Assembly: GCA_017519865.1 (NCBI GenBank)
Contig: JAFWRQ010000032.1
Location: 40,226-104,225 of the forward strand
From: Bacteroidales bacterium
Lineage (GTDB): Bacteria; Bacteroidota; Bacteroidia; Bacteroidales; UBA932
DNA length: 64,000 nucleotides
Direction of reading: 5' to 3'
Positions 1 to 64,000 of this stretch are shown one piece after another. Under the pieces are notes generated by a model, which was not told the DNA's origin, did not search any database, and saw only the letters and a program-made list of their open reading frames with translations. Within the stretch, counting starts at the first letter, position 1, and each line of letters begins with the position of its first letter. Position numbers and translations under genes: made by a program.

Positions 1-1161
1 AAGCAGAACATCCGCGTGGACGTGCCCTGCCGCTTCACCGTCGGTATCTCCACCGAGCCTGAAGTCATGACCAACGCCGCAGAGCGTCTGCTCGGACTGC
101 ATCCTTCCGACATCCAGAACATCGCTACCGACATCCTCTTCGGTCAGCTCCGTCTGGTCATCGCCACGATGGACATCGAAGAGATCAACGCCGACCGCGA
201 CAAGTTCCTCGCCGCCGTCAGCCAGAACGTCGAGGCAGAACTCCGCAAGATCGGTCTGAAACTCATCAACGTCAACGTCACCGATATCCGTGACGAGTCC
301 GGCTACATCGAGGCCCTTGGTAAGGAAGCCGCCGCAAAGGCCATCAACGACGCCAAGAAGAGCGTCGCCGAGCAGAACCGTTTCGGTGAGATCGGTAAGG
401 CCGAGGCCGACAGGGACAAGGACATCCGTATCGCCGAGACCAACAGGGATACCCGTATCTACACCGCCGAGGCCAACGCCAAGGCAGTCGAGGGTGAGAA
501 CAACTCCAAGATAGCCATCGCCAACTCCGACGCAACCCGCCGCGAGAAGCAGGCAGAGGCCGAGCGCTTGGCCGTCGCGGCCGAGAAGGTCCAGGCCGCA
601 AAGGCCCTCGAGGAGGCCTACAAGAGCGAGCGCGACGCTGAAATCGCCCGCGCCGCCCGCGAGAAGGCCACGCAGGAGGCCAACATCGTCGTTGCCGCCC
701 AGATCGAGAAGGAGAAGATGATCATCGAGGCCGAGGCCAAGGCTGAGCAGCTCCGCCGCGAGGCACAAGGCCAGGCCGACGCCATCTTCGCGAAGATGGA
801 CGCCCAGGCCCGCGGTGCCCTCGAGATCCTCTCCAAGCAGGCTGCCGGTTTCGGCAAGCTCGTGGAGGCCGCCGGCGGCGACGCCAAGGACGCCATCACG
901 ATGCTCATCTCCGACAAACTCCCCGAACTCGTCAAGACCCAGGTCGAAGCCGTCAAGGGCATCAACATCGACAAGGTCACCGTCTGGGACGGCGGCTCCA
1001 AGGATGGGGGCAAGACCGCCACTGCCAATTTCATCTCCGGGATGATGCAGTCGGTTCCCCCGCTCGACGAAATATTCAAGATGGCCGGCATGAGCCTGCC
1101 CAACTACCTCAAGGGCAAGGAGGAGGCTAAGGCCGACGTGCAAGAGGAGGTTGCTGAATAA
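1..1161 (+). CDS. Flotillin-like SPFH/band 7 protein (5' truncated by window edge)
   Basis: The reading frame is open from base 1, so the true start lies upstream; 386 residues are visible. The first ~100 residues read as the end of an SPFH (band 7) domain. They are followed by a long Ala/Glu/Lys-rich region (roughly residues 100-260) with heptad-like character, the coiled-coil part of flotillins. A Gly/Ala-containing tail follows, ending in an acidic stretch. Flotillins are membrane-associated scaffolds that oligomerise into microdomains; the N-terminal membrane anchor would be outside the window. The stop codon overlaps the ATG of the next gene (TAATG), so the two are probably co-translated. 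Family assignment is good; the cellular role here is unknown. Confidence 0.85.
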   Translation, partial: KQNIRVDVPCRFTVGISTEPEVMTNAAERLLGLHPSDIQNIATDILFGQLRLVIATMDIEEINADRDKFLAAVSQNVEAELRKIGLKLINVNVTDIRDESGYIEALGKEAAAKAINDAKKSVAEQNRFGEIGKAEADRDKDIRIAETNRDTRIYTAEANAKAVEGENNSKIAIANSDATRREKQAEAERLAVAAEKVQAAKALEEAYKSERDAEIARAAREKATQEANIVVAAQIEKEKMIIEAEAKAEQLRREAQGQADAIFAKMDAQARGALEILSKQAAGFGKLVEAAGGDAKDAITMLISDKLPELVKTQVEAVKGINIDKVTVWDGGSKDGGKTATANFISGMMQSVPPLDEIFKMAGMSLPNYLKGKEEAKADVQEEVAE

Positions 1162-1382
1162 TGGCTATAATAGTTAACGTGGACGTCATGCTCGCCCGAA
1201 GGAAGATGTCTTCCGGCGAACTCGCCGACAAGGTGGGCATATCGGCGGCCAATCTATCCATCCTGAAGACAGGAAAAGCCAAGGCCATACGCTTCAGCAC
1301 GCTCAACGCGCTGTGCAAGGCCCTGGACTGTCAGCCGGGGGATCTGCTGGAGTACGCTCCGGACCCGCCTGAATCTACTTAG
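1161..1382 (+). CDS. Small XRE/Cro-type HTH DNA-binding protein
   Basis: This 73-residue protein is almost entirely one helix-turn-helix domain of the YozG/Cro-CI type. The pattern LADKVGISAANLSILKTGKA marks helices 2 and 3, and the CKALDCQPGDLLEY segment is typical of the end of such domains. Its ATG overlaps the stop of the flotillin-like gene, indicating translational coupling. Its 3' end overlaps the convergent GH2 gene by 8 bp. Such mini-regulators often act on their own operon, but no operator is obvious here. Function beyond DNA binding is inferred. Confidence 0.85.
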   Translation: MAIIVNVDVMLARRKMSSGELADKVGISAANLSILKTGKAKAIRFSTLNALCKALDCQPGDLLEYAPDPPEST

Positions 1383-3177
1383 TACCGTACCAGGACTGCA
1401 TCACATAGAAGGCCTTCTTCCGTTCACCTTTCTCGGAGAGAAGGCCTTTTCTGTTGTAGTCGTCCTGGATGCCGTCGAGCATCCGCTTGGGGCTGCGGAA
1501 ATCCTTGAGGATCCACGGGGAAACGCCAACAAGGCCTGGCATACGTGAGAGCATATCGATGTTCTTACGGTACAGGTACTCCTGGTTTTCTTCCGTAAAG
1601 CGCTGGTCTATAGCCCCGTGGCGGCCGTACACGGCTCCGCCTCCGAACTCGGTGACCATCACCGGTTTCTTGACGGCGAAGGTCCAGGTGACCTCGTCGC
1701 ATTTCTCGGGAGTACCGTCGTACCAGCCCACATACTGGTTGAAGCTGATCAAGTCGGCTATCTCCACGAGCGGGTCGTTGACCGTCATCATACGGCCTTC
1801 GTACTCTATCTTCTCCATGGCCGCGCTGACAAGGCGCGTCGGATCCAGCTCCCGCGCCTTTGCGATTAGTCTGCTGAGGAAAGCCAGGCGACTGTCGCCG
1901 AGAGGCGTTTCATTGGCCACCGACCAGATGATCACGTTCGCACGGTTATGGTCACGGGCTATCATATCGACGAGCTGTCTCTCGGCATTGGCGTAAGTGT
2001 CGGGATTGTCGAAAGCGATGGTCCAGTAGACCGGGATCTCGGACCAAACCATTATGCCCATCTCCTCGGCGGCGCGGACCATATTCTCGTTGTGGGGATA
2101 GTGTGCCAGACGTACGAAATTGCAGTTCATCGCCTTGGCCTCGGAGAGCAGGGCGCGGGCGTGGGCGTCGCTGAAAGCGCGACCGCCCGCCCCGCCCAGC
2201 ATCTCCTCGTGGATGCTGATGCCCTTGCAGAATATCTCCTCGCCGTTCAGCAGAAGCTTGTCCCCCTTCGTTTCGATGGTCCTGAAGCCGATGCGGTCGG
2301 AAACCCGGTCGGTCTCGGAGTAAACGGTCACGTCATAGAGTTTGGGATTGTCGGGGCACCAGAGTTCCGGCCTGGCTGTGATCTCGAAACGCGCAAGGCC
2401 TTTGTCATCAGCGGTCGCGGAAGCCGAGACTCCCAATTCGGGAATGGAGAAGGTCACGCGCTGGCGCAGCGCAGGCCCGTCCAGCTGCGCCCAGCCTTCC
2501 AGGACCGTCTTCGACCCCTTCTTCAGCTGCAGCGAGTAGTCGCGGATGAAAGTTGCCGGAGTCTCCACCAGATACACGCTGCGCGTGATGCCTCCGTAGT
2601 TCCACCAGTCGGAATTGACGGTCGGCACGCCATCCATCCTGCGCGTATTATCCACATTGACCACCAGAGAGTTATGCCCCTCGAGCAAATAGTCCGTCAC
2701 CTCGAAGTTGAAAGGTGTGAAACCGCCCTCGTGGCGGCCGACCCTATGGCCGTTCAGGCCTGCCACGGTCTCGTAGTTCGCAGCCCCGAAATACAGGAAA
2801 TACCTTCTGCCGGGCTTGGATATGTTGTAGAACATAGTCCTGTACCAGACCGTGCCCTCGTAGTAGTAGAGCTCCGGGCGCTGGGTGTTCCAGTCTCCCG
2901 GCACGGCTATCTCCTTCGCTGCGTCGAAGTCATACTCCACCAGCCTCGTCTGATCGTCATAGAAACTCCTGTCGGCAAAGAATGACTGCCCCTCCGGCAG
3001 AGGATTGGCCCGATAGTCCTGATTACCGGTCTTGTAGAGGTCTACTATATACTTCCAGTTCCCGTCCAGGCAGACCGTGCTGCGTCCGGGAATGTTGGTA
3101 ATCTGTGGATAAGGCTCCTGCGCGAAACCCGTCAGGATGCACAGTGCGGCCATTGCCGATAGGAGAAGCTTCTTCAT
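1375..3177 (-). CDS. Exported GH2 glycoside hydrolase, probable beta-glucuronidase
   Basis: A 600-residue protein from the ATG at 3177. A longer in-frame extension exists, but MKKLLLSAMAALCILTGFAQ is a clear signal peptide, so this start is preferred. It has the GH2 order: sugar-binding jelly roll, immunoglobulin-like domain, then TIM barrel. The acid/base is in WSVANE (N422-E423) and the likely nucleophile is E510 in VMVTEFGG. Near the C terminus, N575-R-K577 fits the NxK motif that in beta-glucuronidases contacts the substrate carboxylate, which favours glucuronidase over galactosidase. It is a single gene, convergent with the HTH gene, with no polysaccharide locus beside it. It probably acts in the periplasm on glucuronides; the substrate is not proven. 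Confidence 0.8.
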   Translation of the reverse strand: MKKLLLSAMAALCILTGFAQEPYPQITNIPGRSTVCLDGNWKYIVDLYKTGNQDYRANPLPEGQSFFADRSFYDDQTRLVEYDFDAAKEIAVPGDWNTQRPELYYYEGTVWYRTMFYNISKPGRRYFLYFGAANYETVAGLNGHRVGRHEGGFTPFNFEVTDYLLEGHNSLVVNVDNTRRMDGVPTVNSDWWNYGGITRSVYLVETPATFIRDYSLQLKKGSKTVLEGWAQLDGPALRQRVTFSIPELGVSASATADDKGLARFEITARPELWCPDNPKLYDVTVYSETDRVSDRIGFRTIETKGDKLLLNGEEIFCKGISIHEEMLGGAGGRAFSDAHARALLSEAKAMNCNFVRLAHYPHNENMVRAAEEMGIMVWSEIPVYWTIAFDNPDTYANAERQLVDMIARDHNRANVIIWSVANETPLGDSRLAFLSRLIAKARELDPTRLVSAAMEKIEYEGRMMTVNDPLVEIADLISFNQYVGWYDGTPEKCDEVTWTFAVKKPVMVTEFGGGAVYGRHGAIDQRFTEENQEYLYRKNIDMLSRMPGLVGVSPWILKDFRSPKRMLDGIQDDYNRKGLLSEKGERKKAFYVMQSWYGTK

Positions 3178-3356
3178 GATTGTCGTGTGTTTCTGAAAGA
3201 TAAATATAACAAAAACCACATACATTGACAAGCGCCTGTTACGTTCACTTATTTTATGCAATTGATAACAAGCAAATTGCAAACGCAATTGTGACCTATT
3301 TGGTAGAGGTCCATTTGTGGGGGCATTGGTAGGAGCAGGATTGGACTCTATACCGA

Positions 3357-3392
3357 TGAAGCATGACAGTATTTCTTTACTGTCATGCTTCA
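3357..3392 (-). terminator. Perfect 15-bp stem-loop after the ACT gene
   Basis: Arms at 3357-3371 and 3378-3392 are exact reverse complements around a 6-nt loop. The hairpin lies 32 bp beyond the stop of the ACT gene, the last gene of the 9421-3425 operon, and upstream of the GH2 gene. There is no strong T tract after it on the minus strand, so it may be a terminator, an RNA 3'-end stabiliser or a protein-binding palindrome. Confidence 0.5.
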
Positions 3393-3424
3393 AATCGTTG
3401 CACATCAGAGTAGAATCCAGCGCT

Positions 3425-3853
3425 TTACAGCAGCAGGGAAAGGTCTTTCTCGTGGATGACCGTGAGGTCATTGGCGGCAATGATCTCGGCAGCCTTGTCG
3501 GCATTGTCCGTACGGAAGATCAATACACCCTTGCCGTTAAGGAGGAAGGAGTAGAGATAGGCGATGCTGATGCCTTCGCCCGCGAAGAGTTCGATGGCAT
3601 CGGCGGCCTTGCCGGGCCTGTCGTCGAGCTCGACTGCGAAGACCTCGCAGAGCGAGACTGCCACGCCGGCTTCCTTGAGGACGTTGTAGGCCTTCTTGGG
3701 CTCAGAGCAGATGATACGGCAGATACCATAGTCGGCGGTGTCTGCGATGGTGGATGCGATGAGCTGGATGTTCTCCCGCTTGAGGAGTTTCAGCACTTTC
3801 ACGAGAGTGCCCGACTTGTTCTCGATGAAGACGGAGAGTTGATGGACTGTCAT
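3425..3853 (-). CDS. Tandem ACT-domain protein
   Basis: A 142-residue protein made of two ACT-like halves (about residues 1-70 and 70-142). The first begins HQLSVFIENKSGTLVKVLKL and the second AVELDDRPGKAADAIELF, both with the Gly/Pro turn typical of amino-acid-binding ACT domains. There is no catalytic domain. Stand-alone double-ACT proteins are commonly found next to PaaK-type ligases. Here it is the last gene of the operon, 12 bp after paaK. The inferred role is sensing an aromatic amino acid or intermediate and modulating the pathway enzymes. Confidence 0.85.
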   Translation of the reverse strand: MTVHQLSVFIENKSGTLVKVLKLLKRENIQLIASTIADTADYGICRIICSEPKKAYNVLKEAGVAVSLCEVFAVELDDRPGKAADAIELFAGEGISIAYLYSFLLNGKGVLIFRTDNADKAAEIIAANDLTVIHEKDLSLLL

Positions 3854-3865
3854 AGTGTACCTGGA

Positions 3866-5173
3866 TTAGTATTTCTTTCTTAAATCTTTGACCCTCACCG
3901 CCTTGCCTTCGCTCTTGGGGAGGGTGTTCTTGGGAACGAGCTTGACCCTGGGGGTGATGAGGATCTCGTCGCGGAGCTGACGGGTAATCTCACGGCTGAG
4001 GGACTGGAGCTTGGTGTAGTCATCGATGTAGAGATCCTTCATCTCCACCTCGACGGTCATGGCGTCGTTGTTGTCCAGCGTCTCCAGGGTGATGAGATAG
4101 TCGGATGCCAGCTCCTGGAACTGCATCAGGATGGTCTCGATCTGGATGGGGAAGATGTTGACGCCCTTGAGGATGATCATGTCGTCACTGCGGCCCTTCA
4201 TGCGGTCGAGGCGGATGTGGTGGCGTCCGCACGGGCATTCGCCCGGCAGGATGCGGGTGAGGTCGCGCGTGCGGTAGCGCAGCAGCGGCATAGCCTCGCG
4301 CTTGAGGGTGGTGAGCACCAACTCACCCACCTCGCCGTCAGGGACGGGCTCGAGAGTGTCGGGATCGACGATCTCGACGATGTAGTAGTCCTCCCAGATG
4401 TGCATTCCGTTCTGTTCAGGGCATTCGAAAGCGACACCGGGGCCGCACATCTCGGACATTCCGAAAGAATTGTATGCCTTTACGCCCAGCATCTCCTCGA
4501 TACGCTTGCGGGTATCCTCGGAATGGGGCTCGGCCCCGATGACGAGCGTGCGGAGTTTGGTGTCCTTGCGGGGGTCGATACCCCTCTCGACCATAACCTC
4601 GTGCAGGCGGGAAGCATACGAAGGGATGGCGTGCACCACGGTCGTACCGAAATCCGTAAAGAACTTCAACTGGCGGAGAGTGTTGCCGGCGGCGGCCGGA
4701 ACGGTGAGCATGCCGACCTTCTCGGCGCCGTACTGGAAGCCCAGGCCTCCGGTAAACATGCCGTAGCCGGAGGTGTTCTGGAACACGTCCTCTGGCCGGC
4801 AGCCGACCATCCAGAGGCAGCGGGCGACAGCATTGGCCCACTCGTCAAGGTCTTTCTGCGTGTGAAGGATGACGGTGGGGTTGCCGGTCGTACCGCTGGA
4901 GGAATGCAGGCGCACGCACTTGTCAAGCGGGACCGCAGCCATCCCGAAAGGATAGGTGTCACGCAGGTCCTGCTTTGTGGTGAAAGGTATCTTCCGGAGG
5001 TCTTCCAGGCCGCGGATGTCCTCCGGCTTGAGCCCTATGCTGCGGAAACGCTCACGGTAGAACGGCGAATCCATACAATGTCTGACGGTGGCCTGGAGCC
5101 GTTCTGACTGCCAGGCTTCAATTTCGGACCTTGACCAGGCCTCTTCCGGATTGAAGAACTTCGAATTTGACAT
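3866..5173 (-). CDS. paaK: Phenylacetate-CoA ligase family protein, copy 1
   Basis: A 435-residue ANL-superfamily ligase of usual PaaK length. The adenylate-binding loop SSSGTTGNP is at residues 91-99. A second signature is YNSFGMSEMCGPG, and LLRYRTRDLTRI lies near the start of the C-terminal lid domain. It carries out arylacetate + ATP + CoA to arylacetyl-CoA + AMP + PPi, and in fermenters it can run toward arylacetate. It lies 3 bp after the second paaK-like gene in an operon with IorAB. That context suggests processing of aryl-acetyl-CoA made from phenylalanine, tyrosine or tryptophan. Why two copies are kept is unknown; different aryl specificity is an inference. Confidence 0.9.
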   Translation of the reverse strand: MSNSKFFNPEEAWSRSEIEAWQSERLQATVRHCMDSPFYRERFRSIGLKPEDIRGLEDLRKIPFTTKQDLRDTYPFGMAAVPLDKCVRLHSSSGTTGNPTVILHTQKDLDEWANAVARCLWMVGCRPEDVFQNTSGYGMFTGGLGFQYGAEKVGMLTVPAAAGNTLRQLKFFTDFGTTVVHAIPSYASRLHEVMVERGIDPRKDTKLRTLVIGAEPHSEDTRKRIEEMLGVKAYNSFGMSEMCGPGVAFECPEQNGMHIWEDYYIVEIVDPDTLEPVPDGEVGELVLTTLKREAMPLLRYRTRDLTRILPGECPCGRHHIRLDRMKGRSDDMIILKGVNIFPIQIETILMQFQELASDYLITLETLDNNDAMTVEVEMKDLYIDDYTKLQSLSREITRQLRDEILITPRVKLVPKNTLPKSEGKAVRVKDLRKKY

Positions 5174-5176
5174 GTT

Positions 5177-6487
5177 TTATTGGAGTTTTCTGTTATCAAT
5201 GACAAATTTGCTCTTGCCCTGGCTGCGCTCGATGGTGTTCGGGGCCTTGACCTGTACCCTGACGTTGATGCTGAGCACGCTCCTGAGTTTTTCGGCGATC
5301 CTCTTTTCAAGGTCGATGATGGGGGTAAGGGTGTCGAAGCCGGCGTCGAAATACTCCTGACGCACCTCCACCTGGACGGTGAGGGTATCGAGGTTGTTGA
5401 CGCGGTCGACGATGAGCAGGAAGCGGGGGGCGCACTCTGGCATGCCGAGAATGACGCTCTCCACCTGTGACGGGAAGACGTTAATGCCGCGGATGATGAG
5501 CATGTCGTCGCTGCGGCCGACGATGCGTCCCATGCGGACGGAAGTCCTTCCACACTCGCACTCCCCTTCCATCAGGGAACTGAGGTCGCGCGTGCGGTAG
5601 CGCAGCAGAGGCATGCCCTCCTTGGTAAGGGTCGTGAATACGAGCTCACCGACCTGTCCGTGGGGAAGTTCTTCCAGGGTGTTGGGGTCGACAATCTCCG
5701 GGAAATAGTGGTCCTCGCAGATGTGGGAGCCGTTCTGGCATTCGCATTCGTAGCTGACGCAAGGACCCATGATCTCGCTCAAGCCATAAAGGTTGTAGCC
5801 CTTCAGGCCAAGCCTGCGTTCAATCTCCTGACGCATGCTCTCGGTCCAGGGCTCGGCGCCGAATGCTCCAACCTTCAGTTTGATCATATCGGGCGTCACG
5901 CCCATTTTCTCCATGGTCTCGGCAAGATAGAGGGCATACGAAGGCGTGCAGGCGATGCCCGTGACGCCAAGGTCGCGGAGCAGGCGGACGTGCTTCTCGG
6001 TATTGCCGGTAGAGGTCGGGAGAACGGCGGCACCCATGCGCTCCACTCCATAATGGACTCCGAGACCGCCGGTGAAGAGACCGTAGCCGTAGGCGACGCT
6101 GAAGACGTCGTCACGGGTAACCCCGTAGGCAGTAAGGCATCTTGCCATGCACTCGCTCCAGACTGATACATCCTTGCGGGTGTATCCCACAATGGTGGGA
6201 TTGCCTGTGGTACCGGAAGAGGCATGGAAACGTATGATCTCGCTCATCGGGGCGGCCTGCAGACCGGTGGGATAGTTGTCACGCAGGTCCTGCTTGGTCG
6301 TAAAAGGGAGTTTGACGATGTCGTCGATGGAAGTGATGTCGTTCGGGGAAAGGTCCATCTCCTGCATCTTATGACGGTAGAACGGGACGTTGTGGTACAC
6401 ATAGTCCACCACCTTGTGCAGGCGCTTGCCTTGAAGCTCGCGCATCTGCTCACGCGGCATAGTTTCCTTATTGGGGTTCCAGATCAT
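5177..6487 (-). CDS. paaK: Phenylacetate-CoA ligase family protein, copy 2
   Basis: A 436-residue PaaK-type adenylate-forming enzyme with the P-loop ASSGTTGNP at residues 89-97 and YNLYGLSEIMGPC in the core. A C-terminal PaaK lid begins around residue 330 (GRSDDMLIIRGINVFPSQVE). It is colinear with the downstream copy but clearly diverged, so the duplication is old and not a recent tandem copy. It sits 22 bp after iorB and 3 bp before copy 1, so all are likely one transcript. The role in arylacetyl-CoA/arylacetate conversion comes from family and context. Confidence 0.9.
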   Translation of the reverse strand: MIWNPNKETMPREQMRELQGKRLHKVVDYVYHNVPFYRHKMQEMDLSPNDITSIDDIVKLPFTTKQDLRDNYPTGLQAAPMSEIIRFHASSGTTGNPTIVGYTRKDVSVWSECMARCLTAYGVTRDDVFSVAYGYGLFTGGLGVHYGVERMGAAVLPTSTGNTEKHVRLLRDLGVTGIACTPSYALYLAETMEKMGVTPDMIKLKVGAFGAEPWTESMRQEIERRLGLKGYNLYGLSEIMGPCVSYECECQNGSHICEDHYFPEIVDPNTLEELPHGQVGELVFTTLTKEGMPLLRYRTRDLSSLMEGECECGRTSVRMGRIVGRSDDMLIIRGINVFPSQVESVILGMPECAPRFLLIVDRVNNLDTLTVQVEVRQEYFDAGFDTLTPIIDLEKRIAEKLRSVLSINVRVQVKAPNTIERSQGKSKFVIDNRKLQ

Positions 6488-6509
6488 GTATAAAGTTCGT
6501 TTTACTGGT

Positions 6510-7091
6510 TCAATACTTCAATGCTTCCGCAAGGCCGAGGTCGAAGGCCTGGCGGTTGGCGGCGACGACGGCGTCGCCCTTGCGGGCGAACACGCGGCCT
6601 ATGGCCGCCCGGAGTTCGTCCGCCCCCACGACGCCGATGGCAGGCGCCGCCATTCCGAGGAGGACCATATTCGCTCCCTTGGGATTGCCGCAGCTGCGGG
6701 CTGCCTCTTCGATGTCCAGACTGACGACGTCGGGGAGGGAGGCAAGCTCCGCGAGGAGGGCCTCATGGTCGGGATAGTCAGGAATGTTGACGAAGGGCTT
6801 GGAAGACGTGACCACACGTCCTCCGCGGGAAAGATACGGGAGGTAGCGAAGTGCCTCCATAGGCTCCATGGAGATAATCAGGTCGACGGAACCTACGGGG
6901 ATCAGATCGCTGTATATCACTTCGGTGGAGAGGCGGAGGTTGGACTGGACGTCTCCCCCGCGCTGGCTCATGCCGTGGACTTCCGCCTGCTTGAGGAAGA
7001 GGCCTGCAGCAGTGGCGGCCTCGCCGATGACCGTGGCGATGGAGAGGATACCTTGGCCTCCCACGCCTGAAAGTATGATGTCCTTTTTCAT
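6510..7091 (-). CDS. iorB: Indolepyruvate ferredoxin oxidoreductase, beta subunit
   Basis: A 193-residue protein from the ATG at 7091, which overlaps the iorA stop as ATGA; a start ten codons upstream would run into iorA. It begins KKDIILSGVGGQGILSIATV, the hallmark of the gamma-type (POR_N/IorB) subunit of 2-oxoacid:ferredoxin oxidoreductases. Length is normal for IorB. With IorA it oxidatively decarboxylates aryl-pyruvates to aryl-acetyl-CoA while reducing ferredoxin, in the cytoplasm. Tight coupling with iorA fits a 1:1 complex. Confidence 0.93.
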   Translation of the reverse strand: MKKDIILSGVGGQGILSIATVIGEAATAAGLFLKQAEVHGMSQRGGDVQSNLRLSTEVIYSDLIPVGSVDLIISMEPMEALRYLPYLSRGGRVVTSSKPFVNIPDYPDHEALLAELASLPDVVSLDIEEAARSCGNPKGANMVLLGMAAPAIGVVGADELRAAIGRVFARKGDAVVAANRQAFDLGLAEALKY

Positions 7092-8647
7092 TTCTTGTGG
7101 CGTCTGAGGGTCTGCATGCATTCGCGGCGCGGGATGATGACCGACACGCCGTCATACTCTATCTCCTCGCGGATGATACGGGTAATCTCCGGCATGTTGG
7201 CCGGAAGGGGCACCACCACGCGGACATGCTCGGGTTCGACTCCGAGTCCGAGGCAGATGGCTTCGAATTTATTGGTTCCAGCAGAATCCTGACCACCGGT
7301 CATGGCGGTAGTGAGGTTGTCGGAGATGATCACGGTGATACGGGAATGGTCGTTGACGGCATCCAGCAGGCCGGTCATGCCGCTGTGCGTGAAGGTGGAG
7401 TCGCCGATGACGGCGACGGCCGGAAAGATGCCGGCGTCGGCAGCGCCCTTGGCCATCGTGATGGATGCGCCCATATCAACGCAACTGGCGAGAGCGCTGA
7501 ACGGCGGAAGGGCTCCGAGGGTATAGCAGCCGATGTCTCCGAAGACACGGGCGCCGGGATACTCTGCAACGACCTGGTTGAGAGCGGCATAGACATCGCG
7601 GTGGCCGCAGCCCGGACATAGCTGGGGAGGGCGCGGCGCGAGGTTTTGCGCACTGCCGAAGGCACGCGAGGAAGGAACGCCCAGCGCCGCCGCGACGTTG
7701 TCCGGCGTGAGTTCGCCGGTACGCGGCAGACGGCCGGACAGGCGGCCTTCGACGGGATAGCCGGCGCCGAGCAGGGCCTTGATGCCCTGTTCCACGACCG
7801 GCTGTCCGTCCTCGACCACTAGGATGGAGGAGCAGCGTGCCGCAAGGGCCTTGACCTGGGCCTCAGGCAGAGGGTACTGCGAAACCTTCAGAAGCGTAAT
7901 GTTCTGGGCGTCAGCCTCCTTGACATAGTTGTACCCGATTCCGCACGCGATCACGCCGCGCGCGCCTGTACCTTCCAGGAGATTGTGATGGGTCCCCTCG
8001 GAGGCACTGAGGAGAAGGGGCTGCTTGTCGATGAGCTTGAGATACTGCCTGCGGGCGATGGCCGGAAGGAGTATCCACCCGCGGTCGGAAGACGGTTCCA
8101 GGGCATTCTGCGAGGAAGGGTCGCCGGTAAGGACGGCCGCGCGCGAATGCGCCAGGCGCGTCACAACCCTGAACAGGACCGGGAGCCCGATCTCTTCCGA
8201 GAAGGCGAAAGCCTCGCGGATCATGTCATAGGCTTCCTGCTGGTCTGAAGGTTCGAACACGGGAACCATCGCGAACTGGGCATAGAAACGCGAGTCCTGT
8301 TCGTTCTGCGAGGAGTGCATCGAGGGATCGTCGGCCGCCAGGACGACAAGTCCGCCCTTGACCCCCGTCACGGCAGCGTTTACGAAAGCGTCGGCACAGA
8401 CGTTCATGCCGACGTGCTTCATGCAGACGAGGGCGCGCTTGCCCGCATAGGACATGCCGAGCGCAGCCTCCATCGCAGTCTTTTCATTTGTACACCAGCG
8501 GCTCCGGACTTCCGGAGCATAGTTCTGGATGAACTCGGTCACTTCAGTGGAAGGCGTACCGGGATAGGAATAGACACCGGAAAGGCCGGCGTGCAAAGCA
8601 CCCAACGCCACCGCCTCGTCTCCGAGCAACAATCTTTTCTCTGACAT
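7088..8647 (-). CDS. iorA: Indolepyruvate ferredoxin oxidoreductase, alpha subunit, no C-terminal ferredoxin domain
   Basis: A 519-residue catalytic subunit. The N-terminal pyrimidine-binding domain starts LLLGDEAVALGALHAGLSGV. A middle domain follows, then the thiamine-diphosphate domain with CPGCGHRD (C344, C347), a GDIGCYTLG segment and a GDSTF...ISDN metal/TPP motif. It catalyses aryl-pyruvate + CoA + oxidised ferredoxin to aryl-acetyl-CoA + CO2 + reduced ferredoxin. Many archaeal IorA proteins continue into a 2x[4Fe-4S] ferredoxin module. This one ends just after the TPP domain (PRRECMQTLRRHKK), with no CxxCxxC cluster. Electrons must therefore leave by a separate ferredoxin. It is 12 bp downstream of the omega-amidase gene. 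Confidence 0.93.
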   Translation of the reverse strand: MSEKRLLLGDEAVALGALHAGLSGVYSYPGTPSTEVTEFIQNYAPEVRSRWCTNEKTAMEAALGMSYAGKRALVCMKHVGMNVCADAFVNAAVTGVKGGLVVLAADDPSMHSSQNEQDSRFYAQFAMVPVFEPSDQQEAYDMIREAFAFSEEIGLPVLFRVVTRLAHSRAAVLTGDPSSQNALEPSSDRGWILLPAIARRQYLKLIDKQPLLLSASEGTHHNLLEGTGARGVIACGIGYNYVKEADAQNITLLKVSQYPLPEAQVKALAARCSSILVVEDGQPVVEQGIKALLGAGYPVEGRLSGRLPRTGELTPDNVAAALGVPSSRAFGSAQNLAPRPPQLCPGCGHRDVYAALNQVVAEYPGARVFGDIGCYTLGALPPFSALASCVDMGASITMAKGAADAGIFPAVAVIGDSTFTHSGMTGLLDAVNDHSRITVIISDNLTTAMTGGQDSAGTNKFEAICLGLGVEPEHVRVVVPLPANMPEITRIIREEIEYDGVSVIIPRRECMQTLRRHKK

Positions 8648-8659
8648 AAATATGCTATT

Positions 8660-9421
8660 CTATTTCATTTCAAAATCATCGGCATCGTCAAGCACCGGGA
8701 ACTTCGCCCGGAAAGCCTCCAGGACAGCCATGTCCAGATCGGTGACGAGGACCTGCTCGGCGCCGGGGACGCAGGCGGTCAAGGTCGCCCCGTAGGGGTC
8801 GATGGCCGCAGTGCCGCCCGCATACTCGCAGGAGGGATCCTTCCCCACCCGGTTGACGCCCAGTACAAAACACTGGTTCTCAATGGCCCTCGCACGCAGC
8901 AGAGTCTCCCACGGATACTGACGTACACTCGGCCAGCTGGCCACGTAGATGGCGGCATCGTAGTCCTTGCGGTTGCGGCTCCAGACGGGGAAACGCAGGT
9001 CGTAGCAGACGTTCAGCAAAAAGCGGAAACCACGCCACTCCACCACCACGCGGTCCGTGCCGCGGGTGAAGCGATGATGCTCGCCGCTGTACGTAAAAAG
9101 ATGGTGCTTGTCATACTTCGCCACGCTGCCGTCCGGCTTGACGAAATAGACACGGTTGAAATAGTCCTCCCCTTCGTGAAGGGCGATGCTGCCGACCATG
9201 GCGCAGTCCATGGCATGCGCCTTGGCCATCATCCACTCCAGCGAAGCTGAAGGGGATGTCTCGGCGACACCTTCGGGGCTCGTCGCGAAGCCTGTGGAAA
9301 ACATCTCCGGCAGCACCACAAGGTCGACCTGCGGCAGTGAACCCAGCAGGCCGTCCAGCCGACTCCGGTTGGATGCCGGATCGGCCCACGCTATATCAAA
9401 CTGTACAAGGGCTGTTCTCAT
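8660..9421 (-). CDS. Carbon-nitrogen hydrolase, probable omega-amidase
   Basis: A 253-residue nitrilase-superfamily enzyme with the full catalytic triad: E39 in VVLPEMF, K105 in KYDKHHLF and C139 in LNVCYDLRFP. Length and the LPEMFSTGF signature fit the YafV/Nit2 omega-amidase branch, which hydrolyses 2-oxoglutaramate or 2-oxosuccinamate to the dicarboxylic 2-oxoacid and ammonia. It is the first gene of the operon with iorAB. This makes sense if aryl-pyruvates arise by glutamine-linked transamination, whose by-product is the omega-amidase substrate. Substrate is inferred. Confidence 0.85.
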   Translation of the reverse strand: MRTALVQFDIAWADPASNRSRLDGLLGSLPQVDLVVLPEMFSTGFATSPEGVAETSPSASLEWMMAKAHAMDCAMVGSIALHEGEDYFNRVYFVKPDGSVAKYDKHHLFTYSGEHHRFTRGTDRVVVEWRGFRFLLNVCYDLRFPVWSRNRKDYDAAIYVASWPSVRQYPWETLLRARAIENQCFVLGVNRVGKDPSCEYAGGTAAIDPYGATLTACVPGAEQVLVTDLDMAVLEAFRAKFPVLDDADDFEMK

Positions 9422-9510
9422 AATACACTACTTGTCGCTTCCGCAAAAGCTATCATTTGCTAATATAGGCATTTTTACTCTATTTTTAATTTTTTTTAGG
9501 AATATTTTCC

Positions 9511-9518
9511 TACCTTTG
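9511..9518 (+). promoter_or_regulatory. Bacteroidetes -7 box upstream of nfnA
   Basis: TACCTTTG matches the Bacteroidetes TAnnTTTG -7 element. It lies 33 bp before the nfnA ATG, in an AT-rich stretch of the divergent intergenic region. The expected -33 TTG is not clean. Confidence 0.6.
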
Positions 9519-9551
9519 GGAAACACAGCGTATTACAGACTATCATATATT

Positions 9552-10412
9552 ATGTTCAGAATCATCAAAAAGGAGATGCTGACACCTACCATTTGCAGGA
9601 TGGAGGTCGAAGCGCCCAGATTGGCGGCGGCTGCGCAGCCGGGCCAGTTCCTCATCGTCAGGGCAGACGAGAAGGGAGAACGCATTCCGCTGACCATCAG
9701 TGACTACGACATCCGCAAGGGTACCGTCACCATAGTTACCCAGCCCATAGGAGCATCCACAGCCGACATAGTGTCTTTCGAGGAGGGAGAGTCTTTCGCC
9801 GACGTCGTCGGCCCTCTCGGCAACGCCTCCGAATTCATCGGTATGTCTACCGAAGAGTTGGCTGCAAGCCATTACATATTCATCGCTGGAGGTGTCGGCA
9901 CCGCGCCCGTCTATCCCCAGGCCAAATGGCTGCACGAGCACGGAGCCAAGGTCGACGTCATCATCGGTGCCAAGACAGCGGGACTGCTGATCTACAAGGA
10001 GGAGATGGCTGCCGTCTGCGACAATCTCCACATCTGCACCGACGATGGTTCCGAAGGTTTCCACGGCATGGTCACCGCCCTGCTCGAGAAACTCGTCAAC
10101 GACGGCAACAAATACACCCAGGCCGTTGCCATCGGCCCTATGATCATGATGAAGTTCACCACGCTCACGGCCAGGAAACTCGGTCTCCCCATCGTAGTCA
10201 GCCTCAACACGCTGATGGTGGACGGCACCGGAATGTGCGGCGCCTGCCGCGTCACCGTGGGCGGCAAGACCCGCTTCGCCTGCGTCGAGGGGCCCGAGTT
10301 CGACGGCTACGAGGTCGACTTCGACGAAGCGATGCGCCGCCAGGGCCAGTACCGCACCGAAGAGACTGCGGCACGCGAGAACCATGTATGTAGAATCGGT
10401 AGAGGAAAATAA
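9552..10412 (+). CDS. nfnA: NADH-dependent ferredoxin:NADP+ oxidoreductase subunit alpha (NfnA)
   Basis: A 286-residue protein from the ATG at 9552; this start follows the predicted promoter, and the longer frame upstream has no family similarity. The N-terminal ferredoxin-reductase-like FAD domain (IPLTISDYD) is followed by an NAD-binding segment IAGGVGTAPVYP (residues 111-122). A C-terminal [2Fe-2S] site of the dihydroorotate dehydrogenase electron-transfer type follows (DGTGMCGAC, with C229, C232 and C244). With NfnB it performs electron bifurcation between NADH, ferredoxin and NADPH. The same fold is also annotated as sulfide dehydrogenase/PyrK; the adjacent GltD-like partner supports Nfn. 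Confidence 0.88.
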   Translation: MFRIIKKEMLTPTICRMEVEAPRLAAAAQPGQFLIVRADEKGERIPLTISDYDIRKGTVTIVTQPIGASTADIVSFEEGESFADVVGPLGNASEFIGMSTEELAASHYIFIAGGVGTAPVYPQAKWLHEHGAKVDVIIGAKTAGLLIYKEEMAAVCDNLHICTDDGSEGFHGMVTALLEKLVNDGNKYTQAVAIGPMIMMKFTTLTARKLGLPIVVSLNTLMVDGTGMCGACRVTVGGKTRFACVEGPEFDGYEVDFDEAMRRQGQYRTEETAARENHVCRIGRGK

Positions 10413-10415
10413 GCT

Positions 10416-11807
10416 ATGGCAAACAAGATACCCAGGGTTCCCGTCAGGGAACAGGATCCCAAAGTGAGGGCGACCAACTTCGAGGAGGTCTGCTACGGTT
10501 ACAATGTCGAAGAGGCGATGCTGGAGGCCACCCGCTGCCTGCATTGCAAGAATCCGCGCTGCGTGGGCGCCTGCCCGGTGGGCATAAAGATTCCCGACTT
10601 CATAGAAAAAGTCAAGGACGGTGATTTCGCCGCAGCCGCGGCCGTCATAGCCGAGGACTCCTCGCTGCCCGCCATCTGCGGACGTGTCTGTCCGCAGGAG
10701 ACCCAGTGCGAGGGCAGTTGCATCCTAGGCGTCAAGGGCGAGAGCGTCGCCATCGGCAAGCTCGAGCGCTTCGTCGCCGACTGGACGCGCGAGCAGGGCA
10801 AGGCCCCGTCCGGCCCCGTCGCGGAAAAGAACGGCCACAAGGTGGCCATCATCGGCTCCGGTCCTTCGGGCCTGGCCTGCGCGGCAGACCTTGCCAAGCT
10901 CGGTTATGAGGTGACCATCTTCGAGGCCCTTCACAGGCCCGGAGGAGTGCTGGAATACGGCATCCCCGAGTTCCGTCTGCCGAAGGACAAGGTCGTCGCC
11001 GCAGAGATCGAGGCTGTCAAGGCCCTTGGCGTCAAGATCGAACTCGACGTCATCATCGGCCGCACCGTCACCATCGACTCGCTGATGGATGACGAAGGCT
11101 TCGAGGCTGTGTTCGTCGGCTCCGGCGCCGGTCTGCCCCGCTTCATGGGCATACCGGGCGAGAACGCCAACGGCGTCTTCTCAGCCAACGAATTCCTCAC
11201 CAGGAACAACCTCATGAAGGCGTTCCGCGACGACTACCTCACCCCTATCCACGCCGGAAGGAAAGCCATCGTCGTCGGCGGAGGCAACGTTGCCATGGAC
11301 GCGGCGCGCACCGCGCTTCGCCTGGGCGCCGAGACCACCATCGTCTACCGCCGCACCGAAGTGGAACTTCCGGCCCGCAAGGAGGAAGTCCACCACGCCC
11401 ACGAAGAGGGCGTCGAGTTCCGCATGCTGACCAATCCCGTCGAGATCCTCGCAGACGAGAAGGGCTGGGTACGCGCCGTCAAGTGCATCCGCATGGAACT
11501 CGGTGAGCCTGACGCCAGCGGCCGCCGTTCACCCGTCCCTGTAGAGGGTTCCGAGTTCGAGATCGAGGCCGACACTGTCATCATGGCCCTCGGCACATCG
11601 CCCAACCCGCTGATTGCCAAGACAACGGATGGACTTGAGATCACCCGCCGCGGCTGCCTCGTCGCAGACGAGAACGGCGCGACTACGCGCGAGGGCGTGT
11701 TCGCCGGAGGTGACGCCGTCACCGGCGCGGCGACCGTCATCCTCGCGATGGGCGCCGGCCGCAAGGCTGCCGCCGCCATCCACGCATACATAGGATCAAA
11801 GGGCTGA
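10416..11807 (+). CDS. nfnB: NfnB / GltD-like NADPH-dependent subunit
   Basis: A 463-residue glutamate-synthase-small-subunit-like flavoprotein. Cysteines C41, C44, C49 and C53 (RCLHCKNPRCVGACP) and a second set (CGRVCPQETQCEGSC) bind two [4Fe-4S] clusters. An FAD site (IIGSGPSGLACAADLAKLGY) and an NADPH site (VVGGGNVAMDAARTALRLG) follow. It starts 3 bp after nfnA. Stand-alone GltD homologues paired with NfnA form the bifurcating NfnAB transhydrogenase in anaerobes. No glutamate synthase large subunit lies nearby, so Nfn is the better call than GltA/GltD. Confidence 0.88.
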   Translation: MANKIPRVPVREQDPKVRATNFEEVCYGYNVEEAMLEATRCLHCKNPRCVGACPVGIKIPDFIEKVKDGDFAAAAAVIAEDSSLPAICGRVCPQETQCEGSCILGVKGESVAIGKLERFVADWTREQGKAPSGPVAEKNGHKVAIIGSGPSGLACAADLAKLGYEVTIFEALHRPGGVLEYGIPEFRLPKDKVVAAEIEAVKALGVKIELDVIIGRTVTIDSLMDDEGFEAVFVGSGAGLPRFMGIPGENANGVFSANEFLTRNNLMKAFRDDYLTPIHAGRKAIVVGGGNVAMDAARTALRLGAETTIVYRRTEVELPARKEEVHHAHEEGVEFRMLTNPVEILADEKGWVRAVKCIRMELGEPDASGRRSPVPVEGSEFEIEADTVIMALGTSPNPLIAKTTDGLEITRRGCLVADENGATTREGVFAGGDAVTGAATVILAMGAGRKAAAAIHAYIGSKG

Positions 11808-11825
11808 AAACCATCTCTCTAGAAC

Positions 11826-13022
11826 GTGCGGATTGCATCGGTCCATATCTTCCTTGTATCGCTCGTATTGGCGATATTCCCCAATGAGGCACTGGCCCGG
11901 CAGCAGGGAGATCCTGCGAAGGTCGATTCCCTGAGGAACGCAGCGATAGAACACAGCCGGCACGGACGGTTTGCAGAGAGCACCATCATCTTCCAGGACC
12001 TGCTGGACAACTACAGGCTTTCCGACAGGGAGAGGAGGGACGCGCTGCTATGGATGATGAGGAATGCCTATATCTCAGGTGATTATCAGTCCTGGTGCCG
12101 TTTTTCCGACCTGGGGAACGGACTTCAAAGGGAGATGCGCCCCTTCGTCCAATCGCTTGCGGAACTGCCGCCGCAGATGATGGAACGTCCATACTGGGAT
12201 GTCTCCATACCCTATTCCGTGATCACGACCGTCAGGAACGGGAAATTCCAGGGAGGATACATAATGGTCCCAGTGACCGTCGGCGACGAGAGGACCTGGT
12301 TCATGCTGGACAACGGCTTCGCGCCGTTCAGCTATGTCAGCGAGTCGTTCGCCGAAAGCCACGGGATACGTCCCATCGGTGTCGGAAGGGAGCTGAAGGG
12401 AACGACCGGCACTTCCGACATGCGGATGGGCGTCGCCGATTCCCTGAGAGTGGGAGCATTGACTGTCAGGAACTTGCTGTTCGCCATCGTACCCGATGAA
12501 TCCCTTGCCAATCCAGTGATGAAGATCGACGCTATTTTCGGAGCGAATTTCTTCCGTCTGGCCGGAGAGATGCAGTTCCTCAACGACGTACGCAGGATAC
12601 TGCTGCCCTTGCGCCAGGAAGACCGCGAGTCCAACCTGACCCTCAATGACAGCGACCTGCACTTTGCCGAAGTCGATTTCCGCGGCGACAAACTCCGCTT
12701 TCAGTTGGATATGGGGGCCAACGTATCGTACTTGAATTCCCGATACTTCAACCGGCACAAGGACAGCATCACGGCCACGTATCCCACTGACACATCGAGG
12801 GTTGCAGGCATAGGAGGCGTCAAGGAGTCCATCGTCCACAAGGTGGGCGGCCCGGTGTTCGACGCCTGTGGCGGCCGGTTCACAATGGACAGCATCGAGA
12901 TCAAGACCTCCGATCTGAACGACGCCCCCGGCTCATTCGGCACCCTGGGCTCAGACTTCATCCTGTCCTTCGACAAGACCGTCCTCAACCTCCGCAAGAT
13001 GTACCTTTACGTCGAGGACTGA
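11826..13022 (+). CDS. Exported retropepsin-like (aspartyl protease family) protein
   Basis: A 398-residue protein starting at a GTG at 11826, chosen because a hydrophobic signal peptide (residues 2-25) follows directly. A helical region (about 30-115) is followed by two retropepsin-like lobes. Each lobe has the Asp-x-Gly core, but with unusual middle residues: FMLDNGFAPFSYV (D162-N-G) and FQLDMGANVSYLN (D295-M-G) instead of DTG/DSG. Both aspartates remain, so activity is possible. The protein is probably periplasmic or outer-membrane associated. It lies 18 bp after nfnB but has no clear functional tie to it. The target is unknown. Confidence 0.7.
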   Translation: MRIASVHIFLVSLVLAIFPNEALARQQGDPAKVDSLRNAAIEHSRHGRFAESTIIFQDLLDNYRLSDRERRDALLWMMRNAYISGDYQSWCRFSDLGNGLQREMRPFVQSLAELPPQMMERPYWDVSIPYSVITTVRNGKFQGGYIMVPVTVGDERTWFMLDNGFAPFSYVSESFAESHGIRPIGVGRELKGTTGTSDMRMGVADSLRVGALTVRNLLFAIVPDESLANPVMKIDAIFGANFFRLAGEMQFLNDVRRILLPLRQEDRESNLTLNDSDLHFAEVDFRGDKLRFQLDMGANVSYLNSRYFNRHKDSITATYPTDTSRVAGIGGVKESIVHKVGGPVFDACGGRFTMDSIEIKTSDLNDAPGSFGTLGSDFILSFDKTVLNLRKMYLYVED

Positions 13023-13029
13023 CAGAAAA

Positions 13030-13061
13030 CGAGCGGCTTGGAAACGAATCCAAGCCGCTCG
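13030..13061. terminator. Bidirectional terminator hairpin between convergent genes
   Basis: A perfect 13-bp GC-rich stem (13030-13042 with 13049-13061) around a 6-nt loop, placed between the stop of the retropepsin-like gene (plus) and the stop of rnfA (minus). The position suits termination of both transcripts. Confidence 0.75.
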
Positions 13062-13083
13062 CATCTAATATATCCCGAAACCG

Positions 13084-13683
13084 TTAGACGATGCCGGAGA
13101 AACCCAGGAATGCAAGGGCGAGGATGCTCACGGTGATGAGGGCGATCGGGAGTCCCTTGAAGGACTTCGGAACCTCATTCAAGGCAAGATGCTCGCGGAG
13201 TCCCGCGAAAAGCACCATCGCGAGGCCATAGCCGATGGAGGTGGCGATGGCATAGACGATGGCCTGGCCGAGGTTGAGCATATGCGACTCGGCGCCGAAG
13301 GTGAACTCCTTGGTGACCACGGTGATGGCGACGCCGAGGACGGCGCAGTTGGTGGTGATCAGCGGCAGGAAGATGCCAAGGGCCTGGTAAAGGGACGGGC
13401 TGATCTTCTTGAGCACGATCTCGACCATCTGCACCAGGGCTGCGATCACAAGGATGAACGCGATGGTCTGAAGGAACTCGAGTCCGAAAGGCACGAGCAG
13501 ATACTGGTTCAGCAGATAGGTCACGAGAGTCGCAAGCGTGATGACGAAGCAGACGGCTCCGGACATGCCCGTGGCTGTGGAGAGCTTGTTAGATACGCCC
13601 AGGAAAGGACAGACCCCGAGGAACTGTGACAGTACGATATTGTTGACGAATATCGCCGATATGATAATGATGATGTATTCCAT
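13084..13683 (-). CDS. rnfA: Rnf complex subunit A
   Basis: A 199-residue integral membrane protein with about six hydrophobic segments. It opens MEYIIIIISAIFVNNIVLSQFLGVCPFLG, the characteristic RnfA/NqrE start including the conserved Asn-Asn and Cys of the first helix. With RnfE it forms the inner core of the ion-translocating ferredoxin:NAD+ oxidoreductase, and the two proteins are inverted-topology homologues. It is the last gene of the rnf run, 6 bp after rnfE, and is followed by a strong hairpin. Length matches the family. Confidence 0.93.
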   Translation of the reverse strand: MEYIIIIISAIFVNNIVLSQFLGVCPFLGVSNKLSTATGMSGAVCFVITLATLVTYLLNQYLLVPFGLEFLQTIAFILVIAALVQMVEIVLKKISPSLYQALGIFLPLITTNCAVLGVAITVVTKEFTFGAESHMLNLGQAIVYAIATSIGYGLAMVLFAGLREHLALNEVPKSFKGLPIALITVSILALAFLGFSGIV

Positions 13684-13689
13684 AGGACG

Positions 13690-14274
13690 TTAACTCTTTT
13701 TCAGATACTTGTTGAACAGGACCATCAGGTATCCGAGCACCAGGAAAGCTCCGGGAGCCATAACAAAGGCAAGGATACCGTCTCCGGGGATGAACTTCCA
13801 TCCGAATACCGAGCCGCTGCCCAGGATCTCACGCACTATGCCGATCACAGTCAGGGACACGGTGAAACCGAGGCCGACGCCGACACCGTCAAGGAGGGAC
13901 TCAAGTACTCCGTGCTTGTTGGCGAACGCCTCTGCACGCCCGAGGACTATACAGTTGACCACGATGAGCGGGATGAACAGTCCGAGGGTCTTGTAAGCAT
14001 CGGGGGTATATGCCTGCATGATGAACTGGAGCACGGTCACGAATGTGGCTATGACCACGATGTAGACCGGGATATGGACCTTGTCCGGAACGACCGGGGC
14101 AAGGAGCGAAATCACGATGTTGGAGAGGACCAGGACGAAAAGCGTGGCAAGACCCATCTCCAGGCCATTCATGGCCGAAGTGGTCGTCGCAAGGGTCGGA
14201 CACATGCCGAGCACCAGCACGAATGTAGGATTATTCTTGACGAATCCGTCAGTAAGGATTGACCATTTGCTCAT
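13690..14274 (-). CDS. rnfE: Rnf complex subunit E
   Basis: A 194-residue membrane protein starting MSKWSILTDGFVKNNPTFVLVLGMCPTLA, the classic RnfE/NqrD opening with the KNNP motif and the cysteine that pairs with that of RnfA in the membrane core. About six transmembrane helices. It lies 3 bp after rnfG and 6 bp before rnfA. The role is ion-pathway and electron-path core of the complex in the cytoplasmic membrane. Confidence 0.93.
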   Translation of the reverse strand: MSKWSILTDGFVKNNPTFVLVLGMCPTLATTTSAMNGLEMGLATLFVLVLSNIVISLLAPVVPDKVHIPVYIVVIATFVTVLQFIMQAYTPDAYKTLGLFIPLIVVNCIVLGRAEAFANKHGVLESLLDGVGVGLGFTVSLTVIGIVREILGSGSVFGWKFIPGDGILAFVMAPGAFLVLGYLMVLFNKYLKKS

Positions 14275-14277
14275 ACG

Positions 14278-14847
14278 CTATTCCTCCTCTTTGTTTGCGA
14301 TGGATCTGACGAAAGCGACGGCATTGCTCACGGCCAGGGAATAGGCGCGGGAAGTGATGGTCGAAGCCGTGATGGCGTCGATGTCTCCACCGTCCTTGGT
14401 CACCTTGATGACCTTGTCGGGACGAAGGCCCTTCCACTGGTCCATGAACTTGGTGTCGGTATTGCATTTAGCACCGAGGCCAGGGGTCTCGGAGTGCGAA
14501 AGCACGGAAGTGTTGTATACGGTTCCGTCCGGAAGGACACCCACCATCAGGGTGAGAGGGCCTCCGAAACCGACCGTGGTAGACTTCACGGCATAGGCGG
14601 CGGGAGCGCCGTCAGCCGTAGAAACATAATAATCGAACTTCTTCCCGTCGAACTCTGCCGAAACTACGTCAGAGAGTTCTCCGCCGTCCGGAAGCACCTG
14701 TCCGATGGACTCGGTCAGGGCCTTCTTCTCGGCAGCCTGGATCGGGTCATAGGTCACTGCGTAGATGACGGCAAGGATGGCCGAACACACGAGACAGACC
14801 AATGTAAGGCACAGGGCCATGTTCTTAAGCGTGGATTTAGCTGCCAT
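14278..14847 (-). CDS. rnfG: Rnf complex subunit G (covalent flavoprotein)
   Basis: A 189-residue protein with one N-terminal transmembrane helix (about residues 8-32) and an extracytoplasmic FMN-binding domain. The ApbE flavinylation motif D157-A-I-T160-A-S-T163 is present, and T163 is the expected FMN-phosphoester residue. The segment SHSETPGLGAKC is also typical of RnfG/NqrC. It lies 2 bp after rnfD. It carries electrons on the outer face of the complex. Flavinylation would need an ApbE enzyme, which is not in this window. Confidence 0.93.
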   Translation of the reverse strand: MAAKSTLKNMALCLTLVCLVCSAILAVIYAVTYDPIQAAEKKALTESIGQVLPDGGELSDVVSAEFDGKKFDYYVSTADGAPAAYAVKSTTVGFGGPLTLMVGVLPDGTVYNTSVLSHSETPGLGAKCNTDTKFMDQWKGLRPDKVIKVTKDGGDIDAITASTITSRAYSLAVSNAVAFVRSIANKEEE

Positions 14848-14849
14848 AA

Positions 14850-15833
14850 CTATGCCCTCCCGAATTTTTTCTGGTGGCAGAACCGGTTGATGAGCGGAAC
14901 TGCGGCGTTCATGATGAGGATGGCGAAAGAAACGCCCTCCGGATAGGATCCGAAGTAACGGATGAGCATGGCGATGAGACCGATGCCGATACCGAAGATG
15001 ATGCCTCCCTTGTCACTCATCGGCGAGGTGACATAATCGGTGGCCATGAAGCAGCTGCCGAGGATCATACCGCCGGTGAGGAGATTGAATATGGGATCGG
15101 TGAAGCGCGCAGGGTTGATGAGCCACATCACGCCGGCGAACACGAACACCGTGGCCCAGATGGACAGGGTGATGTGGGGCTTGATGACCCTGCGGACCAG
15201 GAGATAGACGAAGCCCAGGAGAAGGGCGATGGCCGAGATCTCGCCGGCGGAGCCGCCGAGATTGGCGAACAGCATCTGGCCGTAGGAATAACCGTTGGCA
15301 GCCATGATGTCCTGGACCGTCCCGCCCTGCATGAGGCCTTCCTTGATGGCTCCGAGCGGAGTCGCTCCGGTGACGGCATCAGCGCCCCACAGGCCGCCGG
15401 GAACCTCCCAGCGGGTCATATAGGTCGGGAAAGACACCAGCAGGAACACGCGGCCGGTGATGGCGGGATTGAAGACGTTCTGGCCAAGGCCTCCGAACGT
15501 CATCTTCGCTACACCGATGGCGACGACTGCTCCTATGAAGACCACCCACCAGGGAGTGGTGGAAGGCAGGTTCATGGCAAGCAGGAGGCCTGTGACCATT
15601 GCGGACGAACCGCTGAACAGGCGCAGGTCCTTCATTGCCCAGCGGGCGAAGACATACTCCAGCAGCACGCAGGACAGGGCGCTTACCGCCAGGACGAGCA
15701 GTTCGGACCATCCGTAGAAGATGACCGAAACCACTATCGCAGGCAGCAACGCGATGATGACGTCACGCATCAGGGAGTCCGAAGACACATCTGCGTGGAC
15801 GTGCGGGTTGGGTGAAACTAAGTATTTGTCCAT
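14850..15833 (-). CDS. rnfD: Rnf complex subunit D (covalent flavoprotein)
   Basis: A 327-residue polytopic membrane protein that starts MDKYLVSPNPHVHADVSS, as in RnfD/NqrB. The flavinylation site D152-A-V-T-G-A-T158 is intact, and GGLGQNVFNPAITGRVFLL marks the conserved transmembrane core. It lies 6 bp after rnfC. It is a main membrane subunit implicated in ion translocation. The sequence does not let me decide between H+ and Na+ coupling. Confidence 0.93.
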   Translation of the reverse strand: MDKYLVSPNPHVHADVSSDSLMRDVIIALLPAIVVSVIFYGWSELLVLAVSALSCVLLEYVFARWAMKDLRLFSGSSAMVTGLLLAMNLPSTTPWWVVFIGAVVAIGVAKMTFGGLGQNVFNPAITGRVFLLVSFPTYMTRWEVPGGLWGADAVTGATPLGAIKEGLMQGGTVQDIMAANGYSYGQMLFANLGGSAGEISAIALLLGFVYLLVRRVIKPHITLSIWATVFVFAGVMWLINPARFTDPIFNLLTGGMILGSCFMATDYVTSPMSDKGGIIFGIGIGLIAMLIRYFGSYPEGVSFAILIMNAAVPLINRFCHQKKFGRA

Positions 15834-15839
15834 AACTGT

Positions 15840-17213
15840 TTACTGTTTGGCGGCAGCAGCCTTGGCGGCGGCTGCACGGGCCTTGATGATGCCGAGGACC
15901 TGTCCCTTGGCGATATTGATGTGGTCGAGCAGAGGCAGGAAAGCCGGACAGCTGTACTGGCAGCAGCCGCAGGAGATGCAGTCCTGGACGGCATTGGCCT
16001 CGAGCTGCTCCATATCCCCCACCCTGGCGAGCTTATACAGGAAGAACGGCTCCAGACCCATCGGGCAGGCGTCCGCGCAGCGGCCGCACCTGATGCAGTT
16101 GGCCGGCTCCGAACGCTTAGTCGCATCTCCGGAGAGATAAAGGATGGACGAGGAACCCTTGACGGTACAGGCATCGAGGTTTGCCACGGCACGGCCCATC
16201 ATCGGACCGCCGCTGATGATCTTGGAAGCCCCTTCGGGCACTCCTCCGGCAAACTCCGCTATGTAGCTCAGCGGCATGCCGATGCGGAAGAGATAATTGT
16301 GTTGCTTCTCCACAGGAAGGCAGTCACCCGTTACAGTCAGGACATTGGTAACCAATGGTTTGTTCTTCTGGACCGCTTCATAGACCGCCAGGGAGGTGGC
16401 TACGTTCTGCACCACCGCTCCGACGCTGATCGGGAGGCCTCCGGACTTTACCTGGCGGCGCATGACAGCGTCGATGAGCTGTTTCTCGCCGCCCTGCGGA
16501 TATTTCTTCTTGAGGGAAAGGACTTCGATGCCCTTGCACCCGAGTTCGGCCACGGCCTTCGACATCGACTCGATGGCCTCAGGCTTGTTCTCCTCGATGC
16601 CGATGACGCAGCGGCAGCCTCCGAGGGCCTTCTGCATGAGGGCGGCACCGATGACGATCTCCTTCGGGCGCTCGAGCATGATGCGGAAGTCGCTGGTCAG
16701 GTAAGGCTCGCACTCGGCTCCGTTGATGATGAGGCACTCGGCCACGCTGCCCGGGGCGGGATTGAGCTTGACATGGGTCGGGAAGGTGGCGCCGCCGAGA
16801 CCGACCACGCCGTTGGTCTTGATACGGTCGAGGATAAATGCCTTGTCCTCAGGGATCTCCGTTACGAGGGTGTCCGACAGGTCGATGCCTTCGGCCCATT
16901 CGTCACCTTCGACTGTGATCTCGACATGCATTACATTGTTGCCGGCGATATCCTTGCGGGGGGCAATGGACTTGACCTTGCCGCTGACCGAAGAGTGGAC
17001 GTTGGCGGAGATGAAACCGCCCGCCTCGGCGATGAGCTGCCCGGCCTTGACGCTGTCGCCGACGGCGACTATGGGCTTGGCCGGAGCGCCGAGATGCTGG
17101 GCCATGGAGATATATACAGTCTGCGGGAGAGGAAGGACCTCGATCGCGCAGCCGCGGGAGACCTTTGCATCGTCCGGATGCACGCCTCCGATACGGAATG
17201 TTGTCTTAGCCAT
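15840..17213 (-). CDS. rnfC: Rnf complex subunit C (NADH/ferredoxin side)
   Basis: A 457-residue protein. The N-terminal barrel-sandwich region precedes the Complex I 51-kDa-like NADH/FMN domain (GLGGATFPTHVKL...INGAECEPYL). A C-terminal domain carries two [4Fe-4S] motifs starting at C373 (CIRCGRCADACP) and C412 (CISCGCCQYSCP), followed by an Ala-rich tail. It is the NADH-reducing subunit on the cytoplasmic face. Its start overlaps the end of rnfB by 8 bp, so translation is probably coupled. It is shorter than the long-tailed enterobacterial RnfC. Confidence 0.93.
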   Translation of the reverse strand: MAKTTFRIGGVHPDDAKVSRGCAIEVLPLPQTVYISMAQHLGAPAKPIVAVGDSVKAGQLIAEAGGFISANVHSSVSGKVKSIAPRKDIAGNNVMHVEITVEGDEWAEGIDLSDTLVTEIPEDKAFILDRIKTNGVVGLGGATFPTHVKLNPAPGSVAECLIINGAECEPYLTSDFRIMLERPKEIVIGAALMQKALGGCRCVIGIEENKPEAIESMSKAVAELGCKGIEVLSLKKKYPQGGEKQLIDAVMRRQVKSGGLPISVGAVVQNVATSLAVYEAVQKNKPLVTNVLTVTGDCLPVEKQHNYLFRIGMPLSYIAEFAGGVPEGASKIISGGPMMGRAVANLDACTVKGSSSILYLSGDATKRSEPANCIRCGRCADACPMGLEPFFLYKLARVGDMEQLEANAVQDCISCGCCQYSCPAFLPLLDHINIAKGQVLGIIKARAAAAKAAAAKQ

Positions 17214-18120
17214 TGCTGACCTCCTTCTTTACGGGTTCGACGGCGGGTGCCGCAGGAGCGGCTGCCGGTGCCGGCTTAGGCTCCACCTTCTTCGGCGTGA
17301 AGCCGACGACGTGGATCGCGCCGGTCGGGCACTCGAAGAAGCACTGGCCGCAGGCCTTGCACTTGGCAAAATCGATGTAGCTGAGATTGTCGGCGACGGT
17401 GATGGCGTCGAACTTGCAGACCTTGGCGCACTTGCCGCAGCCTATGCAGGCGGCCTTGCAGGCCTTGCGGGCCACGCCGCCTTTCTCCTTGTTGACGCAC
17501 GACACGTACACGCGACGGTTGTTCTTGGGAGTCGTGCCGATGTTGCGCAACTCGATGATGTGCTTGGGACAGGCCTTCACGCACGATCCGCAGGCCGTAC
17601 ACTTGGTCTCGTCGACGACCGGAAGGCCGGTGACGGGATCCATGCTCAGGGCACCGAACTGGCAGGCGGCGACACAGTCGCCGCATCCGAGGCAACCGAA
17701 AGCGCAGCCGGTGTCGCCGCTATAAAGGGCGGCCTTGACCTTGCAGGAAGGATAGCCGTCGTAGGAGTTGGTCTTCGGGCGGTTCTCGCAACTGCCGTTG
17801 CAACGGACCACCGCGACCATCGGAGCCTTTTCCTTGACCTCGTGGCCGAGGATGGCGGCGACCTTCTTCATCACCTCGTTCCCTCCCACCGGGCAGAACT
17901 GGCTGTCGAGGTCGGCCGCCTTGACGGCTGCGTCCGCGAACGCGCGGCAGCCGGCGAAGCCGCAACCTCCACAGTTGGCGCCCGGCATCACTTTCTCCAC
18001 CTCGTCGATGCGCGGATCCTCCTCGACCTTGAACTTCTTCGCTATGAAGAAGAGGACGATGGCCAGCAGCAGTCCGAGGACGGAGATGATGACGATGGTC
18101 CAGATAATAGTCTGTGTCAT
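17206..18120 (-). CDS. rnfB: Rnf complex subunit B (ferredoxin-input polyferredoxin)
   Basis: A 304-residue protein with one N-terminal transmembrane helix (residues 5-27). The RnfB-specific cluster site ANCGGCGFAGC (C50, C53, C58) comes next. Several [4Fe-4S] ferredoxin motifs follow (CLGCGDCVAACQ, CTACGSCVKACP, CIGCGKCAKVCK, CKACGQCFFECP). It ends in a Pro/Ala/Lys-rich tail. It accepts electrons from reduced ferredoxin and passes them into the complex. It is the first rnf gene, 22 bp after the rseC-like gene. Confidence 0.93.
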   Translation of the reverse strand: MTQTIIWTIVIISVLGLLLAIVLFFIAKKFKVEEDPRIDEVEKVMPGANCGGCGFAGCRAFADAAVKAADLDSQFCPVGGNEVMKKVAAILGHEVKEKAPMVAVVRCNGSCENRPKTNSYDGYPSCKVKAALYSGDTGCAFGCLGCGDCVAACQFGALSMDPVTGLPVVDETKCTACGSCVKACPKHIIELRNIGTTPKNNRRVYVSCVNKEKGGVARKACKAACIGCGKCAKVCKFDAITVADNLSYIDFAKCKACGQCFFECPTGAIHVVGFTPKKVEPKPAPAAAPAAPAVEPVKKEVSNG

Positions 18121-18142
18121 TATTGCTGTGGTTTTTAATTAG

Positions 18143-18553
18143 TTAATTCTCTATGCTGAAAACGTATTCCTTCCTTAACCTGTCCCTGAAAAGCCACAGG
18201 AAGAGATAGTAAAGCACCACTCCCCCGATGGCTCCCAGACCGGCGGCAAGTTCGCCGGCGCCAGAGTACAGCAGGGCCATCAGCACGGCGACAAGCACAA
18301 GCAGGGGCGCGACATATGCGAGCCACACGGCCTTATGCCCCATCGATGCCTTGAGCACGACGTCGACTTCCTGCCCGGGCTCGTAACGGTCCCAGGCCCT
18401 GGTGGGTACTTCGATGGCTTTTTTCGTATGTTCCGAGATGCCGCACAGGCCGGATGCATGGCAGGCTGAACAGGCAGACGAGGAGATGATCTCCACCGTA
18501 GTGAACTCCGGCGTGACCTGGACAACCCTTCCCCTATGCGAGACTTTCTCCAT
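18143..18553 (-). CDS. RseC/MucC-like SoxR-reducing system protein
   Basis: A 136-residue membrane protein. The N-terminal part has the Cys cluster SSACSACHASGLCG (C28, C31, C37). Two transmembrane helices follow (about residues 74-118) and a basic tail. This is the RseC family, often encoded directly before rnf genes and proposed to help assemble or tune Rnf-type reductases. It lies 6 bp after dnaB and 22 bp before rnfB. The regulatory role is from family and context only. Confidence 0.85.
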   Translation of the reverse strand: MEKVSHRGRVVQVTPEFTTVEIISSSACSACHASGLCGISEHTKKAIEVPTRAWDRYEPGQEVDVVLKASMGHKAVWLAYVAPLLVLVAVLMALLYSGAGELAAGLGAIGGVVLYYLFLWLFRDRLRKEYVFSIEN

Positions 18554-18559
18554 GCGCCG

Positions 18560-20068
18560 TCAGAATGAGTTGTTGTCAAACTCGCCCGGGGCTCCGAAGG
18601 AAGAAGGGAAACCCCCTCCGAGATCGCTGTTCATCCCGGACTCGAATGTCCTTGCCTGTACGTCCAGCGAATCATCCATCTCCATGAACTTGATCTGCTC
18701 GCTCTTGAAACGCATGTCGATGTCGGCGGTCTCGCCGTTACGGTGCTTGGCGATGATGATCTGGGTCGCTTCCTTGTCACCGGCGTTTTCGGAAAGACCG
18801 ACATAGTCGGGACGGTGGATGAAGATGACCATATCGGCGTCCTGTTCGATGGATCCGGACTCACGGAGGTCGGAAAGCTGGGGCTTTCCGCTGCCGCCCT
18901 GGCGCTGCACGGCGTTGCGCGACAGCTGGGACAGGGCGATGATGGGGACGTTGAGCTCCTTGGCGGTGGCCTTGAGGGTGCGGGAGATGGCCGCAACCTC
19001 CTGCTCGCGCATTCCGCGCAGTTCGGCCGGTCCCTGCATCAGCTGGAGATAGTCGACGAAGACCAGGCGAACACCACGGTTCTTGACGAGGGTCTTGATC
19101 TTGGTACGGAACTCCATGACAGGTATGCCGGGGGTATCGTCGATGTAGAGCGGAGCCTTGGCCAGGGCCTTGAGCTTGTATTCTAGCTGCTCCCACTCGT
19201 ACGCCTCGAGCTTCACGCCGCCCTTGATCTTGTCAGCGCTCAGACCGGACTCGCTGGTCATCAGTCGCTTGGCAAGCTGGATGGCCGACATCTCCAAAGA
19301 GAAGAAGGCCACGGGCATGTGGTGGATGACGGCCGCGTTGCGGGCCAGGTTGAGGGCGAACGCGGTCTTACCTACCGAAGGACGGGCGGCGAGGATGATG
19401 AGGTCGGAAGGCTGCCATCCCTGCGTGATACGGTCGATGGACGCAAAACCGGACGGGACGCCCGTAGGGCCTTCCTTGTCCTGCATCTTCTCGATGTCGC
19501 TCATCGCGGTGTTGATGATGGAGCCTATGTCCTGGACCTCCTTGCGGACGTTGTTCTGGATGGCGGCGTAGACCTCGGTCTGCGCCATGTCGATCAGGTC
19601 GTCGACCTTGACGGAGTCGTCGTAGGATTTCTTGAGAATGTCGTACGAGGCCTTGATGAGGTCCCTCTGGATGGTCTTCTGCTTGAGGATCTTGATGTGG
19701 AACTCCATGTTGGCGGCGGCGCCGACTTTCTGAGAAAGGTCCGCGAGCGCCACGGGGCCGCCGACTTCAGCGAGCAGCCCGCCCGCCTTGAGCTTGTTGG
19801 AGACCGTGATGAGGTCCACCGCAATGTGCTCGGTGACCAGCGAGGACATGGCCTCGAAGATCATACGGTGATGGGGATCATAGAAACACGACGGCGAAAG
19901 CTCCTCCATGGCCTCGTCCACGCAGGACGGCTCGAGGAGCATCGCGCCGAGGACGGACTCTTCGGCATCAAGAGCTTGAGGCGGGATATTTCCCATCTCA
20001 AGCCCTAGTGTATCGAGATTGACCGCCTGTTCCTTTTTCCGGTACGATCTGCTTTTCTGGTCAGGCAT
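18560..20068 (-). CDS. dnaB: Replicative DNA helicase
   Basis: A 502-residue DnaB. The N-terminal helical domain begins NIPPQALDAEESVLGAMLLEP, and the RecA-like C-terminal domain has Walker A ARPSVGKT (228-235). Walker B RLVFVDYLQLM and the conserved QLSRNAVQ...LSDLRESGSIEQDADMV stretch follow. It unwinds DNA at the replication fork as a hexamer. There is no intein, since the P-loop and downstream motifs are uninterrupted. It lies 12 bp after the zinc-ribbon gene and 6 bp before the rseC-like gene, so helicase and Rnf genes may share a transcript. Confidence 0.96.
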   Translation of the reverse strand: MPDQKSRSYRKKEQAVNLDTLGLEMGNIPPQALDAEESVLGAMLLEPSCVDEAMEELSPSCFYDPHHRMIFEAMSSLVTEHIAVDLITVSNKLKAGGLLAEVGGPVALADLSQKVGAAANMEFHIKILKQKTIQRDLIKASYDILKKSYDDSVKVDDLIDMAQTEVYAAIQNNVRKEVQDIGSIINTAMSDIEKMQDKEGPTGVPSGFASIDRITQGWQPSDLIILAARPSVGKTAFALNLARNAAVIHHMPVAFFSLEMSAIQLAKRLMTSESGLSADKIKGGVKLEAYEWEQLEYKLKALAKAPLYIDDTPGIPVMEFRTKIKTLVKNRGVRLVFVDYLQLMQGPAELRGMREQEVAAISRTLKATAKELNVPIIALSQLSRNAVQRQGGSGKPQLSDLRESGSIEQDADMVIFIHRPDYVGLSENAGDKEATQIIIAKHRNGETADIDMRFKSEQIKFMEMDDSLDVQARTFESGMNSDLGGGFPSSFGAPGEFDNNSF

Positions 20069-20080
20069 GGCCCGTATGTT

Positions 20081-20890
20081 TTACTCGAATTCGGAGTTTA
20101 CGATGATGCGGCCGCAGTGCTCGCAGATGATGAGCTTGCGGTTTGAAGCGATCTCCAGCAGGCGCTGGGGAGTGATGGTGTTGAAGCATCCTCCGCAGGA
20201 GTCGCCGTTGTAGACGGAAACGACCGCGAGATGGTTGTGGACGCTCTTGCGGATGCGGTCGTAGGCGCTCATGGTCCTGGCGTCGATCTTGGCGGCGCAG
20301 GCATTGCGCTTGGCGACCAGTTCCTTCTCCTCGTCGGCGGTGGACTCGACGATGTTGTCGAGCTCCTGCTTCTTGGCCTTGAGGTCCTCGGAACGCATGG
20401 CGATGACATGCTTCAGGTCCTCGATGGCGGCCTTCTTGTTGGCGACTGCCATCTTGGAGTCGTTGATGTTCTTCTCCGAGATCTGGCGGAGGTAGCCCTG
20501 GTTCTCGATCTCCTTGTTGATGGAGTCGAACTCGCGGCTGTTGGAGATGTTGTCCAGCTGCTCCTGGTATTTGGCGATCTCCTCGTCCAGGTCGATGATG
20601 TTCTGCTTGTTGGCGGCGATGGACTTGTTGAACCTGTCGATGACCTCGGTCTCCTGTGCGACCTTGGCCTTGAGGTCGGAGATCTCGTTCTCGAGGGCCT
20701 CTACCTCGTCCGGAAGCTCACCGCGGAGCTGGAGGATCTTGTCGATGGCGACATCGGCCTTCTGGAGGTCGTAGAGGACCTTGAGTTTTTCCTCTACGCT
20801 GAGCTCCGAATCAGCGAAGTTCTTCTGCAGGGAGACGAAGGTTTCCCTCTGGTCTATGGGTGTTTCCACCTTTTTGATTTTCTTAGCCAT
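20081..20890 (-). CDS. Coiled-coil C4 zinc-ribbon protein
   Basis: A 269-residue protein from the ATG at 20890; the frame extends 8 codons upstream, but this start lies close behind a good promoter. Residues ~15-205 form a long charged antiparallel coiled coil. The C terminus holds a C4 zinc ribbon: C232 and C235 (CGGC), C256 and C259 (CEHC). This is the widespread zf-RING_7/DUF164-type family with proposed nucleic-acid-binding roles. It is followed by dnaB after 12 bp. Exact function is unknown. Confidence 0.85.
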   Translation of the reverse strand: MAKKIKKVETPIDQRETFVSLQKNFADSELSVEEKLKVLYDLQKADVAIDKILQLRGELPDEVEALENEISDLKAKVAQETEVIDRFNKSIAANKQNIIDLDEEIAKYQEQLDNISNSREFDSINKEIENQGYLRQISEKNINDSKMAVANKKAAIEDLKHVIAMRSEDLKAKKQELDNIVESTADEEKELVAKRNACAAKIDARTMSAYDRIRKSVHNHLAVVSVYNGDSCGGCFNTITPQRLLEIASNRKLIICEHCGRIIVNSEFE

Positions 20891-20911
20891 ATCTGTTTTT
20901 GTTATGAACTG

Positions 20912-20919
20912 CAAAAGTA
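20912..20919 (-). promoter_or_regulatory. Bacteroidetes -7 box for the zinc-ribbon/dnaB/rnf run
   Basis: On the minus strand the sequence reads TACTTTTG, an exact TAnnTTTG match, ending 22 bp before the ATG at 20890. It lies between the MerR-like gene and the zinc-ribbon gene, so it could start a transcript through dnaB toward rseC and rnf. The -33 element is weak. Confidence 0.55.
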
Positions 20920-20935
20920 CTAAAAAAATTCCTGT

Positions 20936-21253
20936 TTATAAAGCCTTTTTCACTTCGGTCAGCTGGTCGCGGATGTTTTTCAACGATTCGAGAACCTTGA
21001 CGCTCCTGTCCACGGAGCCTTTGTTTTCCTTGAGGGCCTTGTCGACGCCCTCGAGGGTCATGCCTTTCACATTCACCAGGTAATGGATCTGCTTCAGGGT
21101 TTCGATGTCCTCGGCCGTGTATTTCCTGTCTCCGCGCGATGAGCGCCTGACCTTGAAATGGCGGTCGAACTCGTTGGTCCAGTATCTCACGAGGGAAGTG
21201 CTCTCCCCGATGGTTTGTGCGGCTTCGCCGATGCTGAAGAACAATTTATCCAT
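20936..21253 (-). CDS. MerR-family transcriptional regulator
   Basis: A 105-residue protein with an N-terminal winged HTH (FSIGEAAQTIGESTSLVRYW). The wing RRSSRGDRKYTAEDIETLKQI is typical of MerR, followed by a short C-terminal helix. There is no effector-binding domain and no cysteine sensor. It lies 16 bp after the second M23 peptidase gene. An M23-MerR pair near alaS is, as far as I recall, common in Bacteroidetes. The target is unknown; control of the envelope peptidase genes is plausible. Confidence 0.85.
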   Translation of the reverse strand: MDKLFFSIGEAAQTIGESTSLVRYWTNEFDRHFKVRRSSRGDRKYTAEDIETLKQIHYLVNVKGMTLEGVDKALKENKGSVDRSVKVLESLKNIRDQLTEVKKAL

Positions 21254-21269
21254 ATAGTTTCAGTATTTG

Positions 21270-22220
21270 TTAGTCAAGCGATTGGCCTGTACGTGAGGCC
21301 ATGAGTTCCATAGCGGCATACTCCTCCGGGGTCACGCCGGCGAAGAAGCAGTCGACGGGATTGAGATACTCTCCGTCCTTGATGAGTTCGAAGTGCAGGT
21401 GCGGGGCGAAGGAATTGCCGGAGATGCCCACGGAGGCGATCCTGCGGCCGCGCTGGACACGCTGCCCTCTCGACACCTTGATGTCCGCCAGATGCGCGTA
21501 GCGGGTGACATATCCGCCGGGATGGGTGATCTCGACGACGTTGCCCAGGCCCTTGCGCTCGTGGATGATGTCCGTCACCGTACCGTCGGCCACGGCCAGG
21601 ACGGGATCTCCCTGCGGAGCTATAAGGTCGACGCCGTTGTGGGAGGTCTCCACCTTATAGAAGGGGTTGACCTTCTGGCCGACTGAAGCCCCGACCTGCG
21701 CGAAGGATATGGAATCCAGCGGCAGCGACATCGGCGGTAGGGCGCGGTCTTCGGAGGCAATGAGACTCAATGCCTTGAGGAAATTGTCCTCGATGCGGGC
21801 GGCGGTCTTTTCAGCGCCCTGGACCTTGCCGTATACATACTCCACCATCTCGCTGTCGGGGACGGTGTCGGCAGCTGCCAGATAATCGTCGGAGATAAGG
21901 GCATCAAGATGGGGCGCACGGGCATGGAAGATCTCCTCGTAGATCTGGTCGTCCTTGACCTCCAGACCGTCGATCACATCCGAAAGGAGCTGCTCGCGCG
22001 CGAGCATATCCTGATAGGTACGCTCGTAGAGCCTGTTTTCGCGGATGAGCCTGCGCTCGGAGTCGGTATTTACGACCAGGGCGAACACGATATAGTAGAA
22101 CACCGCGAGCGAAACCGTGGCAACCGCGTACTTCAGGATGCTCTTCAGCACGTTCCACACGGTACGGGTGGAGCGCCGGAAACGGAGGTTCCTGTCGATT
22201 ATGTACTGTTCCCTGCTCAT
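21270..22220 (-). CDS. Membrane-anchored M23 peptidase, second of pair
   Basis: A 316-residue protein with a single N-terminal transmembrane helix (about residues 30-52), a periplasmic coiled region and a C-terminal LytM domain. The zinc ligands are present: HNGVDLIAP (H and D) and HLHFEL (HxH). The enzyme family cleaves peptidoglycan cross-bridges, or acts as an amidase activator when degenerate; here the site is intact. Its ATG overlaps the stop of the preceding M23 gene (ATGA), so the two are co-translated and may act together. Confidence 0.88.
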   Translation of the reverse strand: MSREQYIIDRNLRFRRSTRTVWNVLKSILKYAVATVSLAVFYYIVFALVVNTDSERRLIRENRLYERTYQDMLAREQLLSDVIDGLEVKDDQIYEEIFHARAPHLDALISDDYLAAADTVPDSEMVEYVYGKVQGAEKTAARIEDNFLKALSLIASEDRALPPMSLPLDSISFAQVGASVGQKVNPFYKVETSHNGVDLIAPQGDPVLAVADGTVTDIIHERKGLGNVVEITHPGGYVTRYAHLADIKVSRGQRVQRGRRIASVGISGNSFAPHLHFELIKDGEYLNPVDCFFAGVTPEEYAAMELMASRTGQSLD

Positions 22221-23227
22221 CTCCTCCTGGTTCTGAAGGACTGCTGGAGCAGTTCCTTGCTTTCATCTCCGCGCTTGCGGACCATTTCTGCATATTCCTT
22301 GACAGGCATGTCCATGTCAAGGTAGTTCATGGGATTCACCCTTTCTCCGCGATAGATCACCTCATAGTGCAGATGGGGGCCGGTGGACTTGCCGGAGTTG
22401 CCGCTCTCGCCTATGCAGTCCCCCCGCTTGAGTTTCATGCCTTCGGCGACGCTGACCATGCTCATGTGGGCGTAGCGCGTCTTGTATCCGAAGCCGTGAT
22501 CGATCAGTATTTCGTTGCCGTAGCCAGTGAAGCTGAACTTCACGTACTCCACCACGCCGTCGCCGGTAGTATACACCGGTGTACCGGGCTTCATGGCGAA
22601 GTCCTGGCCGTCGTGATACCTGGTCTCTCCGGACATCGGGTCCGAACGGTACCCGAAGGGGCTGGAAAGCGTATACTTCCCTTTTTCAGGGCTGAAGGGA
22701 GGGATGGCGGGGATGCACGAAGCCATGTCCCCCGCCCTTTTCGACATTGTAGCGACCTCGTCGAAAGACTTGCTCTGGACGTAAGTTTCCTTGGTCAGCC
22801 TGTCGAGGCGCTCTGAGGTGCATACAAGGGGGCCGCCGGGCTGGGCGTCGGCAAGGTAGTCGTAACGGTTGAGGCCGCCGATCCCGGACTTGCGCAGCTC
22901 GTCCGGGATCTCGTTCATGCCGAAGATGGAACGGTAGATGTCGTCGTTACGGGTCTCCAAGGCCTTAAGAGTTGTCTCGTAACTGTCCAGGCGACGGTTG
23001 AGTACCTCCATGCGCGAGACCCAGCGGGCATTCTCCAGCTTCAGGATTGCGAGCTTGGGAGATTCGTTGCCAAGGACGGAAGTATAAAGGAAGAAATACA
23101 GCAGGGCAAGGGCCACGCTGCCGAGGAACACGAGGGTTGCCTTGGCAAAAATGGTCCTCTTGGAGACTTCCCTCAACTCGTACATCAGGGTTTCGGGATT
23201 GAGGCTGTACTTCCTGAACTTGGACAT
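22217..23227 (-). CDS. Membrane-anchored M23 peptidase, first of pair
   Basis: A 336-residue protein with a transmembrane helix at about residues 28-50, a coiled-coil linker and a C-terminal LytM/M23 domain. The zinc-binding motifs YHDGQDFA and GPHLHYEV are intact. It is paralogous to the downstream gene, with which it overlaps by 4 bp. It is the first gene of an M23-M23-MerR run that diverges from alaS. A minus-strand TATATTTG box lies directly upstream, leaving almost no leader. The likely role is peptidoglycan remodelling at the cytoplasmic membrane. Confidence 0.88.
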   Translation of the reverse strand: MSKFRKYSLNPETLMYELREVSKRTIFAKATLVFLGSVALALLYFFLYTSVLGNESPKLAILKLENARWVSRMEVLNRRLDSYETTLKALETRNDDIYRSIFGMNEIPDELRKSGIGGLNRYDYLADAQPGGPLVCTSERLDRLTKETYVQSKSFDEVATMSKRAGDMASCIPAIPPFSPEKGKYTLSSPFGYRSDPMSGETRYHDGQDFAMKPGTPVYTTGDGVVEYVKFSFTGYGNEILIDHGFGYKTRYAHMSMVSVAEGMKLKRGDCIGESGNSGKSTGPHLHYEVIYRGERVNPMNYLDMDMPVKEYAEMVRKRGDESKELLQQSFRTRRR

Positions 23228-23234
23228 ATTCGGG

Positions 23235-23242
23235 CAAATATA
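23235..23242 (-). promoter_or_regulatory. -7 box for the M23 operon, near-leaderless
   Basis: Minus strand reads TATATTTG, an exact TAnnTTTG match, ending only 7 bp before the ATG at 23227. With the usual spacing, transcription would start within a few bases of the start codon. Confidence 0.55.
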
Positions 23243-23264
23243 CTCTTTTTTGAGGAAAATATGC

Positions 23265-23272
23265 TAATTTTG
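23265..23272 (+). promoter_or_regulatory. -7 box for alaS
   Basis: TAATTTTG matches TAnnTTTG and ends 23 bp before the alaS ATG. It is back-to-back with the M23 operon box, 22 bp apart, in a 68-bp divergent spacer. Confidence 0.6.
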
Positions 23273-23295
23273 CAGTCTGTGTTATTATAAAGAGT

Positions 23296-25917
23296 ATGAT
23301 GACTTCCAAAGAGATCAGGCAGAAATTCCTGGATTATTTCGCATCCAAAGGACATACGGTCGTCCCTTCGGCTCCCATGGTAGTGAAGAACGACCCCACC
23401 CTCATGTTCACCAACGCCGGCATGAACCAGTTCAAGGATATCTTCCTCGGCAATACCAAGTCCAAGTTCAACCGCGCCGTCGATTCGCAGAAGTGCCTGC
23501 GCGTCAGCGGCAAGCACAACGACCTCGAAGAGGTGGGCCACGACACGTACCACCATACCATGTTCGAGATGCTCGGAAACTGGAGTTTCGGAGACTACTT
23601 CAAGGCCGAGGCCATCGACTGGGCCTGGGAACTCCTCACCGAGGTCTATGGCATAGACCCCAAGGAGCTGTACGCCACCGTATTCGAAGGCTCCGCCGAT
23701 GACGGTACCGAGATGGACCTCGAGGCAAAGCAGGCATGGCTCAAGCATCTGCCTGAGGACCACATCGTCCTCGGCAACAAACACGACAATTTCTGGGAGA
23801 TGGGCGACACCGGCCCCTGCGGCCCCTGCAGCGAGATACACATCGACATCCGCTCCGCCGAGGAGCGCGCCTCCGGCATCTCTGGACGCGACCTCGTCAA
23901 CAAGAGCGACCCCCATGTAATCGAGATATGGAACCTCGTTTTCATGGAGTTCCAGCGCCTCTCCGATGGCCACCTCGAGCCGCTCCCGGCCAAGAACATC
24001 GATACCGGAATGGGCTTCGAGCGCCTCTGCGCCGTCCTCCAGGGCAAGAATTCCAACTATGATTCCGACGTGTTCGGCGGCATGCTCGCAAAGATAGGCG
24101 AACTCTCCGGACACAGATACGGCGAGTCGCACGACACTGACGTCGCCATGCGCGTCATCGCCGACCATATCCGCGCCATCAGTTTCTCGATTGCCGACGG
24201 CCAACTGCCGTCCAACGTCAAGGCCGGCTACGTGATCCGCAGGATCCTGCGCCGCGCCGTCCGCTACGGCTATACCTTCCTCGGCCTGTCCGAGCCCTTC
24301 CTCTGCCGTCTGGTGCAGCAGCTCGTGGACGACATGGGTGAAGCCTATCCCGAGATCAAGGCCCAGCAGAAACTCATAGAAAACGTCATCCGCGAGGAGG
24401 AACTCGCATTCCTGCGCACCCTCGACCGCGGCATCAAGCTCCTGAACGACTACATGGCCGCCGACGCCGGCTCCAAGGTCCTGGGCGGAGTCAACGCTTT
24501 CACCCTCTACGACACCTACGGATTCCCCATCGACCTCACCCAGCTCATCGCTGCAGAGAAAGGATTCACCGTCGACATGGATGGTTTCCAGGAGGAGCTC
24601 CGCAAGCAGAAGGAGCGCGCCCGCAACGCCACCGCCAACACTTTCGGCGACTGGGTCGAGTATCACGGAGGAGAGGAAGTCGAGTTCGTCGGGTTCGACA
24701 CCACCGAGGTCGAAGGCGCCCAGCTGCTCAAGCAGCGCACTGTCGTTCAGAAGAACAAGGAGATGCTCCAGCTCGTCTTCGACCGCACGCCGTTCTACGG
24801 CGAGATGGGAGGCGAGATCGGAGATACCGGATACATCGAGGCCGAAGACGGAGAGCAGATACGCATCCTCAACACCGTCAAGGAAAACAACCTCACGATC
24901 CATATTGCCGAGAGGCTGCCGAAAGACTGCACCGCAGATTTCAAACTTGTAGTCGACGGTGCCCGCAGGCAACGAATCGCGAACAACCACAGTTGCACGC
25001 ACCTTATGCACCGCGCCTTGAGGGAGATCCTCGGCACGCACGTGGAGCAGAAAGGTTCGTACGTTTCCGACAAGGGTTTCCGCTTCGATTTCTCACATTT
25101 CGAAAAACTTTCCGACGAGCAGATAGCGCAGGTTGAGCATCGCGTCAATGAACTGATCCGCAGCAACTTCCCGCTGTCGGAGAACCGCTCCGCGACCATG
25201 GATGAGGCCCGTGAGATGGGCGCCATGGCCCTGTTCGGCGAGAAGTACGGAGACCGCGTGCGCGTGGTCAGGTTCGGACCCAGCGTCGAGCTCTGCGGCG
25301 GATGCCACACTTCCGCCACGGGCAACATCGGTTTCTTCAAGATTGTCAGCGAGTCTGCGATCGCCGCCGGCATCCGCCGCATCGAAGCCGTAACCGGCGA
25401 AGAGGCGGAGGCTTTCGTGGCCGGCATCCAGGGCATGCTCAGGACTGCCAGGGCATTCTTCAACAATGTCCCTGACCTTGCAGGGGCCATCTCCAAGCTC
25501 ATAGAGGACAACGCTTCGTTCAAGAAGCAGGCCGAGGAGTTCTCCCGCCAGAAGGCGGCCGACCTCGCCCGCAAGCTCACCGAGAACGCCAGCGAGGTCA
25601 ACGGTATCAGATTGATCGTCGTCCAGCACGACATCGATCCCGCCTTGCTGCGCAACGCAGCCCTGACGCTCCAGAAGGAGCTCAAGGGCGCTGCGCTCGC
25701 CGCCGCCTACGAGCATGACGGCAAGCCCCAGCTCCTGCTGATGTATTCCGACGACCTCGTCGCCGCCGGGCACAACGCCGGCAAGGAGATCCGCGAGGCC
25801 GCCAGGTTCATCCAGGGCGGAGGCGGCGGACAGCCCGTCCTCGCCACCGCAGGCGGCAAGGACGCTTCAGGCCTAGCCGCCGCGCTCGACGCCCTCAAGG
25901 ACATTGCCACAAGATAA
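23296..25917 (+). CDS. alaS: Alanine-tRNA ligase
   Basis: An 873-residue protein, the normal AlaRS length. The class II catalytic domain opens with [20 protein letters not shown] and has [15 protein letters not shown] as motif 2 region. The editing domain carries the zinc motif HSCTH (H565, H569) and CGGCH (C667, H671). The C-terminal C-Ala domain ends with the GGGGGQP glycine-rich signature. It charges tRNA-Ala and edits mischarged Ser and Gly. The start MMTSKEIRQ could be either adjacent Met; the first is used. It is followed after 24 bp by the LptF/G-Fmt fusion gene. Confidence 0.97.
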
Positions 25918-25941
25918 CAGCACCCGAATCGCATCTCCCGT

Positions 25942-28431
25942 ATGAGACGACTGGACAGGTTCATACTCAAATCCTTCATAGGACCGTTCCTGGCGATCCT
26001 CCTGGTCGTCATGTTCATACTGGTGATGCAGTTCCTGTGGGTCTATATCGACGAACTGGTCAACAAGGGCCTGTCCTTCAGCGTCATCCTCGAGTTCCTG
26101 ATGTGGGGAGGATGTACGATCCTGCCCCTGGCCATGCCTCTCGCCACACTGCTTGCATCGATGTGGACCATAGGGCAGATGAGCGAGAACAACGAGCTCA
26201 TCGCCGTCAAGAGCGCGGGCATTTCGCTCGTGAGGATCATGTCTCCGCTGTTCGTAGCCTCCGCGATCATCAGCGTCCTGGCTTTCTATTCGGCCAATGA
26301 CCTGGTACCGATCGCTTACGACAAGATCTACACCCTCCGCGACGACATCAACAAGACAAAGGACGAGATCAAGATCCCTTCCGGCATCTTCTATGACGGC
26401 ATCGAGGGGTACGTACTGCGCGTGGACGGCCGCAACGACGACACCGGAATGATGTACGGGGTGATGGTCTATGACCATACCGGCAACAAAGGCAACACCA
26501 GCGTCACCCTGGCCGACTCGGCATATATGAAGATGTCCTCCACCAAGGAGTATCTGGCCTTCACGATGTACAACGGCACCAACTACCAGGAGACCAACAC
26601 CAGGCAGTACCGCGACACGACCCTTGAACTTCAAAAACTCTTCTTCGAAAGGCAGGAACTCATCATCCCGCTCGAGAACTATTCCTTCGAAAAGTCCGAC
26701 AGCACCAGGTTCAGCGACCAGATCAAGTCAATGAACCTCGAGGACCTGAGCAGTTTCCGCGACACGATGCACACGAAGTTCGACAATGCCTATGACACTC
26801 AGATGAAGTTCCTCAACTCTGCCATAGGCATGGCCCGGATGAACCAGCTCGACACCTCGGTGCGACGCAAGAATCTCCGGAACTTCGATGATGAGGACTT
26901 CCTGCAATGGGATGACATCAACGAGAAGATAGCCGCCTATTCGATGGCGGCAGACAAGGCCAGCTCTGTCGAGAATGAATTGAAGAGCATGAACCGCGAC
27001 GTTTATGAGTACCAGTTCTACATACGCCGCGCCGACCTGGAGATCATGCGCCGTTTCGTACAGGCCCTGGCCTGCCTCATCCTGTTCTTTATCGGAGCCC
27101 CCCTGGGCTCGTTCGTACGGAAAGGCGGACTGGGTACGGCCGCCATCATCGCCGTCCTGTTCTTCGTCCTCTACTGGGTCGTGGACCTGACGGGCACCAA
27201 GCTCGCAAAGGACGGCGCCGTATCGCCGGCCAACGGGGCTCTCATTCCGTTGTATGTGCTGGTCCCGATAGGGACATTCCTCCTTTGGAAGGCTGCGCAC
27301 GACAGTGCGTTCAACACCGACCAGCTCAAGTCCACCTGGAGGAAGATTAAGTCCCGGATAACGGGATTCTTCAAGAAGACGCGCATCGTATATATGGGCA
27401 CTCCGGAGTTCGCCGTGGCGCCGCTCGATGCCCTCATCGCCCATGGATACAAGATCGCCGGCGTCGTAACGGTGGCCGACAAGCCTTCTGGCCGCGGGCT
27501 CAAGGTGAACGAGAGCGCCGTCAAGAAATATGCGGTGGAGCATGGCATACCGGTCCTTCAGCCGGTCAAGCTAAAGGATCCGGAATTCCTGGATGCCCTT
27601 CGCGCCCTGAAGGCCGATATCTTCGTGGTGGTGGCTTTCCGCATGCTACCGGAGGAAGTCTGGTCTATGCCTAAGCTCGGCACGTTCAACCTTCACGCCG
27701 CACTTCTTCCGCAGTACCGCGGCGCCGCTCCCATCAACTGGGCGGTAATCAATGGAGAAAGGGTGACGGGAGTGACCACGTTCATGATCGACCACGACAT
27801 CGACACCGGAGGCATCATCCTCCGCGAGGAGTGCCACATCAACGACACGGACAACGCCGGAGACGTACACGACAAGCTGATGGCGCTCGGCTCCGGCCTG
27901 GTCGTGGAGACTGTCGAAGGCCTGATCCAGGGCAATGCCGAACTGCGCGTCCAGAGGTCCTTCATCCAGGGCTCGGAAGTCCTTAAGCCTGCCCCGAAAC
28001 TTACCCGTGAGCTCTGCCACATCGACTGGAACGACACTACGGAGAGTATCTACAACCTGGTCAGGGGCCTCAGCCCCTACCCTGCAGCCTTCACGGAGCT
28101 CATCCCGGTCCCGCAGCAGGTGTCCGACGGAGAAGCCGTAAAGCCCGTCCAGATGAAGATCTACAGGGCGGAGCGTATGAGCGCGGCGGACGTCGCCGCC
28201 CTCGGCGGCACCCATTCCGCAGTCTCGCCCGCCCCGGGCACCGTCCTGTCGGACGGCAAGTCGCTCCTGGCGGTCGCCACCGCCGACGGCGCCCTGCGCA
28301 TCACCGAGCTTCAGCTCGCCGGCAAGAAGCGGATGGACGTCGGCTCCTTCCTCCTCGGATTCCGCGAGCCGCAGTCCTACGTCTGCACCCCCGGCACCTC
28401 CAAGGCCGTCCTCACCTCCGTCCGTCCTTAA
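25942..28431 (+). CDS. LptF/LptG-family permease fused to methionyl-tRNA formyltransferase
   Basis: One uninterrupted 829-codon frame with two unrelated proteins. Residues 1-~475 are a YjgP/YjgQ (LptF/G) permease: N-terminal helices (12-35, 55-78, 100-118), a periplasmic beta/coiled region (~150-365) and C-terminal helices (~370-448). The family works in lipopolysaccharide export. Residues ~477-829 are a full Fmt: RIVYMGTPEFAV at the start, the formyl-folate site N583/H585 in NLHAALLPQYRGAAP, D621 in IDTGG, and a C-terminal tRNA-binding domain. Fmt formylates initiator Met-tRNA. Between residues 440 and 484 there is no ATG, GTG or TTG codon in frame. The only nearby ATG (residue 485) would remove the first Fmt strand. 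A true fusion is therefore favoured, placing Fmt at the inner face of the membrane. Confidence 0.88.
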   Translation: MRRLDRFILKSFIGPFLAILLVVMFILVMQFLWVYIDELVNKGLSFSVILEFLMWGGCTILPLAMPLATLLASMWTIGQMSENNELIAVKSAGISLVRIMSPLFVASAIISVLAFYSANDLVPIAYDKIYTLRDDINKTKDEIKIPSGIFYDGIEGYVLRVDGRNDDTGMMYGVMVYDHTGNKGNTSVTLADSAYMKMSSTKEYLAFTMYNGTNYQETNTRQYRDTTLELQKLFFERQELIIPLENYSFEKSDSTRFSDQIKSMNLEDLSSFRDTMHTKFDNAYDTQMKFLNSAIGMARMNQLDTSVRRKNLRNFDDEDFLQWDDINEKIAAYSMAADKASSVENELKSMNRDVYEYQFYIRRADLEIMRRFVQALACLILFFIGAPLGSFVRKGGLGTAAIIAVLFFVLYWVVDLTGTKLAKDGAVSPANGALIPLYVLVPIGTFLLWKAAHDSAFNTDQLKSTWRKIKSRITGFFKKTRIVYMGTPEFAVAPLDALIAHGYKIAGVVTVADKPSGRGLKVNESAVKKYAVEHGIPVLQPVKLKDPEFLDALRALKADIFVVVAFRMLPEEVWSMPKLGTFNLHAALLPQYRGAAPINWAVINGERVTGVTTFMIDHDIDTGGIILREECHINDTDNAGDVHDKLMALGSGLVVETVEGLIQGNAELRVQRSFIQGSEVLKPAPKLTRELCHIDWNDTTESIYNLVRGLSPYPAAFTELIPVPQQVSDGEAVKPVQMKIYRAERMSAADVAALGGTHSAVSPAPGTVLSDGKSLLAVATADGALRITELQLAGKKRMDVGSFLLGFREPQSYVCTPGTSKAVLTSVRP

Positions 28432-28454
28432 CCACCTTTATGAGTCCACCTTCC

Positions 28455-28564
28455 CGTGGCAACTAACTTGCTGTTTATAAGCAAGATAACTATATTCGAT
28501 ACCCTTTATACAATGAGTATCGAAACACAACAACTAACTGATTATCAATACTTAACCTGCCACG
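28455..28564. repeat. Left 110-nt structured repeat flanking the transposase gene
   Basis: Bounded by CGTGGCA (28455-28461) and its reverse complement TGCCACG (28558-28564). It contains a CTTGCT/AGCAAG hairpin near the left side and a perfect 8-bp central hairpin (28495-28502 with 28517-28524). It aligns in the same orientation with the 111-nt unit at 29634-29744: shared blocks are GATACCC, GTATC, and an AACTGA/TATCAA block near the right end. Probably a transposase recognition end. Confidence 0.7.
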
Positions 28565-28595
28565 AAAGGTTGGTATATTCCAGCCGAGTGGCCAA

Positions 28596-29549
28596 ATGGC
28601 TGATACTATGAAACGCATCTTCAAGGAGGGCATGCCTCATCATGTCTATTGCAAAGGAGTCAACGGTTACATCATCTTCTACTCCATTGCTGACTGCGTG
28701 TTCTGCATCACCTTGTATTCCTGTCTGTCGAGGAAGCACAGAATAACGATCGGTGCATTCTCAATAATGCCCAACCACATTCATTCACAACAGAACGCCC
28801 CCAGCCGGAAATCATTCATCGCTTTTAACCGTGAGTTCCTGATTCTCTTCAGCCAAGGATACAATAAGCAGCACAAACGATGTGGGAAACTTTTCCAAAC
28901 GCCTTTCGGAAGTGCGCCGAAGATGGTTGAGAAAACCATAAAGAGCAATCTCTCATACATCAACAACAACGCCCCGGCCGGAAGACTGTCTGAAGGAGTA
29001 CTGGATTATCGCTGGAATCTGATGGCTTATTATTTCAGCAGCCATCCTTTTTCCGAGCCGATCGTTCTCAATCGAGCATCACACAAGATGAGAGAAGCCA
29101 TACGCTTCGTAGACAGGTGTCGTCAAGAGAACAAGCCGTTGGATTACAGACTGCAGTCCATGCTGTTCAAAGGGCTCAGAAGCAAGGAAAGGAAACAGTT
29201 GCTCGATTATATTGTAGCCAAGTATAACTTCCTGGACTATAATTCCATACTTCAGCATTACCAGTCAATGGAAGATGCCTTGATGGCAATGGATGCAAAT
29301 ACCGGGTCGGAACACGATATCAAGGAGGACTGGGAAGACTATTCCGTATACAAGACTATGATAGAAAAGGCCTCAAACTCCGGCATAGACATGGGAACCA
29401 TCAACTTCGAGACCCTCGGAAAAGACGACTTGTTCAACCTTGTCAAAGTTCTCAGCGAAGCCACCAGTGAAAAGAGGAAGATCTTCCGCTTCCTCCACTT
29501 GGATTTGCCATCTATTACAAAGGCCGAAGGAACTGAATATAGTAAATGA
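28596..29549 (+). CDS. HUH/Y1 transposase of the REP-associated (RAYT) type
   Basis: A 317-residue protein with the HUH motif in SIMPNHIHS (H61-I-H63). A candidate catalytic tyrosine Y89 lies in SQGYNKQHKR, followed by CGKLFQ, which resembles the GxLFQ motif of RAYT proteins. The start (ATG at 28596 or 28608) follows EGMPHHVYCKGVNG, like the family opening. These enzymes nick and join single-stranded DNA at hairpins. The C-terminal 200 residues are not recognised. The gene looks less GC-rich than its neighbours and sits between two homologous 110-nt flanks, signs of mobility. The residues after HIH differ from the usual hydrophobic run, so activity is uncertain. Confidence 0.75.
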   Translation: MADTMKRIFKEGMPHHVYCKGVNGYIIFYSIADCVFCITLYSCLSRKHRITIGAFSIMPNHIHSQQNAPSRKSFIAFNREFLILFSQGYNKQHKRCGKLFQTPFGSAPKMVEKTIKSNLSYINNNAPAGRLSEGVLDYRWNLMAYYFSSHPFSEPIVLNRASHKMREAIRFVDRCRQENKPLDYRLQSMLFKGLRSKERKQLLDYIVAKYNFLDYNSILQHYQSMEDALMAMDANTGSEHDIKEDWEDYSVYKTMIEKASNSGIDMGTINFETLGKDDLFNLVKVLSEATSEKRKIFRFLHLDLPSITKAEGTEYSK

Positions 29550-29609
29550 TGGCAGGCGATGCCGTTGGTTCCGCGAAAAATGCTCCACCAGCGCCATCGC
29601 CTGCCATCA
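29547..29609. repeat. Long REP-like palindrome A, beside the transposase stop
   Basis: A 15-bp perfect outer stem (29547-29561 with 29595-29609), one C:C mismatch, a 7-bp inner stem with one G:T pair (29563-29569 with 29587-29593), and a 17-nt loop TCCGCGAAAAATGCTCC. It overlaps the last codon and stop of the transposase gene. A second element with the same plan and nearly the same loop is at 62682-62732. Confidence 0.85.
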
Positions 29610-29633
29610 CTCACATTATTCTTTAATAAGCCT

Positions 29634-29744
29634 CGTGGCAGCTATTCAGCTTAAAATCAATGAGTTAATAAACAGTGATACCCCTCGGGAGGAAGGGTAT
29701 CAAAATATAGGAATAAACTGAATATCAAACTATTGCTTGCCACG
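29634..29744. repeat. Right 111-nt structured repeat flanking the transposase gene
   Basis: Same boundaries as the left unit: CGTGGCA (29634-29640) and TGCCACG (29738-29744). The central 8-bp hairpin is TGATACCC (29676-29683) with GGGTATCA (29695-29702). TATTCAG (29643-29649) also matches CTGAATA near the right side, giving a nested stem. Outermost left and right ends of the whole element also form a 9-bp inverted repeat, CCGTGGCAA (28454-28462) with TTGCCACGG (29737-29745). Confidence 0.7.
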
Positions 29745-29763
29745 GACCTACGAAAGCGTAGCC

Positions 29764-31107
29764 CTAGAGGGTTTCCTGCTTGAGGGCTTCGACGTAGGTG
29801 TCGATGCGGCGGAGTTCCTGGGGGATGCGTATGCCCTGCGGGCAGCGAGGCACGCAGGAGTTGCAGGATATGCAGTGGTCTGCCTGCCGGACGCTGTCGA
29901 TGGCCTTGTCGTAAGAGGTCAGGTAGGCCCTCTTCAGTTTCCTGAAGTTCTTCTGGTCTGTACTCTGGGCGATCATCCCTTCATTCACGCTGCCGTTGTA
30001 ATGCTTGAAGATGGACGGGATATCGATGCCGTAAGGGCAAGGCATGCAATACTGGCAGCTGGTACACGGTACCAGCGGGTAGTCGCTGATCAGCCCGGCC
30101 ATTTCCTCCAGGAACTCGAGTTCCTCATCGGTGAGGGGCTTGAAATGTTCGAAAGTGGCGACATTGTCCTGGAGGTGCTCCATATAGGTCATACCGCTGA
30201 GTGCGGTGAGCACTCCGGGCATGGTGCCGCAGAAGCGGAACGCCCACGATGCGACTGAGCGCGAAGGCTCCCTTTCCTTGAACTGTTCGGCGACAGGGAC
30301 AGGCACGTCGCTCAGGCGGCCACCGAGAAGCGGTTCCATGATGACCACGGGGATGCCCCTGGCCACCAGCTCATCGTAAGCGTATTTCGCGCTGTAATTG
30401 CCGTGGGTCCAGTCGACATAGTTCATCTGGATCTGGCAGAAATCCCAATGGTACGTGTCGTGAAGGGCGAGGAGTTCGTCCAGGCCGCTCTCCGAGCCAT
30501 GGAAAGAGAATCCAAGGTTACGGATGCGGCCCTCGGCACGCTCCCTAAGCAGGAAATCCATCAGGCCGTTATCCAGGAAACGCTGTTTGAACGCAGCCAG
30601 GCCGGCGATATTGTGCAACAGATAATAGTCGATATGGTCGGTGTCGTAGAAGCCGAGCGACCGTCTGTACATCGCCACACCCTCCTCGTACGTCGGCTCG
30701 AAACCGCGGTGGTTGGAGAGTTTGGTGGCTATGTAGTAACTGTTGCGGGGATGGCGGCTCAAGGCCTTGGCCGTAGCCGCCTCGCTCTGCCCCTGCAGAT
30801 ACACCGGCGCGGAGTCGAAATAGTTTACACCGTGCTCTATCGCGTAATCCACCATCTCGTTGACCTTCTCCTGGTCGATGACTTCATTGCCGGCTTCATC
30901 CCTGACCATAGGCCAGCGCATGCAGCCGTAACCGAGGAGCGAAACCTTGTCGCCGGTGTTGGGATTGGTGCGCAGGGGCATCGCCTCGGACACCTCTACG
31001 CCCTTTCCCTTCTTGTCGGAGCCCGGCTTGCACGCTGCGGCCACAGCGCCCAAAGCAAGCGCGCCGGCGCCGACTTTGATGAAATCTCTTCTGGAAATGT
31101 CTTTCAT
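29764..31107 (-). CDS. Tat-exported aldo-keto reductase with ferredoxin tail, copy 1
   Basis: A 447-residue protein. The N terminus carries a twin-arginine signal (ISRRDFIKVGAGALALGA) followed by an AAAC that could be a lipobox (C26). The aldo-keto reductase barrel retains the tetrad D98, Y103, K129 and H165. The C-terminal ~90 residues hold two cysteine clusters, CTSCQYCMPCPYG and CISCNSCVPRCPQG, expected to bind two [4Fe-4S] clusters. Tat export suggests cofactors inserted before transport. It is the last of a three-gene run with a paralogue and a membrane polyferredoxin, which could feed it electrons outside the cytoplasm. The substrate is unknown. Confidence 0.85.
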   Translation of the reverse strand: MKDISRRDFIKVGAGALALGAVAAACKPGSDKKGKGVEVSEAMPLRTNPNTGDKVSLLGYGCMRWPMVRDEAGNEVIDQEKVNEMVDYAIEHGVNYFDSAPVYLQGQSEAATAKALSRHPRNSYYIATKLSNHRGFEPTYEEGVAMYRRSLGFYDTDHIDYYLLHNIAGLAAFKQRFLDNGLMDFLLRERAEGRIRNLGFSFHGSESGLDELLALHDTYHWDFCQIQMNYVDWTHGNYSAKYAYDELVARGIPVVIMEPLLGGRLSDVPVPVAEQFKEREPSRSVASWAFRFCGTMPGVLTALSGMTYMEHLQDNVATFEHFKPLTDEELEFLEEMAGLISDYPLVPCTSCQYCMPCPYGIDIPSIFKHYNGSVNEGMIAQSTDQKNFRKLKRAYLTSYDKAIDSVRQADHCISCNSCVPRCPQGIRIPQELRRIDTYVEALKQETL

Positions 31108-31117
31108 GGTCTTCGGG

Positions 31118-32458
31118 CTACAGGGTCTCCTGCTTGAGCGACTCTACGTATTGGTCTATGCGACGGAGTTCCTGGGGTATTCGGATGTGCTGGGGGCAAT
31201 GGGGAGAACACTGGTTGCAGGAGATGCAGTGGTCGGCCTGACGGACAGTCTCGATGGCTTTGTCGTAGGTCGTCAGATAGATCTTCTTCAGTTTCTTGAA
31301 ATCCTTCTGGTCAGTACTCTGGGCGATGTAGCCGTCGTTCACGCAGCTGTTGTAATGCTTGAAAATGGTAGGGATGTCTATGCCGTAGGGGCAAGGCATG
31401 CAATACTGGCAGTTGGTGCAGTCGATGAGCGGGTAGTTCTTGATGAGGCCCGCCGCTTCCTTGAGGAAGTCCATCTCCTCGTCCGTAAGGGGCTTGAAAT
31501 TCAGGAATGTCTTGAGATTGTCCTGAAGATGCTCCATATACGTCATTCCGCTCAGGGCGGTGAGAACGCGGGGCTTGGAACCGCAGAAGCGGAACGCCCA
31601 CGACGCGACGGAAGCGTCGGGCTCGCGCTCCTTGAACTGGTCCGCAACGACCTTCGGTACGCTGCTGAGGCGCCCGCCGAGGAGAGGCTCCATGATCACC
31701 ACAGGGATCCCCCTCTTGTCCAGTTCGTTATAAAGGTACTCGGCATCGCCGTCATACCAGTCGACGTAGTTCATCTGGATCTGGCAGAAGTCGAAATGGT
31801 ACTTCTCGTGATAGGTCATGACCTCGTCGAAGCCGGAGCGGCTCGGATGTACCGAGAGGCCGAGATTGCGGATGCAGCCGGCCTCGCGCTCCCGCACGAG
31901 GAAATCCATCATGCCGTTGTCCACCGCACGGCGGCGCCAGTCGTTCCCGTCGCGGACGATATGGATCAGATAATAGTCGATGTAGTCGGTCTGGAGATTC
32001 TTGAAGGAGTCGCGGTACATCTGCACCGAACGCTCGAAGGAAGGGTCTCCGGACTGGTTGGAAAGCTTGGTCGCAAGGTAATAGCTGTTGCGGGGATGGC
32101 GTGAAAGGGCGATGCCCGCAGCGGCCTCGGACTGGCCCTGAAGATAGACCGGAGACGTATCGAAATAGTTGACCCCGTTGGCCAGGGCATAGTCCACCAG
32201 TTCATTGACGGAGTCCTGGTCGACTATCTGCCTACCGTCAGGTCCTTGTATCATCTGCCAGCGCATACAGCCGTATCCGAGGATGGATACCTTGTCGCCG
32301 GTGTTGGGGTTGGTACGCAGGGGCATGCCTTCGGAAATACCCGCTGCCGGATCGGACCGCCTGCCCGAGCCGGGCTTGCAGGCGGCGGCAGTACCGAGCG
32401 CGAGAGCACCCGCGCCGGCCGCCTTGATGAAATCCCTTCTGGAAATATCCTTACCCAT
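31118..32458 (-). CDS. Tat-exported aldo-keto reductase with ferredoxin tail, copy 2
   Basis: A 446-residue protein from the ATG at 32458, 4 bp after the polyferredoxin stop; an upstream in-frame Met would lie inside that gene and precede the Tat signal oddly. It has a Tat motif (ISRRDFIKAAGAGALALG), a possible acylated C27, an AKR barrel with FDTSPVYLQG, and a ferredoxin tail CTNCQYCMPCPYG plus CISCNQCSPHCPQH. It is a paralogue of the next gene, 10 bp downstream, diverged but colinear. Together they look like two isoenzymes of one extracytoplasmic redox system. Confidence 0.85.
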   Translation of the reverse strand: MGKDISRRDFIKAAGAGALALGTAAACKPGSGRRSDPAAGISEGMPLRTNPNTGDKVSILGYGCMRWQMIQGPDGRQIVDQDSVNELVDYALANGVNYFDTSPVYLQGQSEAAAGIALSRHPRNSYYLATKLSNQSGDPSFERSVQMYRDSFKNLQTDYIDYYLIHIVRDGNDWRRRAVDNGMMDFLVREREAGCIRNLGLSVHPSRSGFDEVMTYHEKYHFDFCQIQMNYVDWYDGDAEYLYNELDKRGIPVVIMEPLLGGRLSSVPKVVADQFKEREPDASVASWAFRFCGSKPRVLTALSGMTYMEHLQDNLKTFLNFKPLTDEEMDFLKEAAGLIKNYPLIDCTNCQYCMPCPYGIDIPTIFKHYNSCVNDGYIAQSTDQKDFKKLKKIYLTTYDKAIETVRQADHCISCNQCSPHCPQHIRIPQELRRIDQYVESLKQETL

Positions 32459-32462
32459 GGCC

Positions 32463-34019
32463 CTACTCTTTAATGTGTGCAACAAGGCCCTCTACGTGGA
32501 TGGCGCTGATCGGGCGCGAAGGACAGAGGTACTCGCACTTTCCGCAGCCGATGCAACGGTCTTCGATGACGCTCGGGATGAGCGGCGACTGGCGGTTGCC
32601 CTGCTCCTTGCGGACCATCGAGATGGCGCCGGCCGGACAGCCGGAGGCGCACTTGCCGCAACTGGCCTCGCCCTTGGCCGAGACACAAAGGTCGTAGTCG
32701 ACGACCGCGCGGCCAATATGGACCATCGTCTTCTCCTCCCTAGTGATGGGAAGGATGGCGCCGGCCGGACAAACCTGCGAGCAGTTGGTACACTCAGGAC
32801 GGCAGTATCCACGGTCGAAATCCATCTTGGGCTGCATCAGGTGACCGGGATCGGTGCTCGGACGCAGGACATTGTTGGGACAGTTGGCGACGCACAGCTG
32901 GCAGGCCGTGCAATGCTTGTAGAAATGCTTGGCGCTGACAGCTCCCGGAGGGACAAGGCGCTGTTCGCGCTTCGGAGCCTTCTTGGGAAGGATGGCAGCC
33001 AGGCCGCCGTCGGTCTTCTCGCCCTCCTGGGCGTGAAGCAGGGCGGCAGATCCCGCCATCAGGGCTCCCAGCATGAACGCGCGCTTGCCGGCATCCGGAG
33101 CCTCTTCCGACGCATTTCCAGCCGGAGCGGCGGGCGCCTCCGCCGGAGCGGCGGGCTCAGCCGGAGCCGGTGTCGCGGCAGGGGCAGGAACGGCCTTGGC
33201 CTTCTTCGGACCATAGGCGAAGCGATAATCGAGAGCGCCTTCCGAGCATTGCTGCACGCACTCGAAGCAGACTACGCAGCGGGAGCAGTCGACCTTGTGG
33301 GCTTCACCGTCGATACAGGAAGCCTTGCAGTTCTTGTAGCACTTGCCGCAGGCTACACATTTGCTCTCGTCGATGGTTATGCGGAAGAGAGAGAAGCGCG
33401 AGATAAAACTGAGCGTGGTACCCACCGGGCAGATGTTGTTGCACCAGGAGCGTCCGTCAGTCCAGGCCAGATAGGTAACGCATGCCAGGGTGAGGAAAGC
33501 CACGAGAGGCACGATCCAGCCGTTGGGGTGGACGATACTGGTGACGATACGCCCGTAAGCGCTGTAAGGCGCGAGGAGGGCTACCAGGACCTGGATGCCG
33601 AGCACGAGGCAGAGCACGAAAACGGCCCAGACACCATACCGGAGCAGTTTGTGCTCGGGCTTGTAACCGAAATTCTTGCCGATACGGCGTTCAAGTTTGG
33701 GTACGGGCTTGCCCGCAGCCTTGGCCTTGGCGGCCCTGCGGGCAAAGCGTTTCATCTGAAGTTTCCCGAGGGTGCGGCGTACCCAAAGGACGAGGTCCTG
33801 GTACACGCCGAGCGGGCAGATGACGGAGCAGTAGGTGCGTCCGCAGACAAAGGTCAGCAGCACCAGCGCGACTATTACTGCGACGTTGAGGGCGAGGCAG
33901 GCGGGAAGGAACTGGAGCTTTGCCATCCAGCCCCACCATTGCTGTCCGATACCGACGAGGAGCAGGGTGATACCGACGAAGAATACGGTCGCAAGCGCGA
34001 TTCTGGTTTTCTTCAGCAT
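32463..34019 (-). CDS. Membrane polyferredoxin, NapH-like plus NapG-like
   Basis: A 518-residue protein. Residues 1-~210 have four transmembrane helices (about 8-25, 40-58, 127-150, 168-186) with NapH/CcoG-like CGRTYCSVICP and SWCNNICPVG motifs. Two ferredoxin motifs follow (CVACGKCYKNC, CSRCVVCFECVQQC). After a Pro/Ala-rich linker (276-303) comes a hydrophobic stretch preceded by Lys-Arg (311-331) and then four more clusters (CTACQLCVANCP, CRPECTNCSQVCP, CGKCASGCP, CIGCGKCEYLCP). It resembles a NapH unit fused to an exported NapG-like ferredoxin. It is first in the operon with two Tat-exported AKRs, so it probably moves electrons across or along the membrane to them. Confidence 0.85.
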   Translation of the reverse strand: MLKKTRIALATVFFVGITLLLVGIGQQWWGWMAKLQFLPACLALNVAVIVALVLLTFVCGRTYCSVICPLGVYQDLVLWVRRTLGKLQMKRFARRAAKAKAAGKPVPKLERRIGKNFGYKPEHKLLRYGVWAVFVLCLVLGIQVLVALLAPYSAYGRIVTSIVHPNGWIVPLVAFLTLACVTYLAWTDGRSWCNNICPVGTTLSFISRFSLFRITIDESKCVACGKCYKNCKASCIDGEAHKVDCSRCVVCFECVQQCSEGALDYRFAYGPKKAKAVPAPAATPAPAEPAAPAEAPAAPAGNASEEAPDAGKRAFMLGALMAGSAALLHAQEGEKTDGGLAAILPKKAPKREQRLVPPGAVSAKHFYKHCTACQLCVANCPNNVLRPSTDPGHLMQPKMDFDRGYCRPECTNCSQVCPAGAILPITREEKTMVHIGRAVVDYDLCVSAKGEASCGKCASGCPAGAISMVRKEQGNRQSPLIPSVIEDRCIGCGKCEYLCPSRPISAIHVEGLVAHIKE

Positions 34020-34030
34020 ATTAGGTTGTA

Positions 34031-36094
34031 TTAAAGGTTAAGCGAACCTGTTTCAGGAACGATGCCCAGTTTGGCGAGCAAAGCCCCCGGTTGCGGGTCG
34101 TGCCCGCGGAAGCGTCTGTAAAGCACGGCCTCGTCTTCGGAGCTGCCGCGCGAAAGGATGTTGTCCCGGAACGAACGGGCTACTTCGGCGCTGAAGATGC
34201 CCTTCTCCCGGAACAGGGAGAATGCGTCTGCCTCGAGTACCTCGGCCCACTTGTAGGAGTAGTATCCGGCGCAATAGCCGCCGGAGAAGATATGGCTGAA
34301 AGTCGTGGACACGCAGGCGCCTGCGGGCTGAGGGAGCGTGCGGAACGGCTCCAGCACGCGGTCCTCGAAGTCCACGGTGCCGCAGTCAGGCAGTTCCGTG
34401 AGTGTATGCCACGCCATGTCGAGGATGCCGAACTGGAGCTGCCGGACCTGAGCATATGCGGCGTGGAAGTTCCTAGCCTTCACGATACGCTCCACAAGGG
34501 CCTCGGGAATGGGTTCCCCCGTCCGGTAATGCCGGGCAAAGGTGCGGAGCCACTCCGCCTCGAAGGCCCAGTTCTCCATTATCTGGCTCGGGAGTTCCAC
34601 GAAATCGTGGTCCACGTTGGTACAGGTCAGCGAGCCGTAGCGTCCCTCGGAAAGGATACCGTGCAGGGAATGTCCGAACTCGTGAAGGAATGTGGTCAAC
34701 TCGTCGTGCGTCAGCAGCGAAGGCGCCTCAGACGTGGGCTTGGAGAAATTGGTGACTATGCTGATGAAGGGACGCTCCTCGACTCCGTCGACGATGCGCT
34801 GCCCGCGGAACTCCGTCATCCACGCGCCGCCCCTCTTGGACTTGCGGGGGAAGAAATCGGCATAGAAAAGCGCCAGATGCCGGCCTCCGGCATCCTGGAC
34901 GTCATAGATACGGACGTCGGGATGATAGATCGGCAGGTCCTTCCGCTCATTGAAAGTCAATCCGTAAAGAGTCCCGGCAAGGCCGAAGACGGCTTCAATG
35001 CAGTCTTCAAGGCGGAAATATGGCTTGAGTTCCTCCTCCTTGAGGCCGTACTCCTCCGCACGGAGTTTCTCGGACCAATACGGGAAGTCCCACGGCTCCA
35101 GACGCTCTGCGCCGAATCCGCGGGAGCGCGCAAACGCCTCCAGCTCCGCGACTTCGCGTCGCGCGGCTGGCAGCGACGGCCCCATCAGCTCATCTATGAA
35201 GGACCGGACGTGATCGACGGACTTGACCATCCTGTCTTCGGTGGCGAAATCAGCATAGGTATCATAGCCCAGAAGGCGGGCAATGCGGATGCGCAGCCCG
35301 ACGATCTGGCGGCAGATATCGGTATTGTCGTTCTCCCCTGACGTCGCGCGGGTATTGTACTCCCGCCAGATGCGCTCGCGCAGCTCGCGGCGGGCGCTGA
35401 ACTTCAGGAACGGGACGTAGCTCGGGGCGGTGAGGTCGAAGACCCAGCCCCCGAGCTCCCTGGACCTTGCCGCTTCGGCACCCGACGCGACGACATAGTC
35501 AGGAAGTCCCTCCAGATCAGCCTCTTCCGTCAGATGCAGGAAGAACGCGTACGTAGCAGCCAGGGCATTCTTCCCGAACTTGAGCTGAAGGAGCGAAAGT
35601 TCTTCGGAAAGTTTGGCGTACAGGGCCTTGTCTTCGGCTGACAGCAACGCTCCGCTGCGGACGAAGCCCTTGTATGTCTTCTCCAGGAGACGCTCCTGGT
35701 CCCTTTCGAGTCCAAGGGAAGCACGGCGGTCGTAAACGTATTTGATCCGTTCGAAAAGCTTTTCGTTCAGGGAGATGTACATTGACATCTCAGTCAGCAA
35801 AGGCGACACCTCTTCGGCTATTGCCTGCATTTCGTCATCAGTGTCGGCTTCCAGGAGATTGAAGAAGATGGAGCAAACCTTGTCCAGGGCGTTTCCGCTC
35901 CGCTCCAATGCCTCTATCGTATTGGAGAAGTCCGGAACCTCCGGGCACGCGACGATGGCGTCCACTTCTGCGCGTTCGGCCGCGATGGCCTCCCTGAATG
36001 CGGGCATATAATGCTCCCGGCGCACTTCTTCGAAGGCGGGTGCACCGAAAGGAAGGCTGGAAACGGTCAGCAGAGGATTCACCATCATAGACAT
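34031..36094 (-). CDS. M3-family metallopeptidase (Dcp-like)
   Basis: A 687-residue enzyme of normal Dcp/oligopeptidase A length. The zinc site H471-E-F-G-H475 is in TTFLHEFGHSLHG, with the further ligand in the usual downstream helix. The opening NPLLTVSSLPFGAPAFEEVRREHY is standard for the family, and there is no signal peptide, so it is likely cytoplasmic. It degrades short peptides, the last step in using imported peptides. A weak minus-strand TTACTTTG box just upstream suggests its own promoter with a very short leader. It lies 11 bp before the polyferredoxin gene; a functional link is not evident. Confidence 0.93.
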   Translation of the reverse strand: MSMMVNPLLTVSSLPFGAPAFEEVRREHYMPAFREAIAAERAEVDAIVACPEVPDFSNTIEALERSGNALDKVCSIFFNLLEADTDDEMQAIAEEVSPLLTEMSMYISLNEKLFERIKYVYDRRASLGLERDQERLLEKTYKGFVRSGALLSAEDKALYAKLSEELSLLQLKFGKNALAATYAFFLHLTEEADLEGLPDYVVASGAEAARSRELGGWVFDLTAPSYVPFLKFSARRELRERIWREYNTRATSGENDNTDICRQIVGLRIRIARLLGYDTYADFATEDRMVKSVDHVRSFIDELMGPSLPAARREVAELEAFARSRGFGAERLEPWDFPYWSEKLRAEEYGLKEEELKPYFRLEDCIEAVFGLAGTLYGLTFNERKDLPIYHPDVRIYDVQDAGGRHLALFYADFFPRKSKRGGAWMTEFRGQRIVDGVEERPFISIVTNFSKPTSEAPSLLTHDELTTFLHEFGHSLHGILSEGRYGSLTCTNVDHDFVELPSQIMENWAFEAEWLRTFARHYRTGEPIPEALVERIVKARNFHAAYAQVRQLQFGILDMAWHTLTELPDCGTVDFEDRVLEPFRTLPQPAGACVSTTFSHIFSGGYCAGYYSYKWAEVLEADAFSLFREKGIFSAEVARSFRDNILSRGSSEDEAVLYRRFRGHDPQPGALLAKLGIVPETGSLNL

Positions 36095-36138
36095 ACTATC
36101 CTTACAAAGTAAAAAATAATCTGTCTAAATGTCAAGTC

Positions 36139-36996
36139 CTAAAAGCTATATCCCAGGCCGAATATCAAAGAATTACCCAAAGTTTCCGAAGCGGTAAGGT
36201 ACGCAAGGTCGACTGAGAAGCCGGAAAACACTGCGCCCAGTCCGAGCGAAGCGTAGGACGCAAGCGCCTTGGAGGCATCGCCGTAATGGTATCCTGCCCG
36301 CAGGAATGCTATGTCCGCGACGCAGTACTCCAGGCCAAGGCCGGCCATCAGCGCTCCGCTGAAGAGGTAGTCAGCCTCGAGGCACAGCTTCAAGGCGTCC
36401 ACCGGACGTATCGCCCCCGCCACCGTCGCAAGCGACGGCAGGGCCGATGCTCCGCTCCCATAGTCCAGGCCGGGGCCCAGATTGCGGACCGACAGCATCG
36501 CAGTGTACGTCTCTGCGCTGTATGAGGCAGAGACGTCTGCGCAGAAGCCTGTCGCCTTCGCCGTGGGCGCTATGGATGATGAGATCAGGCGCGCGTCGAT
36601 ACCAAGGGAAAGGCCCCCGCCGACCATATAGGAACCTCCCACTGAGAAGAACAGGTCAGCAGGTTCATAACTGCCGGTAACGGCACCCTGTCCGCTGGTC
36701 ATCTCATAGGGGGCGTCCTTGAAATACTTCCCGTCCATCCGCAGGGTCAGGGCCGGAGTGAGCTTGAGACCGACATTGGCTCCGAGGTAAGTGTTCGAAG
36801 CACTTCCCGGTGCCCATAATCCTCCCGAAATGCCGGCATCGAGGAACCCGAAATCACCCGGGATCCTCTGTGTCAGTCCCAGTGAAAGCGTCCCGGCGTC
36901 CCCCGGAACCAGAAGTGCGGAGGCGCTTTGGGAATAAACGGTTCCGGCAGCCAGCAGCCAAGCTGCCACGCATATCATGTACTTTCTCATACGCAT
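36139..36996 (-). CDS. PorV/PorQ-like outer-membrane beta-barrel protein
   Basis: A 285-residue protein with a signal peptide (YMICVAAWLLAAGTVYSQ). Alternating Gly/aromatic beta strands follow and the protein ends in a C-terminal Phe (FGLGYSF), typical of outer-membrane barrels. The strand pattern resembles the PorV/PorQ family of the type IX secretion system. Its ATG overlaps the stop of the type IX-tailed S8 protease (ATGA), which supports a link to that cargo. It is shorter than classical PorV, so it may be a dedicated or degenerate paralogue. An ATG two codons further in is an alternative start. Confidence 0.65.
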   Translation of the reverse strand: MRMRKYMICVAAWLLAAGTVYSQSASALLVPGDAGTLSLGLTQRIPGDFGFLDAGISGGLWAPGSASNTYLGANVGLKLTPALTLRMDGKYFKDAPYEMTSGQGAVTGSYEPADLFFSVGGSYMVGGGLSLGIDARLISSSIAPTAKATGFCADVSASYSAETYTAMLSVRNLGPGLDYGSGASALPSLATVAGAIRPVDALKLCLEADYLFSGALMAGLGLEYCVADIAFLRAGYHYGDASKALASYASLGLGAVFSGFSVDLAYLTASETLGNSLIFGLGYSF

Positions 36997-39596
36997 CAGA
37001 TCTTGACTATCGTGTAAGTGTCGTTAAGTCCCGCTCCCTTCAGGTAGAGGTAGTAAGTGCCTGCGGCAAGGTCGCCCAAATCGAGCGACATGGGCTCGAA
37101 CGGCGATACCGTTGCCTTTCCTGAACGGACCACGGCTCCGGCCTTGTTGCTGAGCCGGTACTCCAATTCTCCGGAACCTCCGGGGAGCACGGTGAGGGTT
37201 GTCTTTACCGGATTGGGGAAGATATCCACCGGCCTGGACGAATCCCTTACCAGCACCTTGAAGACGATCTGGCAGGTCGCTCCCGCGGCATCGGTCGCAG
37301 TAATGGTCACATCGGTAAGGCCATAGCCAAGCGCAGTCATGGTAACCCTGTCCCCGGAAGGATTAAGATGGACGACATTCTGGACGGACGTAGCGATGGT
37401 GTAAGCCAAGGATTCCCCGTCCTCATCGGCGACATACTCCGACATATCTATCACGCGGCTCTCTCCTGATCCGCCTAACATGATGTTATCCATCTCCTTC
37501 CGGACTTTCGGAGGATGGTTTTCCAGTATCTCGTATTCAATCTGGCGGGTCGCAGTGGCGCCGAAACTGTCCGTCGCAGTGATGCGAGCCGAATAGCGGC
37601 CCTGCGGAGCGTTCTTGCCTACGATTCGGGCAGATATGCCTCCTTCCTCATCATAAAAGGTAAGGGCGGAAGAACCGGTCTCGGTAACGACACTGACCGC
37701 ATGTCCGTCGGGATCAGACACGGAGAAGCTTACATATAGCGTCTCGAACGGCCTCAAACGGAAATCCCCGGTATAGTCGGTAGCGATAACGGGGGGATTG
37801 TTGACCTCCGTGTGAACATCATAGACTGCTGAAGGTTCAGCGTAATTGCCGTTATAATCGAATGCTGTCACGGTCACGAAATAATCCGTGTCGAAATCCA
37901 ATCCTGATAGAGTGGTGGATATCCTTTCACCGACGGATGCCGTACCTGTCTCGACCACGGCCTTGACCACGGATGAAGGAAGTTTCCTCGGATCAGCGCC
38001 TTCGATTACTTCCCGGTCCTTGGAAGCCGCGACGAGGAAACCGAACGCTGCGACATCATCAGGGTCGGCTGTCACCTCCCATTCCGCTGTGACAAAGTTG
38101 GATTTGGTAGAAAGGCTGACATCATCCACCTGTCCAGGTGGGATGGTCCCTCCGTATGTCATCGACCCGAGAGCATCCACAAGCGGACCGATCTTCAGGT
38201 ATAAGGGGACCTTCGTCGGGTTGGCGCCACCAAGAAGCCTTTCCTTGAGCATTTCATTCGTGAATCCGGGACCACCGAAATATGAAACGATAAGTGCAGC
38301 TACACCAGAAACCTGAGGGCAGGCCATGGACGTGCCCTGCATGTTTCCATATCCTCCTCCAGTAATGGTACTGAGTATCATGGGGCCTTTCTTGACATCC
38401 CCCCCTGGAGCGCAGATGTCCACCCAGTCACCATTGTTGGAATAATATGCCCTCTCGAATTTTCCGCTAAGGGCTCCCACCGATATCACCTTGTCATATG
38501 CGGCAGGCCATGCCATCCTATATCCCTCGTTTCCGGCGGCGAAAATGACGACACCCCCCTTCATGGGGCTGTCCGGAAGCTGGTTTCCCTCTTTGTCGCA
38601 GCCGGCGTATTGTATGAAATAGTCGATTGCCGGGCCCATGGCACCGACGCTTCCTTTCTCCGCATCAGCCTCGCTGTCATAAACATAGCCCCAGCTGTTA
38701 TTGGCTATGACTGCACCGTGGTCAGCTGCCCAGACCATTGCGTTGTAGGAATCGCCCTGGATTGTCTTCTCTGGATCGGCGGGATCCTCCATAAAAATTG
38801 CACACGAGAGGATACGTACTCCACCCTTGCCATTGCTCCCGCCTGCTATTCCGCTGATGCCTACGCCGTTATCGTTGACTGCGCCGATAACTCCGGCGAC
38901 ATGCGTACCGTGATCGCCACCGGGGAAGGAATAGCCGCCCTCCCCGTGAACGAAGCTCTTGCTGCCCTGCGGGCCGCCCGGTATGCATGCAGCGGCGAGG
39001 TCAGGGTGATCAAGTTGTACGCCCTCGTCGATCACGGCGACAATCACATTGGAAGAGCCCGTGGTGAAATTGGACCATACCGGCAGGATATTCAGGTCAC
39101 AACCGGCAGAATAAGCGGGGCCGAGGCTGCCGTCATTATAAAGCGACCACTGCTCCGGAGCCATGGGGTCATTAAAGTAAGAAGTGGAGCGTATCCGGCG
39201 CTCCGGCTCGACGTACAGAACGCCCGGGAGTGCCGCGAACCCGTCCGCAGCCTTGGTAACAGGCTGGGATGCAGGATCATACTTGATGCGATACCAACGG
39301 TGAAGACCCGCAGCACGATGTCTTTCCTCCCATTCCCCCGCATCCGGGAAAAGTCTTTCAACCGATTTGATACCAAGTCCCTCTAGCGAGATTCCAGCGC
39401 CGGTCGCCTTAGTTAACGTGTTCCCGTCAGCAATGGATGCCGCAGTCAATTCATCGAACTGGACAATCATGGAACCGGGAATAAGCGCCGTCCCTTCTTT
39501 TTGAGTGTTTTCCGATCCGGCAGTCTGCTCCAGGCCTAGGGAGCAGGACGCTGTCAAGATAGCCAAAGGTATAAAAAAGAGTAAGGCTCTCCGCAT
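36996..39596 (-). CDS. Subtilisin-like S8 protease with type IX sorting tail
   Basis: An 866-residue protease. An N-terminal signal ends in a lipobox-like LTASC (C18). A propeptide-like region (~35-140) precedes the S8 domain with D190 (VIDEGVQLDHPD), H229 (HGTHVAG), N300 (NNSWG) and S423 (GTSMACP). Fibronectin type III and cadherin-like beta domains follow (~480-780). The last ~75 residues (IFPNPVKTTLTV to GTYYLYLKG...YTIVKI) form a Por secretion-system sorting domain. It is likely displayed or released at the cell surface. It is co-transcribed with the PorV-like gene and 16 bp downstream of an unknown exported protein. Confidence 0.9.
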   Translation of the reverse strand: MRRALLFFIPLAILTASCSLGLEQTAGSENTQKEGTALIPGSMIVQFDELTAASIADGNTLTKATGAGISLEGLGIKSVERLFPDAGEWEERHRAAGLHRWYRIKYDPASQPVTKAADGFAALPGVLYVEPERRIRSTSYFNDPMAPEQWSLYNDGSLGPAYSAGCDLNILPVWSNFTTGSSNVIVAVIDEGVQLDHPDLAAACIPGGPQGSKSFVHGEGGYSFPGGDHGTHVAGVIGAVNDNGVGISGIAGGSNGKGGVRILSCAIFMEDPADPEKTIQGDSYNAMVWAADHGAVIANNSWGYVYDSEADAEKGSVGAMGPAIDYFIQYAGCDKEGNQLPDSPMKGGVVIFAAGNEGYRMAWPAAYDKVISVGALSGKFERAYYSNNGDWVDICAPGGDVKKGPMILSTITGGGYGNMQGTSMACPQVSGVAALIVSYFGGPGFTNEMLKERLLGGANPTKVPLYLKIGPLVDALGSMTYGGTIPPGQVDDVSLSTKSNFVTAEWEVTADPDDVAAFGFLVAASKDREVIEGADPRKLPSSVVKAVVETGTASVGERISTTLSGLDFDTDYFVTVTAFDYNGNYAEPSAVYDVHTEVNNPPVIATDYTGDFRLRPFETLYVSFSVSDPDGHAVSVVTETGSSALTFYDEEGGISARIVGKNAPQGRYSARITATDSFGATATRQIEYEILENHPPKVRKEMDNIMLGGSGESRVIDMSEYVADEDGESLAYTIATSVQNVVHLNPSGDRVTMTALGYGLTDVTITATDAAGATCQIVFKVLVRDSSRPVDIFPNPVKTTLTVLPGGSGELEYRLSNKAGAVVRSGKATVSPFEPMSLDLGDLAAGTYYLYLKGAGLNDTYTIVKI

Positions 39597-39612
39597 AGGC
39601 GATGGGTGATAA

Positions 39613-40308
39613 TTATTGTTTGTTCAGTTGCGTACTGACGAATACCAGGAGTTTCTCCAGGGACGGGACCTCCTTCCACTTGATTCTTTCCTGCTTGAGG
39701 AAAGCGTTAGCTTCCTTCTTGTCCACACCAGGGAGACTCAATATCTCCTGCTTGGAGGCAGGGATCAGAGTGGCTCCTATCCTCAGATAATAAGTCTGCC
39801 TTGTCGGCAGGACATTGCCCCTGAACTTGTCCAGCTCAGTCTGCTGGATTTTTCTCCCCATCGTATCGAACCTTCCGTCCATCATCAGGGCAAGGCTCTG
39901 CGACGATGCGGTCGAAGTCGAAATGCCATAACCGATATTCACCTTACTCTGAGCTTCGGTGTCTATCTCGGTCCCAAGGAGGACCATGCCGCAATCAAGC
40001 TCAGACAGGACCTTGTACATGCGTCCCATCACGTTGACATACGGGTCCTCTCCTAACATGGCAGCATAGACGTGAGTCATATCGCATCGCATGATGGTAT
40101 CATCCTTGCCCACGTACATCAGCGTACCATCATGGACGGCTACGTTGAAAGGGGCGTCGGTCACCAGCGTCCCGTCAAGGGTGCGGGCATTGCCCGTCTG
40201 GAAACTCTCATAAATGAAAGGCCAGGTCTCTCTAGGCTGATAATCCTGGGAAAAAGCCGTGAAAGCGAATAACGCGCCTATCACGATGAGGGAAAATCTT
40301 TTCTTCAT
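39613..40308 (-). CDS. Exported protein of unknown function
   Basis: A 231-residue protein starting at the ATG at 40308 (MKKRFSLIVIGALFAFTAFSQ); a TTG three codons upstream is a less likely start. A signal peptide ends near residue 20. The mature part has no family I recognise: a beta-rich N-terminal half with YVGKDDTIMRCDM, a middle with ASSQSLALMMDGRFDTMGRK, and a C-terminal helical part ending FVSTQLNKQ. It lies 16 bp before the S8 protease gene and is probably co-expressed with it, so an accessory role in that secreted system is possible but unproven. Confidence 0.7.
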   Translation of the reverse strand: MKKRFSLIVIGALFAFTAFSQDYQPRETWPFIYESFQTGNARTLDGTLVTDAPFNVAVHDGTLMYVGKDDTIMRCDMTHVYAAMLGEDPYVNVMGRMYKVLSELDCGMVLLGTEIDTEAQSKVNIGYGISTSTASSQSLALMMDGRFDTMGRKIQQTELDKFRGNVLPTRQTYYLRIGATLIPASKQEILSLPGVDKKEANAFLKQERIKWKEVPSLEKLLVFVSTQLNKQ

Positions 40309-40323
40309 TAGTTTCAAAAGATA

Positions 40324-40354
40324 AAAGAGCCCGTCGGTCAGAGACGGGCTCTTT
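40324..40354 (-). terminator. Terminator after the SusCD-lipoprotein operon
   Basis: A 12-bp perfect stem (40324-40335 with 40343-40354), 7-nt loop, followed on the minus strand by T-rich sequence. It lies just after the stop at 40372 and separates the uptake operon from the protease genes. Confidence 0.8.
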
Positions 40355-40371
40355 AAAAGATAAAACCTTTA

Positions 40372-41220
40372 TTACTCGGCGCGGGTCAAGACAGTGGTGT
40401 AGGCACCACTTGTCCACAGGTAGCCTGAATACTCACCCTCGGTAATAAGCATGTTCCATGGACCGATTGAAATGCCCGAGAGTGTGACGGATGCCTTAAC
40501 GGGTGCATAGGCCCAGCTACCGGCGTCATTCTGTCCAAGAATAACAAGGTTACCATAACCATACGCAGAGGCATCCGTGACAATCTGGTTGTGAGGGATG
40601 GCGATGGCCGCGGTGTTTTTGGCGGAATCAAATGCGATGGTAGCGTTAAGAGTCTCTTCTCCTCCCCAGAGGTTGTAAAGCTTGAGAGTCTTGTCATCCA
40701 CCTTCGTGATTTCCACCTCATACGCGCTGCCGTCAGGCTGTCCGGAATCATAATCCTGAGCCATCCAGGTACCGGTAACGAACACCCAGTCCACAGGGAC
40801 ATAGTCGGCGATGGAGATCGTCACGGTCTTCATCGCACCGATAAACATGCCTTCTGACACGCTATTGATCGTCAGGACGAGGGTCAGGGTACCATTCTTC
40901 TCGTGAGGATGATTAATGATCTCTATCTTGATCTTCTGTGAACCGGACTCGGTGAAGTTGAAGACACCGGATTCGTTTCCGACAAACTTAAAGTTCTCAC
41001 CAGCCTTGGCAGTACCGGAGGTGCTGACAGTCACCTGGCAGGGGCCGGTGACATTGTAGGCGGACAGGTCCACCTCAACGGTCCCCACATTCTCGGCGAC
41101 GCCGATGGACTTGGTATCGAAAGCTGCCCACTGGACGCGGTTGTATTCCATTTCTTTCGTGCAGGATACCAGCGTAAGGATCGCCAGGGCTGCACTTGCA
41201 AGGATATAATTCTTTCTCAT
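40372..41220 (-). CDS. Surface lipoprotein of the SusCD operon (SusE-like position)
   Basis: A 282-residue lipoprotein with lipobox TLVSC (C20). Residues ~30-130 look like a Calx-beta/immunoglobulin-like domain (VAENVGTVEVDLSAYNVTGPCQVTV), and the C-terminal half is beta-rich with many Gly/Thr and no known catalytic motif. It occupies the third place after SusC and SusD, where surface glycan- or peptide-binding lipoproteins (SusE/F-like) are found. The ligand is unknown. It is followed by a strong terminator. Confidence 0.75.
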   Translation of the reverse strand: MRKNYILASAALAILTLVSCTKEMEYNRVQWAAFDTKSIGVAENVGTVEVDLSAYNVTGPCQVTVSTSGTAKAGENFKFVGNESGVFNFTESGSQKIKIEIINHPHEKNGTLTLVLTINSVSEGMFIGAMKTVTISIADYVPVDWVFVTGTWMAQDYDSGQPDGSAYEVEITKVDDKTLKLYNLWGGEETLNATIAFDSAKNTAAIAIPHNQIVTDASAYGYGNLVILGQNDAGSWAYAPVKASVTLSGISIGPWNMLITEGEYSGYLWTSGAYTTVLTRAE

Positions 41221-41232
41221 AATGCTCGTTTA

Positions 41233-42735
41233 TTAAAGGTCAGCATAGCCCGGATTCTGTACCAGGTTCTTGTTGATGTTCATCTCGTGTGAAGGCACGG
41301 GCCAGCAGAAATGGTGATCTGAAGCAGGGAGGACCTTAAGATCATAGTCGGTTCCCTGGTTCAGGGCGTTGGCTGCACCGGGCTGCATCGGGCGGCCTTC
41401 ATAGCCAAGACCCCAACGCTTCATAGTGACCATGCGTAAGCCTTCACCAACGGTCTCGCGGAACCACTCCTTGCGGACAGTTTCAGTGGTAGCGTCGGTA
41501 AGTGATGCGCCGCGTGCGGCCTGAAGAGCATTCAGGTCAGCTTTGGCAGCATCGGCCTTACCATTGGCAAGCTCAGCTTCGGCAGCGATCAGATACATTT
41601 CACCGATCATCAGAGGCTTGGGGAGCTGACGGCCGTTGCGAAGGGCGGAGGTCAAAGCAGGGTTACCCCAGTACTTGGTGAAGACATAGAAATCGCCCTG
41701 ATAGTAGCTACCGTTTATCTGAACCCACTCGTTCTTGTCATACCAGGCGGCAAGACGGAGGTCTCCCTCCTCGTAGCTGTCCACAAGTTTCTGGGTGGGG
41801 ATATAGTAAGGTTTGAAAACCTGTCCGTGGGCAGCGTCCGAAGTGTAGTATGTCCAAAGGACGTTAGCATTGGTACCTTCTGTGCTCTTGTTGCCAAAGA
41901 CCTGATAGATAGGTTCCTTACCGTTGTCGTTGACATACTCGGCCGTCATCTCCTCGGCGGTGGAGGCGAGCTTGTATGCTCCGCCATCAATCACCTTATG
42001 GGCATAGGCAGCAGCATTGGCATAGTCGGCGATGTCCAGGTAATAGCGGGCGAAGAGTGCGTTGACTGCATCAATGGTAGGCTTCTCCGCACGGGCGACA
42101 CCCTTGACGCCGGCGAGCAGGCTCGAAGCCTTCTCAAGGTCAGCCTTAACCTGGCTGTAAACCTCGGCGACAGTGGCGCGGGCCGGCTTCTCAGCTTGAT
42201 CGTAAACAAGCACAAGAGGAACGCAGAGGTCGGAGGAAGCGGAAGCGGAGTAGGCCTTTCCAAAATGACGGGCTAGGTTGAGGTAGCTCATCGCACGGAA
42301 GAAGAGAGCCTCGCCAAGGACTACATCCACTTTGGCCTTGAGCTCCTCATTGGCATTCTCGGCGGCAGCGATGAAGATGTTGTAGTTTTTGATGGCGCCA
42401 TAGTTGTTGGCCCAATAGTCCTCAACATAGTAGTCTCCGGAGTTGAAGTCGTTGGAAGTCACGCGGTGGACTCCACCGTAGTTGTTACCATAATCCAGCG
42501 TAGCGTTGAAACCGTCCATCATCAGCTCACCTGTGATGACATATTCGCCCATCTGGATGGAACGGAAGGAAGAAAGCATGCCGTTTTCAAGTGCGTTGAG
42601 GTTGGCCTGGGTTTGGATCAGTTGGCCACCCTCTTCGTACGTGATGCTGTTAATCGGCACAAGATTCAAGTCGCAGGAGGCAAGTACAGCCGCTGCAGAC
42701 ACCATTATAGCGATTGATTTGAAAAATCTTTTCAT
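41233..42735 (-). CDS. SusD/RagB-family nutrient-binding lipoprotein
   Basis: A 500-residue lipoprotein with lipobox VLASC (C21). The SusD-type N-terminal helical TPR region (LGEALFFRAMSYLNLARHFG) is followed by a long insert with MIGEMYLIAAEAELANGKADAAKADLNALQAARGA, the standard C-terminal SusD signature. It forms the lid of the SusC transporter at the outer surface. It lies 12 bp after susC-like and 12 bp before the lipoprotein gene. No sugar enzymes are encoded nearby; proteases are, so a peptide ligand is plausible. Confidence 0.92.
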   Translation of the reverse strand: MKRFFKSIAIMVSAAAVLASCDLNLVPINSITYEEGGQLIQTQANLNALENGMLSSFRSIQMGEYVITGELMMDGFNATLDYGNNYGGVHRVTSNDFNSGDYYVEDYWANNYGAIKNYNIFIAAAENANEELKAKVDVVLGEALFFRAMSYLNLARHFGKAYSASASSDLCVPLVLVYDQAEKPARATVAEVYSQVKADLEKASSLLAGVKGVARAEKPTIDAVNALFARYYLDIADYANAAAYAHKVIDGGAYKLASTAEEMTAEYVNDNGKEPIYQVFGNKSTEGTNANVLWTYYTSDAAHGQVFKPYYIPTQKLVDSYEEGDLRLAAWYDKNEWVQINGSYYQGDFYVFTKYWGNPALTSALRNGRQLPKPLMIGEMYLIAAEAELANGKADAAKADLNALQAARGASLTDATTETVRKEWFRETVGEGLRMVTMKRWGLGYEGRPMQPGAANALNQGTDYDLKVLPASDHHFCWPVPSHEMNINKNLVQNPGYADL

Positions 42736-42747
42736 ACTGTCAACTGT

Positions 42748-45700
42748 TTAGAAAGTGAGCTCGAGACCAATGAGATACTGCTTGCTGGCACCGACACGGC
42801 CGCGGGTCAGGTTGCTGTCAACCTCAGGATCGATACCGGGGTACTTTGTCAAGGTCAGGAGGTTACGACCGGTGAAGGTCAGCCTGACGCTGTCGAAAAG
42901 CTTCTGGGATTCCAGCCACCTGTTGGGGATGGATGCACCAATCTGAAGGTTCTTCAGACGCATAAAGGAAGCGTCGTGGTAGAGGTGGGTACAGAAATAG
43001 GTCCTCTGGCCCTTGGTCCAGTCAGGATACTTTGCATTGGGATTCTCAGGAGTCCAATAGTCGCTGACCTCACGAAGCTTGTTGTATGCGGAGTTGAGGT
43101 TCGGGTTCTCATAGAAGATGGCGTCGTTATTGATGAGGGTCTTGCCAAGGACGTATGAGAAGTCAGCGGCGAAGGAGAGGAACTTCCAACCGCCCCTCAG
43201 GCTGAAACCACCGTTGATAGGAGCGGTATATTTCAGACCAGTGTTCTGAGTAAGAGCCTCGTCGTCGAAGTTCTTGGTGGTCTTGTCCTTGGTAGTTACG
43301 TCAGGGTCATCACCGGGGACATACCACATCTGACGGCCGTCCTCAGGGTCGATACCGGCATATACCGGAGCGTAGAACATAACAGGCATGCCCTGTACAT
43401 ATGCAAGGCCGTAGCTGTTCATCTGCCAGCGATAGCGCTGCAGGTCCTCATCCCAAGCAGCGTCGAAGAGTTCGGCGACCTTCTCACTGTTGTAATTGAA
43501 GTTGGAGTTGAAACGCAGATAGTAGTCACGGTTCCTGAGGATATCGATGCCAAGAGTGACATCGATACCGGTATTGGTAAGGCCACCGACATTGGCAGTA
43601 AGCTCGTCGAAACCGGTGGTGTAAGGATACGGGACGTCCATCAGCATGTTGGTGGTCTTGCGGTTGTAGAACTCAACCTCGAGATCGACAGCGTCGAAGA
43701 GACGACCGCTGATGCCTGCGGTGAACAGGGCCTGCTGCTCCCAGGTAAGATTGTTGTTGGAAGGCTGGCCGACCACCCACGCATTACCGTCGTGATAGTT
43801 GGTAGTGGTGGAGATGAGGGCGAGGTGCTCATAGTTGCCGATAGAGGCATTACCCTGGGTACCATAGCTGAGCTTGAGGGAAGCGTTGGAGAGCCATGGA
43901 GAGTTCTTCAGGAAGCTCTCGCGGCTGAGATTCCAGCGGCCACCGACGGCCCAGAAGGTAGCATTACGCTTGTTGATACCGAAACGCGAGGAAGCGTCGT
44001 TACGGATATCGGCGGTGAAGATATATTTGTTGGCGTAACTATACTCGGAGTGTCCGAAGAACGAGAGGAACCTGCTGGATTCGGAAGACTCGGAAATCGA
44101 ATAAGAATCGGAAGTACCCTGCTGAAGGATGAGCAAGCGGTCCTCGGTCTGGCCAGAGGAACTTGCGGAGAACCTGTCATACCAGTTGCTTACACCCTCG
44201 TGACCGGCGAGCAAGGTGACGGAATGGTCGTTTGCTGCCGTAAAGGAGTATTCTATGGTGTTAGTGATGGTGTTGTTGGACATCAGCTGGAAGGACTTGC
44301 TCCTGGCACCGGTTCCGCTGCGCAGTTTACTTGAAGGGATGCTGGCTGAGTTGCCACGAGCGAAACGAGTATCGGTACCGATCTGGGAACGGAGCTTGAG
44401 GTTCTTGAAAGGCTCAATCTCAATGTAAGTGCTTCCGTTTAGGCCATAGGTAGAGGAAACACTAGGATAGGTTTCCATATAATAATAAGGATTTGCCGTT
44501 CCGTTGGGGAATTTATAGGGATACAGCTCACCGTCCTCGTCATAGGCGGGAATGAGAGGGTTCATCATGTAGGAAAGGCCACCGGAGATATAGTTACCGC
44601 TAATGCTTGAACCGTTCCAGTTGCCGTTCTGCTGATTCTCATCAACGGAAAGGTTGAGATTGACACCTATCTTAAGCCAATCCTTGGGATGACCCTGGAC
44701 GTTGGAACGGAGGGTGTAGCGGTCATAGTAGTTGCCGATGGAGGTACCCCTCTGATGGAACTGGGAAGCGGAGATCATATATGCGACCTTCGAACCGCCG
44801 CCTTCAACAGTGAAATCGTTCTGGTACTGAGGGTTGTTGAGCTGCTGCATGACCTTGTACCACTGAGTGTTGGCTGTATAGCCCTTGTCAGTATAGTTGG
44901 CCTTGAACTGCTCGGGAGTATACATGCCCGTGCGGAGCCAGAAATCCTTGAGTTCGTCTCCAGACATGAAACTCTCATAGAACTTGGTGTTGACCAGGGT
45001 GGAGATACCATACTGGGAGCGCACCGTAACCTTAGCCTCGCTGTTGTAGGCACCGGACTTGGTAGTGATGAACACAACACCGTTGGCGGCGCGGGCACCG
45101 TAGATGGAGGTAGAAGCCGCATCCTTGAGAACGGAGATGGACAGGATGTCGTTAGGGTTCATCATCTGAATGGAATAGCTTCCGGAAGGAACGCCGTCGA
45201 TAACGTACAGAGGGGTGGTGGAAGACGTAAGGGAGCCCATACCATGCAACTGCATGGAAGTGGCATTGTCACCGGCCACACCACCGGTCGTCAAAACGCT
45301 GAGACCTGCGACCTGGCCCTGAAGGTTGTCGAGTGCGGAAGCCGAAGGGGCGTTCTTGACAATGTCGGAGCGGACGGTAGTGACAGAACCTACGAGGTTG
45401 CCGACCTTCCTTGCGGAACCGTAGCCGATGACGACTGCGTTCTCGAGAGCCTCTGAGTCAGGTTCCAACTCAACATTGATGCTGCTGCGGCCGGAAACCG
45501 CAACCTCGGCGTTGAGGTATCCGACAGATGAGAATACGAGCGTAGCGCTGGACGGGACGGAGATACTGTACACACCGTCGGCGTCGGAAGCTATACCGGT
45601 GCTCGTGCCTTTAACCTGGATGGCGGCGAAAGGAATCGCCTCTCCAGTGGAAGCATCCTTGACCGTACCCCTGACGGTGACGTTCTGAGCAGAGACCGCC

Positions 45701-45750
45701 ACTGTGAGAAGCACGAACAGAGTGCTGAAGAACAGTTTTGCTTTTTTCAT
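42748..45750 (-). CDS. SusC/RagA-family TonB-dependent transporter 1
   Basis: A 1000-residue outer-membrane receptor. A signal peptide (residues 1-22) is followed by the carboxypeptidase-regulatory-like domain (TVRGTVKDASTGEAIPFAAI). The SusC TonB-box-like VVIGYGSARKVGNLVGSV comes next, then the plug domain (PLYVIDGVPSGSY, STSIYGARAANGVVFITTK) and a 22-strand-type barrel ending in Phe (GLELTF). Length is normal. It is the first gene of a SusC-SusD-lipoprotein operon transcribed away from a second SusC/SusD pair, across a 760-bp AT-rich spacer. Confidence 0.95.
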   Translation of the reverse strand: MKKAKLFFSTLFVLLTVAVSAQNVTVRGTVKDASTGEAIPFAAIQVKGTSTGIASDADGVYSISVPSSATLVFSSVGYLNAEVAVSGRSSINVELEPDSEALENAVVIGYGSARKVGNLVGSVTTVRSDIVKNAPSASALDNLQGQVAGLSVLTTGGVAGDNATSMQLHGMGSLTSSTTPLYVIDGVPSGSYSIQMMNPNDILSISVLKDAASTSIYGARAANGVVFITTKSGAYNSEAKVTVRSQYGISTLVNTKFYESFMSGDELKDFWLRTGMYTPEQFKANYTDKGYTANTQWYKVMQQLNNPQYQNDFTVEGGGSKVAYMISASQFHQRGTSIGNYYDRYTLRSNVQGHPKDWLKIGVNLNLSVDENQQNGNWNGSSISGNYISGGLSYMMNPLIPAYDEDGELYPYKFPNGTANPYYYMETYPSVSSTYGLNGSTYIEIEPFKNLKLRSQIGTDTRFARGNSASIPSSKLRSGTGARSKSFQLMSNNTITNTIEYSFTAANDHSVTLLAGHEGVSNWYDRFSASSSGQTEDRLLILQQGTSDSYSISESSESSRFLSFFGHSEYSYANKYIFTADIRNDASSRFGINKRNATFWAVGGRWNLSRESFLKNSPWLSNASLKLSYGTQGNASIGNYEHLALISTTTNYHDGNAWVVGQPSNNNLTWEQQALFTAGISGRLFDAVDLEVEFYNRKTTNMLMDVPYPYTTGFDELTANVGGLTNTGIDVTLGIDILRNRDYYLRFNSNFNYNSEKVAELFDAAWDEDLQRYRWQMNSYGLAYVQGMPVMFYAPVYAGIDPEDGRQMWYVPGDDPDVTTKDKTTKNFDDEALTQNTGLKYTAPINGGFSLRGGWKFLSFAADFSYVLGKTLINNDAIFYENPNLNSAYNKLREVSDYWTPENPNAKYPDWTKGQRTYFCTHLYHDASFMRLKNLQIGASIPNRWLESQKLFDSVRLTFTGRNLLTLTKYPGIDPEVDSNLTRGRVGASKQYLIGLELTF

Positions 45751-46024
45751 AAGCTTGACGATTAATTAAACATAAACATTGAACTGATACTCAAATCAAA
45801 GATGCCGTTACAAACCACCAATACCACTGTCCTTAATAATATATTAGGTTGCAACAACATCATAGGGGCGGTTTACTATTAAAAAGCCGCTGCCTATATT
45901 ATATTCAAGTTACAAATTTGTGACTAAATTTTCATTTATCCAAATATTGAAGTATTAAAAAAACGAGGACTATACTTGTTAAATGGCAATTGCTCTTATG
46001 TTTTAAAATGTAATTCTAGATTTT

Positions 46025-46032
46025 TACTTTTG
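46025..46032 (+). promoter_or_regulatory. Possible -7 box toward SusC 2
   Basis: TACTTTTG matches TAnnTTTG. If used, the leader of the SusC 2 transcript would be about 470 nt, or it would drive a small RNA that ends at the hairpin near 46264. It lies inside an 11-bp inverted repeat. Confidence 0.3.
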
Positions 46033-46232
46033 ATTTAAAAGTGGTTTCGCTTCAAATTGCCATTTTATCAATTTCCCAAAAAACTGAACAGATAATGGTT
46101 AGTGAATCTGGTTCGCTTGGGCGTATCTTGAAATTGAATCCGTAGTTCGTATCTTCCATTTTTAGTCCAGTTTGGCACGAATATGGCAACATAAAAAGTA
46201 CGATTGATTAAACATAAACATTGAAGCTATAT

Positions 46233-46270
46233 ATCCGGAGGAAGTCGTGAGATTTTCTCCGGATTCTTAT
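46233..46270 (+). terminator. Stem-loop with T-rich tail inside the SusC spacer
   Basis: ATCCGGAG (46233-46240) pairs with CTCCGGAT (46257-46264) and extends inward by three pairs including one G:T. TCTTATTTTA follows. It has the form of an intrinsic terminator, but no gene precedes it on the plus strand, which suggests a small RNA or attenuator. An outer GCTATAT/ATATAGC pair encloses it. Confidence 0.4.
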
Positions 46271-46510
46271 TTTATACATATAGCCCTCATTACGCTTACG
46301 ATTTTTAAGCGTTTCATGGGAAAACCTTTCTAAATATTTAGATAGATGCTAATTATTAAGCAATTCCGGACTTTAAAACTGGAAGCGATTAATATTAAAA
46401 AATTTTATTTTTTCGAATTATTATTTATTTTTACAGCCGAAAAGACGAAAAGGGACTGATTGTATTGAAGCAACAGTTACATTTTTATATACCAACTTAA
46501 TCATTGTCCT

Positions 46511-49500
46511 ATGAAGAGAATCAAAGTTCTTCTCTCAATGCTGCTCCTTTCCGCAGGCCTGATGGCATCCGCCCAGACCATCAGCGTGAGAGGTGTCGTG
46601 AAGGATTCATCTACTGGCGAATCCATTCCCGCAGCATCCGTTATCGTCAAAGGGACATCCAACGGATCCATTACGGACAACGATGGTAACTATACCATCT
46701 CCGTAGCTTCCGACGCTTCCCTTGTTGTATCTTCAATCGGATACCGTACCCAGGAAGTCGCAGTCGAAGGACGCAGGTCCATCGACATCGAACTCCTCCC
46801 CGACATCGAGTTCCTCGACGAGGTGGTGGTGACCGCCATGGGTATCTCCCGTGAGAAGAAAGCCCTTGGATACGCCGTCCAGGACCTCAAGTCCGACGAG
46901 CTCGTCCATGCGGCCAGTGCAAGTCTCAGCTCCGCCCTTCAGGGCAAACTCTCCGGTGTGGAGATTTCATCTTCGTCCGGTATGCCCGGAGCTTCCTCCA
47001 AGATCGTCATCCGCGGCGCCCGTTCACTTGATGGCAACAACACGCCTCTCTACGTAGTTGACGGTATGCCTGTGGCTTCCACTCCTGACATCGGTACCGG
47101 CGACTCCGTTTCCGGATCCGACTATGCCGGACGTTCCCTCGATATCGACCCCAACGACATCGAGAGCATCAACGTGCTGAAGGGTCAGGCCGCCTCCGCA
47201 CTCTACGGAATGCGCGCATCCAACGGTGTCATCATCATCACCACCAAGAAGGGCTCCGCCGCACAGGCTGGCAAGACCTCTGTCACCCTCACCACCAACT
47301 ATTCGTTCGATACTCCCGCCGTTTATCCCGAGGTTCAGTACAAGTATGCACAGGGATCCGGTGGAAAGTACAGCCCCAAGTCTTCGCTGTCATGGGGTCC
47401 GCTCATCACCGAGCTCCCCAACGATCCCGGTTATGGCGGAAATGTCTCCAACAGCTACACCGATGCCCAGGGCATCCATACCGGAATGTATTATCAGCCG
47501 CAGCGTGCCGAAGCCGGCCTCGATCCTTGGACCACCCCCGCTGTCTATGACAACATCAAGGGCTTCTTCCAGACTGGCCACACCTTCAGCAACAATGTCA
47601 GCGTAGCCCACAATGCCGGTACGGCGAACTTCATCTTCTCCCTCGGCAACACTGACACGAGCGGTATCATCGACGGCACCTACATGAAGCGCTACAACGC
47701 CCGCTTCGCATCCGATGCCAAGCTCAACAAGTATTTCACCATGGGCTTCAGCGGCAACTTCGTCCAGTCCGACATGAACAAGCAGTCGGGTGCCAACGAC
47801 GGTATCACCGCCGGTCTTTACCACGTTCCCGCCAACTACGACCTCATGGGACTCCCTACCCATGTCCCCGGAGATCCTTATACCCAGGTCAACTTCCGTA
47901 ACCTGACGTTCAACAACCCTGTTTGGGCTACCACGAACAACTTCTTCGGTGAGAAGTCCCAGCGCTTCTACGGCAACGCCTACCTCGACTTCAAGACCGA
48001 GTTCGCAGGCGCACACAAGCTCGATATCAAGTACCAGATCGGTGCTGATGCCTATACCACCGCTTACCAGGATATCTTCGGATACGGAAGCAAGGGCGCC
48101 GACGGTGAGATCACCGAGCGCACCCTTACCGAGAACCAGACCAACTCGCTCCTCACCGCGAACTACGTCTGGGCCATCAATCCCGACCTGAACTTCACCG
48201 CTCTCCTCGGAAACGAGATCGTATACGGCAGGGAGAAATATCTCTATGCCTACGGCAATCACTTCAACTTTGCCGGCTGGAACCACCTCAACAATGTGGC
48301 TTCCTACTCAGCTTCCGAGTCCTACAGCAGGAACCTCACCTTCGGTACCTTCGGTGAAATCGCACTCGACTACAAGAACATGCTCTTCCTGAATGCGACC
48401 TTCCGCTCCGACTACGTATCCTCGATGCCTCACGGCAACAGGACCTTCACCTATCCTTCGGCCTCGATCGGCTTCATCTTCACGGAGCTCGACGGCCTGA
48501 AGAACAACGTCCTCACCTACGGTAAGCTCCGCGCTTCCTACGCCGAGGTCGGTCAGGCAGGTACCTATCACGATTCGTACTATTCCACTCCGGGCTTCGG
48601 AGGCGGCTTCTCAGGCGGCACCCCGGCCATGTATCCTACCAACGGCGTTGTGGCCTATACCCCTTACGCCAGGATCTATGACCCGAACCTCCGTCCGCAG
48701 AACACCAAGTCGGTCGAAGGCGGTATCGACCTCGCATTCTTCGACGGCCGCATCACCTTCGAGTACACCTTCTCCCGTCAGGACGTGAAGGATCAGATAT
48801 TCGCCGTCCCTATGGCATCTTCCACCGGTTACGCCGAGAAGATGACCAACGCCGGAAAGGTCCACACCAACGCCCATGAGCTTACAGTTGGCTTCATCCC
48901 TGTCCAGACCAGAAACTTCTCCTGGGATGTCAACGTCAACTTCACCAAGATCGACAACTACGTGGATGAGCTCGCAGAGGGAGTCTCCAGCATCATGCTC
49001 GGAGGTTTCGTCGAGCCTCAGGTCCGTGCAGGTATCGGTGACAAGTATCCCGTCATCTACGGTATCGACTACGTCCGCAACGAGGACGGCGTCGTCATCG
49101 TCGATAAGGACGGTTTCCCGATGGCCGGCGACAACGCCGTCCTCGGCGCCGTCTCCCCTGATTTCCAGCTGGGTCTCAGCACCGGTTTCGACTGGAAGGG
49201 TCTCAGGCTGAACATGGTATTCGACTGGAAGAAGGGCGGCAGGATGTACGCAGGCTCCGCAGCGATGATGGAGTATTACGGTACCGCACTCGTCTCCCAG
49301 GAATTCAGGGAGAAGGATTCGTTCATTTTCGACTATGAGCCTTCCGTGAAGATCACCGGATACGATGCTAACGGCAACGCCCAGTATGCACCCAACGATA
49401 TCCAGATAGACGGCCAGTACGCTCAGTCCTACTTCTCCACCCTCAACGATATCTCCAAGTATTTCGTAAGGGATGCTTCCTATGTGAAACTCCGTGAGAT

Positions 49501-49702
49501 CTCCCTCAGCTATCCGATCGTCAAGGCCAAGTGGGGCTCCGTCTCCGCCAGCCTCTTCGGAAGGAACATCCTTCTGTGGACCGCCATCGCGGGCTTCGAC
49601 CCCGAGGCTTCCCAGGGTAACAACAACATGGCCGGTGGTTTCGAGAGATTCTCACTGCCCGGCTCTTCGAGCTACGGCGGCGGTCTCAAATTCAATTTTT
49701 AA
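46511..49702 (+). CDS. SusC/RagA-family TonB-dependent transporter 2
   Basis: A 1063-residue outer-membrane receptor: signal peptide (1-22), regulatory-like domain (SVRGVVKDSSTGESIPAASV), EVVVTAMGISREKKALGY as the TonB-box region, plug (PLYVVDGMPVAS, ALYGMRASNGVIIITTKKG) and barrel ending KFNF. The ISREKKALGYAVQ variant marks it as a different SusC subfamily from the one on the other side of the spacer. It is followed after 13 bp by a SusD-like lipoprotein. The imported ligand is unknown. Confidence 0.95.
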   Translation: MKRIKVLLSMLLLSAGLMASAQTISVRGVVKDSSTGESIPAASVIVKGTSNGSITDNDGNYTISVASDASLVVSSIGYRTQEVAVEGRRSIDIELLPDIEFLDEVVVTAMGISREKKALGYAVQDLKSDELVHAASASLSSALQGKLSGVEISSSSGMPGASSKIVIRGARSLDGNNTPLYVVDGMPVASTPDIGTGDSVSGSDYAGRSLDIDPNDIESINVLKGQAASALYGMRASNGVIIITTKKGSAAQAGKTSVTLTTNYSFDTPAVYPEVQYKYAQGSGGKYSPKSSLSWGPLITELPNDPGYGGNVSNSYTDAQGIHTGMYYQPQRAEAGLDPWTTPAVYDNIKGFFQTGHTFSNNVSVAHNAGTANFIFSLGNTDTSGIIDGTYMKRYNARFASDAKLNKYFTMGFSGNFVQSDMNKQSGANDGITAGLYHVPANYDLMGLPTHVPGDPYTQVNFRNLTFNNPVWATTNNFFGEKSQRFYGNAYLDFKTEFAGAHKLDIKYQIGADAYTTAYQDIFGYGSKGADGEITERTLTENQTNSLLTANYVWAINPDLNFTALLGNEIVYGREKYLYAYGNHFNFAGWNHLNNVASYSASESYSRNLTFGTFGEIALDYKNMLFLNATFRSDYVSSMPHGNRTFTYPSASIGFIFTELDGLKNNVLTYGKLRASYAEVGQAGTYHDSYYSTPGFGGGFSGGTPAMYPTNGVVAYTPYARIYDPNLRPQNTKSVEGGIDLAFFDGRITFEYTFSRQDVKDQIFAVPMASSTGYAEKMTNAGKVHTNAHELTVGFIPVQTRNFSWDVNVNFTKIDNYVDELAEGVSSIMLGGFVEPQVRAGIGDKYPVIYGIDYVRNEDGVVIVDKDGFPMAGDNAVLGAVSPDFQLGLSTGFDWKGLRLNMVFDWKKGGRMYAGSAAMMEYYGTALVSQEFREKDSFIFDYEPSVKITGYDANGNAQYAPNDIQIDGQYAQSYFSTLNDISKYFVRDASYVKLREISLSYPIVKAKWGSVSASLFGRNILLWTAIAGFDPEASQGNNNMAGGFERFSLPGSSSYGGGLKFNF

Positions 49703-49715
49703 GGAGGGCTAAATC

Positions 49716-51275
49716 ATGAAAAAGATATACAGTTTTATCAAGACAGGTCTCATCCTCTCCGTAGCAGCCCTTTCATTCGCTGCTTGCTCCGAGGATTTCA
49801 TGGACGAGATCAACCGCGACCTCAGTGTCTCGACGAACTGCGACGCCAAGTTCATCATTCCCGACCTGGAGCTCCGTACGGCCCAGAACATCATCGGCGG
49901 TGACTTCAACACCTATTTCGGTTCATACGTCGAGTATTGGGCAGGTACGCACAACCAGCTCTTCAAGGCTGAGAACAGGGACGCCGAAGTCCGCGTCGCA
50001 TCCACTTACAACAACAACTGGGCGACCATCTACGAGAACATCCGTAACGGCAAGCTCATCGTCGCGAAATGCGCTGATGATGCCGAGGGCACTGATGCCG
50101 GCGATGCCGGTGCAAGAGGTATCGGCGAGATCCTTCTCGCTTACAACCTCGCAGTTGCAACCGACGTATTCGGTGATACTCCATACACCCAGGTGGGTGA
50201 CGCCGCTACCTATCCTTATCCTGAGGCTGACACCCAGGAAAGCATCTACAAGGAGGTCTTCAACCTTCTCGATGCAGGTATCAAGGATGTCACCAGCGGT
50301 GGCAATACCGTAGGTCAGTATGACCTCATCTTCGGCGGCAACACCCAAAGGTGGGTCGAGTTCGCCAACGGTCTCAAGGCCCGCTACACCATGAGGCTCA
50401 TCAACCGTTCCGGAAGCAAGAGCGCTGACTATGGCAAGGTTATCGAGTATGTCAACGCTTCCTTCAAGTCCGCCGCCACCCAGGCTTCCATGTCCTATGA
50501 CGGCAGTAACCAGAACCCCGTGTTCGACTTCGAGTGGAGCCGCGACGGTATCTCTTCCTGCACCAGCATGTACAACAAGCTTATTGCACGCAACGACCCC
50601 CGCGCCGAGCGCGTCTACTGGGATTCTTACTCTTGGGAGCACTATTCTTCCGAGGATGTTCTGGAGCTTCTTGCTCCTACCGGAGATGTTGAGGAGTGCC
50701 AGTATGTGTATGCATACGATGCATGGTTCTTTGCTGAAGTCGCCCCTGTGCATTTCCTCAGCTACCATGAGCTCCAGTTCCTCAAGGCTGAGGCCCAGGT
50801 CCGTCTTGGACAGACCGATGCCGCGAAGGAGACCCTCAAGGGTGCTGTCGTAGCCGCATTTGACAACTATGAGGTCAATGTTGCAGCCGCCCTCGCCGCC
50901 CCGTCCATCAATGCCTATGGCGGCATTGAGGAACCTGACAGCGATCCTTTCACTGCAACAGACGCCGAAGCGTACTTTGACAGCGAAGTCTCTTCACTGT
51001 TCGACGCCGATCCCCTCAAGGAGACCATGATCCAGAAGTACATCGGCCTCTGGGGCGCCAATGGCGAGACCGTTGAGACCTATGCAGACATCCGTCGTTT
51101 CATGGCTGAAGGCAAGGGTGCCATCTACGGACTCGTCAACCCCGGCAAGTTCCCCCTCAGGTGCCCCTATGGCCAGGATGATGTCGTAGCCAACCCCAAC
51201 ATCGCCAAGATCTACACTGACGCGGGCAACTACGTATTCTCCGAGAACGTCTGGTGGGCCGGCGGCAACCGCTAG
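49716..51275 (+). CDS. SusD-like (RagB, SusD_2 type) lipoprotein
   Basis: A 519-residue lipoprotein with lipobox SFAAC (C24). The start CSEDFMDEINRDL and the IPDLELRTAQNIIGGDFNTYFGSYVEYWAGTHNQ region fit the SusD-like_2 family rather than classical SusD. Conserved features are LAYNLAVATDVFGDTPYT and YHELQFLKAEAQVRLG. It partners SusC 2, 13 bp upstream. The pair has no enzymes attached. A terminator hairpin follows at 51296. Confidence 0.9.
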   Translation: MKKIYSFIKTGLILSVAALSFAACSEDFMDEINRDLSVSTNCDAKFIIPDLELRTAQNIIGGDFNTYFGSYVEYWAGTHNQLFKAENRDAEVRVASTYNNNWATIYENIRNGKLIVAKCADDAEGTDAGDAGARGIGEILLAYNLAVATDVFGDTPYTQVGDAATYPYPEADTQESIYKEVFNLLDAGIKDVTSGGNTVGQYDLIFGGNTQRWVEFANGLKARYTMRLINRSGSKSADYGKVIEYVNASFKSAATQASMSYDGSNQNPVFDFEWSRDGISSCTSMYNKLIARNDPRAERVYWDSYSWEHYSSEDVLELLAPTGDVEECQYVYAYDAWFFAEVAPVHFLSYHELQFLKAEAQVRLGQTDAAKETLKGAVVAAFDNYEVNVAAALAAPSINAYGGIEEPDSDPFTATDAEAYFDSEVSSLFDADPLKETMIQKYIGLWGANGETVETYADIRRFMAEGKGAIYGLVNPGKFPLRCPYGQDDVVANPNIAKIYTDAGNYVFSENVWWAGGNR

Positions 51276-51295
51276 TTCATAACAAGCATTACGAT

Positions 51296-51329
51296 AAAAA
51301 CCGGGAGATGAATAATCTTCCGGTTTTTT
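51296..51329 (+). terminator. Rho-independent terminator after the second SusCD pair
   Basis: A 14-bp stem (51296-51309 with 51315-51328, one G:T pair), 5-nt loop GAATA and a run of T at the 3' side. Classic intrinsic terminator layout. Confidence 0.85.
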
Positions 51330-51350
51330 GCTTTGTATGTTTTAATTCAT

Positions 51351-51358
51351 TACCTTTA
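51351..51358 (+). promoter_or_regulatory. Probable aspA promoter -7 box
   Basis: TACCTTTA is one base off TAnnTTTG. A TTG lies 20 bp upstream (51328-51330), close to the Bacteroidetes -33 spacing. It is 37 bp before the aspA ATG. Confidence 0.45.
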
Positions 51359-51395
51359 CAGGCCATTTTGAATAACAACTAAAAGCATAATAACC

Positions 51396-52808
51396 ATGTC
51401 AGAGAAGAATTATAGGATCGAGAGCGACCTGCTCGGAGAGCTCAAGGTGCCCGCCGACGCTTACTATGGAGTACAGACCCAGCGCGCACTCAACAATTAC
51501 AGGATTTCCAACACCCGCATGTGCGACTATCCGGAGTATGTAATCTCAATCGCATACGTCAAGATGGCCGCGGCCAGCGCCAATGCCGAACTCGGTGTGC
51601 TGGACAAGGATATCGCAAACGCCATCATCGCAGCCTGCTGCGAGATCGTGGACGGCAAATTCCATGACCAGTTCCCCATCGACATGATGCAGGGCGGTGC
51701 TGGAACCTCGGTCAATATGAACGCCAACGAGGTGATAGCCAACCGCGCCCTCGAACTGATGGGCCACAAGAAGGGCGAGTACCAGTTCTGCTCCCCCAAC
51801 GACCACGTCAACTGCGCCCAGTCCACCAACGACGCATACCCTACCGCCTTCCGCTATACGTTCGTGCGCATGAATAAGCACCTGGTGGCCAGCCTCCAGG
51901 CCCTCATCGCGGCCTTCCGTGCCAAGGGAGTGGAGTTCAAGGATTTCATCAAGATGGGCCGTACACAGCTTCAGGACGCCGTTCCCATGACCTCCGGACA
52001 GGAGTTCAACGCTTTCGCCAACAACCTCGAGGAGGAGATTGCGAACCTCGAGCGCAACGCCGTGCTGCTGCGCGAGATCAACATGGGCGGCACCGCCATC
52101 GGTACCGGCCTGAACGCAGTGCCCGGCTTCGCTGACCTGTGTACCCGCAAGATGTCGGAATTCACCGGGGACGAACTGGTCAAGGCTTCCGACCTCGTCG
52201 AAGCGACGCCCGATACGGGCGCGTATGTGAGCTATTCCGCAGCGCTCAAGCGCCTGGCCATCAAACTCTCAAAGATTTGCAACGACCTCCGCCTGATGGC
52301 CTCCGGCCCTCGCTGCGGCCTCCACGAGATCAACCTCCCTCCTATGGCTCCCGGCTCCTCCATCATGCCCGGAAAGGTCAATCCCGTCATTCCCGAGGTC
52401 ACGAACCAGGTCTGTTTCAAGGTCATTGGCAACGATACGACAGTAGCCTTCGCCGCTGAGGCCGGCCAGCTCCAGCTCAACGTGATGGAGCCCGTCATCG
52501 CCGAGTCCATACTCGAGAGCGTGACCTGGCTGCGCAACGCCATCGACACCCTCCGCACCAAGTGCATCGAGGGCATTACCGTCAACGCTGACCACTGCTA
52601 CGAGATGGTCAGGAACTCCATCGGTATCGTCACCGCCCTCAACCCCTACATCGGTTACAAGGGCAGCACCAAGGTCGCAAAGGAAGCCCTCGAGACCGGC
52701 CGCAGCGTCTATGACATCGTACTGGAGAAGGGCCTGATGACCAAGGAGAAACTCGACGAGGCCCTCAACCCCGCCGCGATGCTCGGCTCGCACGCCCTGC
52801 TGAAATAG
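51396..52808 (+). CDS. aspA: Aspartate ammonia-lyase
   Basis: A 470-residue aspartase of normal length. It begins RIESDLLGELKVPADAYYGVQTQRA and has the fumarase/aspartase signature GSSIMPGKVNP at residues 320-330, carrying the catalytic serine loop, plus SPNDHVNCAQSTNDAYPTAF. The start YGVQTQRALNNY fits aspartase more than fumarase. It converts L-aspartate to fumarate and ammonia in the cytoplasm. Fumarate can serve as electron acceptor, which fits an amino-acid-fermenting anaerobe. It stands as a single gene between terminator and S41 gene. Confidence 0.94.
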   Translation: MSEKNYRIESDLLGELKVPADAYYGVQTQRALNNYRISNTRMCDYPEYVISIAYVKMAAASANAELGVLDKDIANAIIAACCEIVDGKFHDQFPIDMMQGGAGTSVNMNANEVIANRALELMGHKKGEYQFCSPNDHVNCAQSTNDAYPTAFRYTFVRMNKHLVASLQALIAAFRAKGVEFKDFIKMGRTQLQDAVPMTSGQEFNAFANNLEEEIANLERNAVLLREINMGGTAIGTGLNAVPGFADLCTRKMSEFTGDELVKASDLVEATPDTGAYVSYSAALKRLAIKLSKICNDLRLMASGPRCGLHEINLPPMAPGSSIMPGKVNPVIPEVTNQVCFKVIGNDTTVAFAAEAGQLQLNVMEPVIAESILESVTWLRNAIDTLRTKCIEGITVNADHCYEMVRNSIGIVTALNPYIGYKGSTKVAKEALETGRSVYDIVLEKGLMTKEKLDEALNPAAMLGSHALLK

Positions 52809-52819
52809 AAGTTTTTTCT

Positions 52820-52827
52820 TATATTTG
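52820..52827 (+). promoter_or_regulatory. -7 box for the S41 peptidase gene
   Basis: TATATTTG, an exact TAnnTTTG match, ends 14 bp before the ATG at 52842, implying a leader of only about 8 nt. Confidence 0.55.
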
Positions 52828-52841
52828 CGAAAATCGCAGAT

Positions 52842-54320
52842 ATGAAGAAAAAACACATATACCTAGCGATGATGCTCGCCTTGATGGCGGGCATCTGCGC
52901 TTGCGGGCACAGGGAAGAACCGGAAATACCGGGAGATAAACCGTACGAGGAGGTTGACAGGGCGATCGCAGTCAACACCTTCGCATTCAACGTCATGAAT
53001 ATCTACTACCTGTGGAAGGACGAGATCTCCGACGGACTCACCGTCTGGCAGATGAACGATGATCCCATCGACAAGGTGAAGCGCGTGCGCTACAAGGATC
53101 CGACGGGAAAGGACATAGACAGATGGACCGTACTTACCGAAGACCTCGACGAAATGAAGAAATCGACCCAGGGGGTCAACACCACGTACGGATTCGACTT
53201 CAAACTGTACTATACCGATTCCTCCCATTCCGGGGTGTGTATAGTTGTTACCCTGGTATATCCCGACAGCCCGGCGGAGAAGGCCGGTTTCAAGCGCGGC
53301 GACGTCTTCACGCAGATAGGCGGCAAGGCCATGACACCGGACAACTATACCGACCTTCTGTACGACGGGTTCCTTTATGCCCCGAAATGCACCCTCACCG
53401 ACAAAGATGGCAAATCCCACAGCCTCACGGCAGTGGAGATGTACGAGAATCCCGTCCTGATGGCCAAGGTCTTCGATATCGACGGGAAAAAGGTGGGATA
53501 CCTGCTGTTCAACCGCTTCACGCTGAACGCCTGCTACGACCTCGTCGAGGCAGGGAAGTTCTTCACTTCCGAAGGCATAGACGACCTCATCCTGGACATG
53601 CGCTACAACAACGGAGGATACGTGGTCACCGAGTCCGTACTGGCTTCCATGCTTGCGCCCGAGGAAGAAGTGAAAGCGGGGAGCATCTTCGAAACTTCCA
53701 TCTACAACGACATCCTTGCCAAGGCCTGGGGAGAAGATAACACCTGCTTCGCCGAAGAGATTACCTTCTCCGACGCGAATGGAGAGCATATCGTAAGCGT
53801 TGCAGGAGCCAACCCCGGCATCAAGCACCTGTATGCGATCATGACCGGCGAAAGCGCATCGGCTTCGGAAAGCATACTCGTAGGGCTCATGCCCTACCTT
53901 GACGTGACGATCTTCGGAGAGCAGTCCCACGGGAAATACTGCACCGGCATCATGTACAGCGCCAAGGACTGGTACAAGGACTATGACGAACAGTTGAGCG
54001 ACATCCAGAGGAGCCGCGGGCAGAAATACGCCGACAAATGGGGCATCTACGTGATGGTTGCCCGGTATGCCGACAAGTTCGGCAAGACACCCTGCATGCC
54101 GGACGGTTTTACGCCCGACTACCCCGTAGAGGACAACCCGCTTGAACCCTATCCGCTGGGAGACCCGCGCGAGGCGATGCTTTCCGCAGTGCTGACGCAT
54201 CTGGGCGCCGATACCGGGCGTTCCGGGCGCAGCGTGGCGCGCACGGCTGCGCGCACCTTCGCCGAGGAGATTCCGCTTGAGCGGGACCCCATGTCATACG
54301 CACATATCCTTTTGAAATAG
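52842..54320 (+). CDS. S41-family carboxy-terminal processing protease, lipoprotein
   Basis: A 492-residue lipoprotein (lipobox ICAC, C21). A PDZ-like domain occupies about residues 130-200 (VYPDSPAEKAGFKRGDVFTQIGG). The S41 catalytic core contains VGYLLFNRFT and LDMRYNNGGY, with the catalytic serine probably S340 in GESASASES and its lysine K365 in EQSHGKYC, 25 residues later as expected. It is an exported serine protease anchored in the envelope. Its 3' end is 1 bp from the convergent atpG stop, and no terminator separates them. Confidence 0.9.
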   Translation: MKKKHIYLAMMLALMAGICACGHREEPEIPGDKPYEEVDRAIAVNTFAFNVMNIYYLWKDEISDGLTVWQMNDDPIDKVKRVRYKDPTGKDIDRWTVLTEDLDEMKKSTQGVNTTYGFDFKLYYTDSSHSGVCIVVTLVYPDSPAEKAGFKRGDVFTQIGGKAMTPDNYTDLLYDGFLYAPKCTLTDKDGKSHSLTAVEMYENPVLMAKVFDIDGKKVGYLLFNRFTLNACYDLVEAGKFFTSEGIDDLILDMRYNNGGYVVTESVLASMLAPEEEVKAGSIFETSIYNDILAKAWGEDNTCFAEEITFSDANGEHIVSVAGANPGIKHLYAIMTGESASASESILVGLMPYLDVTIFGEQSHGKYCTGIMYSAKDWYKDYDEQLSDIQRSRGQKYADKWGIYVMVARYADKFGKTPCMPDGFTPDYPVEDNPLEPYPLGDPREAMLSAVLTHLGADTGRSGRSVARTAARTFAEEIPLERDPMSYAHILLK

Positions 54321-54321
54321 T

Positions 54322-55185
54322 TTACTGCATCGAGCCGCCGACGATGTCGAGTATCTCGCTGGTGATCTTCTGCTGGCGGCCTTTGTTGTATTCGAGAGTG
54401 AGCTCCTGGAGGATATTCTCGCCGTTGTCCGTGGCTGTCTGCATCGCGACGGTACGCGCAGCGTGCTCGGCCGCGACGCTGTCGAGGATGACTGTATAGA
54501 TGCGCAGTGAGCGGACGCGCGGCAGCAGGTCCGCGAGCATCTCCTCCGGCGTCGGTTCGATGATCAGGTCCTCCGGCCATTCGCGGGTTGTGTCGCCATC
54601 CGCCGTCAAAGGTGCCATCGGGAGATAGGTATCGCACACCACTTTCTGAGTGCCAACCGATACGAAATGGTTGTAAACCAGCTCGATGCGCGCATACTTG
54701 CCGTCATCGTAGGCCTTTTGGAGCATCTTCGCAAGGTCATCGGCCATCGAATAGGAAGGATGTGCTACCAACTCGTTCCAATCCTCTGCCGACGGGAAGC
54801 CTGCCTTTTTGAGGGGGTCGGCGACCCTTTTCCCGATGGACAGCACCTCGACATCGTGTCCCTCGGCCTTCAGGGCAGCTACGCGCGCCTTGACCTCACG
54901 GACGACGTTTCCGTTGAAGCCCCCGCAAAGCGACGAATTGGACGCCACCGCGACGATAGCCACCGTCCCGGCTGAAGAATGGCCGACACTCGCCACTGGA
55001 ACCGAGGCGGAGTGAAGCAGGAGGGACAGCATCTCGCGGAGCTTGCGCTCGTAAGGACGCATGTTCTCTATGGCATTCTGCGCCTTGTGAAGTTTGGCGG
55101 AAGCCACCATTTTCATCGCTGAAGTGATCTTCAGCGTACTCTTGACGGAAGCGATGCGTCCTTTTGTCTCCTTCAACGATGCCAT
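54322..55185 (-). CDS. atpG: ATP synthase gamma subunit
   Basis: A 287-residue central-stalk subunit. The N-terminal helix SLKETKGRIASVKSTLKITSAMKMVASAKL and the C-terminal helix AMQTATDNGENILQELTLEYNKGRQQKITSEILDIVGG are typical of the gamma coiled coil. It rotates inside the alpha3beta3 head. It is the last gene of the operon, 12 bp after atpA. Confidence 0.96.
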   Translation of the reverse strand: MASLKETKGRIASVKSTLKITSAMKMVASAKLHKAQNAIENMRPYERKLREMLSLLLHSASVPVASVGHSSAGTVAIVAVASNSSLCGGFNGNVVREVKARVAALKAEGHDVEVLSIGKRVADPLKKAGFPSAEDWNELVAHPSYSMADDLAKMLQKAYDDGKYARIELVYNHFVSVGTQKVVCDTYLPMAPLTADGDTTREWPEDLIIEPTPEEMLADLLPRVRSLRIYTVILDSVAAEHAARTVAMQTATDNGENILQELTLEYNKGRQQKITSEILDIVGGSMQ

Positions 55186-55197
55186 AGCCGGGAATTG

Positions 55198-56781
<1,584 letters not shown>

Positions 56782-57258
56782 TTACACGATTCTTTTATTC
56801 TTGTCCATAAACTGACGGCGTATCTCCTCCAATTGCCGTGATACGCTGGCATCCAACAGTTTGTCATCAATGATCAGGATGAAACCGCCAATCAGGGCGG
56901 GATCCACTTCGGCATTGAGGACCACTTCCCCTCCAAGCCTCTCCTGCAGCATGTCCTTGACCTGCTTGCATAGATCCGGTGCCGGTACGGCCGTTTTCAA
57001 TGTCACCAGGCGCCGTCCACGGGAAGCATTATACATCTCCATATAGCGGTGGAATATCTGCCTGACGTATTCCATCCGCTTGTTTTTCACGAGCAGTTTC
57101 ACGAAGCGCGCAAGGTCTGGTTCGAGCCTGCGCGGCATCGAGTCCGGGTCCTTAAGGATCTGCAGGATCTGGTCGTACACGGCCTGACCGTTGCCCGTCT
57201 CGTCGACATAACGGAGCAGGGCAAGGGCGTAGCGTGAGGAGATGATGCCGGCGTTCAT
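56782..57258 (-). CDS. atpH: ATP synthase delta subunit
   Basis: A 158-residue OSCP/delta protein: SSRYALALLRYVDETGN at the start, helical N-terminal domain, and a conserved C-terminal stretch VDPALIGGFILIIDDKLLDASVSRQLEEI. It joins the peripheral stalk to F1. It lies between atpF (3 bp) and atpA. Confidence 0.93.
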   Translation of the reverse strand: MNAGIISSRYALALLRYVDETGNGQAVYDQILQILKDPDSMPRRLEPDLARFVKLLVKNKRMEYVRQIFHRYMEMYNASRGRRLVTLKTAVPAPDLCKQVKDMLQERLGGEVVLNAEVDPALIGGFILIIDDKLLDASVSRQLEEIRRQFMDKNKRIV

Positions 57259-57261
57259 GCT

Positions 57262-57768
57262 TTAACTGGGGTTCTCGGACCTGGACAATTCATCCACCAT
57301 GCGGTTGATGAGGTCCATCTGGGTCTTGTTGTCGGAGAGTTTCTCACGGAGGATCTTCTCCGCCACGTCCACGGAAAGGGATGCCACCTGGCTGCGGATG
57401 TCCATGAGAGCGCTCTCTTTCTCGGCCGCTATCTGCGTGCGGGCATGTTTCATTATCTTGGAAGCCTCTTCCTGCGCCTGCTGCTTCGCTTGACTGACTA
57501 TTGCGTCCCGTGCCTGTGCCGCATCCCTCAGGATGCGTGACTGCTCGGTACGGGTTTCCTCGATCATCGCCGCATTGCGTTCCGACATCTCCGCGAGCAG
57601 ATTCTCGGCCTTGCGGGCCTTTTCGATGCTCTCTTCAATGCGGTCAGCGCGCTTCTCCACCATACCGGTGATGGCAGGGAAACCCCATTTCGCCAACAGG
57701 AAGAACACGATGGCGAAAATGAGCGTCATCCAGAAGAGGAGGCCGAAATCGGGAGTTACGAGGGACAT
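57262..57768 (-). CDS. atpF: ATP synthase b subunit
   Basis: A 168-residue protein with one N-terminal transmembrane helix (FGLLFWMTLIFAIVFFLLAKWGFP) and a long charged amphipathic helix, forming the peripheral stalk dimer. Only one b-type gene is present, as in other Bacteroidetes. It lies 6 bp after atpE. Confidence 0.95.
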   Translation of the reverse strand: MSLVTPDFGLLFWMTLIFAIVFFLLAKWGFPAITGMVEKRADRIEESIEKARKAENLLAEMSERNAAMIEETRTEQSRILRDAAQARDAIVSQAKQQAQEEASKIMKHARTQIAAEKESALMDIRSQVASLSVDVAEKILREKLSDNKTQMDLINRMVDELSRSENPS

Positions 57769-57774
57769 GACGCG

Positions 57775-58029
57775 CTAGTTGTTGATACCGATGAGACAGA
57801 CCAGGATGGCGAAAAGGGCGGCACCTTCCACGAGGGCGCCGATGATGATGGCGGTCATACGGTAGTGACCGGCCTGTTCCGGCTGACGGGCGCCTGCCTC
57901 AAGGGAGGCGGCACCGATCTTACCGATACCGATGGCTGCTGCGATGGCAGCGATACCTGCTCCGATAGCGGCGCCTGCCTTACCGAGGGCGGTGCCTGCC
58001 GCTGCTTGAAGAATCATTGCTAGTAACAT
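57775..58029 (-). CDS. atpE: ATP synthase c subunit (rotor ring)
   Basis: An 84-residue hairpin of two hydrophobic helices joined by a polar ARQPEQ loop (residues 47-52). The ion-binding carboxylate is E68 in ALVEGAALFAILV. It is followed by Gly, not Ser/Thr, and the first helix has no Gln at the usual sodium position, so H+ rather than Na+ coupling is expected. This is inference from the motif. Confidence 0.95.
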   Translation of the reverse strand: MLLAMILQAAAGTALGKAGAAIGAGIAAIAAAIGIGKIGAASLEAGARQPEQAGHYRMTAIIIGALVEGAALFAILVCLIGINN

Positions 58030-58056
58030 AACTTATCGAATTTTGGTTGTTTGACA

Positions 58057-59085
58057 TCAATCTCCCTGACGGCTCAGCCCGATGAAGACGGCCGACAGCA
58101 TAGTGAATACATAGGCCTGAAGGAAGGCCACCAACAGTTCGAGGACATCCAGGAACACTCCGAAGAGTACCGAAATGGTACTCAGGCCGGCATTCATCCC
58201 GACTCCAAGTTTCGCCGTCAGGAACACGACGGCCACCACGCCGAGCAGCATGACGTGTCCCGCCAGGATATTGGCGAAGAGTCGTATCATCAGGCTGAAG
58301 GGTTTGGTGAAGATACCGATGATCTCAATTAGAGGCATAAGCGGGATCACCTTGAGGAACATCGGTACGTCGGGCCAGAAGATATCCTTGTAATAGTGTT
58401 TGTTTCCGAAAAGGTTCACGGCCAGGAAGGTACACATGGCCAGTACGAATGTTACGGCGATGTTGCCGGTGATGTTGGCCCCTCCGGGGAAGAAAGGGAC
58501 GATGCCCATGAGGTTGTTGATGAAGATGAAGAAGAAGGCCGTCAGAAGATAAGGCGAATAACGCTTGTATTCCTTGCCGATACACTCCTTGATGATGTCG
58601 TCCTCTACCATCGTGACCATCATCTCCATCACGCCTACCAGGCCTTTCGGAACTTCCTCCCGGGCATCGTGCTTCCTGTACCAGCGGGCAGTCAGAAGGA
58701 CGAGGAGGACGAGCAGGGCGCTGTTGAACATAAGCCCTGCGACGTTCTTGGTTATGGAGATGTCGAGCGGCCGGACTTCCTCTCCGGAAGGGCCACGCTC
58801 GACTATCTTGCCGCTGTATTTCCCGCTTGAGGAGATGTATAGGCCTTCATAGGCCCCTTCCTCAAGGTGCTTCGACGAGAAGACGTGCCAGCCGGTGGTC
58901 TTGCTGTGTACGATGACTGGCAATGCTATGCTCACCGGATGGCCATTGACGGTGGTGATATGCCACTCGTACGAGTCCCCGACATGACCGAACAGGTATT
59001 CGTTCATGTCAAGGTCCTCCGCCCTCGAAGGAACGGAGACCAGGGCCGCGAGCATCACCGCCAGTATGTACCTCAGCCAGCGCAT
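58057..59085 (-). CDS. atpB: ATP synthase a subunit
   Basis: A 342-residue membrane subunit, longer than the ~270 of E. coli because of an N-terminal signal-like helix and an extra exported domain (residues ~20-115), as usual in Bacteroidetes. The essential arginine is in SLMIRLFANILAGH. It forms the ion half-channels next to the c ring. Its start overlaps the end of atpC by 13 bp. Confidence 0.93.
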   Translation of the reverse strand: MRWLRYILAVMLAALVSVPSRAEDLDMNEYLFGHVGDSYEWHITTVNGHPVSIALPVIVHSKTTGWHVFSSKHLEEGAYEGLYISSSGKYSGKIVERGPSGEEVRPLDISITKNVAGLMFNSALLVLLVLLTARWYRKHDAREEVPKGLVGVMEMMVTMVEDDIIKECIGKEYKRYSPYLLTAFFFIFINNLMGIVPFFPGGANITGNIAVTFVLAMCTFLAVNLFGNKHYYKDIFWPDVPMFLKVIPLMPLIEIIGIFTKPFSLMIRLFANILAGHVMLLGVVAVVFLTAKLGVGMNAGLSTISVLFGVFLDVLELLVAFLQAYVFTMLSAVFIGLSRQGD

Positions 59086-59312
59086 ACAGTTATCTCATCG
59101 TCAATTATCTCGACGAACCCTCCGCTGATGGGGAGCGTCTCGCGGGCATTGCTGTCCAGGGGGTCATAGCGTACGAGGCCCTTCTGCAGAGAACTGATCA
59201 GCGGAGCATGGCCGGGCCAGACCATGAAACGGCCTTTGGTTCCGGGCAGCTCCACTGCAGTGCATTCACAGTTGAGAAGCTCCTTTTCAGGAGAGAGTAC
59301 TATCAGTTTCAT
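59073..59312 (-). CDS. atpC: ATP synthase epsilon subunit (short form)
   Basis: A 79-residue protein containing only the beta-sandwich domain (LIVLSPEKELLNCECTAVELPGTKG). The C-terminal inhibitory helices of longer epsilons are absent, as in other Bacteroidetes. It therefore probably cannot use the extended-helix inhibition seen in E. coli. It lies 4 bp after atpD and overlaps atpB. Confidence 0.92.
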   Translation of the reverse strand: MKLIVLSPEKELLNCECTAVELPGTKGRFMVWPGHAPLISSLQKGLVRYDPLDSNARETLPISGGFVEIIDDEITVCAG

Positions 59313-59316
59313 AATC

Positions 59317-60846
<1,530 letters not shown>

Positions 60847-60857
60847 TTATCGGACAA

Positions 60858-60865
60858 CAAAGATA
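60858..60865 (-). promoter_or_regulatory. atp operon -7 box
   Basis: Minus strand reads TATCTTTG, an exact TAnnTTTG match, 23 bp before the atpD ATG. A TTG lies ~25 bp further upstream, slightly farther than ideal. Confidence 0.6.
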
Positions 60866-60902
60866 ACAAAAAAAAGTGCATTATATTCTGCAACATTTTT
60901 AC

Positions 60903-60910
60903 GAAATTTG
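60903..60910 (+). promoter_or_regulatory. Possible -7 box for the GIN-domain gene
   Basis: GAAATTTG differs by one base from TAnnTTTG's first T and ends 28 bp before the ATG at 60939. Divergent from the atp promoter. Confidence 0.35.
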
Positions 60911-60938
60911 CGTCTGATATACAGAAACATTCCAAAAC

Positions 60939-61832
60939 ATGAAACGGATTATGACATACCTCGCCGTCATGGCGACCCTTATAATTACCTCCTCCGTGGC
61001 CTCCGCACAGACCGCGAAGAAAGATTTCGACCTCAAAGGCTTCACTGCCGTAGAGTTCAGCAACGACTTCAAGGCCACGGTCAGGAAGTCCAACGACTTC
61101 AGTGTGTCCGTCGAACTCTCCGAAGAGCTCGTACCCTACCTTGACGTTCGAGTAAGCAAAGGAACCCTCATCGTCGAGCTCAGGAACGTTCCCGCCAAGC
61201 TCACCATCCTCAAGAGCAACGTCGTAAACGCCACCGTCACGATGCCCGAACTCAAGGGCGTGACCTTGAACGGAGCCGCCAAGCTCACCGTAGCCGACAG
61301 CTTCGACCTCGGGAACGAGAACTTCACCCTTTCCACCGCAGGCACGAGCGAGGTCAAACAAATGGAAATACATGCCAATAATGCGACGCTGTCCCTTTTG
61401 GGAGCGTCCAGGGTACATCTCAACGGCGATTTCGTAACCGTCTCCATCCAGTCCTCCGGTACATCCCGGCTTGACCTCAGCGCCGACGCCGACGACCTCG
61501 TCGTCAAGTCGTCCGGCACCGCGGTGTCCGAAATCGACGGTTCCTTCGAGACCTTGGACCTGGATCTCGGCGGTACCTCCAATGTCACCCTCAAGGGTGA
61601 GGCTGAGGACATGACCGTCGTCGCATCCAGCGCCGGCAGCGTGGACGCGCTCAGGATGCCCGTCACCACGGCGACGGTGCGCCTCTCCGGCGCGGGAGTC
61701 TGCAAGACCTACGTCAAGAAAGCACTTGAAGTCCAGTGTACAGGCGCTTCAACGTGCAGCTACAAGGCCGATGGAGAGATCAAACTGGACCTGAAAGAGA
61801 TTGCACGCACTGCAACCTTGAAAAAACTATAA
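60939..61832 (+). CDS. Exported GIN-domain (DUF2807) protein
   Basis: A 297-residue protein with a signal peptide (to about residue 24, SVASAQ). A repetitive beta-helix-like region of the head-GIN type follows: recurring VELSEELVPYLDVRVSKGTL, LNGAAKLTVADSF, GTSEVKQMEIHANNATLSLLGAS and SSGTSRLDLSADADDLVVKSSGT. Such proteins are widespread in Bacteroidetes as surface or periplasmic proteins of unknown role, sometimes labelled adhesin-like. It is a single gene bounded by the atp operon promoter region and a terminator. Confidence 0.85.
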   Translation: MKRIMTYLAVMATLIITSSVASAQTAKKDFDLKGFTAVEFSNDFKATVRKSNDFSVSVELSEELVPYLDVRVSKGTLIVELRNVPAKLTILKSNVVNATVTMPELKGVTLNGAAKLTVADSFDLGNENFTLSTAGTSEVKQMEIHANNATLSLLGASRVHLNGDFVTVSIQSSGTSRLDLSADADDLVVKSSGTAVSEIDGSFETLDLDLGGTSNVTLKGEAEDMTVVASSAGSVDALRMPVTTATVRLSGAGVCKTYVKKALEVQCTGASTCSYKADGEIKLDLKEIARTATLKKL

Positions 61833-61849
61833 TCGTTCTTGTTTTGGGG

Positions 61850-61888
61850 AAGAGGGCCCGCCGGATGGTTATCCGCCGGGCCCTCTTT
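61850..61888 (+). terminator. Terminator after the GIN-domain gene
   Basis: An 11-bp GC-rich stem (61850-61860 with 61877-61887), with an internal mismatch and a further CGGAT/ATCCG pairing, followed by T and A/T-rich sequence. It lies 17 bp after the stop. Confidence 0.8.
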
Positions 61889-61904
61889 ATGCAGGATTTG
61901 TGCA

Positions 61905-61934
61905 TTGATAATATGAAGTTTTTGCATATCTTTG
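61905..61934 (+). promoter_or_regulatory. LysE-family gene promoter (-33 TTG, -7 TATCTTTG)
   Basis: TTG at 61905-61907 and TATCTTTG at 61927-61934 are 19 bp apart, the best full Bacteroidetes promoter in the window. It ends 25 bp before the ATG at 61960. Confidence 0.7.
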
Positions 61935-61959
61935 CACCTCGTTTTCAGGATATAGGCAT

Positions 61960-62577
61960 ATGGCTGGAATCCCGTTCATACTCAAAGGTTTCCTCATCGG
62001 TATTATAGCAGCGATACCGGTGGGCCCGGTCCTTATGATGACCCTGCAGAAGTCCGTCAGCGACGGACGCAAGGCAGGGTTCTCCAGCGGACTGGGCGGG
62101 ACCGCCGTCGATACCATCTGTGCCATCGTCTCTGCCTTCACAATCACCGGAATAGGCGCTTTCGTTGACGCACATTCGACCACCATCTCGCTGATTGGCG
62201 GACTGTTCATCATGTTCGTGGGGGTCAATATGTTCCGCACCCGCATCCCGAGGGAAAGACGGAAGAAGTCTTACTCTCCAAAGAATTTCGTAAAGACGTT
62301 CACGATGGGTTTGTCGAACCCGGCGGCCCTGGCGGTTATGCTGGCGTTGTTCGCAACATTCGGGATGGATATGCGCGAACAGCCCGCCTGGGTGCCAGTC
62401 CTAGCCATAATCGCTCTTGCCACCGGCTCTGCCCTCTACTGGTACAGCATCTCCAGAGCCGCGGCGCATTTCGGCGACCGCTTCAATTTCAAGGTCCTGG
62501 TCATCATCAACAAAGTGGCTGCCGTGGGCATCTTCATCTTTGGCCTCATCCTTTTTATCAAGGGCATCGCCCATTAG
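61960..62577 (+). CDS. LysE-family amino-acid or small-molecule exporter
   Basis: A 205-residue membrane protein with about six transmembrane segments. The LysE/RhtB start KGFLIGIIAAIPVGPVLMMTLQKSVSDGRKAGFSSGLG contains the conserved PVGP motif. Helix 2 begins near residue 48, and a basic loop (RTRIPRERRKKSYS) precedes the second half, which opens FTMGLSNPAA. The substrate cannot be read from sequence. It stands alone with its own promoter, next to the repeat-rich spacer. Confidence 0.88.
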   Translation: MAGIPFILKGFLIGIIAAIPVGPVLMMTLQKSVSDGRKAGFSSGLGGTAVDTICAIVSAFTITGIGAFVDAHSTTISLIGGLFIMFVGVNMFRTRIPRERRKKSYSPKNFVKTFTMGLSNPAALAVMLALFATFGMDMREQPAWVPVLAIIALATGSALYWYSISRAAAHFGDRFNFKVLVIINKVAAVGIFIFGLILFIKGIAH

Positions 62578-62681
62578 CCTCCTCCCCAGCCCCCCCATTC
62601 TCCCTCATCCTTCGGGAAATGCCCGAACGTAGTGCCCAAAATGCCAGCATCCTTCGGGAAAGGACGCTGTCTACTCCGATG

Positions 62682-62732
62682 CAGGCGGTGGCACTGTCTC
62701 CGCGGAAAATGCTCCGACAGCGCCACCGCCTG
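62682..62732. repeat. Long REP-like palindrome B
   Basis: An 11-bp outer stem (62682-62692 with 62722-62732), one A:C mismatch, a 5-bp inner stem (62694-62698 with 62716-62720) and a 17-nt loop TCCGCGGAAAATGCTCC. The loop differs at one base from that of palindrome A (29547-29609), while the stem bases differ in paired fashion. Confidence 0.85.
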
Positions 62733-62853
62733 ACATCTCCGGCCACACAGCATCCGTAACTGCGCTGTGTTCAGTCATGTCCTAAGAGACTCTTGTCAAG
62801 TTGCTCCCGATTATCCTGTCATATCAGTAGATTCTCTCACTACTGCACCTGAT

Positions 62854-63021
62854 TTATCCTAACGTATTAGAAAAATCTTTTCCAGTTGCGCCTGACAGGA
62901 TTTTGACTGAGAGCATTTCTGGCGTTTCAGGGCTGTATTTGCGATTTACCCGACTTTGTAATGTGCCCTTAGGCGCATTTCCGCACTTCAGAAGCCGTTT
63001 CTGCGCCTGAGCCTTATTCAT
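62854..63021 (-). CDS. Possible small protein, low confidence
   Basis: A 55-residue frame from the ATG at 63021, basic (MNKAQAQKRLLKCGNAPKG...), in the repeat-rich spacer upstream of the rRNA genes. No promoter or conserved motif is clear, and I do not recognise a family. It could be a chance frame in repetitive DNA. Confidence 0.25.
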   Translation of the reverse strand: MNKAQAQKRLLKCGNAPKGTLQSRVNRKYSPETPEMLSVKILSGATGKDFSNTLG

Positions 63022-63274
63022 CTCCGACAAGCAGCCCTCTCCCCCTCCCACACAACGGAACCCTTGACCAATGGTTGAGGGTTAACGCTGTTTTCATCTG
63101 TCCTGCCGGTAACACTCGACCGGCGGTTGAGGGTTAACACTGTTTATGAAGTGAAACGGCTAATGAAAGCTTCCGCAGCAGAGACCCCCAAGAGGAATAG
63201 ACTAGGAAGAGGATCAAGGAGTAAGTCGAGAGTGGATGACGAGTGGCCAGGGCAGATAGCATGAGAGACTTGGG

Positions 63275-63340
63275 GCGGCGGAAGAGGGAGGGCGGCGGCA
63301 AGGGAGTGCGGCGGAAGAGGGAGAGCGGCGGAAGAGGGGC
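63275..63340. repeat. Purine-rich tandem repeat, four copies of 16-17 bp
   Basis: Units at 63275-63291, 63292-63307, 63308-63324 and 63325-63340, close to GCGGCGGAAGAGGGAG. The second unit is the most diverged. The top strand is almost all G and A with a few C. Confidence 0.8.
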
Positions 63341-63396
63341 AGGAAAACAAATGATCAGGGCAGAAGGGACGAACGAAGGGAACAGAAACAAAAGAT

Positions 63397-63421
63397 CCGG
63401 GCCAACGATTCGTTGGTCCGG
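63397..63421 (-). terminator. Second hairpin after the 5S gene
   Basis: CCGGGCCAACG (63397-63407) pairs with CGTTGGTCCGG (63411-63421), one G:T pair and a 3-nt loop. T-rich sequence follows on the minus strand. Acts as a back-up to the terminator at 63430. Confidence 0.55.
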
Positions 63422-63429
63422 AAAACAAA

Positions 63430-63461
63430 AAGGCTCGGCCGGAATCATCCAGTCGAGCCTT
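63430..63461 (-). terminator. rRNA operon terminator
   Basis: AAGGCTCG (63430-63437) pairs with CGAGCCTT (63454-63461). On the minus strand the stem is followed by TTTTTGTTTTCC. It starts a few bases after the 5S 3' end. Confidence 0.75.
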
Positions 63462-63467
63462 CGAAGA

Positions 63468-63577
<110 letters not shown>

Positions 63578-63684
63578 AATATATTACTTGAGAGAGATCA
63601 TCTACGACGCACTGCAGTCAGCGATCACGCTTCGATTCTTAAAACCTGGCGTCTTGCAATTCCTTCCTAGGATATTCTTCCCTC

Positions 63685-64000
<316 letters not shown>

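What the first reader, a model, noticed from the sequence alone, without database searches (positions are those of the whole stretch)
25942..28431. LptF/G permease and Fmt fused in one polypeptide
A lipopolysaccharide-export permease and the initiator-tRNA formyltransferase are one continuous frame. The sequence shows both domains complete with active-site residues (Fmt N583, H585, D621). It also shows no ATG/GTG/TTG between residues 440 and 484, so independent translation of Fmt is hard to explain. The inference is that start-tRNA formylation is tethered at the inner membrane, or that gene neighbours merged by loss of stop and start. I know of no described protein of this type.
Basis: partly seen in the sequence, partly recalled or inferred. 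Interest (0 to 1): 0.75.

Follow-up and report, generated by a model that had tools for sequence, protein, structure and literature searches.

The report
LPS-export permease fused to Met-tRNA formyltransferase
In a group of gut bacteria, the enzyme that formylates the protein-starting tRNA is encoded as one continuous protein with a membrane component of the lipopolysaccharide exporter, a combination that seems to have formed, or been undone, more than once in this bacterial family.

Summary
The fusion is real. Window 25942-28431 (+) is one 829-codon frame: LptF/G permease (6-450), ~30-residue linker, Fmt (481-807). Fmt catalytic residues are intact and codons 440-484 hold no ATG/GTG/TTG. It is the only Fmt found in the 75%-complete assembly.

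It is not an assembly error: 33 of 37 genomes of the genus (probably Candidatus Cryptobacteroides) have both halves in one frame. The linker is under purifying selection (dN/dS about 0.30). Seven other genera of the family have it; unfused members mostly have tandem, usually overlapping lptF-fmt. No fusion was seen outside the family in the order and phylum samples. Fused rows are not one clade (p-AU 1.7e-5 and 2.7e-4): repeated fusion, or fusion plus splits.

Best reading: overlapping, translationally coupled neighbours merged into one bifunctional chain, tethering formylation to the exporter's cytoplasmic side. Activity, lack of cleavage and any advantage are untested. Many relatives, not the window, keep an in-frame ATG that could also make free Fmt. 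Structure prediction never ran.

The parts
23296..25917 (+). alaS, alanyl-tRNA synthetase, 24 nt upstream of the fusion gene; upstream neighbour in much of the family
   Evidence: PF01411, PF07973, PF02272
25942..28431 (+). LptF-Fmt fusion gene, 829 aa
25957..27291 (+). LptF/LptG permease domain (residues 6-450), six hydrophobic clusters
27292..27381 (+). Linker (residues 451-480), basic, of the length and kind of the LptF C-terminal tail of unfused relatives; no ATG/GTG/TTG
27382..28362 (+). Methionyl-tRNA formyltransferase (Formyl_trans_N 481-657, Formyl_trans_C 686-807); N583, H585, D621, R518 present

Best explanation
A genuine bifunctional membrane protein. An LptF-type permease of the LPS exporter and Met-tRNA formyltransferase are translated as one chain, with Fmt hanging on the cytoplasmic side from the permease's C-terminal tail. 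In ancestors within this family lptF and fmt lay in tandem, overlapping by a few to a few tens of bases in different frames. Such overlaps couple translation, and the fmt frame is often already open upstream of its start, so one indel in the LptF tail could put both genes in one frame. This happened more than once, or once with later splits. Both activities are kept; formylation is made 1:1 with the permease and is tethered to the inner membrane as a by-product, with no advantage needed to explain it. Shown: the fusion, its spread, its constraint, and the tandem state of relatives. Inferred: a single-chain product, both activities, the indel route, absence of cleavage.
For: One frame with both whole domains. 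Only Fmt found in the assembly, beside a separate second LptF/G permease and two peptide deformylases. Both halves in one frame in 33 of 37 genus genomes and in 13 of 46 genomes from 24 other genera of the family (G105 not counted because one search shows two frames). In 80 more genomes of the family sample Fmt lies in a frame of 648 aa or more in 54 of 80. Of the 150 rows listed (hand count; listing cut) 146 have frames over 800 aa; of the four shorter ones three are cut at contig ends and one has a break inside LptF. dN/dS over 32 pairs that share no ORF: 0.24 LptF, 0.30 linker, 0.155 Fmt. N583/H585/D621/R518 in 133 of 133 distinct fused ORFs. Tandem, mostly overlapping lptF-fmt in unfused members. 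Overlaps couple translation: PMC10666635 (abstract and outline seen).
Against: No transcript, peptide or activity data. 76 of 120 distinct genus-level ORFs have an in-frame ATG 2-16 codons before M485, so some relatives may also make free Fmt. Structure prediction could not be run. G367, a 95%-complete genome of the genus, gave neither half. G235, of an otherwise fused genus (16 of 17), has Fmt in a 293-aa frame (not followed up). The trees do not tell gain from loss of fusion, and they disagree on which fused genera group together.
Confidence: 0.78

Rival explanations
1. Two products from one frame: the fusion is made, but free Fmt is also released, by internal initiation in the linker or by proteolysis of the basic linker, and the free form does most of the formylation.
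For: An in-frame ATG sits 11 codons before M485 in 61 of 120 distinct genus-level ORFs and 9 before it in 15; such a start would give an ordinary-looking Fmt N-terminus. A further 19 of 120 have only GTG/TTG there. The linker is rich in basic residues.
Against: 25 of 120, the window among them, have no ATG/GTG/TTG 2-16 codons before M485, and 7 of 120 have none in the whole linker; of 13 ORFs from other genera 5 have none near, 7 only GTG/TTG and 1 an ATG. Starting at M485 would remove most of the first beta strand and should break the fold (inference, structure recalled). Proteolysis is untested.
Confidence: 0.2
2. Selected membrane tethering: formylation is placed at the inner membrane, or tied to LPS-exporter abundance, because this helps translation of membrane proteins or couples envelope growth to protein synthesis.
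For: The fused state is found in 8 genera of one family and no clear split was seen in the window's genus. A single clade of fused rows is rejected, as repeated selection would predict. The C-terminal side is cytoplasmic by topology.
Against: The overlapping tandem state alone predicts recurrent fusion, and loss of the separate start makes it hard to undo. Trees are equally compatible with one fusion and later splits. The linker resembles the tail already present in unfused LptF; its amphipathic signal is weak (median shuffle p 0.062, 48 of 120 under 0.05) and also seen in some unfused tails. No functional data.
Confidence: 0.15
3. A sequencing or assembly error removed a stop and a start in this assembly.
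For: The window comes from an incomplete assembly (75%, 37 contigs).
Against: The same open junction is found in 133 distinct ORFs from other assemblies, 0 of 133 with a stop in frame; the distance from residue 452 to M485 is 33-35 codons in 120 of 120 genus-level ORFs.
Confidence: 0.01

Closest known systems
Methionyl-tRNA formyltransferase, Fmt (TIGR00460; E. coli 1fmt/2fmt)
   Same: N- and C-terminal domains, catalytic residues, score over the equivalog cut-off.
   Different: Fmt is otherwise a free protein of about 315 residues; here it is the C-terminal part of a membrane protein.
LptF/LptG permease of the LPS exporter LptB2FG (PF03739)
   Same: Whole Pfam profile matched; six hydrophobic clusters.
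   Different: Carries a C-terminal enzyme of about 350 residues; below the NCBIfam LptF and LptG cut-offs (157.4 of 230 and 120.4 of 240), so F versus G is not settled by that test.
Tandem lptF-fmt pair of unfused family members (e.g. G121, G071, G200)
   Same: Same two genes, same order and strand; alaS upstream in G121 and G071 (the piece of G200 is too short to tell).
   Different: Two frames with the lptF stop and fmt start kept; in 21 pairs, overlaps of 1-41 nt (16) or gaps of 5-17 nt (5).
ArnA, a Fmt-like domain fused to a dehydrogenase (PDB 1z7e)
   Same: A Fmt-like domain in a bifunctional protein connected with LPS (hits; function recalled).
   Different: ArnA acts on a sugar nucleotide (recalled); here the domain passes the Fmt cut-off and reaches only 146.8 of 777 bits on the ArnA model.

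Membership tests
Fmt (methionyl-tRNA formyltransferase) | Equivalog profile score over cut-off | tested here: met
   TIGR00460 237.9 bits against 201.5
Fmt (methionyl-tRNA formyltransferase) | Catalytic Asn, His, Asp and the C-terminal domain | tested here: met
   N583/H585/D621 aligned with 1fmt, kept in 133 of 133 fused ORFs; PF02911 at 686-807. Roles recalled.
Fmt (methionyl-tRNA formyltransferase) | Formylates initiator Met-tRNA | not testable with these tools
   Indirect only: sole Fmt found in the assembly; two deformylase loci
LptF/LptG permease | PF03739 over gathering score, full length | tested here: met
   241.5 bits, profile 1-353 of 353
LptF/LptG permease | NCBIfam LptF or LptG equivalog cut-off | tested here: not met
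   TIGR04407 157.4 of 230; TIGR04408 120.4 of 240; hence 'LptF-type' only
LptF/LptG permease | A second permease partner in the genome | tested here: met
   One other PF03739 locus, 362 aa
LptF/LptG permease | Works with LptB, LptC, LptA, LptD | not tested
   Partners other than the second permease were not searched for
ArnA-type sugar formyltransferase | ArnA model over cut-off, dehydrogenase domain present | tested here: not met
   146.8 of 777 bits over the formyltransferase part; no dehydrogenase domain among the Pfam hits

The most novel reading that the evidence does not exclude
Initiator-tRNA formylation in a whole genus of gut Bacteroidales is obligately membrane-bound and fixed 1:1 to the LPS exporter, and the arrangement has been selected repeatedly because it couples translation initiation to envelope biogenesis.
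Probability: 0.13. Interest if true: 0.88.

Novelty: new variant of a known kind. Interest (0 to 1): 0.6.

Why it matters
Fmt formylates the initiator tRNA used for each new protein; in this lineage the only copy found is covalently part of an inner-membrane transporter. That makes a question testable that is hard to test elsewhere: does it matter where in the cell start-tRNA is formylated? The family also holds the steps side by side (apart, tandem, overlapping, fused), a natural series for studying how translationally coupled neighbours become one protein and whether this can be undone. One of the two functions will be missed if such genes are named after a single domain.

Tried and rejected
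Rejected: (1) Assembly or base error: the same open junction in 133 distinct ORFs. (2) A second, free fmt in the assembly: the other two formyltransferase loci pass the PurN and PurU cut-offs. (3) Fusion in another family: G050 (f15) looked fused (open frame 821 aa) but is a tandem pair with a stop and a 24-nt gap. G105 (g28) looked joined but has stops between the halves. (4) One origin without reversal: rejected by AU tests (p 1.7e-5 for AlaS+LptF+Fmt; 2.7e-4 for AlaS alone). (5) A specially evolved membrane-binding linker: the amphipathic signal is weak and also present in some unfused LptF tails.

Led nowhere: structure prediction (nine requests, each answered 'machine busy'), so fold and domain packing are untested. 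Literature: searches pairing Fmt with LptF or LPS export, Cryptobacteroides with gene fusion or with Fmt, and the two Pfam names gave 0 papers each. 'Methionyl-tRNA formyltransferase' with 'gene fusion' gave 6 and a five-term search 1, none about this by title and abstract start. One open-access library only; no domain-architecture database was at hand.

Limits: one search listed only its best rows (150 by hand count). Searches used strict E-value limits, met by 87 of 393 and 14 of 395 genomes; the rest say little, and a fusion with strongly diverged halves would be missed. 'Genus-level ORFs' (120) are all distinct fused ORFs from loci up to L143; 80 of those loci are named records without a genus code. 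The 32 pairs share no ORF but are not corrected for relatedness. Left out of the 39-row tree: G104 (broken lptF frame), G048 and G056 (one half only); the 21-row trees hold only rows with at least 600 residues of AlaS.

Full report
OBSERVATION. The window holds one open frame, 25942-28431 (+), 829 aa. Pfam finds a complete LptF_LptG domain (6-450), then Formyl_trans_N (481-657) and Formyl_trans_C (686-807). NCBIfam scores the second half above the fmt equivalog cut-off (237.9 against 201.5 bits) and the first half below the LptF (157.4 of 230) and LptG (120.4 of 240) cut-offs, so I call it LptF-type. Alignment with E. coli Fmt (1fmt) places N583, H585 and D621 on its N.H and DTG positions (catalytic roles recalled). 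Codons 440-484 hold no ATG/GTG/TTG; the next is M485 inside YMGTPEF.

IS IT THE ONLY FMT? The assembly (2.1 Mb, 37 contigs, 75% complete) has three Formyl_trans_N loci. The other two pass the PurN (197 against 150.1) and PurU (376.2 against 285.95) cut-offs. A second LptF/G permease of 362 aa lies on another contig, and two peptide deformylase loci are present. In one search the genomes listed with an Fmt match (E <= 1e-40) have one each, except G175 and G241, of other genera, with two.

SPREAD IN THE GENUS. One search covered 61 genomes with the whole protein. Of 37 in the window's genus (own included) 33 carry both halves in one frame. Of the other four, G025 has a break inside LptF but an open junction, G010 and G004 give fragments, and G014 gives neither half. 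In one search (398 genomes of the family, Fmt half as query) 376 had a match. The listing shows 150 rows (hand count), all of this genus, 146 with frames over 800 aa. The four others were followed up: G423, G404 and G362 are cut at contig ends and G437 has a break inside LptF. One 95%-complete member, G367, gave neither half. The genus is probably Candidatus Cryptobacteroides: 5 of the 80 named records kept bear that name; most others say only Bacteroidales or Bacteroidia bacterium (NCBI lineage).

OTHER GENERA OF THE FAMILY. Of 46 genomes from 24 other genera 13 are fused, in 7 genera (g26, g27, g29, g30, g39, g40, g41). G105 was listed as joined but has stops between the halves. In 80 more genomes of the same family sample (80 of the 107 I had meant to test) Fmt lies in a frame of at least 648 aa in 15 of 15 of g30, 16 of 17 of g39 (G235: 293 aa, not followed up), 23 of 23 of g40, 0 of 23 of g28, 0 of 1 of g26 and 0 of 1 of g36. 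g26 is mixed: G061 fused, G086 and G104 separate.

OUTSIDE THE FAMILY. Of 149 genomes of the order, 143 had Fmt; the 3 family members among them are fused, the other 140 have Fmt in frames of at most 397 aa. Of 148 genomes of the phylum, 147 had Fmt, and apart from the window none sits in a frame over 523 aa. Two larger samples with the whole protein gave matches joining both halves only in the family: 4 of 393 order genomes and 1 (the window's own) of 395 phylum genomes. With the strict E-value limits used there, only 87 and 14 genomes had any listed match.

ANCESTRAL ARRANGEMENT. I compared 21 unfused tandem pairs of the family, taking the most upstream ATG/GTG/TTG listed as fmt start: 16 overlap (1 to 41 nt), 5 have gaps of 5-17 nt, and in 20 of 21 the genes are in different frames. 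alaS was found upstream on the same strand in 15 of the 21 stretches, directly adjacent in 12; in 6 it was not in the stretch fetched. In g31 and g32 the genes are about 1.2 kb apart, in families f8 and f24 about 3.6-3.7 kb; in g33, g44 and g48 the halves lie on different contigs. G050, of family f15, has a tandem pair too. The linker of the fused proteins is about as long as the LptF tail of most unfused tandem relatives, so it looks inherited. Because the fmt frame is in several relatives open well upstream of its start (e.g. G078, G200, G109), one frame-changing indel in the LptF tail could join the genes (inference). Short overlaps couple translation and are common in prokaryotes (PMC10666635; abstract and outline seen).

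HOW OFTEN? A careful tree of AlaS+LptF+Fmt (21 rows) needs three changes between fused and separate, and 0% of 200 bootstrap trees need only one; holding the fused rows together is rejected (p-AU 1.7e-5). AlaS alone, not part of the fusion, needs four changes and also rejects (p-AU 2.7e-4). A quick 39-row LptF+Fmt tree needs three. The trees disagree on details: g39 and g40 group with g27 and g29, but with g1 and g41. So there were two or more fusions, or one fusion with later splits; direction is not settled.

ONE PROTEIN? In 133 distinct fused ORFs (of 154 loci with a fused frame, among 171 loci scanned) the junction has no stop in the fusion frame, against 117 and 76 with a stop in the other forward frames. 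Over 32 close pairs sharing no ORF, dN/dS is 0.24 in LptF, 0.30 in the linker and 0.155 in Fmt. Catalytic residues are kept in 133 of 133. Against an exclusive single product: of 120 distinct genus-level ORFs 76 have an ATG 2-16 codons before M485 (61 of the 120 at -11, 15 at -9), 19 have only GTG/TTG there, and 25, with the window, have none; 7 have none in the whole linker. Of 13 ORFs from other genera 1 has an ATG there, 7 only GTG/TTG, 5 none. An internal start is possible in many species but is not general.

WHERE DOES FMT SIT? Hydropathy windows form six clusters (about 4-41, 43-78, 86-122, 366-394, 391-422, 430-452, merged by eye), with basic residues at the N-terminus and after the last cluster. 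An even number of passes with basic ends puts both termini in the cytoplasm (positive-inside rule and LptF topology, recalled), the side where Met-tRNA is. An amphipathic tendency of the linker is weak (median shuffle p 0.062; 48 of 120 under 0.05).

JUDGEMENT. A real, conserved bifunctional gene, not found described in the searches made, best explained as a merger of translationally coupled neighbours with both functions kept. A selected role for membrane tethering is possible but not shown.

Noticed in passing
window 29764-31107 (-) and 31118-32485 (-): Two adjacent proteins, each with an aldo/keto reductase domain, 4Fe-4S matches and a TAT-signal match; perhaps a tandem duplication.
   Followed up: no
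window 28596-29549 (+): 317-aa ORF downstream of the fusion with no Pfam match at E 0.001, but a motif IMPNHIH as in REP-associated tyrosine transposases (motif recalled).
   Followed up: partly
window 21270-22220 (-) and 22217-23227 (-): Two M23 peptidase genes in tandem whose ends overlap by 4 nt, divergent from alaS.
   Followed up: no
L174:1897-4341 (G050): A genome of another Bacteroidales family has lptF and fmt in tandem in the same frame, 24 nt apart, not fused: the tandem state is not confined to the window's family.
   Followed up: partly
G437 and G025 (loci L256, L265, L257, L264); L223 (G104): Frame breaks inside the LptF part; in G437 and G025 the LptF-Fmt junction stays open. Sequencing error or real decay, not told apart.
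   Followed up: no
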